Below, piece after piece: positions 1 through 64,000 of a DNA stretch of 64,000 nt. The DNA lies in contig JAEEON010000043.1 of assembly GCA_016284305.1 (NCBI GenBank), forward strand, positions 1 through 64,000, read 5' to 3'. Below the pieces are notes generated by a model. That model made no database searches and had not been told where the DNA came from. It saw nothing but the letters and a program-made list of their open reading frames with translations. Position numbers and translations under genes: made by a program. The DNA comes from Bacteroidales bacterium. GTDB lineage: Bacteria > Bacteroidota > Bacteroidia > Bacteroidales > F082. Positions within the stretch are counted from its first letter, which is position 1. Every line of letters begins with the position of its first letter.

Positions 1-1
1 C

Positions 2-634
2 TTAAAGGCACTTGAAGACCAAATCATCATGTCGTTTGAAGGGCTTTGGAGCAAAGACCACGACTACACCGACGAGCGTAGTCTTATCGAAGTCAGGAAA
101 ACCATCATCAACCATCGTGTGTTGCAACACCAGGATTTGTTGCTGCCCGACATCATAGCCTTTAACGACGCTATGAGCGAGGCCTTGCGCGAAATGTTCG
201 ACAAAGCCCACTCCGTGTATGAAGCCAACAAAGGCTTAGGTGAAGATGTGGAGGTCGAGGCTTGTTGCTACCTCAGCAATGACTATCCGGCATTGCACCC
301 CGTGCAAGGCGAAAACCGTCAAGATCTTTGGAATGCTTTGCAGGATTCAGGATGGAACCTGCTGTATGAAGGCGGCGTGGCTTTTCCTCTCCAATTGAGA
401 GGGAACGACGATCCTGATTCCAACGACTTTGACGAATTTATCGGGATGAATTGTCCACCGCCTAACTGGAACGAAGGCCTCGACCAGGAACTGACCAAAG
501 ACCTGAACCTGATACAAGCCTTCCACAACCTGTTCGACCACACCGATTTTGCCATCACCGACTTCATCTATTGCCGTGATTTTTACTATGAAATCAAAGT
601 TGAGTTCAGGAATGAAGCACAGCAAAGCCATTGA
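2..634 (+). CDS. Hypothetical protein, 5' partial
   Basis: The reading frame is open from the first bases of the window, so the true start is probably upstream; an ATG at 29 exists but has no convincing upstream signal. About 210 residues are visible, acidic and rich in Trp, Asp and Asn, with no signal peptide or membrane segment. I do not recognise a family. The 3' end overlaps the next gene (ATG at 612) by 23 bases, so the two are probably cotranscribed and translationally coupled. Confidence 0.6.
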   Translation, partial: LKALEDQIIMSFEGLWSKDHDYTDERSLIEVRKTIINHRVLQHQDLLLPDIIAFNDAMSEALREMFDKAHSVYEANKGLGEDVEVEACCYLSNDYPALHPVQGENRQDLWNALQDSGWNLLYEGGVAFPLQLRGNDDPDSNDFDEFIGMNCPPPNWNEGLDQELTKDLNLIQAFHNLFDHTDFAITDFIYCRDFYYEIKVEFRNEAQQSH

Positions 635-1133
635 TGCGGCCACCATCGCCCGCCTGCTCAGTCACGAGGACGAGCACGGCATGGGGTGTGTCTTTATGTA
701 TGCCTTCGTCAATGAGGTAATACGTCAGAATAGGCCGTTTTCGTTTGATTGTGATTCGGCGCAGATCATAGACGTACCTGTTTTGTCAGTGGTTGATAAA
801 GAGGGGAGGAGTATTACTATTAATCATAAAAGGAACAGGTTAAGTCTGATCCTTGATGACAAACGGCCTGATGCTGTAAACCAAATCATATTTAAAGGTA
901 AGGAATACCGCTTGGCCATGCTTGCCTGGCTTACCGCCTGCATCCAGTACACTTCGTTACAGCCGGAGCTTAGGGATGAGTTGTCAGAATATGCCATGTC
1001 CATTCAAAGGGGAAAAATCGGGTTAACAATGCGTTGCTTGCTCAATTTGGAAGCGATTGGCTGCGTGACTTTGTCCTTCCTGGAGGGCAATTCTATTCCG
1101 ATCAAAAAGTGGAAGGGACAAAAAAGATTATAA
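612..1133 (+). CDS. Hypothetical protein, 173 aa
   Basis: I chose the ATG at 612, preceded by a purine-rich TTCAGGA, over an earlier in-frame start at 549 that would lie deep inside the upstream gene. The product is soluble, mixed alpha/beta in appearance, with a basic C-terminus (KKWKGQKRL). No family is recognised. It overlaps the preceding gene by 23 bases and is likely to be its partner. Codon use is AT-richer toward the 3' end. Confidence 0.6.
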   Translation: MKHSKAIDAATIARLLSHEDEHGMGCVFMYAFVNEVIRQNRPFSFDCDSAQIIDVPVLSVVDKEGRSITINHKRNRLSLILDDKRPDAVNQIIFKGKEYRLAMLAWLTACIQYTSLQPELRDELSEYAMSIQRGKIGLTMRCLLNLEAIGCVTLSFLEGNSIPIKKWKGQKRL

Positions 1134-1162
1134 AAAAGGCTTATGATGATTTGAAAAATCCC

Positions 1163-1192
1163 TTGATAGTAATAAAAACTTTTGTATATTTG
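1163..1192 (+). promoter_or_regulatory. Bacteroidota-type promoter
   Basis: TTG at 1163-1165 and TATATTTG at 1185-1192 are separated by 19 bp, a full match to the Bacteroidota -33/-7 consensus (TTG, 19-20 bp, TAnnTTTG). Predicted transcription start is near 1198. No plus-strand gene starts before 1934, so the likely product is the small RNA listed next. Confidence 0.6.
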
Positions 1193-1197
1193 CATCG

Positions 1198-1246
1198 TTA
1201 AGTCCCGACAGTCCCTGAGCAATCAAACTGCCGGGTATCGTTTTTT
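1198..1246 (+). ncRNA. Candidate small RNA ending in intrinsic terminator
   Basis: A consensus promoter is followed within a few bases by an inverted repeat CCCGACAGT (1204-1212) / ACTGCCGGG (1227-1235), one mismatch in nine pairs, and a T6 run at 1241-1246. That is an intrinsic terminator. The transcript would be only about 50 nt; readthrough would run convergently into the Xre-type gene at 1336-1626. It could instead be an attenuator of a lost gene. A second weaker inverted repeat (CACCGT/ACGGTG, about 1257-1282) follows. Confidence 0.35.
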
Positions 1247-1335
1247 AGGGGTCTGCACCGTGAATAGGAACAGAAACGGTGGTAAGTCTATCACCAAAAC
1301 ACTACAAATTGAGTGCAAAGACATTATCAGACAGG

Positions 1336-1626
1336 TTAGACGCCCTTTACTCTCGTTACCTGGATTATCGGACTTCCCAAAGCAGCCGATATCTTTGCCA
1401 GTGTTGAAAGCGTAAAGTTGTGCCCTCCGCCAACCCAGTGCGATACTGCCGCTTCGGACGTTCCGATGAGTTTGGCGAATTCTTTTTGTGACATGCCCCT
1501 TTGTTGAAGTGAGGCGTCAATGTAGTCTGCAATGTCATACGACCACTCCACTTGCTGCTTGATTGCCGGCGGGGTGTCATCAATTACTTTTTGGAATAGT
1601 TGTTCCGTTTCTTCAGCGTGTTTCAT
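1336..1626 (-). CDS. Xre/HigA-like HTH antitoxin-type protein
   Basis: A 96-residue protein with a clear helix-turn-helix of the Xre/Cro class at about residues 42-85 (MSQKEFAKLIGTSEAAVSHW, then TLSTLAKISAALG). The N-terminal 40 residues resemble the leader segment of Bacteroidota antitoxin-like HTH proteins. It sits directly downstream of a very small ORF (1642-1785) in the same direction, the arrangement of HigBA-type modules, but no recognisable toxin is present, so it may be an orphan antitoxin or DNA-binding repressor. A TAnnTTTG box at 1807-1814 (minus strand) probably drives it. Confidence 0.75.
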   Translation of the reverse strand: MKHAEETEQLFQKVIDDTPPAIKQQVEWSYDIADYIDASLQQRGMSQKEFAKLIGTSEAAVSHWVGGGHNFTLSTLAKISAALGSPIIQVTRVKGV

Positions 1627-1641
1627 AGTTCAAAATTTGTA

Positions 1642-1785
1642 TCATCGATTCCTTCTATGCGTCGCATTTTCGGTCCCTTTAATAATGAATTTCTGGAATT
1701 CCGTGTAGCTTTCGCCTTCGAAGCAAATGGTGAATAATTCGGCATTTTCAGTTTGTCTAACAGATTGTATGGTAGCCTTAGTCAT
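1642..1785 (-). CDS. Small ORF upstream of HTH gene, possibly frameshifted
   Basis: A 47-codon ORF starts with ATG at 1785-1783 just below a TATCTTTG box. Its last residues look out of frame: skipping one base in the GGG of AAAGGGACC would continue as IKGPKMRRIEGIDDTNFEL and stop at a TGA overlapping the ATG of the HTH gene (ATGA). The intact form would therefore be about 60 residues and coupled to the HTH gene. Either a frameshift mutation, a sequencing error, or a separate start at the internal ATG. No family recognised. Confidence 0.4.
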   Translation of the reverse strand: MTKATIQSVRQTENAELFTICFEGESYTEFQKFIIKGTENATHRRNR

Positions 1786-1806
1786 AATTCATTCATTATT
1801 TTGATG

Positions 1807-1814
1807 CAAAGATA
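1807..1814 (-). promoter_or_regulatory. -7 box for minus-strand HTH unit
   Basis: TATCTTTG on the minus strand (CAAAGATA on plus), 22 bases before the ATG at 1785. No clear TTG at -33. Confidence 0.5.
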
Positions 1815-1865
1815 TAATACTTTTTTGATATGAATTATATTTTGAGATAATTTTTTTAAAAAACA

Positions 1866-1893
1866 GCTTGTGCTTCAATTCAGCACAGGCTTT
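1866..1893. terminator. Hairpin between divergent genes
   Basis: Inverted repeat GCTTGTGCT / AGCACAGGC with T-rich sequence on the plus side and A-rich sequence on the other, so it could act as an intrinsic terminator in either direction. It lies between the minus-strand HTH unit and the plus-strand gene at 1934. Confidence 0.4.
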
Positions 1894-1933
1894 TGTTTTC
1901 TTTGCAGCGTAGAAACAACAAAACCTAACTGCG

Positions 1934-2467
1934 ATGAACGACTATTATGGAAGCGTCCCTTTAGAGGAATACGAACAAATTCTGGCCAACCGCGAGTATT
2001 GGGACAACATTTCTGGCGAATGGGGAATGTGTTCAAAATTGGAAGACAAACTTGTTCGATTAGGGATATTTGTGCAAAGAGGCGGCGACCTAAACCGCGT
2101 GATTGCCCTTTATGCGGAAGGACGTGCATACACCTGTCGAGTGACGATACAGCATTGTATAGAGCGGTATCTTGAGGCATTAGCCAAGAAGCACATTCAG
2201 AATCTGACACTTCGCTTGTACAAACTCGAAAAAGAAGAAGCGGTAAAACTGCTTTCCGAGATGCTGAAAGCGAGCATCGGCGTTGATTTCAGGTACGATA
2301 AATATACCTCAAGGCAGGTCTCTTTCGGCGTGCTTGACACTGGGAGGCTGAATGCCGAGGAAATACTCTCTGTCATAGAACAGGAGCATCGCCAAACGCA
2401 TCCCAACGAAAGCATTGAGGAGGTCAGGAAAAGAGCTCATACTTGGATTGTGGATAGTTGGTGGTAA
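1934..2467 (+). CDS. Hypothetical protein, 177 aa
   Basis: Soluble protein starting MNDYYGSVPLEEYEQIL, predicted largely alpha-helical, with a Lys/Glu-rich helix in the middle (LYKLEKEEAVKLLSEML) and a Trp-rich end (WIVDSWW). No signal peptide or membrane segment and no family recognised. It is followed after 33 bases by the next gene, which has its own -7 box, so the two need not be an operon. The preceding intergenic sequence holds a hairpin. Confidence 0.65.
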   Translation: MNDYYGSVPLEEYEQILANREYWDNISGEWGMCSKLEDKLVRLGIFVQRGGDLNRVIALYAEGRAYTCRVTIQHCIERYLEALAKKHIQNLTLRLYKLEKEEAVKLLSEMLKASIGVDFRYDKYTSRQVSFGVLDTGRLNAEEILSVIEQEHRQTHPNESIEEVRKRAHTWIVDSWW

Positions 2468-2475
2468 AAAATGTG

Positions 2476-2483
2476 TAACTTTG
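2476..2483 (+). promoter_or_regulatory. -7 box TAACTTTG
   Basis: TAACTTTG matches TAnnTTTG. It lies downstream of an upstream in-frame ATG at 2471 and therefore argues that translation of the next gene begins at the ATG at 2501. Confidence 0.5.
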
Positions 2484-2500
2484 CAGAACAAATTGCAATT

Positions 2501-3355
2501 ATGACAGAAAAAGAATTAAAAGACGAGAATCCTTGGAAAGAGGTTGCTATGATGATTCTTCCTGATGAGAAGGATTGTTTGTTTCGTGAAGAAGATAAAG
2601 AAGCATATGTTTGTAAAAATGACAGATGCATCATTAACGAGTTCAACAAAAACTTTGAAAAAGGAGACAGTCCCGAAAGGATAATAACGAATACTCCTCC
2701 TGAGCCATGGCGTGGCAATCCTTTAAAAGCCAATCTGATTATTTTGAGCTTAAATCCTGGATATACACCAGAGATCAATGAAACAATAGCTAAACTGATA
2801 CAATCTAACGATCACATAAGAACATTATTGGCTAATTACAGGAAAAAGACCCTAGAGTTAAAGGCCGATTCATTTTTACCTGAAGATGAAAAAGGAGACG
2901 ACCAAATATCATGTGCTCAAGCAGAAGATATGTTAAGTGGTTGGTATTGGACCAAACGATTAAAAACTCTACAAGAAGAATTAGTACAAGAGTGTAATAT
3001 GTCAAAAACCGAGTTTTTTAGAAAAGTAGCTGTGATTGAATATCACGGCTATAGTTCAACCACCGCAGCTAGAAGTTTTCCTAACAAACCTCTACCCAGC
3101 CAAAATTTCACGATAAAACTAATAAAACATATTGCATATCGAAAGGATGTTTGTTTTTTGATTATGAGATCAAAAGATAAATGGGAAAAGTTATTGGAGA
3201 AGGACAACATTTGGGGCGAGTTGGACAGAAAAGGCAAGTTAATATTTAGGAAAACACCCGGAAGAAGCCAATATATTACAAATGAAAATCTTAAAGATTG
3301 TAATTGTGAAAACGGTAACGGCTATGAAAAAATAAAGGAATTATTAAAGAATTAA
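2501..3355 (+). CDS. Hypothetical protein, possibly UDG-superfamily-like
   Basis: Start chosen at 2501 because a TAnnTTTG box lies at 2476-2483. 284 residues. A hydrophobic strand ending in a turn, NLIILSLNPGYTPE (about residues 77-91), then VAVIEYHGYSS and CFLIMRSKDKW further on, recall the strand-loop arrangement of the uracil-DNA glycosylase superfamily (an NPG-type turn followed by a late strand), but the diagnostic motifs are not clear enough to assign activity. AT-rich relative to the neighbouring WYL gene, which suggests acquisition. Downstream neighbour is a WYL regulator 23 bases away. Confidence 0.55.
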   Translation: MTEKELKDENPWKEVAMMILPDEKDCLFREEDKEAYVCKNDRCIINEFNKNFEKGDSPERIITNTPPEPWRGNPLKANLIILSLNPGYTPEINETIAKLIQSNDHIRTLLANYRKKTLELKADSFLPEDEKGDDQISCAQAEDMLSGWYWTKRLKTLQEELVQECNMSKTEFFRKVAVIEYHGYSSTTAARSFPNKPLPSQNFTIKLIKHIAYRKDVCFLIMRSKDKWEKLLEKDNIWGELDRKGKLIFRKTPGRSQYITNENLKDCNCENGNGYEKIKELLKN

Positions 3356-3378
3356 CAGTCATTTATAACAGTTTTCCT

Positions 3379-4284
3379 ATGTCCAAAAACCAAATCAACA
3401 AATACGTCTGGCTCGTAAAAACGCTCTATCGCGCCAAGAAAATCACCCTGAAAGAAATCAACCGTAAGTGGACGGAAACCGAGTTGAGTGAGGGTGAAGA
3501 GATTCCGCGCCGCACGTTCCACACTTGGAAGAACGCGGTGGAAGAGATGTTTGACCTCGTCATTCTATGCGACAAGAGCGACGGCGACCGCTATTACATC
3601 GAGAACCGTGAGGTGCTTGAGGATGACGGCCTGCAACGTTGGCTGCTCAACACCATGTCGGTCAGCAATACGCTGTTGGACAACAAAGTCCTCAGCGACC
3701 GTATCCTGTTGGAAAATATCCCTTCGGGTCAGGGCTTCCTCACCACTGTCATGGAAGCGATGAAGAAAAACCGATTGCTGGGAATCACCTATAAAGGCTT
3801 TTGGAGCGAAAGTGAGCACACTTTCCCCGTGGCGCCCTATTGCGTGAAGCTGTTCCGGCAGCGGTGGTACATGGTGGGCAACAGCGTCTATGAAGACAAA
3901 ACCCGCATCTATTCGTTGGACCGCGTACAGGAAGCCCAGCTGTTGGAGGAGACCTTCAAATATCCCAAGAAATTCAACCCAGAGAACTACTTTAAAGGCT
4001 GTTTCGGCATCATTCGCGATGAGGAATGCCCCATTGAGACCGTGAAACTGAAAGTGAGCGCTGACCAAGCCAACTATTTGCGTTCCTTGCCGCTACATAC
4101 CTCGCAAGAAGAAGTGGAACGCAACGACGACTACAGCATCTTCACCCTGCAAGTCAGGCCAACTTTCGACTTCCAACAGGAACTTCTTTGGAATGGTGAT
4201 GCATTAGAGGTGCTGGAACCGATATGGCTTCGCAAAGAAATGGCCACTGAGGTCAAGCAGATGTGGAATCATTACAAGAAATAA
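3379..4284 (+). CDS. WYL-domain transcriptional regulator
   Basis: 301 residues. N-terminal winged helix-like region (KYVWLVKTLYRAKKITLKEINRKW, then RRTFHTWKNAVEEMF) followed by a WYL domain at about 130-200 containing ITYKGF, PYCVKLFRQRWYMVG and RIYSLDRV. WYL domains sense nucleic acid or nucleotide ligands in known members and often control defence genes. It is paralogous over its whole length to the regulator at 15179-16090 next to cas9 (same VKLFRQRWYM-type core). Its own targets are not evident; the AT-rich intergenic stretch and ORF6N gene follow. Confidence 0.85.
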   Translation: MSKNQINKYVWLVKTLYRAKKITLKEINRKWTETELSEGEEIPRRTFHTWKNAVEEMFDLVILCDKSDGDRYYIENREVLEDDGLQRWLLNTMSVSNTLLDNKVLSDRILLENIPSGQGFLTTVMEAMKKNRLLGITYKGFWSESEHTFPVAPYCVKLFRQRWYMVGNSVYEDKTRIYSLDRVQEAQLLEETFKYPKKFNPENYFKGCFGIIRDEECPIETVKLKVSADQANYLRSLPLHTSQEEVERNDDYSIFTLQVRPTFDFQQELLWNGDALEVLEPIWLRKEMATEVKQMWNHYKK

Positions 4285-4470
4285 GATTTATAGTGGATTG
4301 TTATTGGTTATTAAAGTGATATGTATGGAATTTTATAAATATATAATCAAATAAAATAGTATTGTAGATTATGTAATGTAAAAACAAATTCTATACTTTT
4401 GCAGTCGAAATGGTTTTGCGGTCGAAATTTTCGACCGCAAACTCTGCAATTAATTAATAATCAATAAATT
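4285..4470. other. Intergenic AT-rich region with promoter
   Basis: No gene. Holds a -7 box TACTTTTG at 4394-4401 and the 25-bp palindrome described next. Confidence 0.5.
4416..4440 (+). promoter_or_regulatory. 25-bp palindrome in ORF6N leader
   Basis: Twelve-base arms TTGCGGTCGAAA and TTTCGACCGCAA around one central T form a perfect palindrome just downstream of a TAnnTTTG box (4394-4401), so it would lie at about +9 to +34 of the transcript. A 23/25 match recurs inside the ORF6N coding sequence at 4702-4726. It could be a DNA operator for the ORF6N protein or an RNA hairpin. Confidence 0.65.
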
Positions 4471-4533
4471 ATGAAGAATTAAAGTTTACCAGAACCAAGC
4501 AATAATCATTTAATCCAAATTCAAGAAGCAGAT

Positions 4534-5058
4534 GTGGCCGCCAAAATAGCTATCATTCGGGGAAATCCTGTGATAGCCGATGCTGACGTTGCGGAATTGT
4601 TTGATGTTGAAACACGAAGAATTAACGAAGCAGTAAAAAACAATCCAAACAAGTTTCCGAATCATTATATGTTTGAGTTGACTAAGAGCGAGTTACGAAC
4701 TTTGCGGTCGAAAATTTCGACCACAAAAGTATCATTGAAGAGCCGTTCTGCTACCAAAGTGTTCACAGAAAGAGGCCTGTATATGCTGGCGACCATCCTG
4801 AAGAGCGAAAAAGCAACGGATGTGACTTTTGCTATTATAGAGACCTTCGCCAAAGTGAGAAGTTTAAAACGCGAGCTTGTTGAACTCCATAAAGAAGCCG
4901 ATAAACAAAAACAAGCTTCTAAGATGAAACACTTTGGAGAAGTGCTTTCTGATATCGTCATGCCTGAGCTGAATACCTCCGAAACAGAATCAACTTTAGA
5001 GCTTAATTTTATCATTGGAAAACTGAAACACACCGTTAAAAGGGTAAAAAAAGAATAA
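4534..5058 (+). CDS. ORF6N/KilA-type DNA-binding protein, start disrupted
   Basis: ORF6N domain (phage-derived DNA-binding family): IAIIRGNPVIADADVAELFDVETRRINEAVKNN, FELTKSEL, then KVFTERGLYMLATILKSEKA, with a C-terminal helical tail to residue 174. Family members usually begin about 15-20 residues earlier. Here the natural ATG at 4471 is followed in the same frame by AAG AAT and then a TAA at 4480, after which the family-like sequence NNHLIQIQEADVAAK continues. Translation may therefore restart at the GTG at 4534, or the gene may be inactivated by the stop. The second copy of the leader palindrome (4702-4726) encodes the LRSKIST segment. Confidence 0.75.
   Translation: MAAKIAIIRGNPVIADADVAELFDVETRRINEAVKNNPNKFPNHYMFELTKSELRTLRSKISTTKVSLKSRSATKVFTERGLYMLATILKSEKATDVTFAIIETFAKVRSLKRELVELHKEADKQKQASKMKHFGEVLSDIVMPELNTSETESTLELNFIIGKLKHTVKRVKKE
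4702..4726 (+). repeat. Second copy of ORF6N palindrome, inside the gene
   Basis: Matches the 25-bp leader palindrome at 23 of 25 positions, and is itself nearly palindromic (GGTCGAAA / TTTCGACC). Confidence 0.65.
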
Positions 5059-5061
5059 AAC

Positions 5062-5122
5062 TTGCCGATATCGGCAAAAATCTCTATCTTTGCAACGGTA
5101 TCTAAAGAAAAACTTGCCGATA
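5062..5122 (+). promoter_or_regulatory. Promoter with overlapping operator of fic gene
   Basis: TTGCCGATATCGGCAA (5062-5077) is a perfect 16-bp palindrome. Its first three bases, TTG, sit exactly 20 bp before TATCTTTG (5085-5092), so the palindrome covers the -33 element. A half-site TTGCCGATA recurs at 5114-5122, touching the ATG at 5124. This is a textbook arrangement for autorepression, probably by the N-terminal HTH of the Fic protein. Confidence 0.75.
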
Positions 5123-5123
5123 C

Positions 5124-6005
5124 ATGGAATATATCTCAGCCAGTCAGTTTGCCCAGAAATACGGTATCAGTGAACGTACCGCCCGTAACTATTGCGCTAA
5201 GGGTAAGATAGAAGGAACATTCCTCACAGGAAAGACATGGAACATTCCCGCCGAGGCCGCTTTGCCCAAACGAGGCAAAAAGAAGGTGTCTCCCTTGCTC
5301 TCCGCTTTGCGCGATCAAAAAGATACTGGGATGAAGGGTGGTATTTACCATCGGGTTCAAATCGACTTGACGTACAATTCCAATCATATTGAAGGAAGCC
5401 GCCTAACCAAAGAACAAACCCGTTTCATCTTTGAAACGAGCACTCTTGGCGTCACCACAGAGAATACGCGTATTGACGACATCATGGAGACCGTCAACCA
5501 TTTCCGCTGCATCGATTACGTGATCGATCATGCCACCGACAAAATAACAGAAGCTCATGTTAAACAGCTACATTTGTTGTTGAAAACCAATACTTCTGAC
5601 AGCAAGAAGTCATGGTTTGCCGTCGGCGATTACAAACGATTGGCAAATTCAGTAGGAGAAGAGGAAACTGCCCGACCGGAAGAAGTTCACAAACAGATGA
5701 AAGCGTTGCTGTTGAGTTATTATTCTATCGAGTGCCCCGATTTTGATGCGCTTCTCGACTTCCATGTGAGGTTTGAACGCATCCATCCTTTCCAAGATGG
5801 CAATGGTCGCATTGGGAGACTGCTTCTGTTTTGGCAATGTCTTCAAACGGGCATCGTTCCGTTCATCATCACCGAGGATTTGCGTTTGTTCTATTACCGA
5901 GGCATCCAGAATTGGGGAAAGATCAACGGCTACCTACGTGATACCTGTCTGACCGCACAGGATGGTTTTAAGGCGTTACTTGACTATTTCGGGATAAAAC
6001 AGTAA
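5124..6005 (+). CDS. Fic-family AMPylase-type enzyme with N-terminal HTH
   Basis: 293 residues. Residues 1-45 form a MerR/HTH_17-like DNA-binding segment (YISASQFAQKYGISERTARNY). A Fic core follows with the catalytic signature HPFQDGNGRIGR at 221-232 (His221 is the catalytic base, Asp225 binds magnesium). The inhibitory motif S/TxxxEG is present at 86-91 (SNHIEG), so this is a class II Fic protein with autoinhibition by the N-terminal helix, as known for the family. Fic enzymes transfer AMP or other nucleotide parts to protein hydroxyls; the target here is unknown. Likely autoregulated through the palindrome at 5062-5077 and the half-site at 5114-5122. Confidence 0.9.
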   Translation: MEYISASQFAQKYGISERTARNYCAKGKIEGTFLTGKTWNIPAEAALPKRGKKKVSPLLSALRDQKDTGMKGGIYHRVQIDLTYNSNHIEGSRLTKEQTRFIFETSTLGVTTENTRIDDIMETVNHFRCIDYVIDHATDKITEAHVKQLHLLLKTNTSDSKKSWFAVGDYKRLANSVGEEETARPEEVHKQMKALLLSYYSIECPDFDALLDFHVRFERIHPFQDGNGRIGRLLLFWQCLQTGIVPFIITEDLRLFYYRGIQNWGKINGYLRDTCLTAQDGFKALLDYFGIKQ

Positions 6006-6018
6006 AAGTTTAAGAATC

Positions 6019-6819
6019 ATGAAAAAACACTATACCTTCAGCACTGGCGAAACCATTGATGCCGACCTTGACGACCTGCGTCGGCTTTTGGCGGAGAACC
6101 AGCAATATCTGGACAATTATGAAGAGGTTTACAGTTCCCTTGAAGACGATGACTATATAGCCCGCGGCAACGGCTTCTGCGACCGCAAGTACAGCGACGA
6201 CTTCATCGAGGGACAGATGGAGAAATATGCCCAACGAGTGAAGGAAATCAACGGGTGGATTGAAAACGACGAGAGAATGGACGCCCACCAAGCCCTAAAA
6301 CTCCTGAAAGAAGGCAACGCTCGCTTTGTTTCGGGGCAGCTCGTTCCGAAAGATCATTACGCCGAGGATCGATTGAAACTCAGCGAGGGACAACACCCCT
6401 TTGCGGTAGTGCTTTGCTGCTCCGACAGTCGGGTATCGCCTGAAATTTTGTTTGACCAACAGCTGGGCGACGTGTTCGTAATTCGCAACGCCGGCAACGT
6501 GGTGGATGAGGATGTGCTCGGCTCCATCGAATATGCTGTGGAGCATCTGGAATCGCCACTGGTGGTGGTGCTTGGACATTCCAGTTGCGGAGCAGTGACG
6601 GCTGCTTGTCAAGGTGGGGAACTTCCAGGCCATCTGGTGGATATCGCCAAGCGCATCAAGCCTTCCATCAGCATGGATTGTTGCATCGACGACAATGCCC
6701 GCTGTCATGCTGAGCACATGGCACAGCTTGTCCGTGAAAACCCTATCGTGGAGCATCTGAAAGTTACGGTGATGGGCGCTTTCTACAACCTTGCCAGTGG
6801 GGTAGTGGAGTGGATGTAA
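6019..6819 (+). CDS. Beta-carbonic anhydrase with 85-residue N-terminal extension
   Basis: Residues from about 88 form a beta-class carbonic anhydrase (CO2 hydration): CCSDSR with zinc ligand Cys134 and the Asp136/Arg138 dyad, and GHSSCGAV with His187 and Cys190. The first 85 residues (MKKHYTFSTGETIDADLDDL onward) are acidic, predicted helical and not part of the enzyme family; I do not recognise them. The total of 266 residues is above the usual 180-230. The gene lies 13 bases after fic and 19 bases before the exonuclease gene, so the three may be one unit. Confidence 0.88.
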   Translation: MKKHYTFSTGETIDADLDDLRRLLAENQQYLDNYEEVYSSLEDDDYIARGNGFCDRKYSDDFIEGQMEKYAQRVKEINGWIENDERMDAHQALKLLKEGNARFVSGQLVPKDHYAEDRLKLSEGQHPFAVVLCCSDSRVSPEILFDQQLGDVFVIRNAGNVVDEDVLGSIEYAVEHLESPLVVVLGHSSCGAVTAACQGGELPGHLVDIAKRIKPSISMDCCIDDNARCHAEHMAQLVRENPIVEHLKVTVMGAFYNLASGVVEWM

Positions 6820-6838
6820 AGTTAAAAAGGGAGTAATA

Positions 6839-7333
6839 ATGAAGGACTTCGCTGCTATCGATTTTGAGACCGCCAACAACCAGCCTACCAGCGTGTGCAG
6901 CGTTGGCGTGGTTATCGTGAGGGAGGGGGAATTTGTGGACTCGTTTTACTCGCTTATCCAACCTGAACCTAATTACTATTTGTTTTGGAATACGATGGTC
7001 CATGGTCTCACTCAGGCAGATACCGAGGATGCACCTGTGTTTCCTTACGTCTGGGAAAAGATTGAGCCGTTGATTGAAGGCTTGCCGCTGGTGGCGCATA
7101 ACAGCCCTTTCGACCAAGGATGCCTGAAGGCGGTGATGCGCTGCTATCAGATGGATTACCCTGACTATCAGTTCTATTGCACCTGCCGAGCTTCGCGGAA
7201 ACATTTTGGGAAGCAGCTTCCCAACCACCAGCTTCATACGGTCGCTGAAGCCTGTGGCTATCATCTGGTCAACCATCATCACGCCTTGGCCGATGCCGAG
7301 GCCTGCGCATGGATTGCTAGGGAGATCCTATAA
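6839..7333 (+). CDS. DEDDh 3'-5' exonuclease (DnaQ-like)
   Basis: 164 residues. Exo I motif AIDFETAN (first Asp and Glu), Exo II LVAHNSPFDQGCL, Exo III HALADAEACAW with the His of the DEDDh class. This is the stand-alone epsilon-like family often annotated as 3'-5' exonuclease; substrate is single-stranded DNA or RNA ends. It stands apart from the exonuclease domain fused to DnaE further on, so it is unlikely to be the replicative proofreader. The gene is closely spaced after the carbonic anhydrase gene. Confidence 0.88.
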   Translation: MKDFAAIDFETANNQPTSVCSVGVVIVREGEFVDSFYSLIQPEPNYYLFWNTMVHGLTQADTEDAPVFPYVWEKIEPLIEGLPLVAHNSPFDQGCLKAVMRCYQMDYPDYQFYCTCRASRKHFGKQLPNHQLHTVAEACGYHLVNHHHALADAEACAWIAREIL

Positions 7334-7336
7334 AAA

Positions 7337-7358
7337 AGCGCCTCATCGCTGAGGCGCT
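7337..7358 (-). terminator. Intrinsic terminator of minus-strand lipoprotein gene
   Basis: Perfect 9-bp stem AGCGCCTCA / TGAGGCGCT with loop TCGC. The T6 run lies on the minus-strand side, so it terminates the lipoprotein gene at 7386-7928; it may also help end the exonuclease transcript. Confidence 0.8.
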
Positions 7359-7385
7359 CCCTTGTCTCCAATATCTTTGTATGTC

Positions 7386-7928
7386 TTACTTCACTTTGAT
7401 GGAGTAAATGATGGGCATCACATAGTCGTCATACACTGAAGCCATCTCTTGGTCGTATTTCACTGAACCGGAAACGGTGTGGTCTTTTCCGTTGGAGATA
7501 ATGAAAAAGTGGTTAAACTCTTCGTCATTTTTCAGCAAGGCTTTCGCAACATAGCCCTTCACTTCAGGCTTGCCAACAGCTTCCCAGCCTTGGTTTTCGA
7601 GCAGTCCAATAAAATTCTTGACAGTTTCCTTGAGTTTAATCTCCCTTGTGCCCCAAGAGCTGAAAGTGGCGTCGATGAACACGCTGCCATCATCGTTGGA
7701 TAGGTTGACCATCTCGTCACCATCCCAAGAGATCTCCAAATCGTTGGGATAACTGATGGTGAAGCCCGAGCAATCGTACTCGGTGAAGTTGTCGGGAATC
7801 ACTACTTCCACCTTGGGCTCGTCTGCTTCTTTGTTCCCCTTGGTGTTTCCACTATTGTTGCTGCCATTGTTGCCACATGCAGCTAAAAACAGGCAGGTTG
7901 TAACTGCCATAAACAGTACTTTTTTCAT
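7386..7928 (-). CDS. Lipoprotein, uncharacterised
   Basis: 180 residues beginning with a signal peptide and lipobox (MKKVLFMAVTTCLFLAAC; lipidated Cys18), a Gly/Asn-rich linker, then a compact domain with FTISYPNDLEISWD, reminiscent of PsbP-like folds that bind small ligands, though this is only a fold guess. A single gene with its own promoter (TATATTTG on minus strand at 7978-7985) and terminator, divergent from dnaE. Confidence 0.8.
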   Translation of the reverse strand: MKKVLFMAVTTCLFLAACGNNGSNNSGNTKGNKEADEPKVEVVIPDNFTEYDCSGFTISYPNDLEISWDGDEMVNLSNDDGSVFIDATFSSWGTREIKLKETVKNFIGLLENQGWEAVGKPEVKGYVAKALLKNDEEFNHFFIISNGKDHTVSGSVKYDQEMASVYDDYVMPIIYSIKVK

Positions 7929-7977
7929 AGTTTTGATATTTAATTGATTCGTTGTTGTCAGTCGTTAAAAACTTTTG

Positions 7978-8035
7978 CAAATATAAAAAAAGTGGTGGTC
8001 GTTCTTGCGCCATCCCTAAAAACTATCTATCTTTG
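7978..8035. promoter_or_regulatory. Divergent promoters, lipoprotein and dnaE
   Basis: Minus strand: TATATTTG (CAAATATA at 7978-7985). Plus strand: TTG at 8005-8007, 20 bp, TATCTTTG at 8028-8035, a full consensus for dnaE. Confidence 0.65.
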
Positions 8036-8052
8036 AAAACCGAAAGCAGAAG

Positions 8053-8087
8053 CTTCTTACTTCTTACTTCTTACTTCTAACTTCTTA
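8053..8087. repeat. Heptad repeat in dnaE 5' leader
   Basis: Five tandem 7-bp units CTTCTTA (one is CTTCTAA), ending six bases before the dnaE ATG and lying within the predicted leader RNA. One of six short tandem tracts in the window, five with a 7-bp period and one with an 8-bp period. Confidence 0.85.
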
Positions 8088-8093
8088 AAACAC

Positions 8094-11000
8094 ATGTTTT
8101 TAATCTTCGATACCGAGACCACTGGTCTTCCGAAAAATGATAACGCCCCCTTAACGGATTTCGACAACTGGCCGCGTTTGGTGCAACTGGCTTGGCAACT
8201 TCACGATGCCAAAGGCAACCTCGTGGAGAACTATAACCTGCTGGTGAAGCCGGACGGTTTCATCATCCCCATCGAAGCCAAAATGGTGCATGGCATCTCA
8301 ACGGAACACGCCACAAAATATGGCTTGCCGCTCCATGAGGTGCTCGACACTTTCCTGAAATCTGCGGAGAAAGCCAAATATTTTGTGGGCCATAATATCG
8401 ACTTCGATCTTAATATCGTAGGTTGTGAGTTCCTTCGTGACCGAGGCTCAAACCCGTTGATGGCCTGGCCTCGGGTGGACACTTGTACCGAGAAGACAGC
8501 CGAATTCTGCAAGCTGCCCGGTGGCAAAGGAGGCAAGTTCAAGTTGCCTAAGCTGAATGAATTCCATGAGATCCTCTTTGGCTCCAGATTCGATTCGGCC
8601 CATAACGCCTCGGCTGACGTACAGGCTACCGCCCGCGTGTTTCTGGAACTCGTCCGTATTGGCGTCCTTGGTCGTAATGAGATGCCCGAAAAGGAACAGT
8701 TCTTTGAGGACTTTCGTGCGGCCAATCCCGATAAGATTCAACCTGCCGACATCGTTATCACAAGCAACTTCGACGAGATTGAAGCGGAAGAGGATAAGCT
8801 GGAAGAACAACGTGAAATGGGTAACTATGTGCCACAGCACTTCACCCATCTCCACGTCCACTCGCATTACTCCATCCTCGACGGCATGTCGAAGGTGCCT
8901 GACCTTGTCGATAAATGCCTTAAGAATGGCATGTACTCCATCGCCCTTACTGACCATGGCAACATGTTTGGTATCAAGGAGTTCGCTGATTATGTCAACA
9001 AGGTCAACGGGAAAGTCAAAGATAAAATAAAGGAGATTGAAAAAGAGAAGAGTCTAATAGAAAAAGACGAAAGCGGTGAGTTGGGAGAAGAAGAAAAAAT
9101 GGCCAAAATTGCCGACCTCAACACTCAACTCACAACACTCAACTCTCAATTTTTCAAGCCGATCTATGGCATCGAGACGTATTGCGCGCCAGTAAGCATC
9201 AACAAACGCGATGGACGTCAAGACCGCGGCTGGCACCTCATCTTATTGGCCAAAAACAAACAAGGTTACCATAGCCTCTGTAAACTCAGCTCCATCGCCT
9301 ATACCGACGGCTTCTATTATAACCCACGCATCGACCATAGCCTTCTTGAGAAATACCATGAAGGCCTGATCTGTTGCTCCGCCTGTCTCGGTGGTGAATT
9401 GCCCCAAAAGATTTTGAACGGCGACATGGTGGGCGCAGCCCAGACCGTGAAATGGTTTAAAGACCTTTTTGGTGATGACTATTATATTGAGTTACAACGT
9501 CATAAAACCGATAAGCCCGGTGGCGACACCTCCGTGTATGAACGCCAGAAAGAAGTTAATAAGGTGCTGATCGACCTTGCTCGTAAAACCAACACGAAAC
9601 TGGTGGCAACCAACGACGTCCACTTCGTGGAAGAGGACCATGCCGAGGCTCACGACCGTCTCATCTGTCTTAGTACCGGAAAAGACCTTGACGATCCCAC
9701 CAGGATGCACTACACCAAACAAGAATGGCTTAAAACCCCAGCAGAGATGGGGGCTATCTTCTCCGATATCCCTGAGGCCCTCGAGAACACACAGGAGATT
9801 GTTGATAAGGTAGAGACCTATAGCATCGACTCCGATCCGCTGATGCCTGAATTTCCCATCCCTGAAGACTTTGGCACCGTGGAAACTTACCGCCAGAAAT
9901 ATACAGAGGAGGATCTTTTCAACGAGTTCACCCGTGACGAGCATGGCAAGGAGATCATGAGCCGTGAGGAAGGGGAGAAGAAGATCAAGAAAATGGGTGG
10001 CTATGACCGACTTTACCGTATCAAGCTCGAAGCGGACTATCTCGCCAAACTCACCTGGGAAGGCGCCAAGATGCGCTATGGCGATCCGCTTACCGATGAG
10101 CAGAAAGAACGCATCATCTTCGAGCTCCATGTGATGAAGACCATGGGTTTCCCAGGCTATTTCTTGATCGTGAGCGACTACATCCGTGCAGCCCGTGAGG
10201 AACTGGGCGTGTCCGTCGGTCCTGGCCGTGGCTCCGCAGCTGGCTCAGTGGTGGCCTATTGCCTTAAGATTACTGACCTCGACCCGCTGAAGTACGACCT
10301 CCTGTTTGAACGTTTCCTTAACCCCGACCGTATCTCGCTTCCCGATATTGACGTGGACTTCGACGACGACGGCCGTGGCCGCGTGCTCGACTGGATCACC
10401 AAGAAATACGGCAAGGAGAAAGTGGCACACATCATCACCTACGGCACCATGGCGGCTAAGTCGGCCATCCAAGACGTGGGTCGCGTGCAGAAGGTGCCGC
10501 TCTCTGAAGTGGCCCGGATCAAGAGTTTCATCCCGGATCGCAGCTTCCCCGACAACATTAAGGATGAGAAAGGTAAGTCGCCCAAAGTGAACCTCAAGAA
10601 CTGTTACAAGTATGTCGATGAGCTCAAGAAGATGGTGGAAGGTCCCGATGAGAATGTCTCCACCATGCTGACCTACGCTCAGGAACTTGAGGATACTAAT
10701 CGGCAGGTGGGCATCCATGCCTGTGGCGTCATCATCGGTGCCTCCGACCTCACTGACGTGGCTCCCGTGGCTACCATCAAAGACAAGGAAACCAACGAAG
10801 ACGTGGTGGTGACCCAATACGATGGTCATGTCATTGAGACCGTGGGCCTCATCAAGATGGACTTCCTGGGACTGAAGACTTTGACGTTGATAAAGGATGC
10901 CTTGAAGAACATCAAGAAGACTCGGGGCATCGACATCGACATCGACCATATCCCCATCGATGACCCTGAGACTTATGCCCTTTATTCCGCCGGCAACACC

Positions 11001-12734
11001 ATCGGTACCTTCCAGTTCGAGTCGCCCGGTATGCAGAAATACCTCCGTGAACTACAGCCCTCGGTCATTGGCGACATCATCGCTATGAATGCACTCTACC
11101 GCCCGGGCCCGATGGACAACATTCCTGACTTCATCGCCCGCAAGCAGGGTAGGCAAGAGATCAAGTACGACTTCAACTGCATGGAGAAGTACCTCAAGGA
11201 TACCTACGGCATCTGTGTCTATCAAGAGCAGGTGATGTTGCTTTCGCGTGAGTTGGCAAACTTTACCAGAGGTGAGTCGGATACCTTGCGTAAAGCTATG
11301 GGTAAGAAGCAGTTAGCAAAGATGGAGGAGCTCTATGGCAAGTTCATGAAACAAGGGGTGGAAAAACTTACCAAGACCGAAGGATTGCCCGAAGACGAGG
11401 TGAAGAAACGTCTGGAGAAGATTTGGGAAGAATGGAAGAAGTTTGCTTCCTACGCCTTCAACAAATCACATGCTGCCTGCTATAGTTGGGTCTCCTACCA
11501 AACGGCTTATCTTAAGGCGCATTATCCTGCTGAGTTCATGGCTGCCGTGCTCAACAACGAGTTGGGCGATATCAAGCAGGTGACCTTTATGATGGAGGAG
11601 TGCAAACGGATGCACATTGAGGTGCTTGGCCCCGATGTCAACGAGTCGGAATACGAGTTCTCCGTTAACGAGAAAGGTCAGATTCGTTTCGGAATGGGAG
11701 GAATCCGTAATGTGGGCGAGTCAGCCATTTCAGGCATTATCGACGAACGTAATGCCAACGGACGTTTCAAGGACTTTACCGACTTTTTGCTGCGTTGTGC
11801 CGACAAAGGCTTGAATCGCAGGGCCTTAGAGAGCATGGATACGGCGGGCTGTTTCGACAACTTCCCCAATTTCCATCGTGCCATGCTGTTTTATATGCCT
11901 GTCAACGACTCGGTGCCCTTCAGTGAGCGTGCCCTGCGCATGGTGGCTTCCTATAACGAAAGGAAGAACTCGGCGCAGATGGACCTCTTTGGCATGGGCA
12001 GCGATAGCACGGGAGAGACGCTTACGTTGCCGTTCCCTAACTGCGAACGCTGGTCAAAGCTTAAAGAGCTTCAGATGGAACTGGACAGTATCGGGTTCTA
12101 CATCAGCTCTCACCCCATGGATTCGTTCAACATCCCGTTGAGATTCTTCAGCAACACCACCGTGGAATCCATGAAGACCGCCATGGCCAACCCTGAGAAA
12201 TACAATGGATTCTCGGTGAGGCTCGGCGGGCAGATTACTAAGGCGGAGCATCTGCTTTCAAAGAAAAACACTTCTTACGGACGTTTCACCATTGAAGACA
12301 AGACAGGAGCCTTTTCGTTTAGTATGTTCAGTGAGAACTACGCAAAAAACAAAGGGTTGCTGGAAGAAGGGCAGTTTGTGTTGCTGATAGGGACACTCTC
12401 TGCACCTCGTTGGAGACAAGGTGATGAGCAAGATGCCGTTCCGAAGGATTTGGAGTTGCGCGTCAACGAGGTGAGGCTGTTGGATTCATTGCTTGAAAAC
12501 ACGGGTAAGAAGGTGATCTTCAAGCTCGATGTGGCTCAGATGAACGAAGGCTCCATCGACGAATTCATTCGTATGGTGAAAGATCATCCTGGCAAGCAGT
12601 CGTATAGCCTCCATCTCTTCGATTCCAACATGAAGCTTGCATGCAACATGTCGCCCTACAGCGGCGGAGTGGCTGCTCATGAGGTGCTGCCTATGGTGGA
12701 GAAACTGCCTTATGCGGATTTTGATTTGAAATGA
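8094..12734 (+). CDS. dnaE: DNA polymerase III alpha subunit with fused proofreading exonuclease
   Basis: 1546 residues, the replicative polymerase. Order: DEDDh exonuclease (IFDTETTG at 3-10; HNASADVQ near 185), PHP domain starting HLHVHSHYSILDG near 253, polymerase palm with LPDIDVDFDDDGRGR near 745-760 (catalytic aspartates), helix-hairpin-helix and OB-fold region toward the end. Usual DnaE is about 1160 residues; the extra length is the N-terminal exonuclease, a fusion seen in Bacteroidota. A charged coiled-coil insertion at about 305-352 interrupts the PHP domain, and its end (NTQLTTLNSQ) is encoded by a heptad repeat at 9120-9147. Full-consensus promoter at 8005-8035. Confidence 0.95.
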   Translation: MFLIFDTETTGLPKNDNAPLTDFDNWPRLVQLAWQLHDAKGNLVENYNLLVKPDGFIIPIEAKMVHGISTEHATKYGLPLHEVLDTFLKSAEKAKYFVGHNIDFDLNIVGCEFLRDRGSNPLMAWPRVDTCTEKTAEFCKLPGGKGGKFKLPKLNEFHEILFGSRFDSAHNASADVQATARVFLELVRIGVLGRNEMPEKEQFFEDFRAANPDKIQPADIVITSNFDEIEAEEDKLEEQREMGNYVPQHFTHLHVHSHYSILDGMSKVPDLVDKCLKNGMYSIALTDHGNMFGIKEFADYVNKVNGKVKDKIKEIEKEKSLIEKDESGELGEEEKMAKIADLNTQLTTLNSQFFKPIYGIETYCAPVSINKRDGRQDRGWHLILLAKNKQGYHSLCKLSSIAYTDGFYYNPRIDHSLLEKYHEGLICCSACLGGELPQKILNGDMVGAAQTVKWFKDLFGDDYYIELQRHKTDKPGGDTSVYERQKEVNKVLIDLARKTNTKLVATNDVHFVEEDHAEAHDRLICLSTGKDLDDPTRMHYTKQEWLKTPAEMGAIFSDIPEALENTQEIVDKVETYSIDSDPLMPEFPIPEDFGTVETYRQKYTEEDLFNEFTRDEHGKEIMSREEGEKKIKKMGGYDRLYRIKLEADYLAKLTWEGAKMRYGDPLTDEQKERIIFELHVMKTMGFPGYFLIVSDYIRAAREELGVSVGPGRGSAAGSVVAYCLKITDLDPLKYDLLFERFLNPDRISLPDIDVDFDDDGRGRVLDWITKKYGKEKVAHIITYGTMAAKSAIQDVGRVQKVPLSEVARIKSFIPDRSFPDNIKDEKGKSPKVNLKNCYKYVDELKKMVEGPDENVSTMLTYAQELEDTNRQVGIHACGVIIGASDLTDVAPVATIKDKETNEDVVVTQYDGHVIETVGLIKMDFLGLKTLTLIKDALKNIKKTRGIDIDIDHIPIDDPETYALYSAGNTIGTFQFESPGMQKYLRELQPSVIGDIIAMNALYRPGPMDNIPDFIARKQGRQEIKYDFNCMEKYLKDTYGICVYQEQVMLLSRELANFTRGESDTLRKAMGKKQLAKMEELYGKFMKQGVEKLTKTEGLPEDEVKKRLEKIWEEWKKFASYAFNKSHAACYSWVSYQTAYLKAHYPAEFMAAVLNNELGDIKQVTFMMEECKRMHIEVLGPDVNESEYEFSVNEKGQIRFGMGGIRNVGESAISGIIDERNANGRFKDFTDFLLRCADKGLNRRALESMDTAGCFDNFPNFHRAMLFYMPVNDSVPFSERALRMVASYNERKNSAQMDLFGMGSDSTGETLTLPFPNCERWSKLKELQMELDSIGFYISSHPMDSFNIPLRFFSNTTVESMKTAMANPEKYNGFSVRLGGQITKAEHLLSKKNTSYGRFTIEDKTGAFSFSMFSENYAKNKGLLEEGQFVLLIGTLSAPRWRQGDEQDAVPKDLELRVNEVRLLDSLLENTGKKVIFKLDVAQMNEGSIDEFIRMVKDHPGKQSYSLHLFDSNMKLACNMSPYSGGVAAHEVLPMVEKLPYADFDLK
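9120..9147 (+). repeat. Heptad repeat inside dnaE
   Basis: Four 7-bp units (AACACTC, AACTCAC, AACACTC, AACTCTC) in frame within the linker that interrupts the PHP domain. Confidence 0.7.
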
Positions 12735-12776
12735 TTTCTCGTTGATTAAACTCATGTGTGATTCGGAAATAATTCT

Positions 12777-12784
12777 TATCTTTG
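12777..12784 (+). promoter_or_regulatory. -7 box of trxA
   Basis: TATCTTTG, 64 bases before the trxA ATG. Confidence 0.6.
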
Positions 12785-12848
12785 CACTTCGATTCTTTTG
12801 AAAACGAAAAGGAATTTTTATTTTATAAACATCTAACTAAACTGAAAA

Positions 12849-13169
12849 ATGGCTGTTATTCAAATGACTGACGACCGCTTTGAAGAAGTCGTCCTGAAAT
12901 CAGAACTTCCCGTTATGGTGGACTTCGGTGCCACTTGGTGTGGTCCCTGCAAGAAAGTTGAACCTCTGGTAGAGGAAATCTCTGAAGAGTATGCCGGCAA
13001 GATGATTGCCGTGAAATGCGACGTCGAGGAATGCCCCGGCACTGCCGCCAAGTTCGGCATCATGAACATCCCCACCGTTATCTATTTTAAGGGTGGACAA
13101 CCCGTCGATAAAAACGTTGGCGCCGCTCCTAAGAAAGTGTTTGTTGAAAAGTTAGAGAAATTGTTCTAA
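12849..13169 (+). CDS. trxA: Thioredoxin
   Basis: 106 residues with the active site WCGPC and the conserved cis-Pro segment NIPTVIYF. General cytoplasmic disulfide reductase fed by thioredoxin reductase. Own -7 box TATCTTTG at 12777-12784. The DUF58 gene starts one or two bases after its stop, so the pair is probably cotranscribed. Confidence 0.93.
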   Translation: MAVIQMTDDRFEEVVLKSELPVMVDFGATWCGPCKKVEPLVEEISEEYAGKMIAVKCDVEECPGTAAKFGIMNIPTVIYFKGGQPVDKNVGAAPKKVFVEKLEKLF

Positions 13170-13170
13170 T

Positions 13171-14106
13171 TTGAATTTCTCTATCGATAGGAATCGGCTC
13201 ACCCAGTTTGGGAGTCTGGAGTTTCTGGCACGGCAAATCGTGGAAGGCTTCATTACTGGCCTTCACAAAAGCCCGTTCCACGGTTTCTCCGTGGAGTTTG
13301 CCGAACACCGCCTCTACAACACGGGCGAGCCGATTCGTCATATCGACTGGAAACTCTATGGACGCACCGAGAAGCTCTTCGTGAAACGCTATGAAGAGGA
13401 GACCAACCTGCGCTGTCAGCTGGTCATCGACAAAAGCTCTAGCATGTGCTTCCCAGTGCGTGACAAAATCGACTTTCAGCATCCCAACAAATTGTTTTTC
13501 AGTGTCTATGCCGCCGCTTCGCTCATGGAGCTTATGCGCCGGCAACGTGATGCCGTTGGCCTCGACCTCTTTGACGAGGCCATCACATTCCATGAACCTG
13601 CAAAATCATCGGCAGTTCATAATAAGTTGATTTACAATGAGTTGGAAAAGCTTATTGATACTTACGACAAAGATCGGAAGAAAACCACCTCGACAGTGCA
13701 ATGTTTGCACCAAATTGCTGAGATGACTCACCGTCGTAGCTTGGTGGTGATCTTCACCGACATGCTCGACAGCCTTGACGATCATCGGAAGATGTTTGAG
13801 GCTTTGGAGCATCTGAAATACAACAAACATGAGGTCATCCTCTTTCATGTCTATGACGGAAAACAGGAGCTCGACCTCGACTTTGAGAATCGCCCGCATC
13901 GTTTCGTCGATTTGGAAACGGGCGAGACCATCAAGCTGAATCCTGTGGAGGTCCAGGAACGCTACCGCCAGCTGATGACGCAGCGCAAGGAGGACATCCT
14001 CAGGCATTGCTACCAATATCAAATCGACTATGTCGAAGCCGACATCAACAAGGACTATAACCAGGTTTTGACAAGCTATCTCATCAAACGGACTAAACTT
14101 TACTAA
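13171..14106 (+). CDS. DUF58/von Willebrand A-like protein
   Basis: 311 residues, starting at a TTG directly after the trxA stop because no ATG fits the conserved N-terminus (FGSLEFLARQIVEGFITGLHK). DUF58 signature EFAEHRLYNTGEPIRHIDWKLYGRTEKLFVKRYEEE, then a vWA-like fold with a MIDAS-type IDKSSSM. In Bacteroidota such proteins accompany MoxR ATPases and batA/batB genes, but none of those is nearby here. No signal peptide or membrane segment. Confidence 0.85.
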   Translation: MNFSIDRNRLTQFGSLEFLARQIVEGFITGLHKSPFHGFSVEFAEHRLYNTGEPIRHIDWKLYGRTEKLFVKRYEEETNLRCQLVIDKSSSMCFPVRDKIDFQHPNKLFFSVYAAASLMELMRRQRDAVGLDLFDEAITFHEPAKSSAVHNKLIYNELEKLIDTYDKDRKKTTSTVQCLHQIAEMTHRRSLVVIFTDMLDSLDDHRKMFEALEHLKYNKHEVILFHVYDGKQELDLDFENRPHRFVDLETGETIKLNPVEVQERYRQLMTQRKEDILRHCYQYQIDYVEADINKDYNQVLTSYLIKRTKLY

Positions 14107-14108
14107 CG

Positions 14109-15134
14109 ATGAAAAGAGGATTTGGAAGCGATAACCATTCGGGCGTTTGTCCCGAGGTTCTGGAAGCCATCATGCGTGTGAACAGGGATCATGCGTTGGC
14201 CTATGGTGACGATGAATATTGCGCGGCGACGGAGAAACGATTCCGTGAGCTCTTTGGCGAACAGTCGAGGGTGTTCTTCGCCTTCAACGGCACAGGATGC
14301 AACACCTTGTGTATCGATGCCATGGTGCGTTCGCATGAGGCTGTGGTGTGTGCTGAGACCGCCCATATCAACGTGGATGAGTGTGGCGCCCCCCAGCGTA
14401 TCGTTGGCTGTCGTCTGCTTACTGTGGCCACTCCTGATGGCAAGCTGACCCCCGAGTTGGTGAAGACCCGTCTGCATGGTTTTGGCTTCGAGCACCATTC
14501 GCAGCCTAAGGCCATCAGTATCACCCAGCCCACCGAGGTGGGTACGCTTTATACTCTTGATGAGATCAAAGCTTTGGTGGACCTGGCCCGTGAGTACAAC
14601 ATGTATGTCCACATCGACGGCGCCCGTTTGGGTAATGCTGCTGTGGCTTTGGGATGCACCTTCAAGGAGATGACCACTGACCTTGGTGTGGATGCCGTCT
14701 CGTTTGGCGGTACCAAAAACGGACTGATGATGGGGGAGGCAGTGGTGTTGTTGAATCCCGAGCTGGCTCCCGACTTCAAATACCGTCGCAAGCAGGCCAT
14801 GCAGCTTTGTTCGAAGATGCGTTTCATCGCTGCCCAGTTCGATGCTTATTTCGACAACGACCTGTGGCGTCGCAACGCTGAGCATAGCAACCGCATGGCG
14901 CAGCTGCTCTATCAAGCCGTGAAGGACATCCCCGGGGTGGAGATCGTCTATCCGGTGCAGGCCAACGGTGTATTCGCCAAGCTGCCTCGCAAGGTCTGGA
15001 AAGAGTTGCAAAACCACTGTTTCTTCTACGATTGGGATGAGGACGCCGACGTGGTGCGTTGGATGTGCGCCTTCGACACTACTGAAGAAGATATAGCCCT
15101 GTTCGCGGCAAAACTGCGAGAGCTGATGAGTTGA
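14109..15134 (+). CDS. Low-specificity L-threonine aldolase / beta-eliminating lyase
   Basis: 341 residues of the fold-type I PLP family. Visible: SDNHSGVCPEVLEAI at the start, GTGCNTLCIDAM (cofactor phosphate region), HIDGARLGNAAVALG (PLP-stacking Asp), and SFGGTKNGLMMGEAVV with the PLP-binding Lys. It splits threonine or allo-threonine into glycine and acetaldehyde. It follows the DUF58 gene by two bases. Confidence 0.9.
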   Translation: MKRGFGSDNHSGVCPEVLEAIMRVNRDHALAYGDDEYCAATEKRFRELFGEQSRVFFAFNGTGCNTLCIDAMVRSHEAVVCAETAHINVDECGAPQRIVGCRLLTVATPDGKLTPELVKTRLHGFGFEHHSQPKAISITQPTEVGTLYTLDEIKALVDLAREYNMYVHIDGARLGNAAVALGCTFKEMTTDLGVDAVSFGGTKNGLMMGEAVVLLNPELAPDFKYRRKQAMQLCSKMRFIAAQFDAYFDNDLWRRNAEHSNRMAQLLYQAVKDIPGVEIVYPVQANGVFAKLPRKVWKELQNHCFFYDWDEDADVVRWMCAFDTTEEDIALFAAKLRELMS

Positions 15135-15178
15135 GATGTGTTCTCTCTTGGCAGTCTGTGACGCGATAGGGGTTTACG

Positions 15179-16090
15179 TCATTGATAGCGTTTGAGGGAG
15201 TTCCGTAATGTTTTCTTAATCTCGTTGCGAAGGCTCTGCGGTTCCAGCACTTCCAAGTCGTCGCCTTCTTTAAGAATTTCGTGTAGGAAATCCTTTGAGG
15301 GAACTAGAAAGTATTCAAAGTCAGAATAGTTTTTTCCGGTGGCGATTTCTTTCTGAGAAGGGTGTTTTGGCAGAGATTTCATCAGGGATATCATGATTTT
15401 TCCATGGGCACGTAAGACGATGCGTACTGGTTGTTCATTTTCTCCAATGAAGACGCCGAAATAATTCTTGAAGAAGTCGGCAGCATTGAATGAGGGATCC
15501 GTTTTGAATGGTTGTTTTGTTTCTTCGAGGTTGATGATTCGGTCGAGGGCGTAGATGCGAAGTCCTTCTGTGTTTTGGTGTTTTTTCCCAAGCAGGTACC
15601 ATCGTTGGCGGAACACTTTGAGGCAATAGGGTTCGATGTCACTGGTTTTAGGAGAGGATGCATCGAATCCTTGGTGAGTCATTTTGAGGACGTGGCTGTT
15701 TTTGATTGCGTTGATGATAGTTTGAAGGTATTCTAATCCTTCGGGAATTTCTTCCAGCACGAGTCGGTCTTTGATGGATAAACTATCAACGAGTATATTG
15801 TTGACGGTGAGGGTTTGCAGCATCCAATTCTGGGTTGTGTGTTCGCGAAGGGTTTCGGGGTTGTTGATGTAGTATTGGTGTTTGTCGTTGTTATCGCAAT
15901 TGATGATGATTCCAAACATGTCTTCTATGGCTTGTCGTAGGCGGTAGAAGGTGGTTCTTGATAGAGGTTTGTGCTCGTTGAGGTTGTCTTCGAGCCAAAG
16001 TTTTTGGATTCGGTTGAGGCTGATTTTTCTGGATTGCAAAATGGTGTTTACCAGCCAGATGTATTGGCGGAAGGTGTCGGTATTTCTCAT
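15179..16090 (-). CDS. WYL-domain regulator beside cas9
   Basis: 303 residues with N-terminal HTH region (RQYIWLVNTILQSRKISLNRIQKLW; SRTTFYRLRQAIEDMFG) and a WYL domain (MTHQGFD, PYCLKVFRQRWYLLGKK, RIYALDRI). Transcribed away from tracrRNA and cas9 and separated from them by 352 bases that contain two inverted repeats. WYL proteins are established regulators or accessory factors of several CRISPR-Cas types, so a role in controlling this locus is a reasonable inference. Promoter on minus strand: TATATTTG (CAAATATA at about 16110-16117). Paralogue of the gene at 3379-4284. Confidence 0.88.
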   Translation of the reverse strand: MRNTDTFRQYIWLVNTILQSRKISLNRIQKLWLEDNLNEHKPLSRTTFYRLRQAIEDMFGIIINCDNNDKHQYYINNPETLREHTTQNWMLQTLTVNNILVDSLSIKDRLVLEEIPEGLEYLQTIINAIKNSHVLKMTHQGFDASSPKTSDIEPYCLKVFRQRWYLLGKKHQNTEGLRIYALDRIINLEETKQPFKTDPSFNAADFFKNYFGVFIGENEQPVRIVLRAHGKIMISLMKSLPKHPSQKEIATGKNYSDFEYFLVPSKDFLHEILKEGDDLEVLEPQSLRNEIKKTLRNSLKRYQ

Positions 16091-16133
16091 AATTAGTATG
16101 ATTTTTTTTGCAAATATAGCTTTTTTTAAACAT

Positions 16134-16150
16134 GTTTCATGTTTTGAAAC
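16134..16150. promoter_or_regulatory. Inverted repeat, candidate operator 1
   Basis: GTTTCA-N5-TGAAAC, perfect six-base arms. It lies just upstream of the WYL gene promoter and just before a plus-strand TATCTTTG box (16162-16169). Confidence 0.5.
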
Positions 16151-16161
16151 AGGTGGGGTTG

Positions 16162-16169
16162 TATCTTTG
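16162..16169 (+). promoter_or_regulatory. Plus-strand -7 box in WYL-cas9 gap
   Basis: TATCTTTG matches TAnnTTTG; no TTG at 19-20 bp upstream. Predicted start near 16175, just before the inverted repeat at 16184-16201. A transcript from here would be antisense to tracrRNA and could read into cas9. Confidence 0.4.
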
Positions 16170-16183
16170 CAAGATAGGAGGAA

Positions 16184-16201
16184 CTATGTTCGTGAACATA
16201 G
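16184..16201. promoter_or_regulatory. Inverted repeat, candidate operator 2
   Basis: CTATGTTC-GT-GAACATAG, perfect eight-base arms with a two-base spacer, immediately downstream of the predicted start from the box at 16162-16169. Candidate binding site for the adjacent WYL regulator. Confidence 0.55.
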
Positions 16202-16239
16202 CAATTGTATTGTATGTTTTTGATAAGTGTTATAAGTGA
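16186..16239 (+). CDS. Possible 17-residue leader peptide
   Basis: ATG at 16186, preceded at the correct distance by AGGAGG (TAGGAGGAACTATG), opens a 17-codon frame MFVNIAIVLYVFDKCYK ending in TGA. Strong Shine-Dalgarno sequences are unusual in Bacteroidota, which is why it is listed; chance remains likely. It would be made from the transcript starting near 16175. Confidence 0.25.
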   Translation: MFVNIAIVLYVFDKCYK

Positions 16240-16261
16240 TTGTTTGTGCGGGGGAGAAAAG

Positions 16262-16343
16262 AAAAAAAGCCCTACGGAATACGCAAGGCTTAGAAATCTT
16301 CGGCTTATAGCCTTATTGTGAAAAGTCTTTCATTTATGTAACT
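16262..16343 (-). ncRNA. tracrRNA of the type II-C system
   Basis: Minus-strand promoter TATTTTTG (16356-16349) gives a start near 16343. The RNA contains an anti-repeat at 16333-16315 (AUGAAAGACUUUUCACAAU) that pairs with the first 17 or so bases of the minus-strand CRISPR repeat (GUUGUGAAUUGCUUUCA) through two helices separated by a small bulge, as in other Cas9 systems. Then comes AAUAAGGCUAUAAGCCG with a GGCU/AGCC hairpin (nexus), then AAGCC...GGGCUU followed by a T7 run as terminator. The ACAAUAAGGC core is shared with known type II-C tracrRNAs. About 80 nt. It fixes the direction of crRNA transcription as minus strand. Confidence 0.88.
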
Positions 16344-16408
16344 CACTGCAAAAATAGTAAAAAAAACTTAAAAGCAAGAAAAAAATAAATAATTGATATT
16401 AATTTTAG

Positions 16409-16416
16409 TATATTTG
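16409..16416 (+). promoter_or_regulatory. -7 box of cas9
   Basis: TATATTTG, 27 bases before the cas9 ATG; AT-rich surroundings without a clear TTG. Confidence 0.5.
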
Positions 16417-16442
16417 TACAATTTAAGATAATAAGAAGTAAT

Positions 16443-19400
16443 ATGAATAAGGTTTTAGGATTAGATTTAGGTACAAACTCAATTGGAATTACGGTCAGAG
16501 ACACTGATAATGGTACAGAAATTCTAAATCAACTGGATTATTTTAGTTCAGTAATTTTTAAATCAGGAGTTGGAAATGGCAAATCCGGCGAGTTTTCGTA
16601 TGCTGCTGAACGAACAAAAAAGCGTTCGACACGCAGATTGTATATGGCTCGGAAATATAGGATCTGGGCGACATTAAAACTATTAATCGAGAATGGTTAT
16701 TGTCCGCTCGATTTAGAGGATCTTGAAAAATGGAGTAGATATGACAAGGTTAAAGATTTGAATCGTCAATATCCAATTGAAGCTGAGAGATTTGAGCAAT
16801 GGGTCCGTTTGGACTTTAATGGAGACGGTATTGCTGATTATTCAAGTCCATATCAATTGAGGGCAGAATTGATGGAAAAGCAATTTGATTTTACTCAAGA
16901 AATTGAAAGATACAAATTAGGTCGAGCATTGTATCATATAGCGCAACGTAGGGGTTTTAAAAGTAGTAAAGGTGAAACCATCAAGGAACAAGAAAAAAAT
17001 GAATTGATTGAACCTGAAAATGCTGATATTGTCGAAGAGATGAAGAATTCCGAACTTAAAAAGTCGGGAGTATTAAAGCAGTACATGGTTGAGCACAACT
17101 TAAAAACAGTGGGCTGTGCTTTTTATGCTTTGGAGAAATCTGGGGTTCGTGTGCGAAATAGTGAATATCAAGCGGTACGAACTCAATATAAAGAAGAAAT
17201 TGAGCAGATATTTAGTTTTCAGGATGGTTTAGATCAATCAAGTGAGTTTTACAAGTGTCTTGTAAGTGAAAAAAAAGGAGAAGGTACAATATTTTATAAG
17301 CGGCCTCTTCGTTCTCAAAAAGGATTGGTTGGAAAATGTACTTTGGAACCAGACAAGCCTCGCTGTCCTATCAGCCATCCTGAGTTTGAGAAATACAGAG
17401 CGTGGTGTCTGATTAACAATATCAAATTTGGTGAAGGATTAAAAGAAAACTTGACCATTGAACAAAAACGGCGACTCTATGATGAAAGATTCTTATTGAC
17501 GAGATCGAATTTCAAGTTCGAAGATATTAGGAAATGGCTTGAATCTGAAACTGGAGAACATTTGGATTACAAACAAAAAACTATTAATTATAAAGACAAT
17601 GCAAATGTTTCAGGGTGTCCTGTTACTGCAAGGTTGAAGAAACTGCTCGGTGATGATTGGGAATCATGGGAATACAAATCGGGAGAAACAAAAAGCGATA
17701 AAAAAACCGGGGAAGTTAAACAAATATCATATTCAGCATATGATTTATGGCACATTTGTTTCTCGTTTGACGAACCAGATTTTGTTGAAGATTTTGCTCA
17801 AAAAAAATTGGGCTTTGATAAAGACAAAACAAAGCAACTTGTTCGTGTTTATGGAACTATTCAGGAAGGTTATGGAATGTTGAGTTTGAAAGCGATTAGA
17901 AATATAAATAGATTCTTGGAAAAAGGATTGATTTACTCTGATGCTGTTATTTTGGCAAAACTGCCATACGTTTTTGGAGAGAAATGGTCTACTGTTGAAG
18001 ATGAGGTTATTGAACAATTGGATAATCTTGTTAAAAAGAATCGTTATCAAAAACTGATTTATGGAATAGTAAACTCGCTGATTGCCAATTATAAATCTTT
18101 AGAGATAGAAGAGCAATTCGCTAATTTTAACACTGATTACAAACTTGATGAAAGTGATTTTAATGATGTAAAGAAAGTAACCATCAGAAGTATCGGTGAA
18201 AAAACTTGGGGAAAGAAGTCGGAGAATGAACAAGCTGATATTTTGAACAAGGTTGCAGAGTTGTATCAAATGTTCTTTGCATCATCAAAACGTGATTATT
18301 ACAAATTACCTAAAGTTTCGGAATCAATATCTGTTTTTTTGAAGAACAAGTATTCTTATTTGGATGAGAAAAAATTGAGGAAGATATACCATCCATCATT
18401 GATTGAGTTTTATGCTCCATCAAAATTGGAAAAAGTGGAAGGTGATCGTTATTTAAAATTACTAGGAAGTCCTGTCATTGGAGCATTGAAAAACCCAATG
18501 GCGATGAGAGTTTTACATACTTTGCGCAAGCAAGTAAATGCATTGTTGAAAGCAACTGATGAAAATGGAAATGCCATGATAGATGAGGATACGCGGGTTG
18601 TTGTTGAAACGGCTAGAGAATTGAATGATGCAAATATGCGATGGGCAATTGAAGCATACCAACGTGAGAGGGAAAAAGAAAACAAAGAATACAAAGAAAT
18701 ACTAAAGGACTATTATCAAGATAAGGAAATCAAAGATTCAGATATAAATGAAGTGCGATTGTTATGTGAGCAGCACGATATTTCGTTGGACAGTGAGGGG
18801 AAAGCAAAAGATAATAAGCAAAAAGAATCTTTTAAAGATGTCTATTACAAGAAAGACATTACCAAATATAGATTATGGCTTGAACAAGGTTGCAGATGCA
18901 TATATACGGGTAAAATAATCAATATTACCAGTTTGTTTGATGAAAATGCTTTTGATATTGAACATACGATTCCTAGGAGTTTGTCATTTGACGATTCGTT
19001 AGCAAACCTTACAGTTTGCGATGCTCATTTCAATCGAACGATAAAGAAAAACCAAATTCCGTCACAATTATCCAATTATGATGAAATTTTGCGACGTATC
19101 CAACCATGGATGGAAAAAGTGGAACAATTAAAAGACAATGTGGAATATTGGAAATCGCAATCAAAGAGAGCCCAGGATAAGGAAAGAAAAGATCAATGTA
19201 TTCGTCAGAGACATTTGTGGCAGATGGAACTTGATTATTGGCAGAACAAAGTCAATCGATTCACCATGACGGAAGTCACAATGGGTTTTAGGAATAGTCA
19301 GTTGGTTGATACAAGAATTATTACCAAATATGCCTATCATTATTTGAAGACGGTTTTCAATAAAGTGGAAGTCCAAAAAGGTTCTGTGACTGCTAATTTC

Positions 19401-20741
19401 AGAAAAATGCTTGGAATCCAAAGTGTGGATGAGAAGAAATCTCGTGACAAACATTCGCATCATGCTGTTGATGCAACCGTTTTGACATTGATACCAGTAG
19501 CAGCAAAACGAGATAAGATGCTTGAATTATTCTATTGCATTCAAGAAAGGAAGAGATTGGATGAAGATACAATGCGTTTGGAGAGTGAGTTGAGAAAAGA
19601 GATTAAAAGTTGTAAATTGGGTGGAAATATTTCTGACATTGTTCCTTATATTGAGAATAACATATTAGTGAATCATGTTTCGAAAGACCAGACACTTGTT
19701 CCGTCGCGTCGAAGGAAAAGGATGAGAGGGAAAGTGGTTTGTAAAACTGATGAAAAAGGGCAGGTGGTATATGATGAAATAGGTAGGCCTGAACCAAAAG
19801 AATGGATTACAGGAGATAGCATTCGAGGGCAATTGCATGGTGAAACATTTTATGGAGCAATAACACAAGGAAGAATAGATGATGAAGGAAGGATTCGGAG
19901 GGATGGAGAAGGAAATGTTATCATTGGTGATAAAATATATTATGTCGTTAGGAGAGAATTAAAGTATAAAGCATCTAGTATTGATTCTGGGTTTAAGGAT
20001 TGGGCAGAATTAGAAAATGCAGTTGTGGATAAAGCTTTATTTGCGATAATGAAAGGACAATTCTTTGAAGGAACCTCTTTTAAAGATGCATGCGCCAGTG
20101 GTATTTTCATGTATAAGAAAAACAAAGAAGGTGTAATTGATTTTGCAGAAGATTGTAAGGTAAATAGAATCAGGCATATTAGATGCTTTACCTCTGTGAA
20201 GAATCCACTGAAAGTCAAGAATCAGACTTATTTATCCAAGAAACCATATAAACATTATTATTATGCGGAAATGGGTGATTTGTATGTGATGTGCAAATAT
20301 GAGAATGATGAAAGGACTGAAAAAGAGTATCATGTATGGAGCTTGTTCGATGTTAGTAATAATAGAAAATCAGGTATAGAAGATGTTCCAGATGTCCTAT
20401 TAAGCAAAAAGAACACAAGGCTACAGTTGACGCAACAAATAAAGGCTGGCGATATGGTATTGCTTTACAAAGATACACCACAAGAATTAATAGATATGGA
20501 TAGAGAGCTTTTGTCGCAACGTTTATATGTTGTAAGAGGATTTGAAAATCCTTCTTTAATAAAATTAGTTAGGCATATTAATGCACAACCCGATAAAGAA
20601 TTAGGTAAAGGAGAATCGATAAAAGACTATTTGAAAATGCCTGAAAAGATCAGATGTGGCATTAATACTCTTAAGTACTTGATAAATGAGGTTGATTTTT
20701 ATTTAACCTCCGAAGGTGTAGTTTTTAAAAAGACTATTTAA
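16443..20741 (+). CDS. cas9: Cas9 endonuclease, type II-C
   Basis: 1432 residues, RNA-guided DNA endonuclease. RuvC-I GLDLGTNSIG with catalytic Asp8; arginine-rich bridge helix at about 56-76 (ERTKKRSTRRLYMARKYR); RuvC-II VVVETAREL with Glu722; HNH domain with FDIEHTIPRS, catalytic Asp838/His841 and Asn864; RuvC-III HSHHAVDAT with His1007 and Asp1010; then about 420 residues holding the wedge and PAM-interacting region. All nuclease residues are intact. Length is typical of Bacteroidota II-C enzymes. The gene is clearly AT-richer than cas1 and cas2, suggesting a different history. Stop is four bases before the BRO-N gene. Confidence 0.97.
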   Translation: MNKVLGLDLGTNSIGITVRDTDNGTEILNQLDYFSSVIFKSGVGNGKSGEFSYAAERTKKRSTRRLYMARKYRIWATLKLLIENGYCPLDLEDLEKWSRYDKVKDLNRQYPIEAERFEQWVRLDFNGDGIADYSSPYQLRAELMEKQFDFTQEIERYKLGRALYHIAQRRGFKSSKGETIKEQEKNELIEPENADIVEEMKNSELKKSGVLKQYMVEHNLKTVGCAFYALEKSGVRVRNSEYQAVRTQYKEEIEQIFSFQDGLDQSSEFYKCLVSEKKGEGTIFYKRPLRSQKGLVGKCTLEPDKPRCPISHPEFEKYRAWCLINNIKFGEGLKENLTIEQKRRLYDERFLLTRSNFKFEDIRKWLESETGEHLDYKQKTINYKDNANVSGCPVTARLKKLLGDDWESWEYKSGETKSDKKTGEVKQISYSAYDLWHICFSFDEPDFVEDFAQKKLGFDKDKTKQLVRVYGTIQEGYGMLSLKAIRNINRFLEKGLIYSDAVILAKLPYVFGEKWSTVEDEVIEQLDNLVKKNRYQKLIYGIVNSLIANYKSLEIEEQFANFNTDYKLDESDFNDVKKVTIRSIGEKTWGKKSENEQADILNKVAELYQMFFASSKRDYYKLPKVSESISVFLKNKYSYLDEKKLRKIYHPSLIEFYAPSKLEKVEGDRYLKLLGSPVIGALKNPMAMRVLHTLRKQVNALLKATDENGNAMIDEDTRVVVETARELNDANMRWAIEAYQREREKENKEYKEILKDYYQDKEIKDSDINEVRLLCEQHDISLDSEGKAKDNKQKESFKDVYYKKDITKYRLWLEQGCRCIYTGKIINITSLFDENAFDIEHTIPRSLSFDDSLANLTVCDAHFNRTIKKNQIPSQLSNYDEILRRIQPWMEKVEQLKDNVEYWKSQSKRAQDKERKDQCIRQRHLWQMELDYWQNKVNRFTMTEVTMGFRNSQLVDTRIITKYAYHYLKTVFNKVEVQKGSVTANFRKMLGIQSVDEKKSRDKHSHHAVDATVLTLIPVAAKRDKMLELFYCIQERKRLDEDTMRLESELRKEIKSCKLGGNISDIVPYIENNILVNHVSKDQTLVPSRRRKRMRGKVVCKTDEKGQVVYDEIGRPEPKEWITGDSIRGQLHGETFYGAITQGRIDDEGRIRRDGEGNVIIGDKIYYVVRRELKYKASSIDSGFKDWAELENAVVDKALFAIMKGQFFEGTSFKDACASGIFMYKKNKEGVIDFAEDCKVNRIRHIRCFTSVKNPLKVKNQTYLSKKPYKHYYYAEMGDLYVMCKYENDERTEKEYHVWSLFDVSNNRKSGIEDVPDVLLSKKNTRLQLTQQIKAGDMVLLYKDTPQELIDMDRELLSQRLYVVRGFENPSLIKLVRHINAQPDKELGKGESIKDYLKMPEKIRCGINTLKYLINEVDFYLTSEGVVFKKTI

Positions 20742-20745
20742 TGCT

Positions 20746-21574
20746 ATGACTAACATAAAATTATTCCAAGACAAAAAAATCCGTTCCGTATGGGACGACG
20801 AAGAAGAACAATGGTATTTCTCCGTTGTGGACGTGGTGGCGGCTTTGACTGATAGTGTCAATCCTACTGACTATCTGAAAAAGATTCGCAAAAGGGATAA
20901 AGCATTGGGAAGTTATCTGGGGACAAATTGTCCCTTGGTAGAAATGCTTACTGAAACAGGGAAAAAAAGAAAGACTTTAGCGGCTAATGTTAAAGACCTA
21001 TTCCGCATCATCCAGTCTATTCCATCGCCTAAGGCTGAGCCGTTTAAACTATGGCTTTCTCAGGTGGGCTATGAACGCTTGTTGGAAATAGAGAATCCAG
21101 AATTGGCCCAAGAGCGAATGAAGGAACTATATGAGAAGAAAGGCTACCCGAAGGACTGGATTGATAAACGCTTACGCGGAATGGCCATCCGACAGGATCT
21201 GACAGATGAATGGAAGAGACGCGGTATTACATTGGAGCAGGATTTTGCTATCCTTACAGCAGAAATCTCCAAGGCCACTTTCGGAATGACACCATCGGAA
21301 TACAAGGAGTTCAAGGGCTTGACAAAAAAGAATCAGAACCTTCGTGATCACATGGACGACCTAGAATTGATTTTCACCATGCTTGGAGAGCGCGTCACAA
21401 CTGAGATTTCTCAAAAAGAAGACCCCGAAACTTTTGAGGAAAGCAAGCAGATTGCAAAGAGAGGTGGTCATGTGGCAGGCGTAGCTCGAAAGGAGACAGA
21501 AAAGGAACTCGGTCGCAACGTTTCGAATCCCAATAACTTTTTACCTAATCAAACTTCTTTGGAATTAGAGTCAG

Positions 21575-21582
<8 letters not shown>
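20746..21582 (+). CDS. BRO-N/DinD-like protein inside cas operon
   Basis: 278 residues. N-terminal BRO-N (phage antirepressor) domain, about 5-115: IRSVWDDEEEQWYFSVVDVV, DYLKKIRKRDKALG, then PKAEPFKLWLSQVGYERLLE. The C-terminal half matches the DinD type: ITLEQDFAILTAEISKATFG, MTPSEYKEFKGL, NLRDHMDDLELIFTMLGE, RGGHVAGVARKETEKELG. E. coli DinD is an SOS protein reported to disassemble RecA filaments. Here it starts four bases after cas9 and its stop overlaps the cas1 start (ATGATTAA), so it is translationally coupled to both. It is not one of the standard type II-C genes. Function here unknown. Confidence 0.9.
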
Positions 21583-22821
<1,239 letters not shown>

Positions 22822-22845
22822 ATTGGTAAAAATGGTTTTAAACAT

Positions 22846-22878
22846 AAAAAATCCCGTTCCAAGGAGCGGGATTTTTTT
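22846..22878. terminator. Bidirectional terminator between cas2 and array
   Basis: Stem ATCCCGTTCC / GGAGCGGGAT (ten pairs, one G-T) flanked by A6 on the left and T7 on the right, so it terminates the cas operon on plus and the array transcript arriving on minus. Confidence 0.8.
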
Positions 22879-22930
22879 AATTGTAATACAGCTTCTAAAT
22901 TGCTGATGTTCTTTGTTTTACATAGATTGT

Positions 22931-25206
22931 GCTGTATTCAAAGAGCAAAGTTACAATAATTGAAAGCAATTCACAACCTATGCTAATGCTTTTGAGCAAG
23001 CTTTTGAGCTGTATTCAAAGAGCAAAGTTACAATAATTGAAAGCAATTCACAACTCTTTGTCAAGGATTGAAGCAGGCATTTGTGCTGTATTCAAAGAGC
23101 AAAGTTACAATAATTGAAAGCAATTCACAACTTAGTGATGCCTGGACTTTTGGACGAACAGGCTGTATTCAAAGAGCAAAGTTACAATAATTGAAAGCAA
23201 TTCACAACACATATGAGCCCGATTACTTTGTTAACGCTGCTGTATTCAAAGAGCAAAGTTACAATAATTGAAAGCAATTCACAACAACAGTTTAATGATG
23301 GTTTTGCACAGATGGCTGTATTCAAAGAGCAAAGTTACAATAATTGAAAGCAATTCACAACGCGACTTTGAATGGTACGCTTGGTCAGCTTGCTGTATTC
23401 AAAGAGCAAAGTTACAATAATTGAAAGCAATTCACAACTTGATTCCGAATGCACTATTTACATCGCAAGCTGTATTCAAAGAGCAAAGTTACAATAATTG
23501 AAAGCAATTCACAACACTCGACTTCTTCATTGAGCAGACCAACGCGCTGTATTCAAAGAGCAAAGTTACAATAATTGAAAGCAATTCACAACAGCCAGGG
23601 CGATGCCGACAAACGTGTTCTGCTGTATTCAAAGAGCAAAGTTACAATAATTGAAAGCAATTCACAACTCAGATCCTACTTGAAACTCAGGAAAGACAGC
23701 TGTATTCAAAGAGCAAAGTTACAATAATTGAAAGCAATTCACAACTAGTGGGACACCGCGAACGCATCGACCATGGCTGTATTCAAAGAGCAAAGTTACA
23801 ATAATTGAAAGCAATTCACAACCCTTGCCGGTGAGCGGGATCACGATCTCGAGCTGTATTCAAAGAGCAAAGTTACAATAATTGAAAGCAATTCACAACT
23901 TCCTGCCTGGTATGACCTGAATTTATGAGGCTGTATTCAAAGAGCAAAGTTACAATAATTGAAAGCAATTCACAACGCTACTTTGAACGGTACGCTTGGA
24001 AAAATTGCTGTATTCAAAGAGCAAAGTTACAATAATTGAAAGCAATTCACAACTATAGGAGCCTTCAAGCATGATAACAAGTTGCTGTATTCAAAGAGCA
24101 AAGTTACAATAATTGAAAGCAATTCACAACGTTTATTCTGCGAATGGTCTTAGATCTTATGCTGTATTCAAAGAGCAAAGTTACAATAATTGAAAGCAAT
24201 TCACAACCTGACATTTACGTTCAATATCAGCAGTATCGCTGTATTCAAAGAGCAAAGTTACAATAATTGAAAGCAATTCACAACCCCAAACGTCCGGTTC
24301 ATGCAACTTCGTAAGCTGTATTCAAAGAGCAAAGTTACAATAATTGAAAGCAATTCACAACATGACCCGCGCAATGTCAACATTCTTTGTTGCTGTATTC
24401 AAAGAGCAAAGTTACAATAATTGAAAGCAATTCACAACTGATGAAGACGCAAGGAGAACAGAATTCAGGCTGTATTCAAAGAGCAAAGTTACAATAATTG
24501 AAAGCAATTCACAACCCAGGATGCCGACTTTACTGAGTTTGGTTGCTGTATTCAAAGAGCAAAGTTACAATAATTGAAAGCAATTCACAACAACGGGATG
24601 GGCGACGCCATAATTCGCATTGCTGTATTCAAAGAGCAAAGTTACAATAATTGAAAGCAATTCACAACTGATTGATAAATTAAACAATGAAAGGGTTGGC
24701 TGTATTCAAAGAGCAAAGTTACAATAATTGAAAGCAATTCACAACCATACGGCATCATTGACATCAAAATGCGTAGCTGTATTCAAAGAGCAAAGTTACA
24801 ATAATTGAAAGCAATTCACAACTGCTCCCGAACAATGTACGCTCGACAAACGCTGTATTCAAAGAGCAAAGTTACAATAATTGAAAGCAATTCACAACTT
24901 GCGGGTATGCAGCAAAGACATACAACATGCTGTATTCAAAGAGCAAAGTTACAATAATTGAAAGCAATTCACAACCGCTCAGCCCACGCCCTCCTGATGG
25001 CATCCGCTGTATTCAAAGAGCAAAGTTACAATAATTGAAAGCAATTCACAACAATAGCAAACGTACAAAAGTCAACAACCGGGCTGTATTCAAAGAGCAA
25101 AGTTACAATAATTGAAAGCAATTCACAACCAGCCGTGACGGATTCAGCACCTCAATAAGGCTGTATTCAAAGAGCAAAGTTACGATAATTGAAAGCAATT
25201 CACAAC
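22931..25206 (-). CRISPR. Type II-C array, 30 repeats of 47 bp, 29 spacers
   Basis: Thirty 47-bp repeats (plus strand starts GCTGTATTCAAAGAGC and ends AAAGCAATTCACAAC). Spacers are 30 bp except four of 29 bp (those starting at 23286, 23593, 24516 and 24823). All repeats I read are identical except the last (25160-25206), which has A to G at 25184. tracrRNA pairing shows that crRNAs are read from the minus strand, so each guide is spacer followed by GUUGUGAAUUGC. On that strand every repeat carries TTG (positions 2-4), 20 bp, TAACTTTG (25-32), a full promoter consensus. The degenerate last repeat sits at the cas2-distal end. Spacers at 23362-23391 and 23977-24006 are related. Confidence 0.98.
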
Positions 25207-25263
25207 TTTACCAAGGCATGATGTCTAAAAGGCTCTTTACACTCCTACCATTGTAATTTTTTG

Positions 25264-25271
25264 TATCTTTG
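25264..25271 (+). promoter_or_regulatory. -7 box of patatin gene
   Basis: TATCTTTG, 20 bases before ATG 25291. It also shows that the in-frame ATG/TTG at 25261 is not the start. Confidence 0.6.
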
Positions 25272-25290
25272 CACCTCAAACCCACCAACT

Positions 25291-26208
25291 ATGCCAGCAA
25301 AGAAATATCCCCTCGGAATCGCCTTCAGCGGTGGAGGCGCCAAAGCCGCAGCACACTGCGGCGCCCTGCAAGCTCTCAAAGAATATGGCATCAAGCCAGA
25401 TGTCGTCTCCGGCACCAGCGCCGGTGCACTCGTCGCCACGCTCTTTGCTTCAGGATTCTCCCCAAAGCAGATGATAGAGATGTTCCAAGGAATGAACTTC
25501 TTCAAAGATATCGTCACTCCTGGCGTGCCTAAAGGAGGATTGTTCGAATCGCGACCGCTCGTCGAACTGATCAGGAAAAACCTGCCGTATTCACGCCTGG
25601 AAGATTTGCCTGTGCCGACGTTCCTCGTGGCTTCTGACCTTGAACATGGCGTGCCCAAAGTCTTTACCAAAGGAGAAATAGCACCCAGAGTGGTGGCTTC
25701 GTGCTCCATCCCGGTCATCTTCCAACCCATGTGCATCAATGGCGTCCACTATGTCGATGGCGGCGCTTTTCAAAACCTTCCCGTATCGGCGATCCGACAG
25801 AAATGTGAGAAAGTCATTGCATTAAGCCTCAACCATTTGGAAGAGGATAAATATAAGGACAACCTCGTCTCGGTGGCCTACCGCTCGTTTTTGATGATGA
25901 TGGTCTCCAATGTGGCAGCCGATACCGCCCAGGCAGACCTCTTTGTGGAACTCGACACCTATGGTTGCACGGCTTATGATATGTCGAGAATTGAAGAACT
26001 GTTCTTCCGAGGATACGACAGCACAGTGAAAGTGCTGGAAGAAAACGGGTTTTCTCGCAAAATGGAAAAAGAAGAGATTTCATTTCCCAAGAAAAGGCAT
26101 TCCAAAGCCAATGGGAAAACTGCTGAAGAAGTTTTTCATAACACGATCGAGAAAGGCGTTGCCGCTCTTAAATCTATAAGGACTACGGTGAAGAAGAAAA
26201 AAGAATGA
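25291..26208 (+). CDS. Patatin-like phospholipase
   Basis: 305 residues. Oxyanion loop FSGGGAKAAAHCGAL near 11-25, nucleophile elbow GTSAGAL (Ser in GxSxG), and catalytic Asp in VDGGAFQNLP. Cytoplasmic serine hydrolase acting on acyl esters; no signal peptide. The C-terminal 60 residues are Lys-rich. Start at ATG 25291 follows from the promoter at 25264-25271. It is the first gene beyond the array; patatins occur in CBASS-type defence, but no cyclase or other CBASS gene is here, so a housekeeping lipase is more likely. Confidence 0.9.
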   Translation: MPAKKYPLGIAFSGGGAKAAAHCGALQALKEYGIKPDVVSGTSAGALVATLFASGFSPKQMIEMFQGMNFFKDIVTPGVPKGGLFESRPLVELIRKNLPYSRLEDLPVPTFLVASDLEHGVPKVFTKGEIAPRVVASCSIPVIFQPMCINGVHYVDGGAFQNLPVSAIRQKCEKVIALSLNHLEEDKYKDNLVSVAYRSFLMMMVSNVAADTAQADLFVELDTYGCTAYDMSRIEELFFRGYDSTVKVLEENGFSRKMEKEEISFPKKRHSKANGKTAEEVFHNTIEKGVAALKSIRTTVKKKKE

Positions 26209-26261
26209 TTCTATCGTCTTCTTTGAGTAGATGATATCTGATAGTTCCAGGCCACTTCAGT

Positions 26262-26306
26262 ATTTCCAAACAACTTCCGCTTTCCAATCCACCTTTGTCT
26301 GGCCCG
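26262..26306. repeat. 45-bp direct repeat, copy 1
   Basis: Matches 27302-27346 at 43 of 45 positions. Copy 2 is the 3' coding end of the gene at 27292-29130; copy 1 lies alone and still reads QTKVDWKAEVVWKY before a stop on the minus strand. Either the attachment-site duplication of a small insertion or a remnant of a paralogous gene end. Nothing else is seen between 26209 and 26324. Confidence 0.75.
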
Positions 26307-26324
26307 ATTCACAACTGTTCGAAC

Positions 26325-26945
26325 TTACTCCGGATTTGAAAATCTATCATCTTTTACTCTTGGCAGAAAATAACCCTTGATGCAGTTGGGATTTCTTACA
26401 CATATTTGGATGTGGTTTTTCTCCCTGATGCCTCCACCGGGAAATAATTCTGCTCCCTCCACAAAGACACCTCGGACCGAATCAAACGATTTCACCTTAG
26501 CTTTCTCATTGATGATGTGCTCATACTCGATAACCGCACAGTCAAGGTGTCGGAGTAGCAGATCTGCGTTTTCTCCAAGGCTCTTGTTGATAGGAAGGAT
26601 TTTCCCCGCCGCTATGAATGCGTCCCTCATTGCCTCGTACGACTGCCTGATCTCCGACAAGCAACCCATGTCGGTCAGGTCCAGACAATAGCCCAAATCT
26701 ATCACGGCACCAATCACGAACGGTTCCCTGATCGATGACGTATTTCGCATAGCAGCTTCTTCCGCAAATTGTAAAGCACGTCGCTCATTATTCTCCCAAA
26801 AGTAGATCCCATGGCCAAGCCAATCGTAAGAGTTGTTGCTCGGATAGAGGCTCTCTCCATGTAAAATTGCCTCCGCCACAGACTTGTCACATCCGTGGAA
26901 GCCTATGTAAAGGTTAGACCTCGAGGAATAAAGAGTCGGTTTCAC
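26325..26945 (-). CDS. PARP/ART-fold-like protein, candidate toxin
   Basis: 206 residues starting at GTG 26945 (GTGA overlap with the upstream stop). LYIGFHGCDKSVAEAIL followed by DWLGHGIYFWENNERRALQFAEE resembles the His...Tyr core of PARP-like ADP-ribosyltransferase folds (His in GFHG, Tyr in GIYF); the third residue of an H-Y-E triad is not assigned. The rest has no clear motif. The gene follows a 51-residue basic protein in a two-gene unit of toxin-antitoxin size and lies between two copies of a 45-bp direct repeat. An enzymatic role is inference from fold resemblance only. Confidence 0.65.
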   Translation of the reverse strand: MKPTLYSSRSNLYIGFHGCDKSVAEAILHGESLYPSNNSYDWLGHGIYFWENNERRALQFAEEAAMRNTSSIREPFVIGAVIDLGYCLDLTDMGCLSEIRQSYEAMRDAFIAAGKILPINKSLGENADLLLRHLDCAVIEYEHIINEKAKVKSFDSVRGVFVEGAELFPGGGIREKNHIQICVRNPNCIKGYFLPRVKDDRFSNPE

Positions 26946-27097
26946 TGCTTGGGTCTATAAATACGGGACACATTGCCACTTTTCGTTAATATCCCTGCAT
27001 CTCTTAGCATTTTTTGGGCTTCCTCGCTACTCGATAACGATTTCTTTATCGCCTTTTGACGTTTCTTTTCTCTGTCCTTGTCCAACAACACCTGCAT
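26942..27097 (-). CDS. 51-residue basic protein, candidate partner of PARP-like gene
   Basis: Starts at ATG 27097, preceded by GGAGGT eight bases upstream, a good Shine-Dalgarno. Product MQVLLDKDREKKRQKAIKKS onward, strongly basic N-terminal helix, then LSSSEEAQKMLRDAGILTKSG. Its stop TGA overlaps the GTG of the PARP-like gene by four bases. Promoter TATTTTTG on minus (CAAAAATA at 27138-27145). Size, charge and coupling fit an antitoxin, but no family is recognised. It resembles the small component seen before many Bacteroidota toxins only in layout. Confidence 0.65.
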   Translation of the reverse strand: MQVLLDKDREKKRQKAIKKSLSSSEEAQKMLRDAGILTKSGNVSRIYRPKQ

Positions 27098-27291
27098 GTT
27101 GAATACCTCCAATCGTGATTTAATTATTAATGGAATGCAAAAATAATACTTTTCTTTGAAATATTTATATTATCATTGTACTTTTTTATACAAAAATGAA
27201 ACTAATTGAATCATTGAGGGTTCCTTTGTTTTGACAATCATTGTGTTTGCATTTTTTTTGTTTATTTTCTAATCAAGCTGTCGATTCAGCT
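27098..27291. other. Intergenic region, AT-rich
   Basis: No gene. Contains the -7 box of the small basic gene (27138-27145) and otherwise featureless AT-rich sequence up to the stop of the next gene. Confidence 0.5.
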
Positions 27292-29130
27292 CTAATTAAT
27301 CTTCCAAACAACTTCCGCTTTCCAATCCACCTTGGTCTGGTCCGATTGAAGGGTGAAGCCTAAGCGTGAATAAATGCTTAAACTGCCAAATAATTTCACA
27401 CGACCTAAGAGATAAACTCGTGAGCCAAGACCAGAGAAAGTTGGAATGCTGAACGAACCTAAAACGTCGTTCTCGTACATGCTGATGCGACTGCTGTAGT
27501 CATCACTGCTGAATAAAGCATATCGGAAAGTTAACGAATAAGGCCTGTCTTCCGGACGATAGGCGATGTCGTGACAAAGCAGATAACCCCTGCTGTCCAC
27601 AGCATCATCATTGATGTAATGAGTGTATGATATCCTGTCACTAAATATCCACGACTCGGTGACGTGGTAACTAACCTGAAATCGAATGTTCCGACGCGTG
27701 TAAAAGATAGGGTAGTGGCTGAACACATGATCGTTAGCAGAATTCTTCATCCTCGTTTTCGATTTGAACTGCAAGTCCATAGTGGCATCCTTGCCGATCT
27801 GATGAATCACCTTCAGCTGATGCTCTTGGCCCCATGACGGATTATACACTTGACTGCATAGCCACTTCAAACGAAAGAAGTCGCTGTTCGCAATCAACTC
27901 CCATCCCGCCGAAGGCGTACACCGTATGCTGAGATGATAACCTTCCTCAGCCTGACCGCGGCTGCTCGCCTTGATAGCACCAAAGAACAGGTTTTGATAC
28001 CGAGTGCCATAGTTTCGGTACATTATGCTGAAGTTGATATAACCTGTTGGCTTGCACGTCATTCCTGCTAACCCGGCAAGAGCTTGATTCTCACTCATAG
28101 AGATCTCTCCAAAGAAGACCGTTTTGCGTAACTGCCACCGGAAGTCTAGTCCAATATTGGTAAGATGATCGCCTCTGAAATAAAACTGATTGTACTTGCT
28201 CGGCTTGACTACCAGCGCGGTGTCGAACCAACTGTGGATTGCAGTGCACCCCAACTCGATCTGTGGACTGGAGTAGGAGAGGTGCCCTCCAATCACCTGT
28301 TGATTTTTACTGCGACGATTCGAATAAAAGAGTGTGGCATGGATATTCCATAACTTGAGCGTGGTAGCCGCCCCACGTAAAAACCGACCTTCGCTGGCCG
28401 ATGCCTTGGGCCTGACTCCAGAAGCTCGTTTCATCAACGAACCTCCTCCTGCTACGCTGCCGAAACTAAATCCCGACCACATCGTCAAACCCTGACCAAA
28501 ACTCACTTGATAGTCGCCTATGGCCAACGACTCCAATCTCAGTTTCCCCATGATAATGTCCGAGAGATAGCCATGGAAGCCGTAAAACCCGTTGTCCTTC
28601 ATCGCAAAGCCCATCCGGAACTTCTTGCAGTAGCTGTATGTGTATTTCCCTTCTGCCTTACTTGCATATTTTAGCGTGAGCTGATGCCTTCCTTTCGTGA
28701 TCGCTTTACCAAAAGTGAACCGTTCTTGCTCTTGCTGCCATTCGCTTTTCCCGAACTGTATGATAGGCGCCATGAGCATCACTGTCTGTTCGTCAAATTC
28801 ATCTATCATCTTTAGCTCTTCGATGAACAACAGGTCTCCATAATGCTTCCGGTACTCCTTGACGGCTTCCACCTGAAACGCGGAAATCAGACTTAGTTCC
28901 TCGAGATGATGAACCTCTTCGCTGTTGATGTTGATGGGTTGTTCCCTTAATCGCTCATATTCAGCAAGCAATGCTTCAAAATCCTCCGCTATCATCACAC
29001 TGTTACCCTCATCTTCGTTCCCATCCATCTCCTCAAAAAGCCGTTGATATAGCATCTCCTGGACCCCGACAACCGTTTGTGCCGACATCTTCACCCCCAA
29101 AACCAATAATATGATAATCATTTTTCTCAT
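27292..29130 (-). CDS. Helix-hairpin-helix domain outer-membrane beta-barrel protein
   Basis: 612 residues. Signal peptide (MRKMIIILLVLGVKMSAQ), a ComEA-like helix-hairpin-helix region at about 55-110 (LREQPININSEEVHHLEELSLISAFQVEAVKEYRKHYGDL is the pattern, read in short segments: PININS, LEELSLIS, EYRKHYGDL), then a long series of amphipathic beta strands with aromatic ends up to VVWKIN, typical of a large outer-membrane barrel. Common in Bacteroidota; function unknown, DNA binding or uptake is only suggested by the HHH part. The ATG follows the dispersed repeat at 29137-29203. Its last 55 bases are duplicated at 26262-26306. Confidence 0.8.
   Translation of the reverse strand: MRKMIIILLVLGVKMSAQTVVGVQEMLYQRLFEEMDGNEDEGNSVMIAEDFEALLAEYERLREQPININSEEVHHLEELSLISAFQVEAVKEYRKHYGDLLFIEELKMIDEFDEQTVMLMAPIIQFGKSEWQQEQERFTFGKAITKGRHQLTLKYASKAEGKYTYSYCKKFRMGFAMKDNGFYGFHGYLSDIIMGKLRLESLAIGDYQVSFGQGLTMWSGFSFGSVAGGGSLMKRASGVRPKASASEGRFLRGAATTLKLWNIHATLFYSNRRSKNQQVIGGHLSYSSPQIELGCTAIHSWFDTALVVKPSKYNQFYFRGDHLTNIGLDFRWQLRKTVFFGEISMSENQALAGLAGMTCKPTGYINFSIMYRNYGTRYQNLFFGAIKASSRGQAEEGYHLSIRCTPSAGWELIANSDFFRLKWLCSQVYNPSWGQEHQLKVIHQIGKDATMDLQFKSKTRMKNSANDHVFSHYPIFYTRRNIRFQVSYHVTESWIFSDRISYTHYINDDAVDSRGYLLCHDIAYRPEDRPYSLTFRYALFSSDDYSSRISMYENDVLGSFSIPTFSGLGSRVYLLGRVKLFGSLSIYSRLGFTLQSDQTKVDWKAEVVWKIN
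27302..27346. repeat. 45-bp direct repeat, copy 2
   Basis: Partner of 26262-26306 (43 of 45 identical); encodes the end of the barrel protein. Confidence 0.75.
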
Positions 29131-29136
29131 TTTCTA

Positions 29137-29203
29137 CCGAGCTTGCCCCCCTGCGGGGTTCTCCTACCAAAAGATCACCTTTCACCTTTCACCTTTCACC
29201 TCC
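29137..29203 (-). repeat. Dispersed palindromic element with heptad tail, copy 1
   Basis: Minus strand: four 7-bp units AAAGGTG-type (29176-29203), then GGTGATCTTTTGGTAGGAG, a hairpin AACCCCGCAGGGG, and CAAGCTCGGTAG. The same arrangement occurs on the plus strand at 37337-37412. It sits between two minus-strand genes: the heptads supply the last codons and stop of the upstream gene, and the element ends a few bases before the next ATG. Confidence 0.75.
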
Positions 29204-30001
29204 TCCCATCACCACCGCTCCAAGCATCTGGTGCATCTGTGCAGAGATGTCTATTTTGAGCCATCCAAGCCGATAGCCAATGCCAAAACTAAGCATGTCG
29301 GGATTGTGCTGTACCCCAACTCGCATCCAAAACCGGTTGAACAGCTGGTATTCAAAGCCTGCACCGATACGCACCCCATCACGACTGCTGTCCCGTTCCA
29401 CATCGACTTGCCCGACGAATGTCTGGGTAAGCTGATACGACAACCCTAGCCGCATCACGATGGGAAGCTGGTCCTCATTGAGCGTCTTCCAACGACTCAT
29501 GATCGGGTGGGTGCGGCATGCTCCTAGTCGAAGCTTTTCTGTGACTTGCGACTGAACGCCCAAGGCAAAGTCGAACGCCCCTCGATTGGGATAGCCCTCG
29601 CCAAAATGCAACAACAAATAATCCACCCGAAGCCCCATCTGCAAGTATGGCCCAAAGCTACGCGCATAGGCCAAACCGAAACTGCTCTCGTTGTATTGGC
29701 TGCTGCCAAATTGGTTGACACTCAGTCCGAAACATCCCACCTTGGGAATCGATGCAGTCAGACTCCCACTCTTGAAAGCCGTTTCTTTGAGCATCCATTG
29801 GTTCTCATAATACAATCCAAAGCTCCATCCCTTGAGCAATGCAATGCCCGATGGGTTGTTATGAACCGACCATACACTTTGGTCTGCGATAGCTGTCCGT
29901 CCTAAAGATGCAGCACGTCCCCCAACAATCCTGTTATAGTCAATTGCTTTTGTAAGAAGGGGTAATAGAAATAATAAAATAGTAATAATAAATCTTTTCA
30001 T
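29189..30001 (-). CDS. Outer-membrane beta-barrel protein, PorV/UPF0164-like
   Basis: 270 residues from ATG 30001 (MKRFIITILLFLLPLLTKA signal peptide); an upstream in-frame start would give an implausible N-terminus. Mature part: RIVGGRAASLGRTAIADQSVWSVHNNPSGIALL near the start, a pattern seen in Bacteroidota barrels of the PorV/FadL-like kind (NNPSG), then alternating strands. No partner T9SS genes nearby. The C-terminus GGGER and its TGA are encoded by the heptad repeat. Confidence 0.75.
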   Translation of the reverse strand: MKRFIITILLFLLPLLTKAIDYNRIVGGRAASLGRTAIADQSVWSVHNNPSGIALLKGWSFGLYYENQWMLKETAFKSGSLTASIPKVGCFGLSVNQFGSSQYNESSFGLAYARSFGPYLQMGLRVDYLLLHFGEGYPNRGAFDFALGVQSQVTEKLRLGACRTHPIMSRWKTLNEDQLPIVMRLGLSYQLTQTFVGQVDVERDSSRDGVRIGAGFEYQLFNRFWMRVGVQHNPDMLSFGIGYRLGWLKIDISAQMHQMLGAVVMGGGER

Positions 30002-30115
30002 AATGTTGAAATAATATGCAAATATATATAAAAATTCATTGTAAATACATTTTTTTGTAAAAAAGTGGCTTATTTGAATGAAAAAGGGTAAATTTGCCAA
30101 CTAAACAGAAACGTT

Positions 30116-30616
30116 ATGAGCTGGTTGTTGATCATCATTGCCATTGTGCTGCTTCTTGTTGGAGTGGTGGGAGCCATCGTTCCTGGCATCGCAGGACCGC
30201 CATTTAGTTTTGCCGGCCTGCTGGTGTTCTCGTTCATTGACGGCATCAATTACCCCACCCAGTTTCTGGTGATCATGGGCATTATCGGTGCAGTTGTGTT
30301 CATCCTCGATTACGTGGTTCCCGTTTGGGGTACCAAGACTTTGGGCGGTACGAAAGCGGGGACTAGAGGTAGTACCATTGGGCTGATCTTAGGACTGCTG
30401 CTCACCATTATTTTTCCCGTGGGGTTCATAGCCGTCCTTCTTGGACCCTTTATCGGTGCCTATATCGGCGAGCGTACAAGCGGCACCGACGACCATCTGG
30501 CGTGGCGATCCGCCTTTGGCAGTTTCGTGGGTTTCCTCTTTGGCACCTTCCTTAAACTGGTCTATGCTGTGGCGTGTATCTATTTTTTTGTAAAAGACTT
30601 AATTCATTGGATATGA
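30116..30616 (+). CDS. DUF456 membrane protein
   Basis: 166 residues, about four to five hydrophobic segments with Gly-rich turns (VVGAIVPGIAGPPFSFAGLL; GFIAVLLGPFIGAYIGE), the DUF456 pattern. Inner-membrane protein of unknown function, common in Bacteroidota. Its stop overlaps the transketolase start by four bases (ATGA). Confidence 0.88.
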   Translation: MSWLLIIIAIVLLLVGVVGAIVPGIAGPPFSFAGLLVFSFIDGINYPTQFLVIMGIIGAVVFILDYVVPVWGTKTLGGTKAGTRGSTIGLILGLLLTIIFPVGFIAVLLGPFIGAYIGERTSGTDDHLAWRSAFGSFVGFLFGTFLKLVYAVACIYFFVKDLIHWI

Positions 30617-31428
30617 TTGATTATCAAGGTAAGGCGAAGCATATTCGTGAGCTGATCCTGACCTCATTGACGGAGGCGGGCTCGGGACATACGGGTGGCT
30701 CGCTCGACTTAGTTGATGTGTTTACTGTTCTCTATTTTTGTCATTTGCGTCATGATCCTGCCCAACCTAAGTGGGAGGACCGTGACAAAGTGGTGCTCTC
30801 CATTGGTCACACCGCTCCAGTGCTCTATGCTACGCTGGCAGCAGCCGGCTATTTTCCCGAGGAAGAGATGATGACGCTTCGCAAGCTCGGAAGCCGCCTT
30901 CAAGGCCATCCCAGTTATGCTTTCCAGCTACCTGGACTTGAGACTTGCTCGGGCTCTTTGGGACAAGGCTTGGGCGTCGCCCTCGGCATGGCAATGGCTG
31001 CCAAGATGGATGGTAAACCCAACAGGGTGTTCTGCGTGATGGGCGACGGTGAACAACAGGAGGGAAGCGTCTGGGAAGCAGCCATGGCTGCTGCACATCA
31101 CAAAGTGGATAACCTCTGCGCTATCATCGACCGTAACCGACTGCAGATTGACGGTGGCACCGAACAGGTGATGGGTATCGATCCACTTAAGGATAAATGG
31201 ACGGCCTTTGGCTGGCGTGCCATCGAGATTGACGGCCACGACTTTGATCAGATTAAGATGGCCCTCGAGTTGGCAGACAAGACCGTTGACAGGCCCACCG
31301 TCATTATCGCCGACACAGTGATGGGCAAAGGTGTGCCCTCCATCGAGAATAACAACCAATGGCATGGCAAAGTGCCGACAGCGGAGCAGCTGGGAGTGTT
31401 CTTGGGGGAGTTGAGAGTTGAGAGTTGA
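30613..31428 (+). CDS. Transketolase, N-terminal (TPP-binding) subunit
   Basis: 271 residues starting at ATG 30613 (MIDYQGKAKHIRELIL). TPP-binding segment MGDGEQQEGSVWEAAMAAAHHKVDNL with the GDG...N motif, and GSLGQGLGVALGMA. In many Bacteroidota transketolase is split into N and C subunits; this is the first, for the non-oxidative pentose phosphate pathway. The final residues LRVES and the stop come from a heptad repeat (31411-31438). The partner gene starts 13 bases downstream. Confidence 0.93.
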   Translation: MIDYQGKAKHIRELILTSLTEAGSGHTGGSLDLVDVFTVLYFCHLRHDPAQPKWEDRDKVVLSIGHTAPVLYATLAAAGYFPEEEMMTLRKLGSRLQGHPSYAFQLPGLETCSGSLGQGLGVALGMAMAAKMDGKPNRVFCVMGDGEQQEGSVWEAAMAAAHHKVDNLCAIIDRNRLQIDGGTEQVMGIDPLKDKWTAFGWRAIEIDGHDFDQIKMALELADKTVDRPTVIIADTVMGKGVPSIENNNQWHGKVPTAEQLGVFLGELRVES

Positions 31429-31438
31429 AAAATGAAAG
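31411..31438 (+). repeat. Heptad repeat at transketolase junction
   Basis: Units TTGAGAG, TTGAGAG, TTGAAAA, ATGAAAG. It contains the stop codon of the N subunit gene and ends three bases before the ATG of the next gene. Confidence 0.75.
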
Positions 31439-31441
31439 GTT

Positions 31442-33331
31442 ATGAAATATACGAATAAAGGGAATAAAGCAACCAAATTAGGTTTTGGTGAAGGCGTGCT
31501 GGATGCAGCACGTGACGACGACCGTGTGGTCGGATTGGGAGCGGACATCACTGCATCCGTCGGTATGAATTTCTTTAAGGAGGCCTATCCTGAGCGTTTT
31601 TTCTCGATGGGCATCGCTGAGCAAGACGCGATGGCGGTGGCCTCAGGAATGGCTCTTGGCGGCAAGATACCGGTGTTTAGCACCTATGGCGTCTTTGCTG
31701 CACATCGTGCCAACGACCAGATACGCATCTCCGCCTGCTACAATAACGTCCATGTGGTCATCGGAGGTGCCCATGCAGGAGTCTCCGTCGGGCCCGATGG
31801 CGCTACACATCAGGCGTTGGAAGATATCGCCGCGATGCGCGTGCTGCCTAACATGACGGTCATCTCTCCTTGCGACGCCACGCAGGCTAGAATCGCAACC
31901 CGTAAGGCTATCCTCGAACTTGACGGACCAGTTTATGTCCGTTTCGGAAGGGAACCTGTGCCCGACTTTACCGCTGATGATCAAGAGTTTGTGATTGGCA
32001 AAGCCCAGCTGATGAATGAGGGCAGCGACATCACTATCGTTGCTACCGGTAACGAAGTGTGGGAATCGCTTAAGGCTGCCGATGACTTGCAGAAATTGGG
32101 CATCTCGGCTAGAGTCATCAATATGCACACGATTAAGCCTTTGGATGGCGATATCCTGCTCAATGCCGCTGACGAGACCAGGGTTATCTTCACTGTTGAA
32201 GAACATCAAACAGCAGGAGGACTGGGTGGAGCCGTTACGGAGTTTCTGTCACAACACCATCCCATCCGGGTCTGCCGTATCGGTGTTGACGACAGCTTCG
32301 GTGAGTCGGGATTGGCCCCTGAATTGATGCATAAGTATGGCCTAGATGCAGAAGGCATCGTCAAACGTGTCCTCGCTGAGATCGCCTTCGAAGATCTCAG
32401 CGTGTTCATTCCCAAGATGGGAAAACCGTTCTCTACTTATCCTAAGGGGCTATATACCAGTAAGATGCTTTATGAAGGCTACGATCCAAACCAGGAGGAG
32501 ACCTTCAATACCTGTTTCGATACTCGAGTCTATAATCACTATATCAGTATGGGTAAACGCGGTCAAGACGTCCGTGAGACTTTGGCGCGCTCCCTGCATG
32601 ACCATTTCATCACCCATGCCTTGTATCAGCTTCTCGACCAGTATGATGAGAAGAAAGTCATCGGTGTCATGGGTGGACATGCTCGTCGGCGTGATGACCC
32701 CCAGTATCGTCAGATTGTCTTTCTTAGCAAGCGACTCACCGAGATGGGCCGCCTGATGGTCACCGGTGGAGGACCGGGAGCCATGGAAGCCACTCACTTG
32801 GGAGCGTATATGGCAGGTCGCCCTGACAGTGACGTCGAAGAGGCTCTTGCCATGATGACCCCATCGCCGACCTTCCGTGACGAAGGTTGGTTGCGTAGCG
32901 CATTTAAGGTCATGGAACGTTTTCCGATGGTCACCGAATACCACAGCCTCGCCATACCTACATGGTATTATGGTCATGAGCCAACCACGCCCTTCGCTAC
33001 TGACATCGCCAAATATTTCGATAATAGTGTTCGCGAAGATGGCATCGTCACCGTTGCCAAGGGCGGCATTATCTACACTCCCGGAAGTGCCGGAACCATG
33101 CAGGAAATCTTCCAAGATGCCGGTCAAAACCATTACGAGAGCGTGGGCTATGCCAGCCCGATGATCTTCATGGGTAAGGACTATTACACCAACTATATGC
33201 CGGCGTATTCCTTGCTCAAAGACCTCAGTGATCGCGGCATCTTCAAGAACATGATTCTGACCATCTCCGATGACAACGATGAAATCATCGCTGCGGTTGA
33301 AGATTTTTTCAACAATAACGTAATGTGCTGA
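31442..33331 (+). CDS. Transketolase C-terminal subunit fused to LOG/lysine-decarboxylase-like Rossmann domain
   Basis: 629 residues. Residues 1-310 are the pyrimidine-binding and C-terminal transketolase domains (FFSMGIAEQDAMAVASG with the catalytic Glu; GVSVGPDGATHQALEDIA; HTIKPLDG). From about 315 to the end is a Rossmann protein of the LOG/TIGR00730-like type: VIGVMGGHARRRDDPQYRQ, VTGGGPGAMEATHLGAYMAG and TPGSAGTMQEIFQDA in place of PGGxGTxxE. The reading frame is continuous; an 8-bp inverted repeat CTGAGATC/GATCTCAG lies at the junction (32376-32400). The LOG-like part could hydrolyse nucleotide monophosphates. The fusion is unusual; a frameshift or lost stop is possible. Confidence 0.85.
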   Translation: MKYTNKGNKATKLGFGEGVLDAARDDDRVVGLGADITASVGMNFFKEAYPERFFSMGIAEQDAMAVASGMALGGKIPVFSTYGVFAAHRANDQIRISACYNNVHVVIGGAHAGVSVGPDGATHQALEDIAAMRVLPNMTVISPCDATQARIATRKAILELDGPVYVRFGREPVPDFTADDQEFVIGKAQLMNEGSDITIVATGNEVWESLKAADDLQKLGISARVINMHTIKPLDGDILLNAADETRVIFTVEEHQTAGGLGGAVTEFLSQHHPIRVCRIGVDDSFGESGLAPELMHKYGLDAEGIVKRVLAEIAFEDLSVFIPKMGKPFSTYPKGLYTSKMLYEGYDPNQEETFNTCFDTRVYNHYISMGKRGQDVRETLARSLHDHFITHALYQLLDQYDEKKVIGVMGGHARRRDDPQYRQIVFLSKRLTEMGRLMVTGGGPGAMEATHLGAYMAGRPDSDVEEALAMMTPSPTFRDEGWLRSAFKVMERFPMVTEYHSLAIPTWYYGHEPTTPFATDIAKYFDNSVREDGIVTVAKGGIIYTPGSAGTMQEIFQDAGQNHYESVGYASPMIFMGKDYYTNYMPAYSLLKDLSDRGIFKNMILTISDDNDEIIAAVEDFFNNNVMC

Positions 33332-33370
33332 GTTCTATTTAATTGTGCTCATCCAAGCCATAGTAAGCGT

Positions 33371-33455
33371 GGGTATCGGATGCGTAAGATTTGTTCGAGG
33401 ACGGCTCCCAGGGTCCAGGACAAACGGTAGCAATCAACGATACCCTGCTTTTTTT
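33371..33455 (+). terminator. Long structured 3' region with terminator, possible small RNA
   Basis: GGGTATCG (33371-33378) pairs with CGATACCC (33438-33445) just before a T7 run. The 59 bases between them can themselves pair (TTGT/ACAA, GGAC/GTCC, near 33401-33425), giving one extended hairpin of about 75 nt. It terminates the transketolase operon; the size and order suggest it might persist as a 3'-derived small RNA. Confidence 0.5.
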
Positions 33456-35178
33456 ATTCAGGACGGCGGAACTGGTCGCCGGTCTGCTCAATCACGGCCT
33501 TCTTCCATGAATCAGGATAGCCAGGCTGTTTAGGTTTGGCAGGATATCCATGGCCATTGCGCTTGAACTCACCGTTTTCTTCTTGCTTGACGTTGCTGTC
33601 AAGGTACTTCACTAGAAGATAATGATCCAGCTCTTTCCATCGTTTGACGGTGTTGTGTCCAGCCTGGTTGGAGAAATCGGTGAGATAGGCGATGGCTTTG
33701 TCTGGGTCTTGCTCATAGAAGCTTAAGGCTTGGCTGTCGGCATAGTTCACTTGTTCTTGATAGCCGTTCTCCAGCTCGTTTTGCACGGTCTGGATGTCGC
33801 CAATGACGCGGTTGTAGAACAAGTACTTGAAATGTGCCAGTCGGTTGAAGACCCAGAAAGCGGCATTGTCGCTGTAGGTAAGCATGTCACCGTTGCCAAC
33901 ACGATATTCAATCGGCACCTCGCTGATGGAGCAGTAAAATGGGGTGTAAACGGTGGAGTTGGTGTCGTCAACACCAAACCAGATGATGCCTCCGATGGCG
34001 TTGGGCAGCCAGCTGCGGCTTTGTGCGATGAAAGAGAAACCCGTCTGCACCACCTCGATGCTTCGCTCGTTGAGGTAGGGCTTGCCTTCATATTCCCAAT
34101 ACAAGGGGTTGAAACGGAAGGGCGAGCCGAAAGGACCTGCACCCACGTCTTGGGTCTTGTCCAACTCGGTGCCTTGGAAGTGATCGCGTTGGAAAGCCAT
34201 CATATCGCTGAGGCTGATCTTACGGTTGGGCTTGATATACAGTGGCATGCGGTGTGCCAAGTCTTTGCCTGTGACATAGTCCCAATATTCGTCCATGCCG
34301 TCACAGACCTTATTGAACATGGTCCACACGCGTAAGTCGCACACTCGGGCTGCGCTGAAGTCAACGGGGGCGTAGGCGGCTGAGAAGTCGAAATCCTTGT
34401 CCTTGCCACTGAAGTAGCCTTTGCGACGGGCGAATTCGACGACATCGTGCTTGTAAATCACCTCAACTTGCTCGTTGTATAGCTTTTTCCAATCTTTGTC
34501 GGTGATGGAGGTCTTGCCGTCGCGAAGTGGGAAAGTGGTGATCCTGGCGGCATTGGCATGGCCACTCACGTAACCGTCGGGGATACGGATGGCCACCCAC
34601 ACGGCTCCACGGTCGGCGTTGATGGTGTCACCCGTCTTGGTCGCCATCGGGGTGTAGCCCCTGGGCATGATCTCCATATACCAAACCTCGTTGGCATCGC
34701 TGATGCTGAACGATTCACCGTCGCTGCCATAGCCGTATTCCTCCACCAAGTCAGCCATGACTTTGATGGCTTCACGGGCGCTGCGGCTGCGTTCCAAGGC
34801 GATGAACATCAGGCTGCCGTAATCGACGATGCCCGTCGGGTCCATCAACTCCTCGCGGCCACCGAAAGTGGTCTCACCTAGCGCCACCTGGTTCTCGTTG
34901 ATGTAGCCAACCACCTGGTAGGTATGGGCGGGTTGCGGCACGCTACCCCGTGGTGCGTTGGTGCCACGGTCGTAGCATACCCTCATGCTCCCCGCCGGCC
35001 AGTCGGCGGCAGGAGTGAAGTAGAGCTCGCCATAGCGGATGTGCGAATCGGCGCAGTAGCTGATGAAATTGGAACCATCAACAGTGGCACCCTTGGTTAT
35101 CAGGAAGTTGGTGCAGGCTTGGGCCGTGTTGAAAGCGACAAGCAAGGCGATGATGCCTAAGGAACGGAAAAGTCTCAT
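33454..35178 (-). CDS. C69 family dipeptidase, secreted
   Basis: 574 residues from ATG 35178 (MRLFRSLGIIALLVAFNTAQA signal, then Cys); an in-frame ATG at 35187 is also possible. Peptidase C69 is an Ntn-hydrolase whose nucleophile is the N-terminal Cys exposed after signal removal: ACTNFLITKGATVDGSNFISY. Further family marks: GREELMDPTGIVDYG, SFSISDANEVWYMEIM. Cleaves dipeptides in the periplasm or outside. Monocistronic, divergent from rarA. Confidence 0.9.
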   Translation of the reverse strand: MRLFRSLGIIALLVAFNTAQACTNFLITKGATVDGSNFISYCADSHIRYGELYFTPAADWPAGSMRVCYDRGTNAPRGSVPQPAHTYQVVGYINENQVALGETTFGGREELMDPTGIVDYGSLMFIALERSRSAREAIKVMADLVEEYGYGSDGESFSISDANEVWYMEIMPRGYTPMATKTGDTINADRGAVWVAIRIPDGYVSGHANAARITTFPLRDGKTSITDKDWKKLYNEQVEVIYKHDVVEFARRKGYFSGKDKDFDFSAAYAPVDFSAARVCDLRVWTMFNKVCDGMDEYWDYVTGKDLAHRMPLYIKPNRKISLSDMMAFQRDHFQGTELDKTQDVGAGPFGSPFRFNPLYWEYEGKPYLNERSIEVVQTGFSFIAQSRSWLPNAIGGIIWFGVDDTNSTVYTPFYCSISEVPIEYRVGNGDMLTYSDNAAFWVFNRLAHFKYLFYNRVIGDIQTVQNELENGYQEQVNYADSQALSFYEQDPDKAIAYLTDFSNQAGHNTVKRWKELDHYLLVKYLDSNVKQEENGEFKRNGHGYPAKPKQPGYPDSWKKAVIEQTGDQFRRPE

Positions 35179-35219
35179 GAGAATCATTTTTATTTCAGGC
35201 AAAAATAGGAAAAGATTCG

Positions 35220-35227
35220 TAACTTTG
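35220..35227 (+). promoter_or_regulatory. -7 box of rarA
   Basis: TAACTTTG, 26 bases before the ATG at 35253. Confidence 0.55.
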
Positions 35228-35252
35228 CATCTTTGAGCTTAACTATTGTGGA

Positions 35253-36536
35253 ATGAAATCGACCATACCCTTAGCGGAACGCCTGCGACCGACCACCCTT
35301 GACGACTATATCGGGCAGAGACACATCATCGGCGACAATGCCGTGTTACGCCGCGCCATCGAGAGCGGTAGGGTGCCTTCCATGATCTTCTGGGGACCTC
35401 CCGGAGTGGGCAAGACCACCTTGGCATACATCATCTCCAAACAGGTGAAACGCCAGTTCTTCCAGCTGAGCGCCGTCAGCAGTGGCGTCAAGGAAGTGCG
35501 CGATGTCATCGACCGAGCACGCATGTTGCCTGAGTCGCCTATCCTCTTCATCGACGAGATCCACCGTTTCAGTAAGTCGCAACAAGACTCGCTGCTCGGA
35601 GCCGTCGAGAAGGGCCTCGTCACCCTCATCGGTGCTACTACCGAGAATCCGAGCTTCGAGGTCATCTCACCCTTGCTGTCACGTTGTCAGGTTTATGTGC
35701 TCAAATCACTTGAGATGGAAGACCTCAAAGTGATGCTCGACAAGGCAGTGAAGGCGCTGGAGTACGATTATGGCAAACCTATCGTGATTCAAGAGCCCGA
35801 AGCTTTGATGCGCATCAGTGGTGGTGACGGTCGTAAACTGTTGAACGCTATAGAGTTAGTCGTCTCTTCCTTGGATGATCTGGATCCTGATGCGAAGGAA
35901 CTGGTGGTGACCAACGATTTTACTACCGACTGTATTCAGAGTAACCTCGTGAAATACGACAAGCAGGGGGAGATGCACTATGATGTCATATCGGCATTCA
36001 TCAAGTCGATGCGAGGCAGCGACCCCAATGCGGCTTTGTATTATCTGGCCCGCATGATCGAGGCGGGGGAGGACCCGCTTTTCATTGCCCGAAGAATGTT
36101 GATCTTGGCATCGGAGGATATTGGCAATGCCAACCCTAATGCGCTGTTGTTGGCCAATGCCTGTTTCGATGCTGTCAACAAGATCGGTTGGCCGGAGAGT
36201 CGTATCATCCTTTCGCAGACGGTGACTTATCTCGCTTCGTCGCCAAAGAGCAACGCCGCGGTTGCCGCCATCGACGCAGCCCAGGCCTTGGTGCGTCAGA
36301 CGGGCGACCTTCCTGTGCCTCTGCATCTGCGTAATGCCCCTACCAAGCTGATGAAAGATCTCGGCTATGCCAAGGGTTACAAATATGCTCACGCTTATTC
36401 GGGAAACTTTGTGGATCAAGAATTTCTGCCCGATGCGATTTCTGGCACGGTTTTGTATGATCCACAGGACAATCCGCGTGAACGGGAATTGAGGAAATAC
36501 CTGCGTGAACGTTGGAAAGAGAAATATAACTATTAA
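35253..36536 (+). CDS. rarA: Replication-associated recombination protein A (AAA+ ATPase)
   Basis: 427 residues. PLAERLRPTTLDDYIGQRHI at the N-terminus, Walker A GPPGVGKTT at about 48-56, Walker B LFIDEIHRF, sensor 1 GATTENPSF, and the C-terminal MgsA/RarA segment (MIEAGEDPLFIARRMLILASEDIG). Acts at stalled forks and in recombination, as a tetrameric clamp-loader-like ATPase. Confidence 0.95.
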   Translation: MKSTIPLAERLRPTTLDDYIGQRHIIGDNAVLRRAIESGRVPSMIFWGPPGVGKTTLAYIISKQVKRQFFQLSAVSSGVKEVRDVIDRARMLPESPILFIDEIHRFSKSQQDSLLGAVEKGLVTLIGATTENPSFEVISPLLSRCQVYVLKSLEMEDLKVMLDKAVKALEYDYGKPIVIQEPEALMRISGGDGRKLLNAIELVVSSLDDLDPDAKELVVTNDFTTDCIQSNLVKYDKQGEMHYDVISAFIKSMRGSDPNAALYYLARMIEAGEDPLFIARRMLILASEDIGNANPNALLLANACFDAVNKIGWPESRIILSQTVTYLASSPKSNAAVAAIDAAQALVRQTGDLPVPLHLRNAPTKLMKDLGYAKGYKYAHAYSGNFVDQEFLPDAISGTVLYDPQDNPRERELRKYLRERWKEKYNY

Positions 36537-36596
36537 CCTGGCGCCTCGAAGAGGCGTTCTCCAAAGAACCCCATGCGGAAGTGTGGGTAGATAACC

Positions 36597-37355
36597 ATGG
36601 AAGAAAACGAAAAAAGAGTCCCGTCGAAGTCCACTAGCATGTGGGGAACGGTGTTGTCGAAAAGTCTGCAGCTTCCTTTCGTGAAGGTCGATCGTGAGGC
36701 CTTCCTGAGTAAGGAGCTCTCCAAGTTTTGTACCCCGATGGAGGTCATGACGGCCTTGGAGGAAGGTCCGCTCATGGTGCTGACGAAGTCGGAGATCGAC
36801 AAGCTCGCCAATCAGTGCATCAAGTATCATCTGACCATGGTCAGCGGTACCTCGGCGCTCATGGGACTCCCAGGTGGCTGGTGGATGGCCGGTACCATCC
36901 CGACCGACATCACGCAGTTCTATGGACACATCCTCTCGTTGATGCAAAAGCTCATTTATCTTTACGGTTGGCCAGCCTTGACGGATGTCCACAACCAACT
37001 CGACGACGAGTCGCTTAATATCATGACCCTCTTTGTGGGTGTCATGATGGGCAACAAAATGGCCATCGAGGCTTTGGCAAAGTTGGCCACCCAGATGTCG
37101 AAGAACGCTGGCGTGAAGATCTCGGAGACGGTGCTCGCCCATTATGTGGTGAAGATCGCCCAGTGGATTGGCATCAACATGACCAAGGAAGGTTTCGCCA
37201 AAGGGGTAGGGAAGGTGATTCCCTTGGTGGGAGCTCCTATCTCAGCATCCATCACCTATTATACATTCCGACCCATGGCTAGACGGCTGAAGAAGCATCT
37301 GGATGAGTTATATGACATGGGGATGGAACATGGGAAGGTGAGAGGTGAAAGGTGA
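36597..37355 (+). CDS. EcsC-family protein
   Basis: 252 residues. The central part GTSALMGLPGGWWMAGTIPTDITQFYGHILSLMQKLIYLYGW and the later FAKGVGKVIPLVGAPISASITYYTFRPMA follow the EcsC family (read in short segments: LPGGWWMAG, PTDITQFY, VGKVIPLVGAPIS). One or two weakly hydrophobic helices; function unknown. The C-terminus HGKVRGER and stop lie inside the heptad repeat at 37337-37371. The 60 bases upstream hold a GCGCCTC/GAGGCGT hairpin. Confidence 0.8.
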   Translation: MEENEKRVPSKSTSMWGTVLSKSLQLPFVKVDREAFLSKELSKFCTPMEVMTALEEGPLMVLTKSEIDKLANQCIKYHLTMVSGTSALMGLPGGWWMAGTIPTDITQFYGHILSLMQKLIYLYGWPALTDVHNQLDDESLNIMTLFVGVMMGNKMAIEALAKLATQMSKNAGVKISETVLAHYVVKIAQWIGINMTKEGFAKGVGKVIPLVGAPISASITYYTFRPMARRLKKHLDELYDMGMEHGKVRGER

Positions 37356-37412
37356 GAATTGAAAGGTGATCTTTGGGTAGGAGAACCCCGTAGGGGTTCA
37401 AGCTCGGTAGCC
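37337..37412 (+). repeat. Dispersed palindromic element with heptad tail, copy 2
   Basis: Five 7-bp units (GGTGAGA, GGTGAAA, GGTGAGA, ATTGAAA, GGTGATC), then TTTGGGTAGGAG, hairpin AACCCCGTAGGGGTT, and CAAGCTCGGTAG. Same order and orientation relative to the upstream gene as the copy at 29137-29203. A further hairpin CCCCAG/CTGGGG follows to 37440. Confidence 0.75.
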
Positions 37413-37514
37413 CCAGGTAGAGTGTCAGCGCCAGCTGGGGAATTGAAGATGGATTTGTAGATGGGTGATTTTCAAAATATTGAAGAAATAATCAAAAAAA
37501 ATCGAAAAAAACGC

Positions 37515-37544
37515 TTGCAGGTTATCAAAAAAGCTGTAATTTTG
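37515..37544 (+). promoter_or_regulatory. Promoter of tRNA-Arg
   Basis: TTG at 37515-37517, 19 bp, TAATTTTG at 37537-37544; predicted start about 12 bases before the tRNA. Confidence 0.65.
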
Positions 37545-37561
37545 CAGCGTCGTTTGACAAA

Positions 37562-37635
37562 GGACTAGTAGCTCAATTGGATAGAGTCCCTGACTACGGA
37601 TCAGGCGGTTGTGGGTTCGACTCCCGCCTAGTTCA
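37562..37635 (+). tRNA. tRNA-Arg (ACG)
   Basis: Full cloverleaf: acceptor GGACTAG/CTAGTTC, D arm with GCTC...GAGT, anticodon stem CCTGA/TCAGG with loop CTACGGA (anticodon ACG), T arm with GTTCGA. CCA is not encoded. Confidence 0.93.
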
Positions 37636-37636
37636 C

Positions 37637-37664
37637 AAAGGTTCCGCAAAAAGAACCTTTTTTT
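37637..37664 (+). terminator. Terminator between the two tRNA genes
   Basis: AAGGTTC / GAACCTT stem with loop CGCAAAAA and a T7 run that ends at the base before the tRNA-Glu-like gene. Confidence 0.75.
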
Positions 37665-37737
37665 GGCCCATTCGACTAGGGGTCTAGGTCATCAGACCCT
37701 CATTCTGAAAACAGCGGTTCGAATCCGCTATGGGCTA
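37665..37737 (+). tRNA. tRNA-Glu-like (CTC), atypical
   Basis: Cloverleaf forms: acceptor GGCCCAT/ATGGGCT, D stem GACT/GGTC, anticodon stem TCAGA/TCTGA, T arm AGCGG-TTCGAAT-CCGCT. The start GGCCCATTCG and overall sequence match Bacteroidota tRNA-Glu. The anticodon loop is CCCTCAT, giving anticodon CTC but with C instead of the near-universal U at position 33. It has no promoter of its own and begins directly after an intrinsic terminator. Possibly a decayed copy. Its 3' end is the left boundary of the genomic island. Confidence 0.7.
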
Positions 37738-37780
37738 CAAAATCAACCCCTAGCTTGTTGAAAATCAGGTTAGGGGTTTT
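37721..37780. repeat. Island boundary repeat, left (att-like)
   Basis: 60 bp, 58 identical to 44150-44209. Comprises the last 17 bases of the tRNA-Glu-like gene, then AAATCAACCCC and the terminator hairpin that follows the tRNA. Classic signature of integration at a tRNA 3' end. Confidence 0.85.
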
Positions 37781-37810
37781 ATTATTTTTAATTATTAGAA
37801 AAAGCAGTTC

Positions 37811-38884
37811 TTATGGCATTTGCGCCACTGAAAAAGTCTTCGACCAATAGAAGAACGCCTCTGGATTCATTTTCTTAAGCTTGTTCAATTTGTTGGGCCA
37901 GTCTCCGATATTTGACATGTCGATCATACTAACAGGATCTCCTGTATATTTCTCCACATTAACAACCCCATGTTGCATCAAAGTTGCCAAATAAGCGGCC
38001 TTAGCAGCATCCACGATAGCATTCTCAATATAATAGGACGCGTTGTAAATAAATGGTTTGAACCTATTAATGCCGTCCTGAAGCATGGCGAACTTGTCCT
38101 GGTCAAAAAAGCCTCTTGTGCTGATGTTCAAAGCCGTATTCCTGATGTCATCATAGATGACGGAGATGTCTATCGGCAATCCTCTATATCCCAACTCTAT
38201 TTCTCCAATGTTTTTGAACGATTGGGTCGTCACGGTAAGGTCATCTACTTTATCAAACAACCTGCCTATGTCGTATAGTTGCTTGATGATTTCCAAAGAA
38301 CTCGATTTCCCGTTCTTGACATAAGGAACACCCGTTGTTTCCGGCGCAAATGCCGTCAATTTGTCGCCCAATATGTCCCCCTCTGAAGGCACCCGTACTA
38401 GTTCCTTTCCTCCCTCTGTTTCGATGAAAGGGCTCTCTATTTCTATTTCCTTTACTTGAACGTAATGGCAGTCTTCATAAAGGACATCCAGCAAGATGAA
38501 TGATTCCTCGTCCTTAGCTCCTTTGTACGCTACTTGATAGAAAAACTTGGAGTGACTCTTGGGCACGTTCTTTCCCGCTTGCTGCCGTTCAACCATCTCA
38601 TAACGGATAAAACCACTTTGGCTTAAATCATTCAAGTAGTCTTCTATATGAGTGCCCGGCGGACACATAATGTCGATGTCAATGGAAAGACGGTTGGTGG
38701 CTTCACCAAGAATCAGCATAAGGCTCGTTCCGCCTTTGAAATAGAAAGGACAACCCGATCGAGCCAGTATATCAAGAAGCGAAAGGGCGTGGATGACCTT
38801 TTCAATAAGGTTCTTGTCATGGCACCCAAGTTCTTGCGACTTTTTCTCAATCCATTCTTGCGTATAACATTTTGTAGAAATCAT
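37811..38884 (-). CDS. AbiEii-type nucleotidyltransferase (toxin of type IV TA)
   Basis: 357 residues. YFKGGTSLMLILGEATNRLSIDID (read as FKGGTSL...SIDIDI) holds the GG(S/T) and D-x-D of the nucleotidyltransferase fold, with VPSEGDILGDKLTAFAPETTG as the later AbiEii mark. AbiEii enzymes transfer nucleotides, in one known case to tRNA, and abort phage infection. It overlaps the end of the upstream partner by four bases (ATGA), the normal abiEi-abiEii arrangement. Located just inside the left island boundary. Confidence 0.88.
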   Translation of the reverse strand: MISTKCYTQEWIEKKSQELGCHDKNLIEKVIHALSLLDILARSGCPFYFKGGTSLMLILGEATNRLSIDIDIMCPPGTHIEDYLNDLSQSGFIRYEMVERQQAGKNVPKSHSKFFYQVAYKGAKDEESFILLDVLYEDCHYVQVKEIEIESPFIETEGGKELVRVPSEGDILGDKLTAFAPETTGVPYVKNGKSSSLEIIKQLYDIGRLFDKVDDLTVTTQSFKNIGEIELGYRGLPIDISVIYDDIRNTALNISTRGFFDQDKFAMLQDGINRFKPFIYNASYYIENAIVDAAKAAYLATLMQHGVVNVEKYTGDPVSMIDMSNIGDWPNKLNKLKKMNPEAFFYWSKTFSVAQMP

Positions 38885-39573
38885 TGTAAATTAAAGTTTT
38901 GAGGATCAACATTCCTTCTCTTTGCATATCTTTTCATACGGCTTTCGTTGATGTCATACAATGACCTAGCGTTTTCCAGGATGTACGTTTCCTCAACGCC
39001 TTGGACAAAGTAATAATCTTCGTCTTTGTGCATATCAACCAATAGTTTCTCCAATGTTGGCACCATAACATCCTCTTTCTGTGTTAAAGGTGATTCGGTG
39101 ACTAATGGTTTGACAATCACCACGGGTTTATCCAAATCGATATAGTCCTTTGTCATCTCCACAGTTGGATTCATATATGACTCGTATCCTTGATCCTTAC
39201 AAAGGTGAAACACGGTTTCAACTGCTTCCCTTTCCACTTCCACATAACTTGCTCTGTCATAAAACACATGATGTTGAAGTGGAGCCAATGTCTCTCCATT
39301 GTAAACACAATAAGAAACCAATGGCATTGTTTTTTGGAGCAAATTGGCAATAGCCTTTTCTTGTTCTGTAAGGACGACTTCAAAAGGCGAAGAAAAAGAC
39401 TTTTTGGAATAAACGCCTTTCGCCTTTCTTTCCAATTCTCCTTGTTTAACCAGACGTGAAAGGATGCACAATACGGTTATGCGTTTTGTTCCATCTTGTG
39501 CTTTCATGATTTCATCAACGCCAAAGTTATCATGCCATTCCGCATACTCCTTTATTAGTTTTGCTACAGACAT
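38881..39573 (-). CDS. AbiEi-like antitoxin/regulator (DUF6577-like)
   Basis: 230 residues from ATG 39573 (MSVAKLIKEYAEWHDNF); an upstream in-frame start lies across the promoter TATCTTTG (CAAAGATA at 39599-39606) and is rejected. N-terminal winged-helix region (ITVLCILSRLVKQGELERKAKGVYSKK in short: LSRLVKQGELERKAKGVY) typical of AbiEi-type proteins, then a mixed domain. Expected to bind DNA, repress the operon and counteract AbiEii. Translationally coupled to the toxin. Confidence 0.8.
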   Translation of the reverse strand: MSVAKLIKEYAEWHDNFGVDEIMKAQDGTKRITVLCILSRLVKQGELERKAKGVYSKKSFSSPFEVVLTEQEKAIANLLQKTMPLVSYCVYNGETLAPLQHHVFYDRASYVEVEREAVETVFHLCKDQGYESYMNPTVEMTKDYIDLDKPVVIVKPLVTESPLTQKEDVMVPTLEKLLVDMHKDEDYYFVQGVEETYILENARSLYDINESRMKRYAKRRNVDPQNFNLQ

Positions 39574-39598
39574 CTTTACTCGTAGATTGATTGCGCTG

Positions 39599-39606
39599 CA
39601 AAGATA
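39599..39606 (-). promoter_or_regulatory. -7 box of AbiE pair
   Basis: TATCTTTG on the minus strand, 26 bases before the ATG at 39573. Confidence 0.55.
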
Positions 39607-39714
39607 AATATAATTTCGGCAATAAACGCATTTTTTTGCCAAAATTATATAAAATTAGCTTCTTGGAAGAATTCTATTTACTGGTTGTTTAAAATGCTTT
39701 CGCAGCAGTAAGCC

Positions 39715-42183
39715 TTACAGGTATTTAAGTTCTTTCGTCCCTCTTTTGGAAATTGAACATATTCCATAATTGGGATATTTTTTATACAAAACCTTGTCCG
39801 GTTCCTCGTTCATTAGTTGAGCGTAACATAAGACTTTAGATGAATCAAACACACCGCCAAAGCATTTCGATAACAACTCCATCTTTTCTTGTATAGAAAC
39901 CAAATCTAATTTCCCATATAAATCCACAAGATTTAGCAGACATAAACGGACATCTTGTTTCATATAATCGATTTCACTTTTCAAACTATCTTTTTCTATA
40001 TGCATGCAGGCCAGAAGAACATAACACATGCAACTTTGCATCAATTTAATTATTTCTTTGCTAGTGTTTTCTCCACCACATTTTATTGAAAAAACAGTAA
40101 AATTGTTAATCACTTGTTGCAATTTCCTTTTTGCAACCTGTGATAATTTGGAAAAGAAAGCCTGCTTTTCACTACTTGAATCAGATGAGTGCGAAAAGTC
40201 ATAGGATTGCCTTTTGAAATAGCAAACATCCAAGATGGAGAAAACAGAAAGGATGAAGAATTTTACATCGGTTTCATTCAGATAGGGCACATCACTTTTC
40301 AATCCTTTCACCTGATCGTGCCTCAATGAAATCAAGTCAATATACTTTTGGACAAAATAGTCAATCTCCCCAAGCAATTGTTCACTTTCGCTTTTTGTTA
40401 TTGGCAAAGATTGTATCGTGTTTTCTCGATTGGCGCTTTCAATTGGATTGGCTTCATCTTCCTCGCCAAATAATTCCTCGTTAATGGCTTGAGTTTTGTT
40501 CTTTATCGCAGCTTCAATACATTCGAAAAGCTTAGAAACCGTAGTGGCATAGGTTCTCTTGCCTTGGGAAGCCAGGTCTTCTTCATCCCAATCGACATAA
40601 AGCTTGTCATACCTAGTATCATTCTTTTTGGCTACATAATCAGAATTTCCAATAGACGTCCTAACCGAACCACCTTCGTCATCAGCGGCTTCATCAAATA
40701 AATCTCCGACGAACTCCATAATCTCCAAACCGTCATAATTGCCTCTTTCCACTTTAGAAAGCAGCCTGTTTATCTCCCTGTTTCTTGGAGAGGGTGTAGT
40801 CCTGTCTAAGGCTTCCACGTCGTTAACAATCTGTTTGTTTGAAACCGGCTTATTCTCTTCGTTGAATAGTTGAAAATAGAGTACTTGTTTTATGACTTTC
40901 TCATCTATTTCAACACTAAGTGGCCTGTTTACCAACTTTATAGATTTTTTGAAAAGATGGTTGCCATTTCTGTCAAAACCTATTAGACCAACGCTGCCTT
41001 TCAGTTTATTATCCGCGTAGTAAATGGAAATGATTCCATCCCGATAATCAACCGAGTCGATCTTCACCTTAAAAATGCTTTCATTCTTGCTGCCGCTGCT
41101 TTTTCTCTCTATTTCTGTCACCTTCATTTCAAGCGTCTCCCTTTTGGTGAGCCCCAATTCCTTCAGAAAATGTCTGTTAGACGAATATAGTAGCACACAG
41201 AACTCCTCGTTTTTTGCTCTTCCATTCACGCCCAATGCAGCCTCAGTTGCATTTGCGCTTCCTATAATACAATACTCTCCAGACTTTGTTTTAAAATGGA
41301 ATATCTTGGCATGTAGGAATGGAGTAAAAGCAAAACCATTATACGACTTGTCGCCACCCCTTTCGGTCATATCAAAATCAATAAATCGGATTCTCTTATC
41401 CTTCTTAATCTTGTTCGGTGGTAGCTGACATCCTTGTTGCAACAGCACTTCCATCTTTGCATTAGGAGCTTCTTTGAGCAATCCAAGAAGGGCTGAACCG
41501 TCAACGTCAAAATAAGGACTTACAACGGTAACAAGACTTATCTCGTCAAATGGAATCAGGTTAACCATCTGATGAAAAATAGAATCGTTCTCTTCGTTAT
41601 ACAACAGGGCTGCTGAAAGGCTCTTGTCGATGTCGATAAAACTATGAGGAATGTATTTGACCTTTTGCCTTAACAATGTACTGTTTTCGACAATCTCGTT
41701 CTCAACACGCCTTCTAACATATCCGTCAACATTCCTGCAATGCCTCAAAATAAACGACCATGCCTCATTTATTAGTGGCATCTGTGTTTGGTCTTCCTCT
41801 TTGGCGTATAGACCAGAGAACACCTCGTGATTTTTGCCAAGTCCAGGAACTGTCAAATTGCCCGAACCATATAATAACAGCAGGTCTTTCTCTCCAATGA
41901 ACAAGCTTAATTTGGGGTGGAAAGCCCCTTGCGAAAGAATGCCTGTCACGGAATACTCTTTACCAACATGATTTACTGAAGGTATTGCAAAATCGATATA
42001 TTTGTCTAACTGTCTTTGATCCATCAGGATATTGAAGCTACATACTTTTTTCTCCTGCAATACTCTCAACACTTGATTGTCAAAGTGTGACAAATCCATC
42101 GTGAAACTTGTAAACACCGCCGAATGGAACTTGTTGGCTGGCAAATCTTGAAATATGTTCCTCTCATTGTTATTCATACTCAT
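39715..42183 (-). CDS. Phospholipase D-superfamily protein, 822 aa
   Basis: Two HKD motifs are visible: FHPKLSLF...LLYGSGNLT (His89, Lys91, GSGN 106-109) and FLHAKIFHF...CIIGSANAT (His291, Lys293, GSAN 308-311). The PLD core covers about residues 20-340; the other 480 residues are unassigned, largely helical, with an acidic middle. PLD enzymes with this spacing act as nucleases or lipases; members with long C-terminal regions recur in defence loci (helicase-linked PLDs, for example), but no helicase is here. Its start overlaps the end of the 508-residue gene by 14 bases, so the two are a coupled pair. I infer a defence role from the island setting. Confidence 0.8.
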   Translation of the reverse strand: MSMNNNERNIFQDLPANKFHSAVFTSFTMDLSHFDNQVLRVLQEKKVCSFNILMDQRQLDKYIDFAIPSVNHVGKEYSVTGILSQGAFHPKLSLFIGEKDLLLLYGSGNLTVPGLGKNHEVFSGLYAKEEDQTQMPLINEAWSFILRHCRNVDGYVRRRVENEIVENSTLLRQKVKYIPHSFIDIDKSLSAALLYNEENDSIFHQMVNLIPFDEISLVTVVSPYFDVDGSALLGLLKEAPNAKMEVLLQQGCQLPPNKIKKDKRIRFIDFDMTERGGDKSYNGFAFTPFLHAKIFHFKTKSGEYCIIGSANATEAALGVNGRAKNEEFCVLLYSSNRHFLKELGLTKRETLEMKVTEIERKSSGSKNESIFKVKIDSVDYRDGIISIYYADNKLKGSVGLIGFDRNGNHLFKKSIKLVNRPLSVEIDEKVIKQVLYFQLFNEENKPVSNKQIVNDVEALDRTTPSPRNREINRLLSKVERGNYDGLEIMEFVGDLFDEAADDEGGSVRTSIGNSDYVAKKNDTRYDKLYVDWDEEDLASQGKRTYATTVSKLFECIEAAIKNKTQAINEELFGEEDEANPIESANRENTIQSLPITKSESEQLLGEIDYFVQKYIDLISLRHDQVKGLKSDVPYLNETDVKFFILSVFSILDVCYFKRQSYDFSHSSDSSSEKQAFFSKLSQVAKRKLQQVINNFTVFSIKCGGENTSKEIIKLMQSCMCYVLLACMHIEKDSLKSEIDYMKQDVRLCLLNLVDLYGKLDLVSIQEKMELLSKCFGGVFDSSKVLCYAQLMNEEPDKVLYKKYPNYGICSISKRGTKELKYL

Positions 42184-43696
42184 CGATGAATTGTTCTCCG
42201 ATTTTAGTTATTTCTCCATCTTTGACATACGACAAATCCTCAAGAAATGCGATGAGTGAATCTGTTCTTGGATTGGTGAACTGAGGCTTCCATATTTCAA
42301 CCAATACAACCATGCCATCCTCCAACAAAAATTTCCGCAAATCCGACTGACCTCGTCCCATCTTTCTGCAAGCAGATGTCGTGTGGTCTGCCATGACAAG
42401 CTTGACCACATTCCTCACGAACGTCGAAACTTCGTAGTTTAGATTGTTCTCTACATAGCGTTTAATGAAGCCTGTCAAATATCCGAATTGCTGGTTGATT
42501 CCATAATCGCGTTCAAAACCCCGATACGAGCTCTTCATCGCCGTTACTTGATTGTAAAGACACATAAGTATCTCAACAGCCTTACTTGACGCCTCTTCAT
42601 AATCACCAATCCTTGCCGTTGTCACAAGCTCGTCCAACCTTTTGACTATATCCCTGCCATAAACAGGAGCAACTTCAGAAAGCGCATTGTTGGCGAAGCC
42701 GGACAAATCATATTCCTCTTTCAATATGCTATTTTGACACATGTCCATAAAAGAATCAACTGGACAATAGTTTCGTCTAGAGGCATTGCTAAGAATCATC
42801 CAAAAGACAGTCTCTATGCAATAATGAAGTGCTTCGCAAAGATAATAATAATGCCAGCCTAGAACCGCCACATTGTTACTTTTTTCGAATTCCATAAACA
42901 TCGAAGTCGGGAAACGCTTTACGTCAACACTTTGTTTTAAAGAATCTAACATCAAATAAATGGAATCTCGCCTGAAAGAAGAGCCAGACAGGTCTTTGTT
43001 GACAAGTATGTCATTAAGCATAGCCCATTCGGGAGATTCTACAATTATCATATCGAGACATATTTCTTCCAAATCTTCAATACTATCTTTGGACAGGCGT
43101 CCTTCTCTAATGCTTGATAAAAATAATTCTCTGGCGTTCTCACTTACGCTTTCAATAAATGCCTCTGCAAGTTTTTCTCCTCGTTCTAACACTTTGAACG
43201 AATCCTCATATACGTCAACAAGTGCCAAATAAACTAGTGAGCCGAGATAATACTGGCCGAAAGCCCCTGTCGAGTACTTCCAGTACTTATCATGCTCTGG
43301 ATTAAAATCAAAATCGGCACTTGATTTAAGGTCATAACATCCACGTACCACTGAAAAAGCCTTGGCATCTACATGCATTGAACCTACAACTGATTTTGCG
43401 CCTCTACCTTCCATGAGAAAAGCCATTGCAAGTTCTGCTCTTCTTATGAAATTTTGTTGATCTCTCACAGTCCTTTCAAGCCCGTTTTTTCTATACTCTT
43501 TGGTGTACTCATAAAGGAGCCAGCAATAGAAACTATAATACCTCAACCGTCCAGTCAGATTGGTCAAGCCGGGTAGGAGCAATCCGTAAACTGTAATGGA
43601 ACTGTTTTGAATCCCCATGGGGTCACGTCCTCTTTTAAATCCTTCGTTACAGGCCCAAAATAACTTGTTAATATTATTCGTATTATAGATAGGCAT
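42170..43696 (-). CDS. Unrecognised 508-residue protein coupled to PLD gene
   Basis: Starts MPIYNTNNINKLFWACNEGF, followed by FKRGRDPMGIQNSSITVYG and LLPGLTNLTGRLRYYSFYCW, a well-defined N-terminal segment that looks conserved. The rest is alpha-helical, with many aromatic residues, no signal peptide, no membrane segment and no nucleotide-binding motif that I can see. First gene of a two-gene unit with the PLD protein (14-base overlap). I do not recognise the family. Candidate sensor or scaffold for the PLD effector. Confidence 0.75.
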   Translation of the reverse strand: MPIYNTNNINKLFWACNEGFKRGRDPMGIQNSSITVYGLLLPGLTNLTGRLRYYSFYCWLLYEYTKEYRKNGLERTVRDQQNFIRRAELAMAFLMEGRGAKSVVGSMHVDAKAFSVVRGCYDLKSSADFDFNPEHDKYWKYSTGAFGQYYLGSLVYLALVDVYEDSFKVLERGEKLAEAFIESVSENARELFLSSIREGRLSKDSIEDLEEICLDMIIVESPEWAMLNDILVNKDLSGSSFRRDSIYLMLDSLKQSVDVKRFPTSMFMEFEKSNNVAVLGWHYYYLCEALHYCIETVFWMILSNASRRNYCPVDSFMDMCQNSILKEEYDLSGFANNALSEVAPVYGRDIVKRLDELVTTARIGDYEEASSKAVEILMCLYNQVTAMKSSYRGFERDYGINQQFGYLTGFIKRYVENNLNYEVSTFVRNVVKLVMADHTTSACRKMGRGQSDLRKFLLEDGMVVLVEIWKPQFTNPRTDSLIAFLEDLSYVKDGEITKIGEQFIDEYE

Positions 43697-44149
43697 TACA
43701 TTTCCTAGTGTCTATTTGTAGTGAATGCAAAATTATTCAAAAGGCTGCAATAAAAACAAGAACGCATAAAAAAATAGAATGCACTTCATTATTTATTTGC
43801 ACTTATGCCCCTATGTCCCTATAGCCCCATAGTTAAGGAAGCATCTTATAGCATCACCATCCAACCCTTCCTCCAAGGAGTTCTTTACCCCACAGAAGCT
43901 TTAGTCTTATGTCTGACAGTGCTTCACCGCAAAATCAAGGATTATCCTTTCCTCATTGACTTTGCGAAAAAAAACTACGAATCCGTGTCAACGCCGTGTC
44001 AACCGAATCTGTTTTTTTGTACAATTATGATAATCTATCATCAGTCTCAGAAACCGACCTTACTTTTATAATAAATTGGTTTTCAATATATTATAGAAAT
44101 CCAAGTGAGCATTATATATTTTATAGTAACGAAAAGTGGTGCAGCTTTA
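43697..44149. other. Gene-free right end of island
   Basis: About 450 bases with no supportable gene. Short plus-strand frames (43805-44071, 43996-44190) lack ribosome signals and family resemblance. AT-rich; contains GTGTCAACGCCGTGTCAACC, a short direct repeat (about 43986-44005). Confidence 0.5.
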
Positions 44150-44209
44150 GAATCCGCTATGGGCTACCAAATCAACCCCTAACTTGTTGAAAATCAGGTT
44201 AGGGGTTTT
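44150..44209. repeat. Island boundary repeat, right (att-like)
   Basis: 58 of 60 bases match 37721-37780; ends with the same AACCCCTA...TAGGGGTTTTT hairpin terminator. Confidence 0.85.
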
Positions 44210-44229
44210 TAATTCAATCTCTACAGCCC

Positions 44230-44853
44230 TCATGAAGCCTTCCGCCTGCCAAACAGCACGGCTTTCACACGTGAGGATCGCTCGCGCAAGAACATGATGA
44301 TTCGCCATCTGAGGATGGTGGTGTTGGCCGCATTGAAGGCGATAGCGTCCAAGCCGTTATGTTTGGCTAGATAGAGGGAACGTTTGTTGTGAAACGCTTG
44401 CGAGATGATGGTCACCGAATCCACTTCATAAACCTCTTTTGCTCTTACAATGGATTCAATGGTATGGAACCCTTGCCCGTCAAGAATAAATATGCTGTCA
44501 GGCACCCCTCTGACGACCAACGCCTCGCGCATCGCTTGTGGCTCATCATAATCAGAGCCTTTCTTTGCCCCACTAATGAGGAAGCGGTCAACCTTTCCAG
44601 CCTCATACAGTGCCACCGCTGCATCAATGCGATGGTTATAGAACGTGTTGGTGCCACCTCTGCGACCCTTGGGGCTGGTTCCAAGTAGCAACCCAACCTC
44701 CCTGTGAGGGATTTCTTCCACATCAGAATACACGCGACCTTTTGAAGCATTGTTCACAGCGAGTTCGCAACCTAAAACAAGTGCAAGCCCTGATAGCATT
44801 ATCGCCATTATAACCCATAGGGCAAGTTTTAGTGTTTTCTTCTTTTTGGCCAT
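44230..44853 (-). CDS. SanA/YdcF-like DUF218 protein
   Basis: 207 residues. One N-terminal membrane anchor (LALWVIMAIMLSGLALVLGCEL), then the DUF218 core: VGLLLGTSPKGRRGGTNTFYNHRIDAAVALYEAGKV, FLISGAKKGSDYDEPQAM, and VTIISQAFHNKRSLYLAKHNGLDAIAF. SanA-type members affect envelope barrier function; the reaction is unsettled. First core gene right of the island. Confidence 0.88.
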   Translation of the reverse strand: MAKKKKTLKLALWVIMAIMLSGLALVLGCELAVNNASKGRVYSDVEEIPHREVGLLLGTSPKGRRGGTNTFYNHRIDAAVALYEAGKVDRFLISGAKKGSDYDEPQAMREALVVRGVPDSIFILDGQGFHTIESIVRAKEVYEVDSVTIISQAFHNKRSLYLAKHNGLDAIAFNAANTTILRWRIIMFLRERSSRVKAVLFGRRKAS

Positions 44854-44926
44854 TCTTAATATGTATTTGCTTCATAAAACGTTGTTTCCACTTTCATATT
44901 ATTTATAATGACGACTTCATCTAACA

Positions 44927-45967
44927 TCATGGATTGTCGCTTACAATACTAGCCCATTTCATCAGCATAAGAGCCCCGGCTCTTTCGATGCAGTGGCGAC
45001 TTCCATCCATAGTGAACTCCTTGTCAACTTGATCCATCAATACGATCCATTCTTCTATCAGAGGCTTTAACTCTTGTATCGCCTTTTCTGTCTCCTTAAC
45101 CACTTTCTTATGCTCTTTCTCGTCATTTGCATCGAAGAAAGTTTCCGGCGTTCGTTCCACGATTTTCCTCAATGACTCATCACAACACCCAAACAACAGT
45201 TGTTCGGCATTTCTTAAATACACCCCCGTGCCGTCCCATGGCTCATCCGTTACAATATTCAGGATGGTTTGATACATATGCCTTCGGGATCCCGAAATGA
45301 TACAATAGTTTGCAGTGGCTGCTGGACCCGCCATACTGCCTCCCCAGTAATTCAACTCAACGATGTTGGAAGAAATTAGCGTTATCTTCTTAAGCATCTT
45401 TTCATACAATGCCCATTCTTTATAAATGAGTTCTTTAGCCTCTTCACTTTCGCAGTTCATGATGAGTTGGTTGAGCAGCCCGTATTCCTTGCATCTGTCA
45501 AAGGTAAAGCTCGCACTGTTGTTCACGATCATTTCCATCGTGCTCCAGGAACAACCGAGTTCCATTAACCTATCTCCTTCGTTTAAGACAGAATCCGCTT
45601 TGGCATTCTCTGGGATGGTCTCGCTTCCCAATCGGTAAAGATCATAATAGGAGCAAAGCTTTTCACGATACTCGCTCATCCACTTCTCTTCCGTCTTAAC
45701 CTCCGATGGGAAACTGTCTGTCCTTACATGCCGATAAAGCGTATCCAAAAGAAGCAGGAGTTCGGACTTCCTTGAAAACGCCTCGTCTGAAGTCCAAAAT
45801 ACCAAACCATCATGCATATCATCAGGTGATAAAGACTCAAGGTAAGCATTCTTGTCAATGTTTTCATCCTGCCCCTTGTCGTCGAATTGCCTTTCCGTTT
45901 GCAGGGTCGGTGCACATCCAACTCCAGCAAGCATAAGCATTGTGAGTAAAAAGTGTTGTGTTTTCAT
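44927..45967 (-). CDS. Lipoprotein, uncharacterised
   Basis: 346 residues from ATG 45967 (MKTQHFLLTMLMLAGVGC, lipobox LAGVGC). An earlier in-frame start would place eight extra residues before the signal. The mature part is helical and acidic with six or more Cys residues; no family recognised. Promoter TAATTTTG on the minus strand near 46003-46010, immediately beside the strong hairpin at 46011-46049. Confidence 0.75.
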   Translation of the reverse strand: MKTQHFLLTMLMLAGVGCAPTLQTERQFDDKGQDENIDKNAYLESLSPDDMHDGLVFWTSDEAFSRKSELLLLLDTLYRHVRTDSFPSEVKTEEKWMSEYREKLCSYYDLYRLGSETIPENAKADSVLNEGDRLMELGCSWSTMEMIVNNSASFTFDRCKEYGLLNQLIMNCESEEAKELIYKEWALYEKMLKKITLISSNIVELNYWGGSMAGPAATANYCIISGSRRHMYQTILNIVTDEPWDGTGVYLRNAEQLLFGCCDESLRKIVERTPETFFDANDEKEHKKVVKETEKAIQELKPLIEEWIVLMDQVDKEFTMDGSRHCIERAGALMLMKWASIVSDNP

Positions 45968-46010
45968 AATCTTTACATCATTTAGTGTCATTATTATGAT
46001 GCAAAATTAT

Positions 46011-46049
46011 AGAGCCCCGAAAATCCAACCAAAGGATTTTCGGGGCTCT
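46011..46049. terminator. Perfect 16-bp hairpin
   Basis: AGAGCCCCGAAAATCC / GGATTTTCGGGGCTCT with a 7-base loop AACCAAA. No T-run on either side, so it is not a standard intrinsic terminator; it separates the lipoprotein gene at 46136 from the promoter of the next gene on the minus strand. Confidence 0.6.
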
Positions 46050-46135
46050 GTATGAAATGGCTTTACCGTGTATGAAATGCCACGCTTAAAGCGAATTCGT
46101 AAAAACGATGTTTTTTCTATCGAAAGAATAATACG

Positions 46136-46804
46136 TCAAGGACAAGTGGTGAGGGAGTTGCCACAGACCCATTCCTCGTCAATCCAACCTTTGAGCGCGA
46201 GGAACTTGTGACGATATTCCTTCTCGAAATCGTCCAAAGGCTCGCCCCAACACTCGTCCTCGGGAGCCGTATAGACTAACAGACGACGGGTCTTGGGATC
46301 GGCATCCATGACGTGAAGCGTGATCTCCTTGTAGTCGGTCTTGCAGACAACTTCATCGCTGTCGGGAGCTGCGTAGAAGTTCACCGTCTCGCCACCATAG
46401 TTGCGAGTGGCACAGGAAACCGTGGAGTAGTGGACCGATGGGTTTTCCTGGCCATCGAAAGGATCATGATACTCGGGAGTTTCCTTCGGATCAAGCCACG
46501 GACGATCCATTTGCTCCAGACACCAATGGGAATTCACCAGCCAATAACCGTTGTGAAGCGGCCATACAGCACAGTCCATCGTATAACCGCCATAGTCCAC
46601 CACGAGGGCGAAGTCCAAACGGTTATAGTCTTCAGGCTTCGCAGCAAGATAACGCACCACCACCGTGTCGGTGACCTGTGGAAGTGCATAAGCGTTGACT
46701 TTGGCAGCCATGGCAGCTTCCTCGCTGACAGGCTCCTTGGGTTTGGAGTTGCCACAACCGCATAACAAAGCAGCGATGGCCATCAAAGGAATTAATCTTT
46801 TCAT
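46136..46804 (-). CDS. Lipoprotein, uncharacterised
   Basis: 222 residues with lipobox (MKRLIPLMAIAALLCGC). The mature domain has many Trp and Tyr residues, five Cys, and a beta-rich look (DFALVVDYGGYTMDCAVWPLHNGYW). No family recognised. GC-richer than the preceding lipoprotein gene. Confidence 0.78.
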   Translation of the reverse strand: MKRLIPLMAIAALLCGCGNSKPKEPVSEEAAMAAKVNAYALPQVTDTVVVRYLAAKPEDYNRLDFALVVDYGGYTMDCAVWPLHNGYWLVNSHWCLEQMDRPWLDPKETPEYHDPFDGQENPSVHYSTVSCATRNYGGETVNFYAAPDSDEVVCKTDYKEITLHVMDADPKTRRLLVYTAPEDECWGEPLDDFEKEYRHKFLALKGWIDEEWVCGNSLTTCP

Positions 46805-46842
46805 GAGTTTCTATTTTTTCGGGCGCAAAGATAACGCTTTTT

Positions 46843-49233
46843 TTATTCGACCTCCTGCCCGAGGATACTGTATTTTTTCCCGTTGATCAAAATGATGACC
46901 TGACCGTTCTCAAACACCTTCTGGACTTCATGATCCTGCGTCTCCTCAATTTCGATGATGCCGTAATTTGTTTTCATGATGGGTTCCGACCACACAATCT
47001 CTGATTCGCTGCCGTCGGCATACACCGAACTAAGACCATATCGATATTCCCCGTTGGTGATCGAGTTCCAGCTGGTGTCAATATAGGATGTGCCGACAAC
47101 CCCATTGGCAAGCTTTACAGAATGACCTTCGCTATCCGATCGATAAATAGAGTAGTTGGCAATTTGTGCGTTTTGCCCGAGCAAGCTCTTGATTTCATAG
47201 ATCCGAATGATGCCCTCAACGGAGATGAACATGGCATCCTTGCCCTGGTACTTCCCTACGCAAGCACCATAATAGATCTCGCCTGTTCCGTCCAAAACGA
47301 GCAGTGGACGGTCAAAGAGGATGTCGCGTTCAATGTCGTAGTCGTAAATGCCTGATTCTCTCAATAATAACAGATGTCCACTGCCATCCTTTTCAGAACA
47401 ATAACCTGTCCCCATGAGGTAATCTGTTATTTTTGGACCGCTTTTGACCAAATGGCCTTGTCGATCATAAAGCCAGCTCTGATAGTCTTGGGAAAGCCAA
47501 TAGCCATCGTTTGCTGGATCGTGGGTTATCGCTAAAAACCATCGGTCTATTGCGGTACTGTCGATGATCGTCTTGGTGTCAAGGTCTATTTGGTATAGGA
47601 CGGATAGCGATTCTGTCTGTTGAAGGTGAAAACTATTCGCATAGAAATTGGTTCCATTGTATGATAGGGCGAAGATGTTGTCTGCCATTTCCAAGTTGAA
47701 CGACTCCACCAACTCCCCGTCCATGGTGTATTTTTCAAAGTTGAATGGCGGGTCATTCCATGATGCATAAGTGACGTAGATGTGCTCCCCGTCAGTGGCC
47801 AGGCCACTGGTCTCTCCCTGAACCTCGAACTGCTTCAAGAGTACCCATTCCGTGTCATCGGCAGTCCATGTCAGACGCACGTTGGGGCCGTTCGGATTGT
47901 TTTCTTCAGGGTCGTAACTGGCGGTGACATGATTGACCGGAATGCATGAGAAATTGGCTTCGATGTCGGAGATGTCATCCTCCACGGCAAAAGTGATGGA
48001 GAAATCGTTGGAGAGGAGCTGCCCGTCTCTCATCCACCAATAAAACTCATAACCCTCAGCTGGCATGGCTCTAAGGGTGCATCGATCGCCATAATGGTAT
48101 TCACCGATTCCTTCAACGGTACCTGCATTGGGCGGAAACATCGAGGCGGATACGACACACGGTTCATAATGTGGGTTGATGTCAAGCACAGCATAGTTGT
48201 TTGCGTTAAAATCATAGCCGTTTGGGTTCAGGTGCCCCAAGGAGAAATAGCCATTGCCATTGCCGCCCCATCCCCAGTTGAAATGAAACAGGTCGTTGCT
48301 GTCGTATCCGTCGCAGACAAAAGCGTGTCCGCCACTGCCAAACCCGTAATACAAGACAGGCTGCTGCTTGTCGAGGCACTGCTTGATCATGGATGTCCAT
48401 GTTTCATCGTCGTAATCGCTCCGTCTCTCTAATCGTAGATGCCTTGAATAACTGAAATACCGAGCCAAGGCATCGGATGTTTTAGCTGAATTGGCATAGG
48501 AGCCGTCAGCACCATAGGACATGTCGATGGACACCCCGCAGTGGAACAACAAAGTTGCCACAGCCTCAATTTCAGTCGCACTTGAGCTCTCAGTAAGCGA
48601 ATCGGGCATGTGGTCCCAGTCGTACTGAGTGTTGCCAAAATCAATAAGATGCGGATACCCCGAGATGGTATAGGAGTGCGATCCCCAGCCAGTCGAGGGA
48701 TAGCCCCAATAATGCATGATCTGTCCCATGGCCACTGCAGCACAGCCCACCTCGGCATGTCCGCATGGGGCATTGGCAAAGGTTGGACAGAGACTGTTGT
48801 AATAACACCCTTGATGCCATTTGTCCCTCAACAATGGCCCTATGTTTTGTGAGTTCCTGTCGTCAAAGGGCTTCTCGTTCAAGACCATAGGATGATCCAT
48901 GCAATATTGGATTGTTGAAGCCATCTCTTGAATGTAGTCCTCCATCTGAATGGGAATGTCGTTGGGGTCAAAACGGCCTTCCGTAGAATAGCCGATGATG
49001 GGGGGCACACCATCGTCAGCGGCCACGATGACGAAACCGTTGTCGGTGTTGAAGATGTGGAACGCAGGAACGTTTTTCGCTGTGAGATAAGTGGTTGAAA
49101 GCTGTATATTCTTTGTTTCCATGAATTTGGAGGCAATGGTCTTGGCAGTCTCCAAATCAATGGGATGGGCTCGTGAAACATCAAACAGGCCACAGAGGGC
49201 TAAACATAGGATTATAAACCTTTTAAATCTCAT
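46843..49233 (-). CDS. C10 (streptopain-like) cysteine protease with T9SS sorting tail
   Basis: 796 residues: signal peptide (1-22), Spi-type propeptide (IDLETAKTIASKFMETK; AFHIFNTDNGFVIVAADD), then the C10 catalytic domain with nucleophile Cys164 in GCAAVAMGQIMHYW and the catalytic His in SGGHAFVCDGYDS. A C-terminal multi-domain region follows, with Fn3-like strands, and the protein ends FENGQVIILINGKKYSILGQEVE, a type A sorting signal for the type IX system, so it is exported across the outer membrane. Start overlaps the amidohydrolase stop by four bases. Confidence 0.92.
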   Translation of the reverse strand: MRFKRFIILCLALCGLFDVSRAHPIDLETAKTIASKFMETKNIQLSTTYLTAKNVPAFHIFNTDNGFVIVAADDGVPPIIGYSTEGRFDPNDIPIQMEDYIQEMASTIQYCMDHPMVLNEKPFDDRNSQNIGPLLRDKWHQGCYYNSLCPTFANAPCGHAEVGCAAVAMGQIMHYWGYPSTGWGSHSYTISGYPHLIDFGNTQYDWDHMPDSLTESSSATEIEAVATLLFHCGVSIDMSYGADGSYANSAKTSDALARYFSYSRHLRLERRSDYDDETWTSMIKQCLDKQQPVLYYGFGSGGHAFVCDGYDSNDLFHFNWGWGGNGNGYFSLGHLNPNGYDFNANNYAVLDINPHYEPCVVSASMFPPNAGTVEGIGEYHYGDRCTLRAMPAEGYEFYWWMRDGQLLSNDFSITFAVEDDISDIEANFSCIPVNHVTASYDPEENNPNGPNVRLTWTADDTEWVLLKQFEVQGETSGLATDGEHIYVTYASWNDPPFNFEKYTMDGELVESFNLEMADNIFALSYNGTNFYANSFHLQQTESLSVLYQIDLDTKTIIDSTAIDRWFLAITHDPANDGYWLSQDYQSWLYDRQGHLVKSGPKITDYLMGTGYCSEKDGSGHLLLLRESGIYDYDIERDILFDRPLLVLDGTGEIYYGACVGKYQGKDAMFISVEGIIRIYEIKSLLGQNAQIANYSIYRSDSEGHSVKLANGVVGTSYIDTSWNSITNGEYRYGLSSVYADGSESEIVWSEPIMKTNYGIIEIEETQDHEVQKVFENGQVIILINGKKYSILGQEVE

Positions 49234-50861
49234 TCGGATGTCTTGTTAGCAGCGGAAACATAGAACAGTTGTGTTTGAGGGATCTCGTTTTCCTCAATGG
49301 TCATGATGTCTTTTTCGAGGATGACGAAGTCAGCGTCTTTGCCCGTCTCAATACTTCCTTTTCGGTTTTCGAGGAAACATCCTTTGGCGACCCATATCGT
49401 GATGGATTGAAGGGCTTGTTCACGGGTTAGGGCGTTCTCCATCTGGAAACCTTCACTAGGTGTACCATCCGGGTGTTTGCGAGCCACGGCAGCATAAAAA
49501 GTGAGGAGGGGACTGATGTCTTCGATGGGGAAGTCGGTGCCGTTGACGACCCAGCCGTTCTGTTGGAGCAGTCGTTGATAGGCGTAGGCGTTCTTGATGC
49601 GCTCTGCCCCTAATCGTTCATCGGCCCAGTCCATGTCAGAGGTGCAGTGGGTGGTTTGGATGGAGGGGATGACCGCATAGTCATGATAACGCTGGAAGTC
49701 GTCATCGGCGACCACTTGCGAGTGCTCTATGCGCCAACGTAGGTCGTTGTTGCTTTTCAGGAACTCGGAATAGATGTCGAGGATATGTCGCACACCGCCG
49801 TCGCCAATGGCATGGCAGCAGACCTGATAGCCGGATTCCATGGCTTTCTGGCAGACGTGACGGTAGAACGCATCGCTCTCAAGTACCAAGCCACTGGTCT
49901 GCGGAGCATCGGCGTACGGTTCGATGAGCTTGGCGCCACGGGAACCCAAAGCACCGTCGGCGTAGATCTTCACGCTGCGGACGGTGAGCTTGTCTTTGTC
50001 GATAACACCTTGACTCATAAAGTGATCCATGGTCTCGTCATCGGGGTTGACCATCGCATTGACATGGATGGTGAGGTCCCCGGCTTGCTGCAAGCTGTCG
50101 ATGAGCTCGATGGATTCGATGTCCAACCCGGCATCGGTGACGCTGGTCAAACCTACAGCGAAACAGTTCTCTTGCGCTTTCAGGAGTGCCTTGATGCGTT
50201 GATCTTTGTTCATGGAGGGCACCAACGACTTGGCCAGGTCGGCGATGTTGTCGAGCAACACGCCTGTGCATCGTCCGTTTTTCACGATGGCCATGCCTCC
50301 ATCCATCTTGAAGTTTTGGTCGATGCCGGCGAGTGACAGCACCTCTTTTGAGACGAGAACGGCGTGGCCATCGACACGGGTCAACAAGACCATCCTGCCG
50401 GGGAATGCCTCTGCTAGTCGTTCATTGTCAGGGAACTCAGCGCCTTCCCAGAGGTTCTGGTCCCAGCCGCGTCCCAGAAGCCATTCGGCAGGGTAGAGGC
50501 TGTCGTGGACCTTCAGCCGTTCGATGACCTCGTCATAAGAACGACAATCTTTGAGGTCGGCCCAACGGATCAAGTTCTCGCCATAGCCGGAGAAATGACT
50601 ATGCCCATCCATGAAGCCAGGATAGACTGGACGGCCTTGCGCGTCAATCGTTTTCGGAGCGACGTATTGGTTCATGATCTCGTCCTCGTCGCCCACAGCA
50701 ATAAACTTTCCGTCTTTTACAGCAAACGCTTCAGCCTTGCTGAACTCAGTATCAACAGTATAGATGTTAGCGTTGTGAACGATGAGGTCCACCGCTTTTT
50801 TCGAAGTGCAAGATGACATCATAAGGATAGTTGTTAAAATCACAAAATAGCCAAATCTCAT
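49230..50861 (-). CDS. Amidohydrolase family lipoprotein (YtcJ-like)
   Basis: 543 residues from ATG 50861 (MRFGYFVILTTILMMSSC lipobox). Amidohydrolase_3 pattern: VYPGFMDGHSHFSGYG (HxH metal site), GRGWDQNLW, VCCHAIGDGGVRHILDIY, WRIEHSQVV, and the C-terminal GSIETGKDADFVILEKD. Hydrolyses amide bonds of small molecules; substrate unknown. Upstream in-frame codons would put 12 residues before the signal, so I reject that start. Same direction as the C10 protease and overlapping it by four bases. Confidence 0.9.
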   Translation of the reverse strand: MRFGYFVILTTILMMSSCTSKKAVDLIVHNANIYTVDTEFSKAEAFAVKDGKFIAVGDEDEIMNQYVAPKTIDAQGRPVYPGFMDGHSHFSGYGENLIRWADLKDCRSYDEVIERLKVHDSLYPAEWLLGRGWDQNLWEGAEFPDNERLAEAFPGRMVLLTRVDGHAVLVSKEVLSLAGIDQNFKMDGGMAIVKNGRCTGVLLDNIADLAKSLVPSMNKDQRIKALLKAQENCFAVGLTSVTDAGLDIESIELIDSLQQAGDLTIHVNAMVNPDDETMDHFMSQGVIDKDKLTVRSVKIYADGALGSRGAKLIEPYADAPQTSGLVLESDAFYRHVCQKAMESGYQVCCHAIGDGGVRHILDIYSEFLKSNNDLRWRIEHSQVVADDDFQRYHDYAVIPSIQTTHCTSDMDWADERLGAERIKNAYAYQRLLQQNGWVVNGTDFPIEDISPLLTFYAAVARKHPDGTPSEGFQMENALTREQALQSITIWVAKGCFLENRKGSIETGKDADFVILEKDIMTIEENEIPQTQLFYVSAANKTSE

Positions 50862-50883
50862 GTTTAAAAGGTTTTCAATTTTA

Positions 50884-51594
50884 TTATTCAACTTCAAAAA
50901 TCTTTCCTTCCAGCTCCTCCGGAGTTCCTACGAGCAAAGGACGACCTTTGCCGACGACCCACATCTTTTCGCAATGTTTCATCAACAGTTCAAGGTCGTG
51001 AGAGCTATAGAGGATGGTCTTGCCTTCCTCCTTGGCCAGCCGGGCAATCAACAACATCAGTTCCACTTTGCTGGGATAATCCAAAAACGCTGTGGGCTCG
51101 TCCATATAGATGATGGGCGTGTCCTGGACCAATGCCTTCGCAATCATCACCTTCTGTTTTTCTCCGTCACTCAACGAAACGAAGTCTCTGTCAATCAATG
51201 GCAAAATGCCAGTTACCTGAAGTTTCGATTCAATCATGGAGTAATCCTCATCGTTGAGTTTGGCCATCAATCCCGAATGGGGATAACGTCCGGCGGCGAC
51301 GATGTCGAAGACGCTGAGGAAGAGGTCGTCGGGCTTCTCAGTGAGGACCAGGCTGAACAGCCTGGCGCGTTCGTTGCTGGTATAGTCCTCCAATGGCTTT
51401 CCACATAACTCGATGCTGCCACTGACGGGTTTCAAGTTGCCTGTCAAGGTCTTGAACAAGGTGGTCTTGCCACTGCCGTTGGCACCGACCAAAGCCACAT
51501 GCTCGCCCTCGAACAAACTCACATCGATGGCGGGAAACAAGGCTTTACCCTTGTATCCAATCTGTAAGCCGTTGGTTTTCAACACTTCTTTCAT
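50884..51594 (-). CDS. ABC transporter ATPase (FecE/BtuD type)
   Basis: 236 residues. Walker A GANGSGKTT, signature VSLSDGEKQKV (LSDGE rather than LSGGQ), Walker B IIYMDEPTAFLD, switch His in LYSSHDLELL. Pairs with the FecCD-type permease whose 3' end it overlaps by four bases. Imports ferric siderophore, haem or cobalamin; the binding protein and TonB receptor are not in the window. Confidence 0.92.
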   Translation of the reverse strand: MKEVLKTNGLQIGYKGKALFPAIDVSLFEGEHVALVGANGSGKTTLFKTLTGNLKPVSGSIELCGKPLEDYTSNERARLFSLVLTEKPDDLFLSVFDIVAAGRYPHSGLMAKLNDEDYSMIESKLQVTGILPLIDRDFVSLSDGEKQKVMIAKALVQDTPIIYMDEPTAFLDYPSKVELMLLIARLAKEEGKTILYSSHDLELLMKHCEKMWVVGKGRPLLVGTPEELEGKIFEVE

Positions 51595-52631
51595 TTCTGC
51601 AGGACCTTTTGACGATGGAAGATGACATAAATCACGATGGGTGCACCGATGAGTGCGGTGACCGAGTTGATGGGCAGGTTGCCGTCGAAGCCAGGCAGTC
51701 GTGCGATGAGGTTGCAGAGCAACGCCAAGTCCATGCCGATGGCTGCTGTGGCAGGCAACAGCACGAAGTGATTGCTGGTGTGATAGGTGAACCTGGCCAA
51801 GTGTGGAACTGCCAACCCGATGAAGGCGATGGGACCGCAGAAAGCAGTGATGACAGCCATCAGAAAGCCAGATACCAAGATGGTTAACAAGCTGGCTCTA
51901 CGTATGTTGAGTCCCAGATTCTCCGCATAACGTTCCCCTAAAAGCAAGAGGTTCAATGATTTGGATAACAGAAATGCTAGGATGGCACCCACGCTGATAG
52001 TCAAGGCGAGATAAAGGAGTTGCGACTTGCCCACGTTGGAGAAACTGCCAAAACCCCAGATGACAAAGGTGTGGACGTCCTCTTTTTGGCTGAAGAACTT
52101 GAGCACGTCGGTGATGGACCCTGCGATATAGGCAATCATGATGCCTACTAGGATTAAGCTGACCATGCTCTTCAGCCTTGAACTCAGTGCAAGGATGAGC
52201 AAAAGCACCAGGAAGGCTCCGGCGAAGGCGGCGATGGTGACCCCGATGGTCGTCCAACCAGGCAGGGTGCTGACAGCCATCCCGCTGAGATGTCCGGTGA
52301 GCAGCACCACCAAGGCCACGCCAAGGCTGGCTCCAGAAGAGATGCCGAGGATGGATGGGTCGGCCAGGGGGTTGCGAAACAAGGTCTGCATCAGCAGGCC
52401 CGACACCGACAGTCCGATGCCAGCAAACAACGCGGTGACAGCTTGAGGCAAACGGTATTCGAGGATGATGGTCCGGAAGGTCTCTTCGCCATGGCCGACC
52501 ACGGCATCCCAGAAGTCGCTCAAGGGTATCGTCACGCTGCCGACGGTCAGGTTCAAAGCAAAAAGCACCACGCCTACCAGAAGGATCAGGAGGGTGGGAG
52601 CCCAAGCTCGTGTCGTCGTTTTCGTTCTCAT
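51591..52631 (-). CDS. FecCD-family ABC transporter permease
   Basis: 346 residues, about nine to ten membrane helices. FecCD marks: FRNPLADPSILGISSGASLGVALV, and ISRLAVPHLAR-like IGLAVPHLARFTYH, then RLPGFDGNLPINSVTALIGAPIVIYVIF. Inner-membrane part of the iron/cobalamin importer with the ATPase at 50884-51594. Promoter TATCTTTG on the minus strand (52639-52646). Confidence 0.93.
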   Translation of the reverse strand: MRTKTTTRAWAPTLLILLVGVVLFALNLTVGSVTIPLSDFWDAVVGHGEETFRTIILEYRLPQAVTALFAGIGLSVSGLLMQTLFRNPLADPSILGISSGASLGVALVVLLTGHLSGMAVSTLPGWTTIGVTIAAFAGAFLVLLLILALSSRLKSMVSLILVGIMIAYIAGSITDVLKFFSQKEDVHTFVIWGFGSFSNVGKSQLLYLALTISVGAILAFLLSKSLNLLLLGERYAENLGLNIRRASLLTILVSGFLMAVITAFCGPIAFIGLAVPHLARFTYHTSNHFVLLPATAAIGMDLALLCNLIARLPGFDGNLPINSVTALIGAPIVIYVIFHRQKVLQK

Positions 52632-52638
52632 GACGATG

Positions 52639-52697
52639 CAAAGATAGAATAAAATCTCGCTTATTGATGCGTGATATGTTTTTTCTCAGTATCTTTG
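52639..52697. promoter_or_regulatory. Divergent promoters, FecCD permease and mutL unit
   Basis: Minus: CAAAGATA at 52639-52646 (TATCTTTG). Plus: TATCTTTG at 52690-52697, 24 bases before the ATG at 52721. Confidence 0.6.
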
Positions 52698-52720
52698 CAG
52701 ATTGTTAACACTTAAAGGAA

Positions 52721-53029
52721 ATGGCTTTCTTCTATAAACACAAACCCAAGGGATTCAATTATATCCCTCGCTACTACGACCCAGAAAAAGAGGCGTGGGA
52801 GAAGAAAAAAGCTGAGGCGGGTCTCAATTCCAACTTGAGCCACGAGGAGCAGCTCCGTCTGGAGATGCGTAAGAAATGGGGTGTCGATAAGAATACCGAA
52901 GACCCTTCAGAGCGTCGTGCCAAGACGGTGCGCACCCTCATCATCGTGGCCGTTGTGGCGGTCGCCTTCTACTACATCTTCTGCACTCCGATGCTGACTA
53001 ACATCATCTCTGGCCTGATGGGCAAATGA
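52721..53029 (+). CDS. Small single-pass membrane protein
   Basis: 102 residues. Charged N-terminal part (FFYKHKPKGFNYIPRYYDPEKEAW) and one C-terminal membrane helix (VRTLIIVAVVAVAFYYIFC). A family of this kind commonly precedes mutL in Bacteroidota; function unknown. Seven bases before mutL, so cotranscribed. Confidence 0.85.
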   Translation: MAFFYKHKPKGFNYIPRYYDPEKEAWEKKKAEAGLNSNLSHEEQLRLEMRKKWGVDKNTEDPSERRAKTVRTLIIVAVVAVAFYYIFCTPMLTNIISGLMGK

Positions 53030-53036
53030 CACGCTT

Positions 53037-54869
53037 ATGCTTGACGTGATCAAATTGCTTCCGGACAGTGTAGCCAACCAGATCGCTGCGGGCGAGGTCA
53101 TCCAACGTCCCGCCTCGGCGGTCAAAGAGTTGTTGGAGAACGCCATGGATGCCGGTGCCACCCAGATCGACCTAGTGGTCAAGGACGCGGGCAAGGCCAT
53201 GATCATGGTCGTGGACAACGGCTGTGGCATGTCGGAGACCGATGCGCGTCTTTGCTTCGAACGTCATGCGACCTCCAAAATCAGCAAGGCCGAGGATCTG
53301 TTCTCCATCCGCACCATGGGCTTCCGTGGCGAAGCCCTCGCCAGCATCGCGGCCATCGCACAGGTGGAGCTTAAGACGCGACGCAAAGAAGACGAGGTGG
53401 GGGTGAAGATCATCAACGAGGGCTCCGTCGTCAAGGAACAGACCCTGGTGCCGATGTCGCCTGGAACGTCGTTCATCGTCAAGAATCTCTTCTTCAACGT
53501 GCCGGCACGACGCAACTTCCTGAAGTCGGCCGTCGCCGAGATGCGCCATGTTGTGGAAGAGTTTACCCGTGTGGCCCTCATGAATCCCGAGATCGGATTC
53601 TCGCTGATTAGCGACGGGAAAGAACTCTATCACCTCTATCCAGGCAACCTCAAGCAACGCATCATGGGACTTTTCGGTAACAGCTACGACGAGAAACTTC
53701 TGCCAGTCAACCAGGAGACGGATCGCGTCAGCATCCATGGCTATATCGTGAAAGCCGAATTCGCCAAGAAGACCCGCGGAGAACAGTATTTCTTCGTCAA
53801 CAGGCGCTACATCAAGCATCCCTACCTGCATCATGCCATCGAGAATGCCTTCATGGAGATGATCCCCAAGGACAGCTTCCCGGGCTATTTCCTGAATATC
53901 GTGGTCGATCCTGCCGACATCGACGTCAACATCCATCCCACCAAGACGGAGGTCAACTTCATCGACGTCAAGCTGGTGTATGCCATCCTCCATGCCGCAG
54001 TGCGTAAAGCCATCGGTCAACATAACCTCTCGCCGTTGATCGACTTCGACCAACCCACCGACCTCAACATCGACTTCGGCGAGGTGGTGAAGTCGTCGAA
54101 CCCGCTCATCCAACCTTCGATTCCCATCGACCCAACCTACAATCCTTTCCGGCAAAAAGGGGAGTTCTCCCATAGCTCGTTTGGAGGCATGAGACCCTCG
54201 GCGAAAAACGGCGATCCGGGTGATTGGAGACTGCTTTATGGCGAAAGGACTGACCTGACGGAGGAATCGTCGGAATCCTCAGAGCCTATAGCCCCGACCC
54301 CGAAAAAAAGCCAGTATCTCCAGTTGAATCAAAGCTATATCGTCTCCACCGTAAAGTCGGGAATCCTCATCATCGACCAACATCTGGCACATTACCGCAT
54401 CCTCTTCGAGAAGTTCTTGAAAGAGATGGATAACAGTACCGGACAGTCGCAACAGGAACTGTTTCCCCAGCCGTTCACGATGAACGTCAACGACGCCTCC
54501 ATGCTGCACGAGATGCTGCCCGAGCTGCAGAGTGTGGGCTTCGCCATCGAACAGGTCAACGCCACTACCTTCGTCATCAACGGCACTCCTGCCGACCTTA
54601 ATGGAAGCGACCCCGTGGCGCTGGTGGAGAAGATGCTCGACAACTTCAAGATCAACCGCTCCGACTTGCAACTGGAGCGTAAGTTGGGCATCGCCAAGAC
54701 CATGGCCTCGCAACTGTCCGTGAAATCGGCAACTTCGCTGTCGGAGATGGAAATGGAAAACATCGTCGATCAGCTTTTCGGCTGTACCGTAGCCGAGATT
54801 GCACCCGACGGAAAAAAGATATACACTATTATTAATATTGATGAACTAACCCAAAAACTGAACAACTGA
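53037..54869 (+). CDS. mutL: DNA mismatch repair protein MutL
   Basis: 610 residues. GHKL ATPase: PDSVANQIAAGEVIQRPASAVKELLENAMDAGA, DNGCGM, TMGFRGEALASIAAI. The C-terminal dimerisation domain contains IIDQHLAHYRILFEKF, at the place of the endonuclease motif DQHA(x)2E; the Ala and Glu spacing differ (DQHLAHYR), so metal-dependent nicking activity is uncertain. First large gene of a mutL, rhomboid, EEP, uvrB series with short gaps or overlaps. Confidence 0.95.
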   Translation: MLDVIKLLPDSVANQIAAGEVIQRPASAVKELLENAMDAGATQIDLVVKDAGKAMIMVVDNGCGMSETDARLCFERHATSKISKAEDLFSIRTMGFRGEALASIAAIAQVELKTRRKEDEVGVKIINEGSVVKEQTLVPMSPGTSFIVKNLFFNVPARRNFLKSAVAEMRHVVEEFTRVALMNPEIGFSLISDGKELYHLYPGNLKQRIMGLFGNSYDEKLLPVNQETDRVSIHGYIVKAEFAKKTRGEQYFFVNRRYIKHPYLHHAIENAFMEMIPKDSFPGYFLNIVVDPADIDVNIHPTKTEVNFIDVKLVYAILHAAVRKAIGQHNLSPLIDFDQPTDLNIDFGEVVKSSNPLIQPSIPIDPTYNPFRQKGEFSHSSFGGMRPSAKNGDPGDWRLLYGERTDLTEESSESSEPIAPTPKKSQYLQLNQSYIVSTVKSGILIIDQHLAHYRILFEKFLKEMDNSTGQSQQELFPQPFTMNVNDASMLHEMLPELQSVGFAIEQVNATTFVINGTPADLNGSDPVALVEKMLDNFKINRSDLQLERKLGIAKTMASQLSVKSATSLSEMEMENIVDQLFGCTVAEIAPDGKKIYTIINIDELTQKLNN

Positions 54870-54888
54870 CCAACTGATTAACTCATGA
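54857..54888 (+). repeat. 8-bp tandem repeat between mutL and rhomboid gene
   Basis: Units AACTGAAC, AACTGACC, AACTGATT, AACTCATG. It carries the mutL stop and the start of the rhomboid gene. Confidence 0.6.
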
Positions 54889-55577
54889 ACTCCCAATACA
54901 GTCCTACCGGTTTTTCCTTCCTGCCCGTGGTGGTCAAAAACTTGCTGATCATCAACGGCATCTTGTTTTTGGCTGACTTGGTCATGCCCCGTTTTGGCAT
55001 CGACCTCTCCAGCATCCTCGGCCTGCATTTCTTCATGGCCTCCGACTTCCATATCTATCAGATCTTCACCTACATGTTCATGCATGGCAACTTCACCCAT
55101 CTGTTTTTCAACATGTTCGCTTTGTGGATGTTCGGAAATACCCTCGAAAACATTTGGGGCCCGAAACGTTTCTTGCTGTTTTACATCCTCTGTGGATTGG
55201 GCGCTGGACTGATGCAGGAGGGAGTGCAATATATCGAGTATGTGGTGAAACTATCACAATATCAAACGGTTAATTTGGGAGGCGGGAATCTCATCCCCAT
55301 GAGTCAATATCTCAATATGATGACGACGGTAGGTGCTTCAGGTGCCATTTATGGCTTGCTGTTGGCCTTTGGAATGATGTTTCCTAATTCGTTGATTTAC
55401 TTGTATTTCTTCGTGCCTATCAAGGCTAAGTGGTTCGTCATCGGCTATGCTGTCATCGAGTTGCTGACGGGTGTCATGTCGGCAAGCGATGGTGTGGCGC
55501 ATTTTGCTCACTTGGGCGGCATGCTGATGGGTTTGATTATCCTGCTGATTTGGAAAAAGAAAGGACGTCTTTACTGA
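54885..55577 (+). CDS. Rhomboid intramembrane protease
   Basis: 230 residues, six to seven membrane helices. MHGNFTHLFFNMFALWMFG (HxxxN), catalytic Ser in VGASGAIYGLLLAF, catalytic His in DGVAHFAHLGGMLMG. Inner-membrane serine protease. Its stop overlaps the next ATG by one base (TGATG). Confidence 0.93.
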   Translation: MNSQYSPTGFSFLPVVVKNLLIINGILFLADLVMPRFGIDLSSILGLHFFMASDFHIYQIFTYMFMHGNFTHLFFNMFALWMFGNTLENIWGPKRFLLFYILCGLGAGLMQEGVQYIEYVVKLSQYQTVNLGGGNLIPMSQYLNMMTTVGASGAIYGLLLAFGMMFPNSLIYLYFFVPIKAKWFVIGYAVIELLTGVMSASDGVAHFAHLGGMLMGLIILLIWKKKGRLY

Positions 55578-56719
55578 TGAGAGAACAAGATCGTAATGAA
55601 CGGGTTGAACGGCGAGAGCGCCGAGGGTTCTTCGGAAGGCTGATTGTGGGCCTTTTGACCTTTCTTGCGCTTATCGGATTGGTGGCGATGGCACTCAGTG
55701 TGTCGAGCAGCTACATCGACCCGATGAAGTTCGTGTGGGCTTCGTTTTTCGGCTTGGCCTTTTGGGAGATCTTGCTTTTCAACGCACTCATCTTAACCCT
55801 TTTGGTGCTGATGTGGTCGCGTAAGGCTTGGATTGCGGTCTTGGCCTTGTTGATTGCCGTGCCGGGCATCTTGAGGTCGTATTCCAACGGAAAGCCCAGC
55901 GAAGGAGGCAATATCCGCATCATGTCATACAATGTGCGCATATTCAAAGATTTATATGATAGTAAGAAGGATGCTTCCGATGTGGCTAATGGCATTGTGA
56001 GCATGGTGCGGGAAAACCATCCCGATGTACTTTGTATCCAGGAATTCGGCTATTTCCTGAGCAAAAAGGGGAGGCCGGAACTCATCAGAATCTTCGGTGA
56101 TTTGACCGAGATGCCTTATCATTATTACCATAAGAAGGCATATTTCGGTGGCAATGTCATCTATTCGAAATATCCTATCAGTGCCATCAGCGACGATACG
56201 CATTTTGGTAAGGAAAACGACTATGGCGCTGTGGCTCAGATCGATGCGGGTAAAAAAGGGAAGTTTCTCGTTGTTTGCTCGCACCTGACCTCGTTTAAGT
56301 TGACTCAAGAGGAGATTTCCGTTCTTTCCGAGCCTGGCAACTCCAAAGAGGCAGTGCAAGAGTACGGGAAGTCGATCGTGGTCAAGCTGAGGAATGCCTA
56401 TCGGCAACGTAGTCTTCAGGTCAACCAGCTGTTGGCCGATATCCCCCATGACGGGCGTGCCATCCTTCTGTGCGGCGATTTCAACGACACCCCGCTGTCT
56501 TACACCTACCATCAGATCAAGAAGGCCGGTTTCATCGATGGCTTTGTGGAGACGGGTAAAGGCATCGGCCATACTTATGCGGGTAAACTACCGCTGCTTC
56601 GTATCGACTATATTTGGTGTAACGACCAAGTCCAGCCTATGAAGTTCAAGAGGCTGCGTTTCAAGGGGTCAGACCATTATCCGGTGATGTTGGATTTCAA
56701 GTTGAGCCATGGAATTTAA
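55577..56719 (+). CDS. Endonuclease/exonuclease/phosphatase family membrane protein
   Basis: 380 residues from ATG 55577; an in-frame start at 55430 lies inside the rhomboid gene and is rejected. Charged N-terminus, two to three membrane helices (about 20-100), then an EEP domain: IRIMSYNVRIF, LCIQEFGYFL, LLCGDFNDTPLSYTY, LRIDYIWCND, GSDHYPVMLDF. Metal-dependent phosphoesterase; substrate unknown. Overlaps uvrB by 11 bases. Confidence 0.9.
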   Translation: MREQDRNERVERRERRGFFGRLIVGLLTFLALIGLVAMALSVSSSYIDPMKFVWASFFGLAFWEILLFNALILTLLVLMWSRKAWIAVLALLIAVPGILRSYSNGKPSEGGNIRIMSYNVRIFKDLYDSKKDASDVANGIVSMVRENHPDVLCIQEFGYFLSKKGRPELIRIFGDLTEMPYHYYHKKAYFGGNVIYSKYPISAISDDTHFGKENDYGAVAQIDAGKKGKFLVVCSHLTSFKLTQEEISVLSEPGNSKEAVQEYGKSIVVKLRNAYRQRSLQVNQLLADIPHDGRAILLCGDFNDTPLSYTYHQIKKAGFIDGFVETGKGIGHTYAGKLPLLRIDYIWCNDQVQPMKFKRLRFKGSDHYPVMLDFKLSHGI

Positions 56720-58715
56720 GTTAGTCTCGGATTTCAAGCCCACGGGTGACCAGCCGGAAGCCATCAAACAGCTTGTTGAAGGGCTCCAGAGGGGCGATGC
56801 TGCCCAGACCTTGCTCGGCGTCACTGGGTCGGGCAAGACTTTCACCATCGCTAATGTCTTGGCCCAAGTCAACCGACCTGCCTTGGTGCTCAGCCATAAC
56901 AAGACGCTTGCGGCTCAGCTCTATGGCGAGTTCAAACAGTTCTTCCCGGAGAATGCCGTGGAGTATTTCGTCTCTTATTACGACTACTATCAGCCAGAGG
57001 CTTTCATCCCTTCGACCAACACCTATATCGAGAAGGACCTCTCCATCAACTCCGACATCGAGAAACTCCGTCTCAGCACCACTACGGCCTTGATGTCGGG
57101 GCGACGTGACATCATCGTGGTGTCGTCGGTGTCGTGCCTCTATGGCATCGGCAACCCCGACGACTTTAGTGAGAACGTCATTTATGTGTCTCGGGGTCAG
57201 CGTCGTAGCCGCGACGACGTGGCCAAGGCTTTGGTCAGCGCTCTCTATAGCCGCAACGAGATCGAGTTTACCCAAGGCAAGTTCCGCATCAAAGGGGAGA
57301 CCCTCGACGTGTTTCCGGCTTATGCCGACATCGCCTATCGCATCGTTTTTTGGGACGACGAGATCGATGCCATCGAGAGCTTCAATCCCGTCACAGGCAG
57401 CCGTATCGAAGAGATTTCTGAACTGACCATCTTCCCTGCCAATATTTTCATCACCTCAAAGGACAAGTTGAACCAGGCTGTTGAAGAGATCCAACAGGAC
57501 ATGTTCAGGCAGACGGAATATTTCCGTGAGATAGGCAAGAACTTGGAAGCCAAACGGTTGGAAGACCGAGTGAACTATGATATCGAGATGATGCGTGAGT
57601 TGGGCTATTGTTCTGGCATCGAGAACTATTCGCGTTATTTCGACGGCAGGAGTCCGGGTACGCGTCCGTTCTGTCTGTTGGACTATTTCCCTGAGGACTT
57701 CATCACCGTCATCGACGAGAGTCATGTCACGGTGCCACAGATCCGTGGGATGCATGGTGGCGACCGTTCGCGCAAGCAGACGTTGGTAGAGTATGGCTTC
57801 CGTTTGCCTTCCGCGCTCGACAACCGTCCGTTGCAGTTCAGCGAGTTCGAGGCGTTGACGGGGCAGAAGATCTTTGTGAGTGCCACCCCCGATGACTACG
57901 AGCTGCAGCAGAGCGAGGGTGTGTATGTAGAGCAGTTGATCCGTCCTACGGGGTTGTTGGATCCCGTCATCGAGGTGAGGCCCAGCGTCAACCAGGTCGA
58001 TGACCTGCTCGAGGAGATCAAGAAGGTGAGGGAGAAGCAGCAGCGAGTGTTGGTGACGACGCTCACGAAGCGCATGGCTGAGGAGCTGAACACCTATCTC
58101 AACAATTTGAAGATCAAGGCACGTTACATCCATTCCGATGTCGATACCTTGGAACGTGTGGAGATCTTGCGAGGCTTGCGTGTCGGCGACTTCGACGTGT
58201 TGGTTGGGGTCAACTTGTTGCGTGAGGGTTTGGACTTGCCCGAGGTGAGTCTGGTGGCCATTTTGGATGCCGACAAGGAGGGTTTCTTACGTTCGGAGCG
58301 CTCGTTGACGCAGACGGCGGGTCGTGCGGCCCGTAACGCAGAGAGCAAGGTCATCATGTATGCCAGCACCATCACCGTGTCGATGCAGCGCACCATCGAC
58401 GAGACCAACCGACGTCGGTCGAAGCAGATCGCTTACAACGAGGCGCATGGCATCGTGCCCAAGACCATTGTGAAGGCCATTGACAGCTCGTTGTCCGAGG
58501 CGACGGGTAGGAGGGGTATCTCCTACACGCAGCAGGAGGAGCGTCCCGTGGCGATGGCTGCTGAGCAGGTTGAATACAAGACCCAGAAGCAGCTCGACAA
58601 GGCCATTTTGGAGGCCAAGAAAAACATGGAGAAGGCCGTCAAGGAGATGGACTTCTTGGCTGCTGCCCAGTATCGCGATGAGATGTTGCGTTTGAAGGCG
58701 ATGGAGGTGGGCTGA
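56709..58715 (+). CDS. uvrB: Excinuclease ABC subunit B
   Basis: 668 residues. Walker A GVTGSGKTFT, damage-probing beta-hairpin YYDYYQPEAFIP, helicase motifs GMHGGDRSRKQTLVEYGFRLPSALDNRPL, SATPDDYEL, GRAARN, and a C-terminal UVR motif (LDKAILEAKKNMEKAVKEMDF) for UvrC binding. Nucleotide excision repair. Last gene of the mutL series. Confidence 0.96.
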   Translation: MEFKLVSDFKPTGDQPEAIKQLVEGLQRGDAAQTLLGVTGSGKTFTIANVLAQVNRPALVLSHNKTLAAQLYGEFKQFFPENAVEYFVSYYDYYQPEAFIPSTNTYIEKDLSINSDIEKLRLSTTTALMSGRRDIIVVSSVSCLYGIGNPDDFSENVIYVSRGQRRSRDDVAKALVSALYSRNEIEFTQGKFRIKGETLDVFPAYADIAYRIVFWDDEIDAIESFNPVTGSRIEEISELTIFPANIFITSKDKLNQAVEEIQQDMFRQTEYFREIGKNLEAKRLEDRVNYDIEMMRELGYCSGIENYSRYFDGRSPGTRPFCLLDYFPEDFITVIDESHVTVPQIRGMHGGDRSRKQTLVEYGFRLPSALDNRPLQFSEFEALTGQKIFVSATPDDYELQQSEGVYVEQLIRPTGLLDPVIEVRPSVNQVDDLLEEIKKVREKQQRVLVTTLTKRMAEELNTYLNNLKIKARYIHSDVDTLERVEILRGLRVGDFDVLVGVNLLREGLDLPEVSLVAILDADKEGFLRSERSLTQTAGRAARNAESKVIMYASTITVSMQRTIDETNRRRSKQIAYNEAHGIVPKTIVKAIDSSLSEATGRRGISYTQQEERPVAMAAEQVEYKTQKQLDKAILEAKKNMEKAVKEMDFLAAAQYRDEMLRLKAMEVG

Positions 58716-58738
58716 CGAAGATTTTTTTTCATTATCCC

Positions 58739-58769
58739 TTGCATATTCCAAAAAAATAACATACTTTTG
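58739..58769 (+). promoter_or_regulatory. Promoter of small RNA 1
   Basis: TTG at 58739-58741, 20 bp, TACTTTTG at 58762-58769. Identical in the second copy (59599-59629). Confidence 0.7.
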
Positions 58770-58774
58770 CAGTC

Positions 58775-58925
58775 AGATAGTGGGCTTGGCCACTTTAAAC
58801 AACCATTAGCCTCGTTTTGGTAAAGTACCTCCAACGTCATTAAGTGACGGCAGACGATGGACGAGGGGGTTAAATCACCTGTGGAAAAAGTATTAAAAAG
58901 GAACGGGGCGACCCGTTTCTTTTTT
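58775..58925 (+). ncRNA. Structured small RNA, copy 1
   Basis: Starts after a full-consensus promoter. The 5' part, through hairpin AGTGG/CCACT and AAACAACCATTA, is identical to copy 2. The variable part forms an outer stem CCTCGT/ACGAGG enclosing CGTCA/TGACG, and is followed by shared bases GCAGAC(G/A)ATGG and GGTT..ATCACC. It ends with AACGGG/CCCGTT and a T-rich tract. About 150 nt, no ORF. It converges with the nuclease gene at 58924-59502, whose stop lies in the terminator. Confidence 0.75.
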
Positions 58926-59502
58926 ATTTAATATTGTCGGTTATCCATTTCTTATCATACACAAGGTCACGATTAAGATAATACCAATGACCATGGTAAT
59001 TTAGGTAAATAGCTCTAAGTCTTTTGGACCAACCCCGTCTTAAACTGAAAGTTAGTTTTGATTTGCTGATTCTTCCAGTGACATCGAGGATTAGGTTGGG
59101 TGCTTGATTCACTCCTTCTGAAAGGTGTGAAATAATGGTTTCTGTTGATGGATTTCCACATGTTTTTATGTCAACGGCAATAGCTTTGAAGGTCTTTTTA
59201 TCGATAAGATAAATATCATTTCTTTTATTGCTCACATCTCTTGTCAAGGATCGGATTTCTTTGATTTGTCCATCGTTTGGAAACACAAGATAGTATCCGT
59301 CGGTTTTGGCCAGTTTTTTTGCTGTTTGGATTTCGGTTTCATTAGGCTTGGCACCTTTCATAATAATAATGTTATCGTGAAGCTCATCAAAGCATTCCTC
59401 TTCCATCATTAATTGAAAGTTGTGTTTCCTGGTTTTCAAAGTCGCTTTGTGTAGGCTTTGTTCCACCAAGATGCTCATTGATCCAAAATCTTTTGCCGAC
59501 AT
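58924..59502 (-). CDS. PD-(D/E)XK nuclease-like protein, copy 1 (CdiA-CT-like)
   Basis: 192 residues from ATG 59502; the earlier TTG lies within the -7 box TATTTTTG. GAKPNETEIQTAKKLAKTDGYYLVFP (Glu), RNDIYLID (Asp) and AVDIKT (DxK) follow the PD-(D/E)XK pattern of CdiA C-terminal tRNase-type toxins, with VNQAPNLILDV afterwards as in that group. The first 140 residues are nearly identical to the copy at 59791-60366, the last 50 differ. No signal, no immunity gene; a small RNA is encoded convergently at its 3' end. Toxicity is inferred. Confidence 0.75.
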   Translation of the reverse strand: MSAKDFGSMSILVEQSLHKATLKTRKHNFQLMMEEECFDELHDNIIIMKGAKPNETEIQTAKKLAKTDGYYLVFPNDGQIKEIRSLTRDVSNKRNDIYLIDKKTFKAIAVDIKTCGNPSTETIISHLSEGVNQAPNLILDVTGRISKSKLTFSLRRGWSKRLRAIYLNYHGHWYYLNRDLVYDKKWITDNIK

Positions 59503-59598
59503 GTTTAAAAATTTCAGCAAAAATAATAAATAGAATTTATATATATAGTATATTTAATTATATTATTGATTATTAAAAAGATTATTTTTCATTATCCC

Positions 59599-59629
59599 TT
59601 GCATATTCCAAAAAAATAACATACTTTTG
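59599..59629 (+). promoter_or_regulatory. Promoter of small RNA 2
   Basis: TTG at 59599-59601, 20 bp, TACTTTTG at 59622-59629, within an 84-base block identical to copy 1. Confidence 0.7.
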
Positions 59630-59634
59630 CAGTC

Positions 59635-59793
59635 AGATAGTGGGCTTGGCCACTTTAAACAACCATTACGTCGGCATTTGGCTATGGAACGCCAACACTT
59701 TTTTAGTGCAGACAATGGGCTGACAGGTTTGATCACCGGAGTTAAAAGTATCTAAAATAGGAGCGATCGAAAAAACGGTCGCTCTTTTTATTA
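59635..59793 (+). ncRNA. Structured small RNA, copy 2
   Basis: Same 5' part as copy 1 to base 59668. The variable part pairs GTCGGC/GCTGAC in place of the CCTCGT/ACGAGG stem of copy 1, with inner TTGGC/GCCAA and CACT/AGTG hairpins. Shared GCAGACAATGG and GGTTTGATCACC follow, then a terminator GAGCGATCG/CGGTCGCTC with T5. The replaced stems keep pairing, which supports a conserved structure. Confidence 0.75.
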
Positions 59794-60366
59794 TAGTAAC
59801 TTATTAAGTTGATTGTTGTCGAAAACTTTTGCTTTATCGAGCAGATGCCAGTGACCATGGTAATTAAGGTATAAGAACTTTAATCTCTTCGACCAACCTC
59901 CTCTCAACCCTTTAATGAGTTTAAGTTTGCTTACTTTCCCAGTAATATCGAGGATTAGGTTGGGTGCTTGATTCACTCCTTCTGAAAGGTGAGAGATAAT
60001 GGTTTCTATTGATGGGTTTCCGCATGTTTTTATGTCAACGGCAATAGCTTTGAAGGTCTTTTTGTCGATAAGATAAATATCATTTCTTTTATTGCTCACA
60101 TTCCTTGTCAAGGATCGGATTTCTTTGATTTGTCCATCGTTTGGAAACACAAGATAGTATTCGTCGGTTTTGGCCAGCTTTTTTGCTGTTTGAATTTCGG
60201 TTTCATTGGGCTTGGCACCTTTCATAATAATGATGTTATCGTGAAGCTTATCAAAGCATTCCTCTTCCATCATTAATTGAAAGGTATGTTTCCTGGTTTT
60301 CAAAGTCGCTTTGTGTAGGCTTTGTTCCACCAAGATGCTCATTGATCCAAAATCTTTTGCCGACAT
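59791..60366 (-). CDS. PD-(D/E)XK nuclease-like protein, copy 2
   Basis: 191 residues from ATG 60366 under TACTTTTG (minus). Same catalytic pattern as copy 1 (ETEIQTAKKLAKTDEYYLVFP, RNDIYLID, AVDIKT). From NLILDITGKVS on the sequence departs from copy 1 (GLRGGWSKRLKFLYLNYHGHW is still alike, the tail is not). Tandem duplicate of the whole RNA-plus-gene unit, period about 860 bases. Confidence 0.75.
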   Translation of the reverse strand: MSAKDFGSMSILVEQSLHKATLKTRKHTFQLMMEEECFDKLHDNIIIMKGAKPNETEIQTAKKLAKTDEYYLVFPNDGQIKEIRSLTRNVSNKRNDIYLIDKKTFKAIAVDIKTCGNPSIETIISHLSEGVNQAPNLILDITGKVSKLKLIKGLRGGWSKRLKFLYLNYHGHWHLLDKAKVFDNNQLNKLL

Positions 60367-60514
60367 GTTTAAAAATTTCAGCAAAAGTAATAAAACAAAT
60401 TATATATATGATATATTTGTTTGTATTATATTGAATTATTATAATGATTAAAATGTGGTTTTCAATAATAGATATAATATTTAATCTTTATTGTGTAAAT
60501 AATATAATTAATAT

Positions 60515-60522
60515 TATATTTG
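60515..60522 (+). promoter_or_regulatory. -7 box TATATTTG
   Basis: Lies downstream of several in-frame starts and 38 bases before ATG 60561, and therefore fixes that start for the next gene. Confidence 0.55.
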
Positions 60523-60560
60523 CAACTCGAAAAACAACAATTAATCTAAACAACAGTGTT

Positions 60561-61148
60561 ATGGATGCGATAATTACCTTTTTGGTTGAGCGATGGCCGT
60601 TATTCGCCATCGTACTTATTTCTGTGGTAGTAACAGTGATTATTTGCAAGTGGTATTTCAACCGTTTTGTGCCTACGGAGAAGAATGTGGTCAGCAACCA
60701 GAAACGAATTGATGAGTTGCCTTGTGCGAAACACGAGGAAGAGATATCGTCTATTCGAGCTTATTTATTGGTGAAATACCCCAAGGCGTTTGGGAGTTAT
60801 GCGCAGAAGAAGAGTCCACGTTGTCTTAACGAAGAAGGGGAGAAGCTTTTTGAGGAGATTGGGGGAGCGGGATTCCTTGCGGCCCATGGCGCCATGTTAA
60901 TGGAGAGGATGGAGCAGAAAAAACCGAAGACTCCTCTTGACGTGGAGTTTTTTGCGCTTGACACGTTATATGGGATGTTGGGAGATGACATGTTCAACGA
61001 CATTAAGCGATGGGTATATGACAGTCCTATGCGAAGGCTGATCCTTGATGGAGTAGAAAAGGATTACGAGGTGACGATGGGGGATGTGTGTTTCGTGTTG
61101 AGTATTCCTTTACGTGACCTGTATTTGGAGATGCATAGCATTAATTAA
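60561..61148 (+). CDS. Membrane-anchored hypothetical protein
   Basis: 195 residues. One N-terminal membrane helix (WPLFAIVLISVVVTVIICKW), then a cytoplasmic helical domain (HEEEISSIRAYLLVKYPKAFGSY; LNEEGEKLFEEIGGAGFLAAHG). No family recognised. Located directly after the RNA/nuclease cassettes and before an IS remnant; association with the cassettes is possible but unsupported. Confidence 0.75.
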   Translation: MDAIITFLVERWPLFAIVLISVVVTVIICKWYFNRFVPTEKNVVSNQKRIDELPCAKHEEEISSIRAYLLVKYPKAFGSYAQKKSPRCLNEEGEKLFEEIGGAGFLAAHGAMLMERMEQKKPKTPLDVEFFALDTLYGMLGDDMFNDIKRWVYDSPMRRLILDGVEKDYEVTMGDVCFVLSIPLRDLYLEMHSIN

Positions 61149-61419
61149 AGTTTTGTTTTTTTTATTCCGGTTGACTTAGAGAGAGTTGCGTTATTGTGGT
61201 CAAAGATTTCGATCAAAACAGAGCGCTGGACTTGATTTTTTCTCTGTTGCTCTCAAAAAAGTAGACACGGGAAGGTGAAAAAAACTGAAAGACGTACCTT
61301 TGTAGCCGTTAAGGATGTTCGTCTTGGAGAGAGTGGCGGTTGACCACGAACGGAAAGCCAACATCCTTAACGGACCAAGGAGTCGGACAGTCCAAGTTCA
61401 CCGGAAAGGAGAATCTACC

Positions 61420-61767
61420 ATGTCAAAACACTTGAACCCGCTTGAGAAAGAGTTCCTAATCCGCCGCTACCGGAGCAACCAGAGGATCTCCATCCAGGAC
61501 TTCTGCAAGAACAACGGCATCACGGAGACGTCGCTCAGGAAATGGATGAAGCAGTATGACGAGGGCGGACTTGAAGGCCTTGCCCGCGCAAGTTCGGAAA
61601 CCAAGGAGGTGCTCCCGGAAGGCGTTGACCGGACGGAAGAATCCTACAAACGCGAGATCCTCAGACTCCGCATTGAGAACGAACGGCTAAAAAAAAGCTA
61701 TGCCGTTCAGACGAACGAGGATGGGGAACGGGAGTATGTTCGTTTAAAGCCGAAGAGTTCGAAATAG
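61420..61767 (+). CDS. IS3-family OrfA
   Basis: 115 residues from ATG 61420. HTH region (FLIRRYRSNQRISIQDFCKNNG, TETSLRKWMKQYDEGGLEGL) and a leucine-zipper-like helix (REILRLRIENERLKK). An A8 run at about 61689-61696 is a slippery site: a -1 shift there continues openly into orfB (LSRDNPVKDICELMGVSRAG), the usual way IS3 elements make OrfAB. Non-functional without the rest of orfB. Confidence 0.8.
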   Translation: MSKHLNPLEKEFLIRRYRSNQRISIQDFCKNNGITETSLRKWMKQYDEGGLEGLARASSETKEVLPEGVDRTEESYKREILRLRIENERLKKSYAVQTNEDGEREYVRLKPKSSK

Positions 61768-61961
61768 TGTACCTGCTGTCCCGCGACAACCCTGTCAAGG
61801 ACATCTGCGAACTGATGGGCGTGAGCCGCGCCGGATACTACAAGTGGAAGAACCGCAAGCCGTCCCCACGAGACCACAGACGAGAGGAAATCGTAGCCCT
61901 CGTCAGGAAGGCCCACGAGGAGCATCCCACCCACGGCTACCGTTGGACAGCTCTGATATAA
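61767..61961 (+). pseudogene. IS3-family OrfB, truncated
   Basis: Only the N-terminal HTH part is present: YLLSRDNPVKDICELMGVSR, AGYYKWKNRKPSP, REEIVALVRKAHEEHPTHGYRW, after which the sequence breaks into TALI and a stop. The integrase catalytic domain is lost. Confidence 0.85.
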
Positions 61962-62009
61962 GAGTGGCGAATTGCTCTCTGACATCGTTGATATTAGTCT
62001 TTTCTTTTG

Positions 62010-62017
62010 TATCTTTG
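62010..62017 (+). promoter_or_regulatory. -7 box of PEGA-domain gene
   Basis: TATCTTTG, 95 bases before the ATG at 62113, giving a leader of about 90 nt. Confidence 0.55.
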
Positions 62018-62112
62018 CGCCATAATAGCACTCGCCAAGCTGATGGATGTTGGTTACTCTTTTCTGACTAATCTTACCCCGCTTTAAAGTGCTATAATAA
62101 ATAAGATAATCC

Positions 62113-63501
62113 ATGAAGAGAATACTACTCGCACTAATACTATCCACGCTTTTCATGCCGCTCCTGGCTCAGGACTTTGAAATCCTCAGCGTGGAGTCGC
62201 TTCCCGCGGACATGTCGGCCAGAGAAGAGATAAAGACCGACCATAATGACCGGCAATGTGCCTTGCTTCGTGTCGCCACACAGAACATCGCTCCCAATCA
62301 GCGCGAGGGATTCAGCTTCGTCCCGGATCTGGGATCCGAGGTGGTGCAACGTGCCACTCGCGACGGTGAGATCTGGCTGTGGGTGTCGCCTGGACTGAAA
62401 TACCTCCGCATCAAGCATAGAGACTGGGGCCAATACGAACTGCGGCTTCAGGATTATGTCACCAAGGTGGAGGCGCTGCACACCTACAAGATCACCATCA
62501 GGGGGACACTGCCATTGGCGGTGCAGGTGCCGGTCATGACATCGCCAACGCAACAGTATCTGGTCTTCCAGCTGTCGCCTGCCGATGCCGTGCTCGAAGT
62601 GGATGGCCAGTTGTGGGAGGTCGGCCCCGATGGGTCCGCCAAGAGGTATGTCAACTTCGGCACCTATTCCTATCGCGTGCAAGCTCCCAACTATCGTTCC
62701 GAGACGGGCAAGGTGACCGTTGACAATCCTAACGAAGCCCATACGGTTAGCGTGAAACTGAAATCCGACTTTGTGGAAGTGACGTTCAAAGTGGATGCCG
62801 ATGCCGAGATATGGGTGAACAACGAGAAGAAAGGAATACGCACCTGGACTGGCGTCTTGGGTAAGGGAACCTACAAGGTCGAATGTAAGCAGGAAGGCTT
62901 CGAGACCACGATGGTCTCGAGGGAAATCACCTCGGAGATGAATGGCCAGACCATCACGTTGCCGGCTCCCAAGCTTGTTTACGGCTCCCTGAACGTGGAA
63001 AGCACACCCATCGGCAGCATCTTTTACGTGATGGCCAACGGGGCCTATTCCTTGGCGCCGCAAACGTCGTTCGGACTTACCGTCGGCTCGTCGAAGAGCG
63101 TGGGGTGGTATGCCAGCCTGAGCAGCAACTTCGGGTTTGGGGACGCCCGCTATGAGTGCGACGGGGCAGGTGTCATCGCTGGGTTGTCGGAACCGTATTC
63201 CTATACGGGAGAGAAGCGTTCATCACGGATGGGAGTCACGGCGGGTATGGTGTTCAGGCTGTTTGACCCGTTGTATGCCTACGTTGGCGGCGGCTATGGC
63301 GTCCGAAACAAGTATTGGCAGCTTGACGATGGCAGTTGGGCTCGTTGCACGGACGATTCCTATCGAGGCGTTGCCATTGACGCAGGGCTCATGCTTCATT
63401 TCGGTGGCGTTGGCGTCTCGTTGGGAGTGCAGACCATCGGGGTGGATTATGTGGAAGCCAAAATTGGCATTGGTTACACCTTAAAAAGAAAGAAGCCATG
63501 A
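62113..63501 (+). CDS. PEGA-domain protein with beta-barrel-like C-terminus
   Basis: 462 residues. Signal peptide (MKRILLALILSTLFMPLLAQ), a beta-rich region, then PEGA-type modules (ADAEIWVNNEKKGIRTWTGVLGKGTYKVECKQEGFE; GSLNVESTPIGS), then a C-terminal segment with alternating strands (GWYASLSSNFGFG; YAYVGGGYGV) ending KRKKP. Surface or periplasmic protein. The junction SIFYVMANGAYSLAPQT loses part of the second PEGA module, perhaps an internal deletion. Overlaps the next gene by four bases. Confidence 0.85.
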   Translation: MKRILLALILSTLFMPLLAQDFEILSVESLPADMSAREEIKTDHNDRQCALLRVATQNIAPNQREGFSFVPDLGSEVVQRATRDGEIWLWVSPGLKYLRIKHRDWGQYELRLQDYVTKVEALHTYKITIRGTLPLAVQVPVMTSPTQQYLVFQLSPADAVLEVDGQLWEVGPDGSAKRYVNFGTYSYRVQAPNYRSETGKVTVDNPNEAHTVSVKLKSDFVEVTFKVDADAEIWVNNEKKGIRTWTGVLGKGTYKVECKQEGFETTMVSREITSEMNGQTITLPAPKLVYGSLNVESTPIGSIFYVMANGAYSLAPQTSFGLTVGSSKSVGWYASLSSNFGFGDARYECDGAGVIAGLSEPYSYTGEKRSSRMGVTAGMVFRLFDPLYAYVGGGYGVRNKYWQLDDGSWARCTDDSYRGVAIDAGLMLHFGGVGVSLGVQTIGVDYVEAKIGIGYTLKRKKP

Positions 63502-64000
63502 AAACAAGGACAAGACTGATGATTGTGCTGACCATGCTGTTGGCAATCGCATCCTCTTGCAAGAAGGATCACGACATCCCAACAGGGAAAGTGTTCAATG
63601 AGGGTTCTGTAGATGGAGCCATCAACGGCTTGTTCTCGGTGAGTACCTTCCAACAGGTCTATTTCTCGAAGGGCAACTTGCAGTATATAGGAAGTGCCAA
63701 CACTCCTTACTGGAAGTTTGCCGACCATCAGTGGGATTATCTTGGTTACAATGGTCAAGAAAACAGCAATCAAAATGTGGATCGGGATCTTTTTGGCTGG
63801 GGCACTAGTGGATATAACCATGGCGCAGTCTGTTACCAACCTTGGAGTACGAGCACAACCAACAGCGACTATTATGCCTATGGCAGCGACACCTATAACT
63901 TATTTGACCAGACAGGTCAAGCCGACTGGGGCTACAATGCCATCAGTAACGAAGGCAATATGACCCATATCTGGCGCACATTGACCCGTGAAGAATGGGA
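63498..64000 (+). CDS. Lipoprotein, 3' partial
   Basis: Begins ATG 63498 (ATGA overlap with the preceding stop) and is open to the window end. Signal with lipobox (MKTRTRLMIVLTMLLAIASSC), then VSTFQQVYFSKGNLQY and WKFADHQWDYLGYNG, the repeated surface-lipoprotein pattern common in Bacteroidales. At least 167 residues visible. Probably cotranscribed with the PEGA gene. Confidence 0.85.
   Translation, partial: MKTRTRLMIVLTMLLAIASSCKKDHDIPTGKVFNEGSVDGAINGLFSVSTFQQVYFSKGNLQYIGSANTPYWKFADHQWDYLGYNGQENSNQNVDRDLFGWGTSGYNHGAVCYQPWSTSTTNSDYYAYGSDTYNLFDQTGQADWGYNAISNEGNMTHIWRTLTREEW

Follow-up and report, generated by a model that had tools for sequence, protein, structure and literature searches.

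A CdiA-CT-like nuclease of phage head proteins and its convergent structured RNA, duplicated in a Bacteroidales genome

What could hold a small RNA against the 3' end of a nuclease gene, twice in a row, on the chromosome of a gut-type Bacteroidales bacterium? The window, analyzed here by computation throughout, comprises 64,000 nucleotides of contig JAEEON010000043.1 (assembly GCA_016284305.1). The original prediction saw two tandem units in it, and both are borne out as direct repeats with a spacing of 860-864 bp. They are flanked by uvrB (56709-58715) on one side and, on the other, by a 195-aa ORF that has no Pfam family above cut-off. At 60561-61767, this ORF, with a hydrophobic N terminus, is followed by a transposase HTH gene (HTH_Tnp_1). 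Within each unit, a candidate transcript on the + strand, with a TAnnTTTG-type promoter and an intrinsic terminator, converges on a nuclease gene on the - strand, and the predicted meeting of this RNA with the 3' end of the gene is confirmed from the sequence in both units. TTG/TAnnTTTG is the promoter consensus of Bacteroidetes. The features are as follows.

58718-59577, no strand: unit 1, repeat copy 1 (direct repeats and identity profile)
58739-58769, + strand: promoter of RNA 1, with TTG (58739-58741), a 20-nt spacer and the TACTTTTG box (58762-58769) (sequence and consensus)
58771-58925, + strand: candidate RNA 1, type A, start approximate (terminator scan and RNA alignment); P1 58779-58783/58790-58794, S2 58810-58815/58861-58866, motif GCAGACGATGG 58850-58860, terminator hairpin 58895-58924
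58924-59502, - strand: nuclease 1, 192 aa, CdiA-CT-like PD-(D/E)XK domain (ORF and fold comparison)
59578-60440, no strand: unit 2, repeat copy 2 (direct repeats and identity profile)
59599-59629, + strand: promoter of RNA 2, the same letters as promoter 1, 860 bp on, box 59622-59629 (sequence and repeat)
59631-59791, + strand: candidate RNA 2, type B, start approximate (terminator scan and RNA alignment); P1 59639-59643/59650-59654, S2 59670-59675/59719-59724, motif GCAGACAATGG 59708-59718, terminator 59759-59786
59791-60366, - strand: nuclease 2, 191 aa, a paralogue of nuclease 1 that has diverged at the C terminus (ORF and identity profile)

The stop codons of the nucleases (58924-58926 and 59791-59793) lie within or just past the terminator T-runs; their ATG starts are at 59502 and 60366, and the ORF listing opens both at an upstream TTG. 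Six terminator-like sites were counted on the two strands of 58600-60700, versus 1.5 ± 1.2 in shuffles. The two units share a 91-bp stretch of promoter and 5' end at 99% identity. Measured in 40-column steps, identity is 97-100% on the promoter/P1 side and 88-100% in the remaining nuclease, compared with 45-85% across ~58800-59085, which comprises the core of the RNA and the final ~53 codons of the nuclease. Since these two fall into one low-identity block, the RNA core and the toxin C terminus diverge jointly, as a single block.

Folded singly, RNA 1 and RNA 2 do weakly better than shuffles (z of -1.88 and -2.11; +0.24 for the RNA of locus L046 at 9065-9126), so support for the RNA comes from comparison among relatives. 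When five RNAs are aligned, 94.4% of the cells of 25 proposed pairs are paired, a percentage that 0 of 500 shuffles reach; both sides have changed in 10 of the 25 pairs, which 1 of 500 shuffles equals, and the covariation score is reached by 0 of 500. Structures slid along the same alignment pair at 27-63%. Among the five measures, that of further pair types is at shuffle level (304/500), and one inner hairpin reaches 70% of cells paired, as two sequences slip out of register at that point. The RNA structure is conserved: it consists of the P1 hairpin, the long-range helix S2, fully paired (5/5 or 6/6) in seven distinct sequences, and inner hairpins. CAGRCRAUGG, followed without a gap by the S2 strand, is found in 9 of 10 RNAs and is absent from L045. 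The P1 loop can pair downstream, UGG with CCA, or CGG with CCG in L044a; as this pairing varies at one pair only, a pseudoknot is likely rather than proven, and in the window RNAs a CCAUU/RAUGG pairing would compete with it. Nothing points to the RNA-guided nuclease that had been offered as an alternative, and where the RNA varies, it mostly forms paired helices.

At threshold, Rfam names two tRNAs in the window and no family at the two RNAs, for which no tRNA likeness was established. Their 5' end resembles the 5' half of the pistol ribozyme (RF02679), and the match passes over the bulk of the model's 3' half; the scores of 29.6 and 24.3 bits are below the gathering score of 34.5 bits, and this model has no gathering match in L035 or L043-L046.

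Nine nuclease loci were read: the two in the window, L010, L013, L035, and L043-L046. At 9/9, the toxin stop is where a hairpin-plus-T terminator of the opposite strand ends, and the RNA lies downstream of the toxin gene on the opposite strand; the convergent linkage of RNA and nuclease is conserved. In type III toxin-antitoxin systems, the RNA precedes the toxin gene and shares its strand, a layout seen at none of the nine. Tandem repeats like those of a type III RNA antitoxin were not found either: there is one copy per RNA, and what repeats in the window is the whole cassette. At L044:3987-4267 (- strand), a single head-protein nuclease is followed by two tandem RNAs of different subtypes, which looks as though an earlier immunity RNA had been retained.

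An RNA model from five RNAs, R1, finds the L046 RNA at an E value of 0.048; its matches in L036 and L044b lie at the predicted place, with E values at chance level (0.58 and 3.3; 2.3 for another place in L036). The best outside matches of R2, built from three RNAs, are in G069 (0.35) and the window (0.56). Such weak scores are worth telling because of their position only. In the genus, the nuclease sequence occurs in 3 of 99 genomes, shortened in two of them, and R1 matches 4 of 99, namely, these three and G116, in which a truncated RNA remnant remains and no nuclease was found. The RNA thus follows the nuclease in the genus and is neither widespread without it nor, at threshold, an Rfam housekeeping RNA, outcomes that the original prediction named as speaking against it. 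With the L010 RNA as a DNA query, 17 of 99 genomes in the genus were hit, 13 of them through promoter letters alone. At L010:6744 and L013:2088, a nuclease remnant and its RNA lie upstream of genes that share a signal-peptide start, MFKKTLLFMLLMTLLAPWA, perhaps a common insertion hot spot.

The likeness to CdiA C-terminal tRNases that had been noticed holds, as the nuclease has the fold of a solved CdiA-CT tRNase. Pfam CdiA_C (PF18451), the profile named in the prediction, has 0 matches with the window proteins; it touches 7 of 44 relatives (best E value, 0.0032), and the L045 protein comes closest to the cut-off, with 26.1 versus 26.6 bits. Judged by its fold, the nuclease would be a toxic tRNase.

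Where does this domain come from? Query A1, run against 393 genomes of the order, found besides the window's own genome one diverged full-length relative, 40% identical (G366, L035); query A5 added to G366 a weak 51-residue match in G047 only, and a search of 395 genomes of the class found a carrier in the window's own genome only. Searching with the L035 nuclease yielded 49 relatives, some with a longer N terminus. Neither the window nuclease nor that of L035 had a tblastn match in plasmid and phage records, and A1 or the single L035 protein found no viral contigs; A3 and A4 did. In three of these contigs (L043, L044, and L046), the nuclease is the C-terminal end of proteins of 539-573 aa, the N-terminal parts of which match PHROG head-morphogenesis families (best E values, 1e-45 to 2e-40); on these head proteins Pfam Phage_Mu_F is below cut-off. 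Fusion to a head-morphogenesis protein was also found in P0070, and the N-terminal carriers of all four also match the PHROG named after the Bacteroides toxin Bxa. A portal gene precedes the head-protein nuclease in L044 and L046. The L045 protein (505 aa) has no PHROG match; the portal gene before it (E value, 1.3e-8) suggests that it occupies the same place. The nuclease originates as a C-terminal domain of phage head proteins, an origin that the prediction missed, as it did the other toxins of equal layout, while its RNA-linked nuclease stands.

The window copies lack the head-protein part and are orphans. Orphan modules are known from other polymorphic toxins, and they are resembled by three shorter ORFs downstream in L046, each opening with a repeated head-protein tail and closing with an LPD3 or CdiA_C-like domain (the weaker LPD3 and the CdiA_C both being below cut-off). 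The window units look like such modules settled in the chromosome, as do the shortened copies in G088 (L010), the rumen Bacteroidales MAG RUI549, and G069 (L013). The exact pattern of the RNA 5' end occurred in 0 viral contigs; a looser pattern gave at least 120 stretches, among which the 80 compared with R1 and the 52 compared with R2 had best E values of 3.8 and 5.1, the level of chance.

If the RNA confers immunity, other toxins of this kind should have an RNA too, and we examined this expectation. The head protein of L177, which ends in LPD3, is 58% identical to the LPD3 orphan of L046, and both have closely similar RNA candidates past the stop codon; L175 is 51% identical to the CdiA_C orphan of L046, and both face a convergent hairpin-terminator RNA (fold z of -6.5 and -5.2, terminator included). 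L178 has two convergent-RNA cassettes. An opposing TAnnTTTG box was found 40-200 nt past 15 of 17 toxin stops (that of L044 being inside the RNA), compared with 10 of 94 controls. For LPD3 (PF18798), loci were picked by protein family alone: among 99 genomes of the genus, 71 have the domain at an E value of 0.001 and 53 have it above cut-off, and the best 30 loci were taken, 29 of which were readable. The opposing box is present at 25 of these 29, versus 10 of 80 other ORFs there (Fisher test, 9e-13, a value that is not for independent events, given the relatedness among the loci). By exact pattern, three recurrent RNA cores are present at 8, 7, and 7 of the best 30 loci; one core, aligned from nine sequences, has a covarying helix with both sides changed in 5 of 19 pairs, and Rfam at threshold names none of the cores in the 14 loci searched.

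In most cases, the LPD3 genes of L181-L210 are faced by candidate RNAs, which fall into three or more recurrent types. An RT-3 RNA (RF03068; 122.7 bits) lies near an LPD3 gene at L210:941-1090 (- strand). At L178:1276-1400 (- strand), a candidate RNA facing a 214-aa toxin-like ORF carries a tRNA T-arm, GCGGGTTCAAATCCTGC, and the D-loop letters AGTTGGTAG. The T-arm is perfect, with ~8e-4 such motifs expected per RNA, as judged after the fact; for the same RNA, ARAGORN finds 0 tRNA genes, Rfam tRNA has no match at an E value of 1, and the fold z is -0.23. The T-arm and D-loop letters hint at substrate mimicry for its toxin.

We favor, with a probability of about 0.6, the reading that the units are displaced, orphan toxin-immunity cassettes belonging to a phage polymorphic toxin, with the convergent RNA as the immunity factor of each. 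An RNA-protected toxin was among the readings of the original prediction, and no protein immunity gene was found. The RNA is placed where polymorphic toxins keep their immunity genes, is kept with the toxin from phage to chromosome, and differs between toxin families. In phages, the nuclease would be a tRNase-type C-terminal domain riding on a MuF-type head protein; arriving on that protein, or made from an orphan gene, it would then attack tRNA, as the fold suggests. The convergent RNA, probably pseudoknotted and presumably made in the cell from its own promoter, would bind and block the nuclease directly, perhaps as a substrate mimic, and cells or lysogens carrying the cassette would survive the toxin. 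Being oppositely oriented, the RNA could be made in a lysogen even when the late operon of head genes is not expressed.

Several observations count against RNA immunity and bear on its rivals. L045 lacks both the motif and an RNA model match; the exact TAnnTTTG box is absent in L046 and L045, and the one counted for L044 is inside its RNA. The nuclease fragment of G491 (L042), which lacks the C-terminal half, has no RNA model match. In L010 and L013, the RNA outlasts a shortened nuclease, which could mean a separate use for the RNA or simply its slower decay. This persistence would also be expected of an unrelated small RNA that shares a bidirectional terminator with the toxin gene and travels with it through adjacency, and convergent genes with a common terminator are frequent. 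We nevertheless regard such an ordinary neighborhood as improbable: the linkage is kept between phage and chromosome down to ~40% protein identity, the opposing box is rare at the stops of control ORFs (the 10/94 and 10/80 above), and toxins of other families carry other RNAs at the equivalent place.

An antisense regulator that pairs with toxin mRNA in a type I-like manner, including late read-through transcripts of head genes, is a similarly doubtful explanation. The RNA being convergent, a read-through toxin transcript holds its full complement, and the W2 RNA pairs with the 5' end of its own mRNA above shuffles (-55.2 versus -42.0 ± 4.9), which also counts against RNA immunity; the W1 RNA gives no such signal (-40.0 versus -41.4 ± 5.0), whole mRNAs are little over one standard deviation from shuffles, and what the RNA keeps across phages is paired helices and loop motifs, not unpaired complementarity. 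We consider it very improbable that the toxin strand codes for a small immunity protein in the stretch that holds the RNA. Open frames do exist there, of 105 codons in unit 1 (58523-58840), 57 in unit 2, 57 in L010, 90 in L013, and 30-43 in L035, L044, and L045, but the scan lists none of 30 codons in L043 and L046, and no small frame after the toxin gene is common to all loci. Sequence changes preserve helix pairing, and the stretch that the window frames share best faces P1, a region in which the units are nearly identical already at the DNA level.

The proposed RNA immunity cassette can be set beside several known systems. It shares with the MuF polymorphic toxins of temperate phages (PMC5576092) a toxin domain at the C terminus of a phage head protein (L043, L044, and L046) and differs in having a convergent RNA in the place of the immunity ORF. 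Bxa of Bacteroides, to which the carrier match of L043, L044, L046, and P0070 points, is an ADP-ribosyltransferase, a different toxin, with immunity by two proteins, Bsi and BAH; phage polymorphic toxins, Bxa included, are published there with protein immunity, which weighs against an RNA (PMC11699363). The CdiA-CT tRNase of PDB 4g6v is 16% identical to the nuclease, has another carrier, and comes with an immunity protein (PMC9086364). The proposed mode, a structured RNA inhibiting a nuclease toxin directly, is that of type III systems such as ToxIN, whereas here there is one RNA copy instead of repeats, on the opposite strand and downstream, and another toxin fold (PMC8860590). AbiF of a Clostridioides difficile prophage is likewise a phage-encoded toxin neutralized by an RNA of ~100-130 nt, RCd22, with its own promoter and terminator; that RNA is upstream of the toxin gene, and the toxin is of the Abi_2/Cas13-ancestor kind (PMC12373285). 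No account of RNA immunity for polymorphic toxins was found in the open-licence PMC text searched, and the cassette joins two known kinds, RNA antitoxins and phage head toxins, in a way that we have not found described.

We give even odds to a wider proposal, that Bacteroidales phages and their hosts rely on structured RNAs, each specific to a toxin, and not on proteins for immunity to head toxins. Several toxin folds would be matched by several RNA families unrelated to one another, tRNA mimics perhaps among them, and the cassettes would pile up as chromosomal orphans. If an RNA can be the immunity factor, this would tie phage head toxins to RNA antitoxins and provide new RNA-protein inhibitor pairs, the alleles of which change together. 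It would also account for the many convergent small RNA candidates of Bacteroidales genomes. Polymorphic toxins have been described with protein immunity; some toxins thought to be without an immunity gene would then have one, invisible to protein-based surveys.
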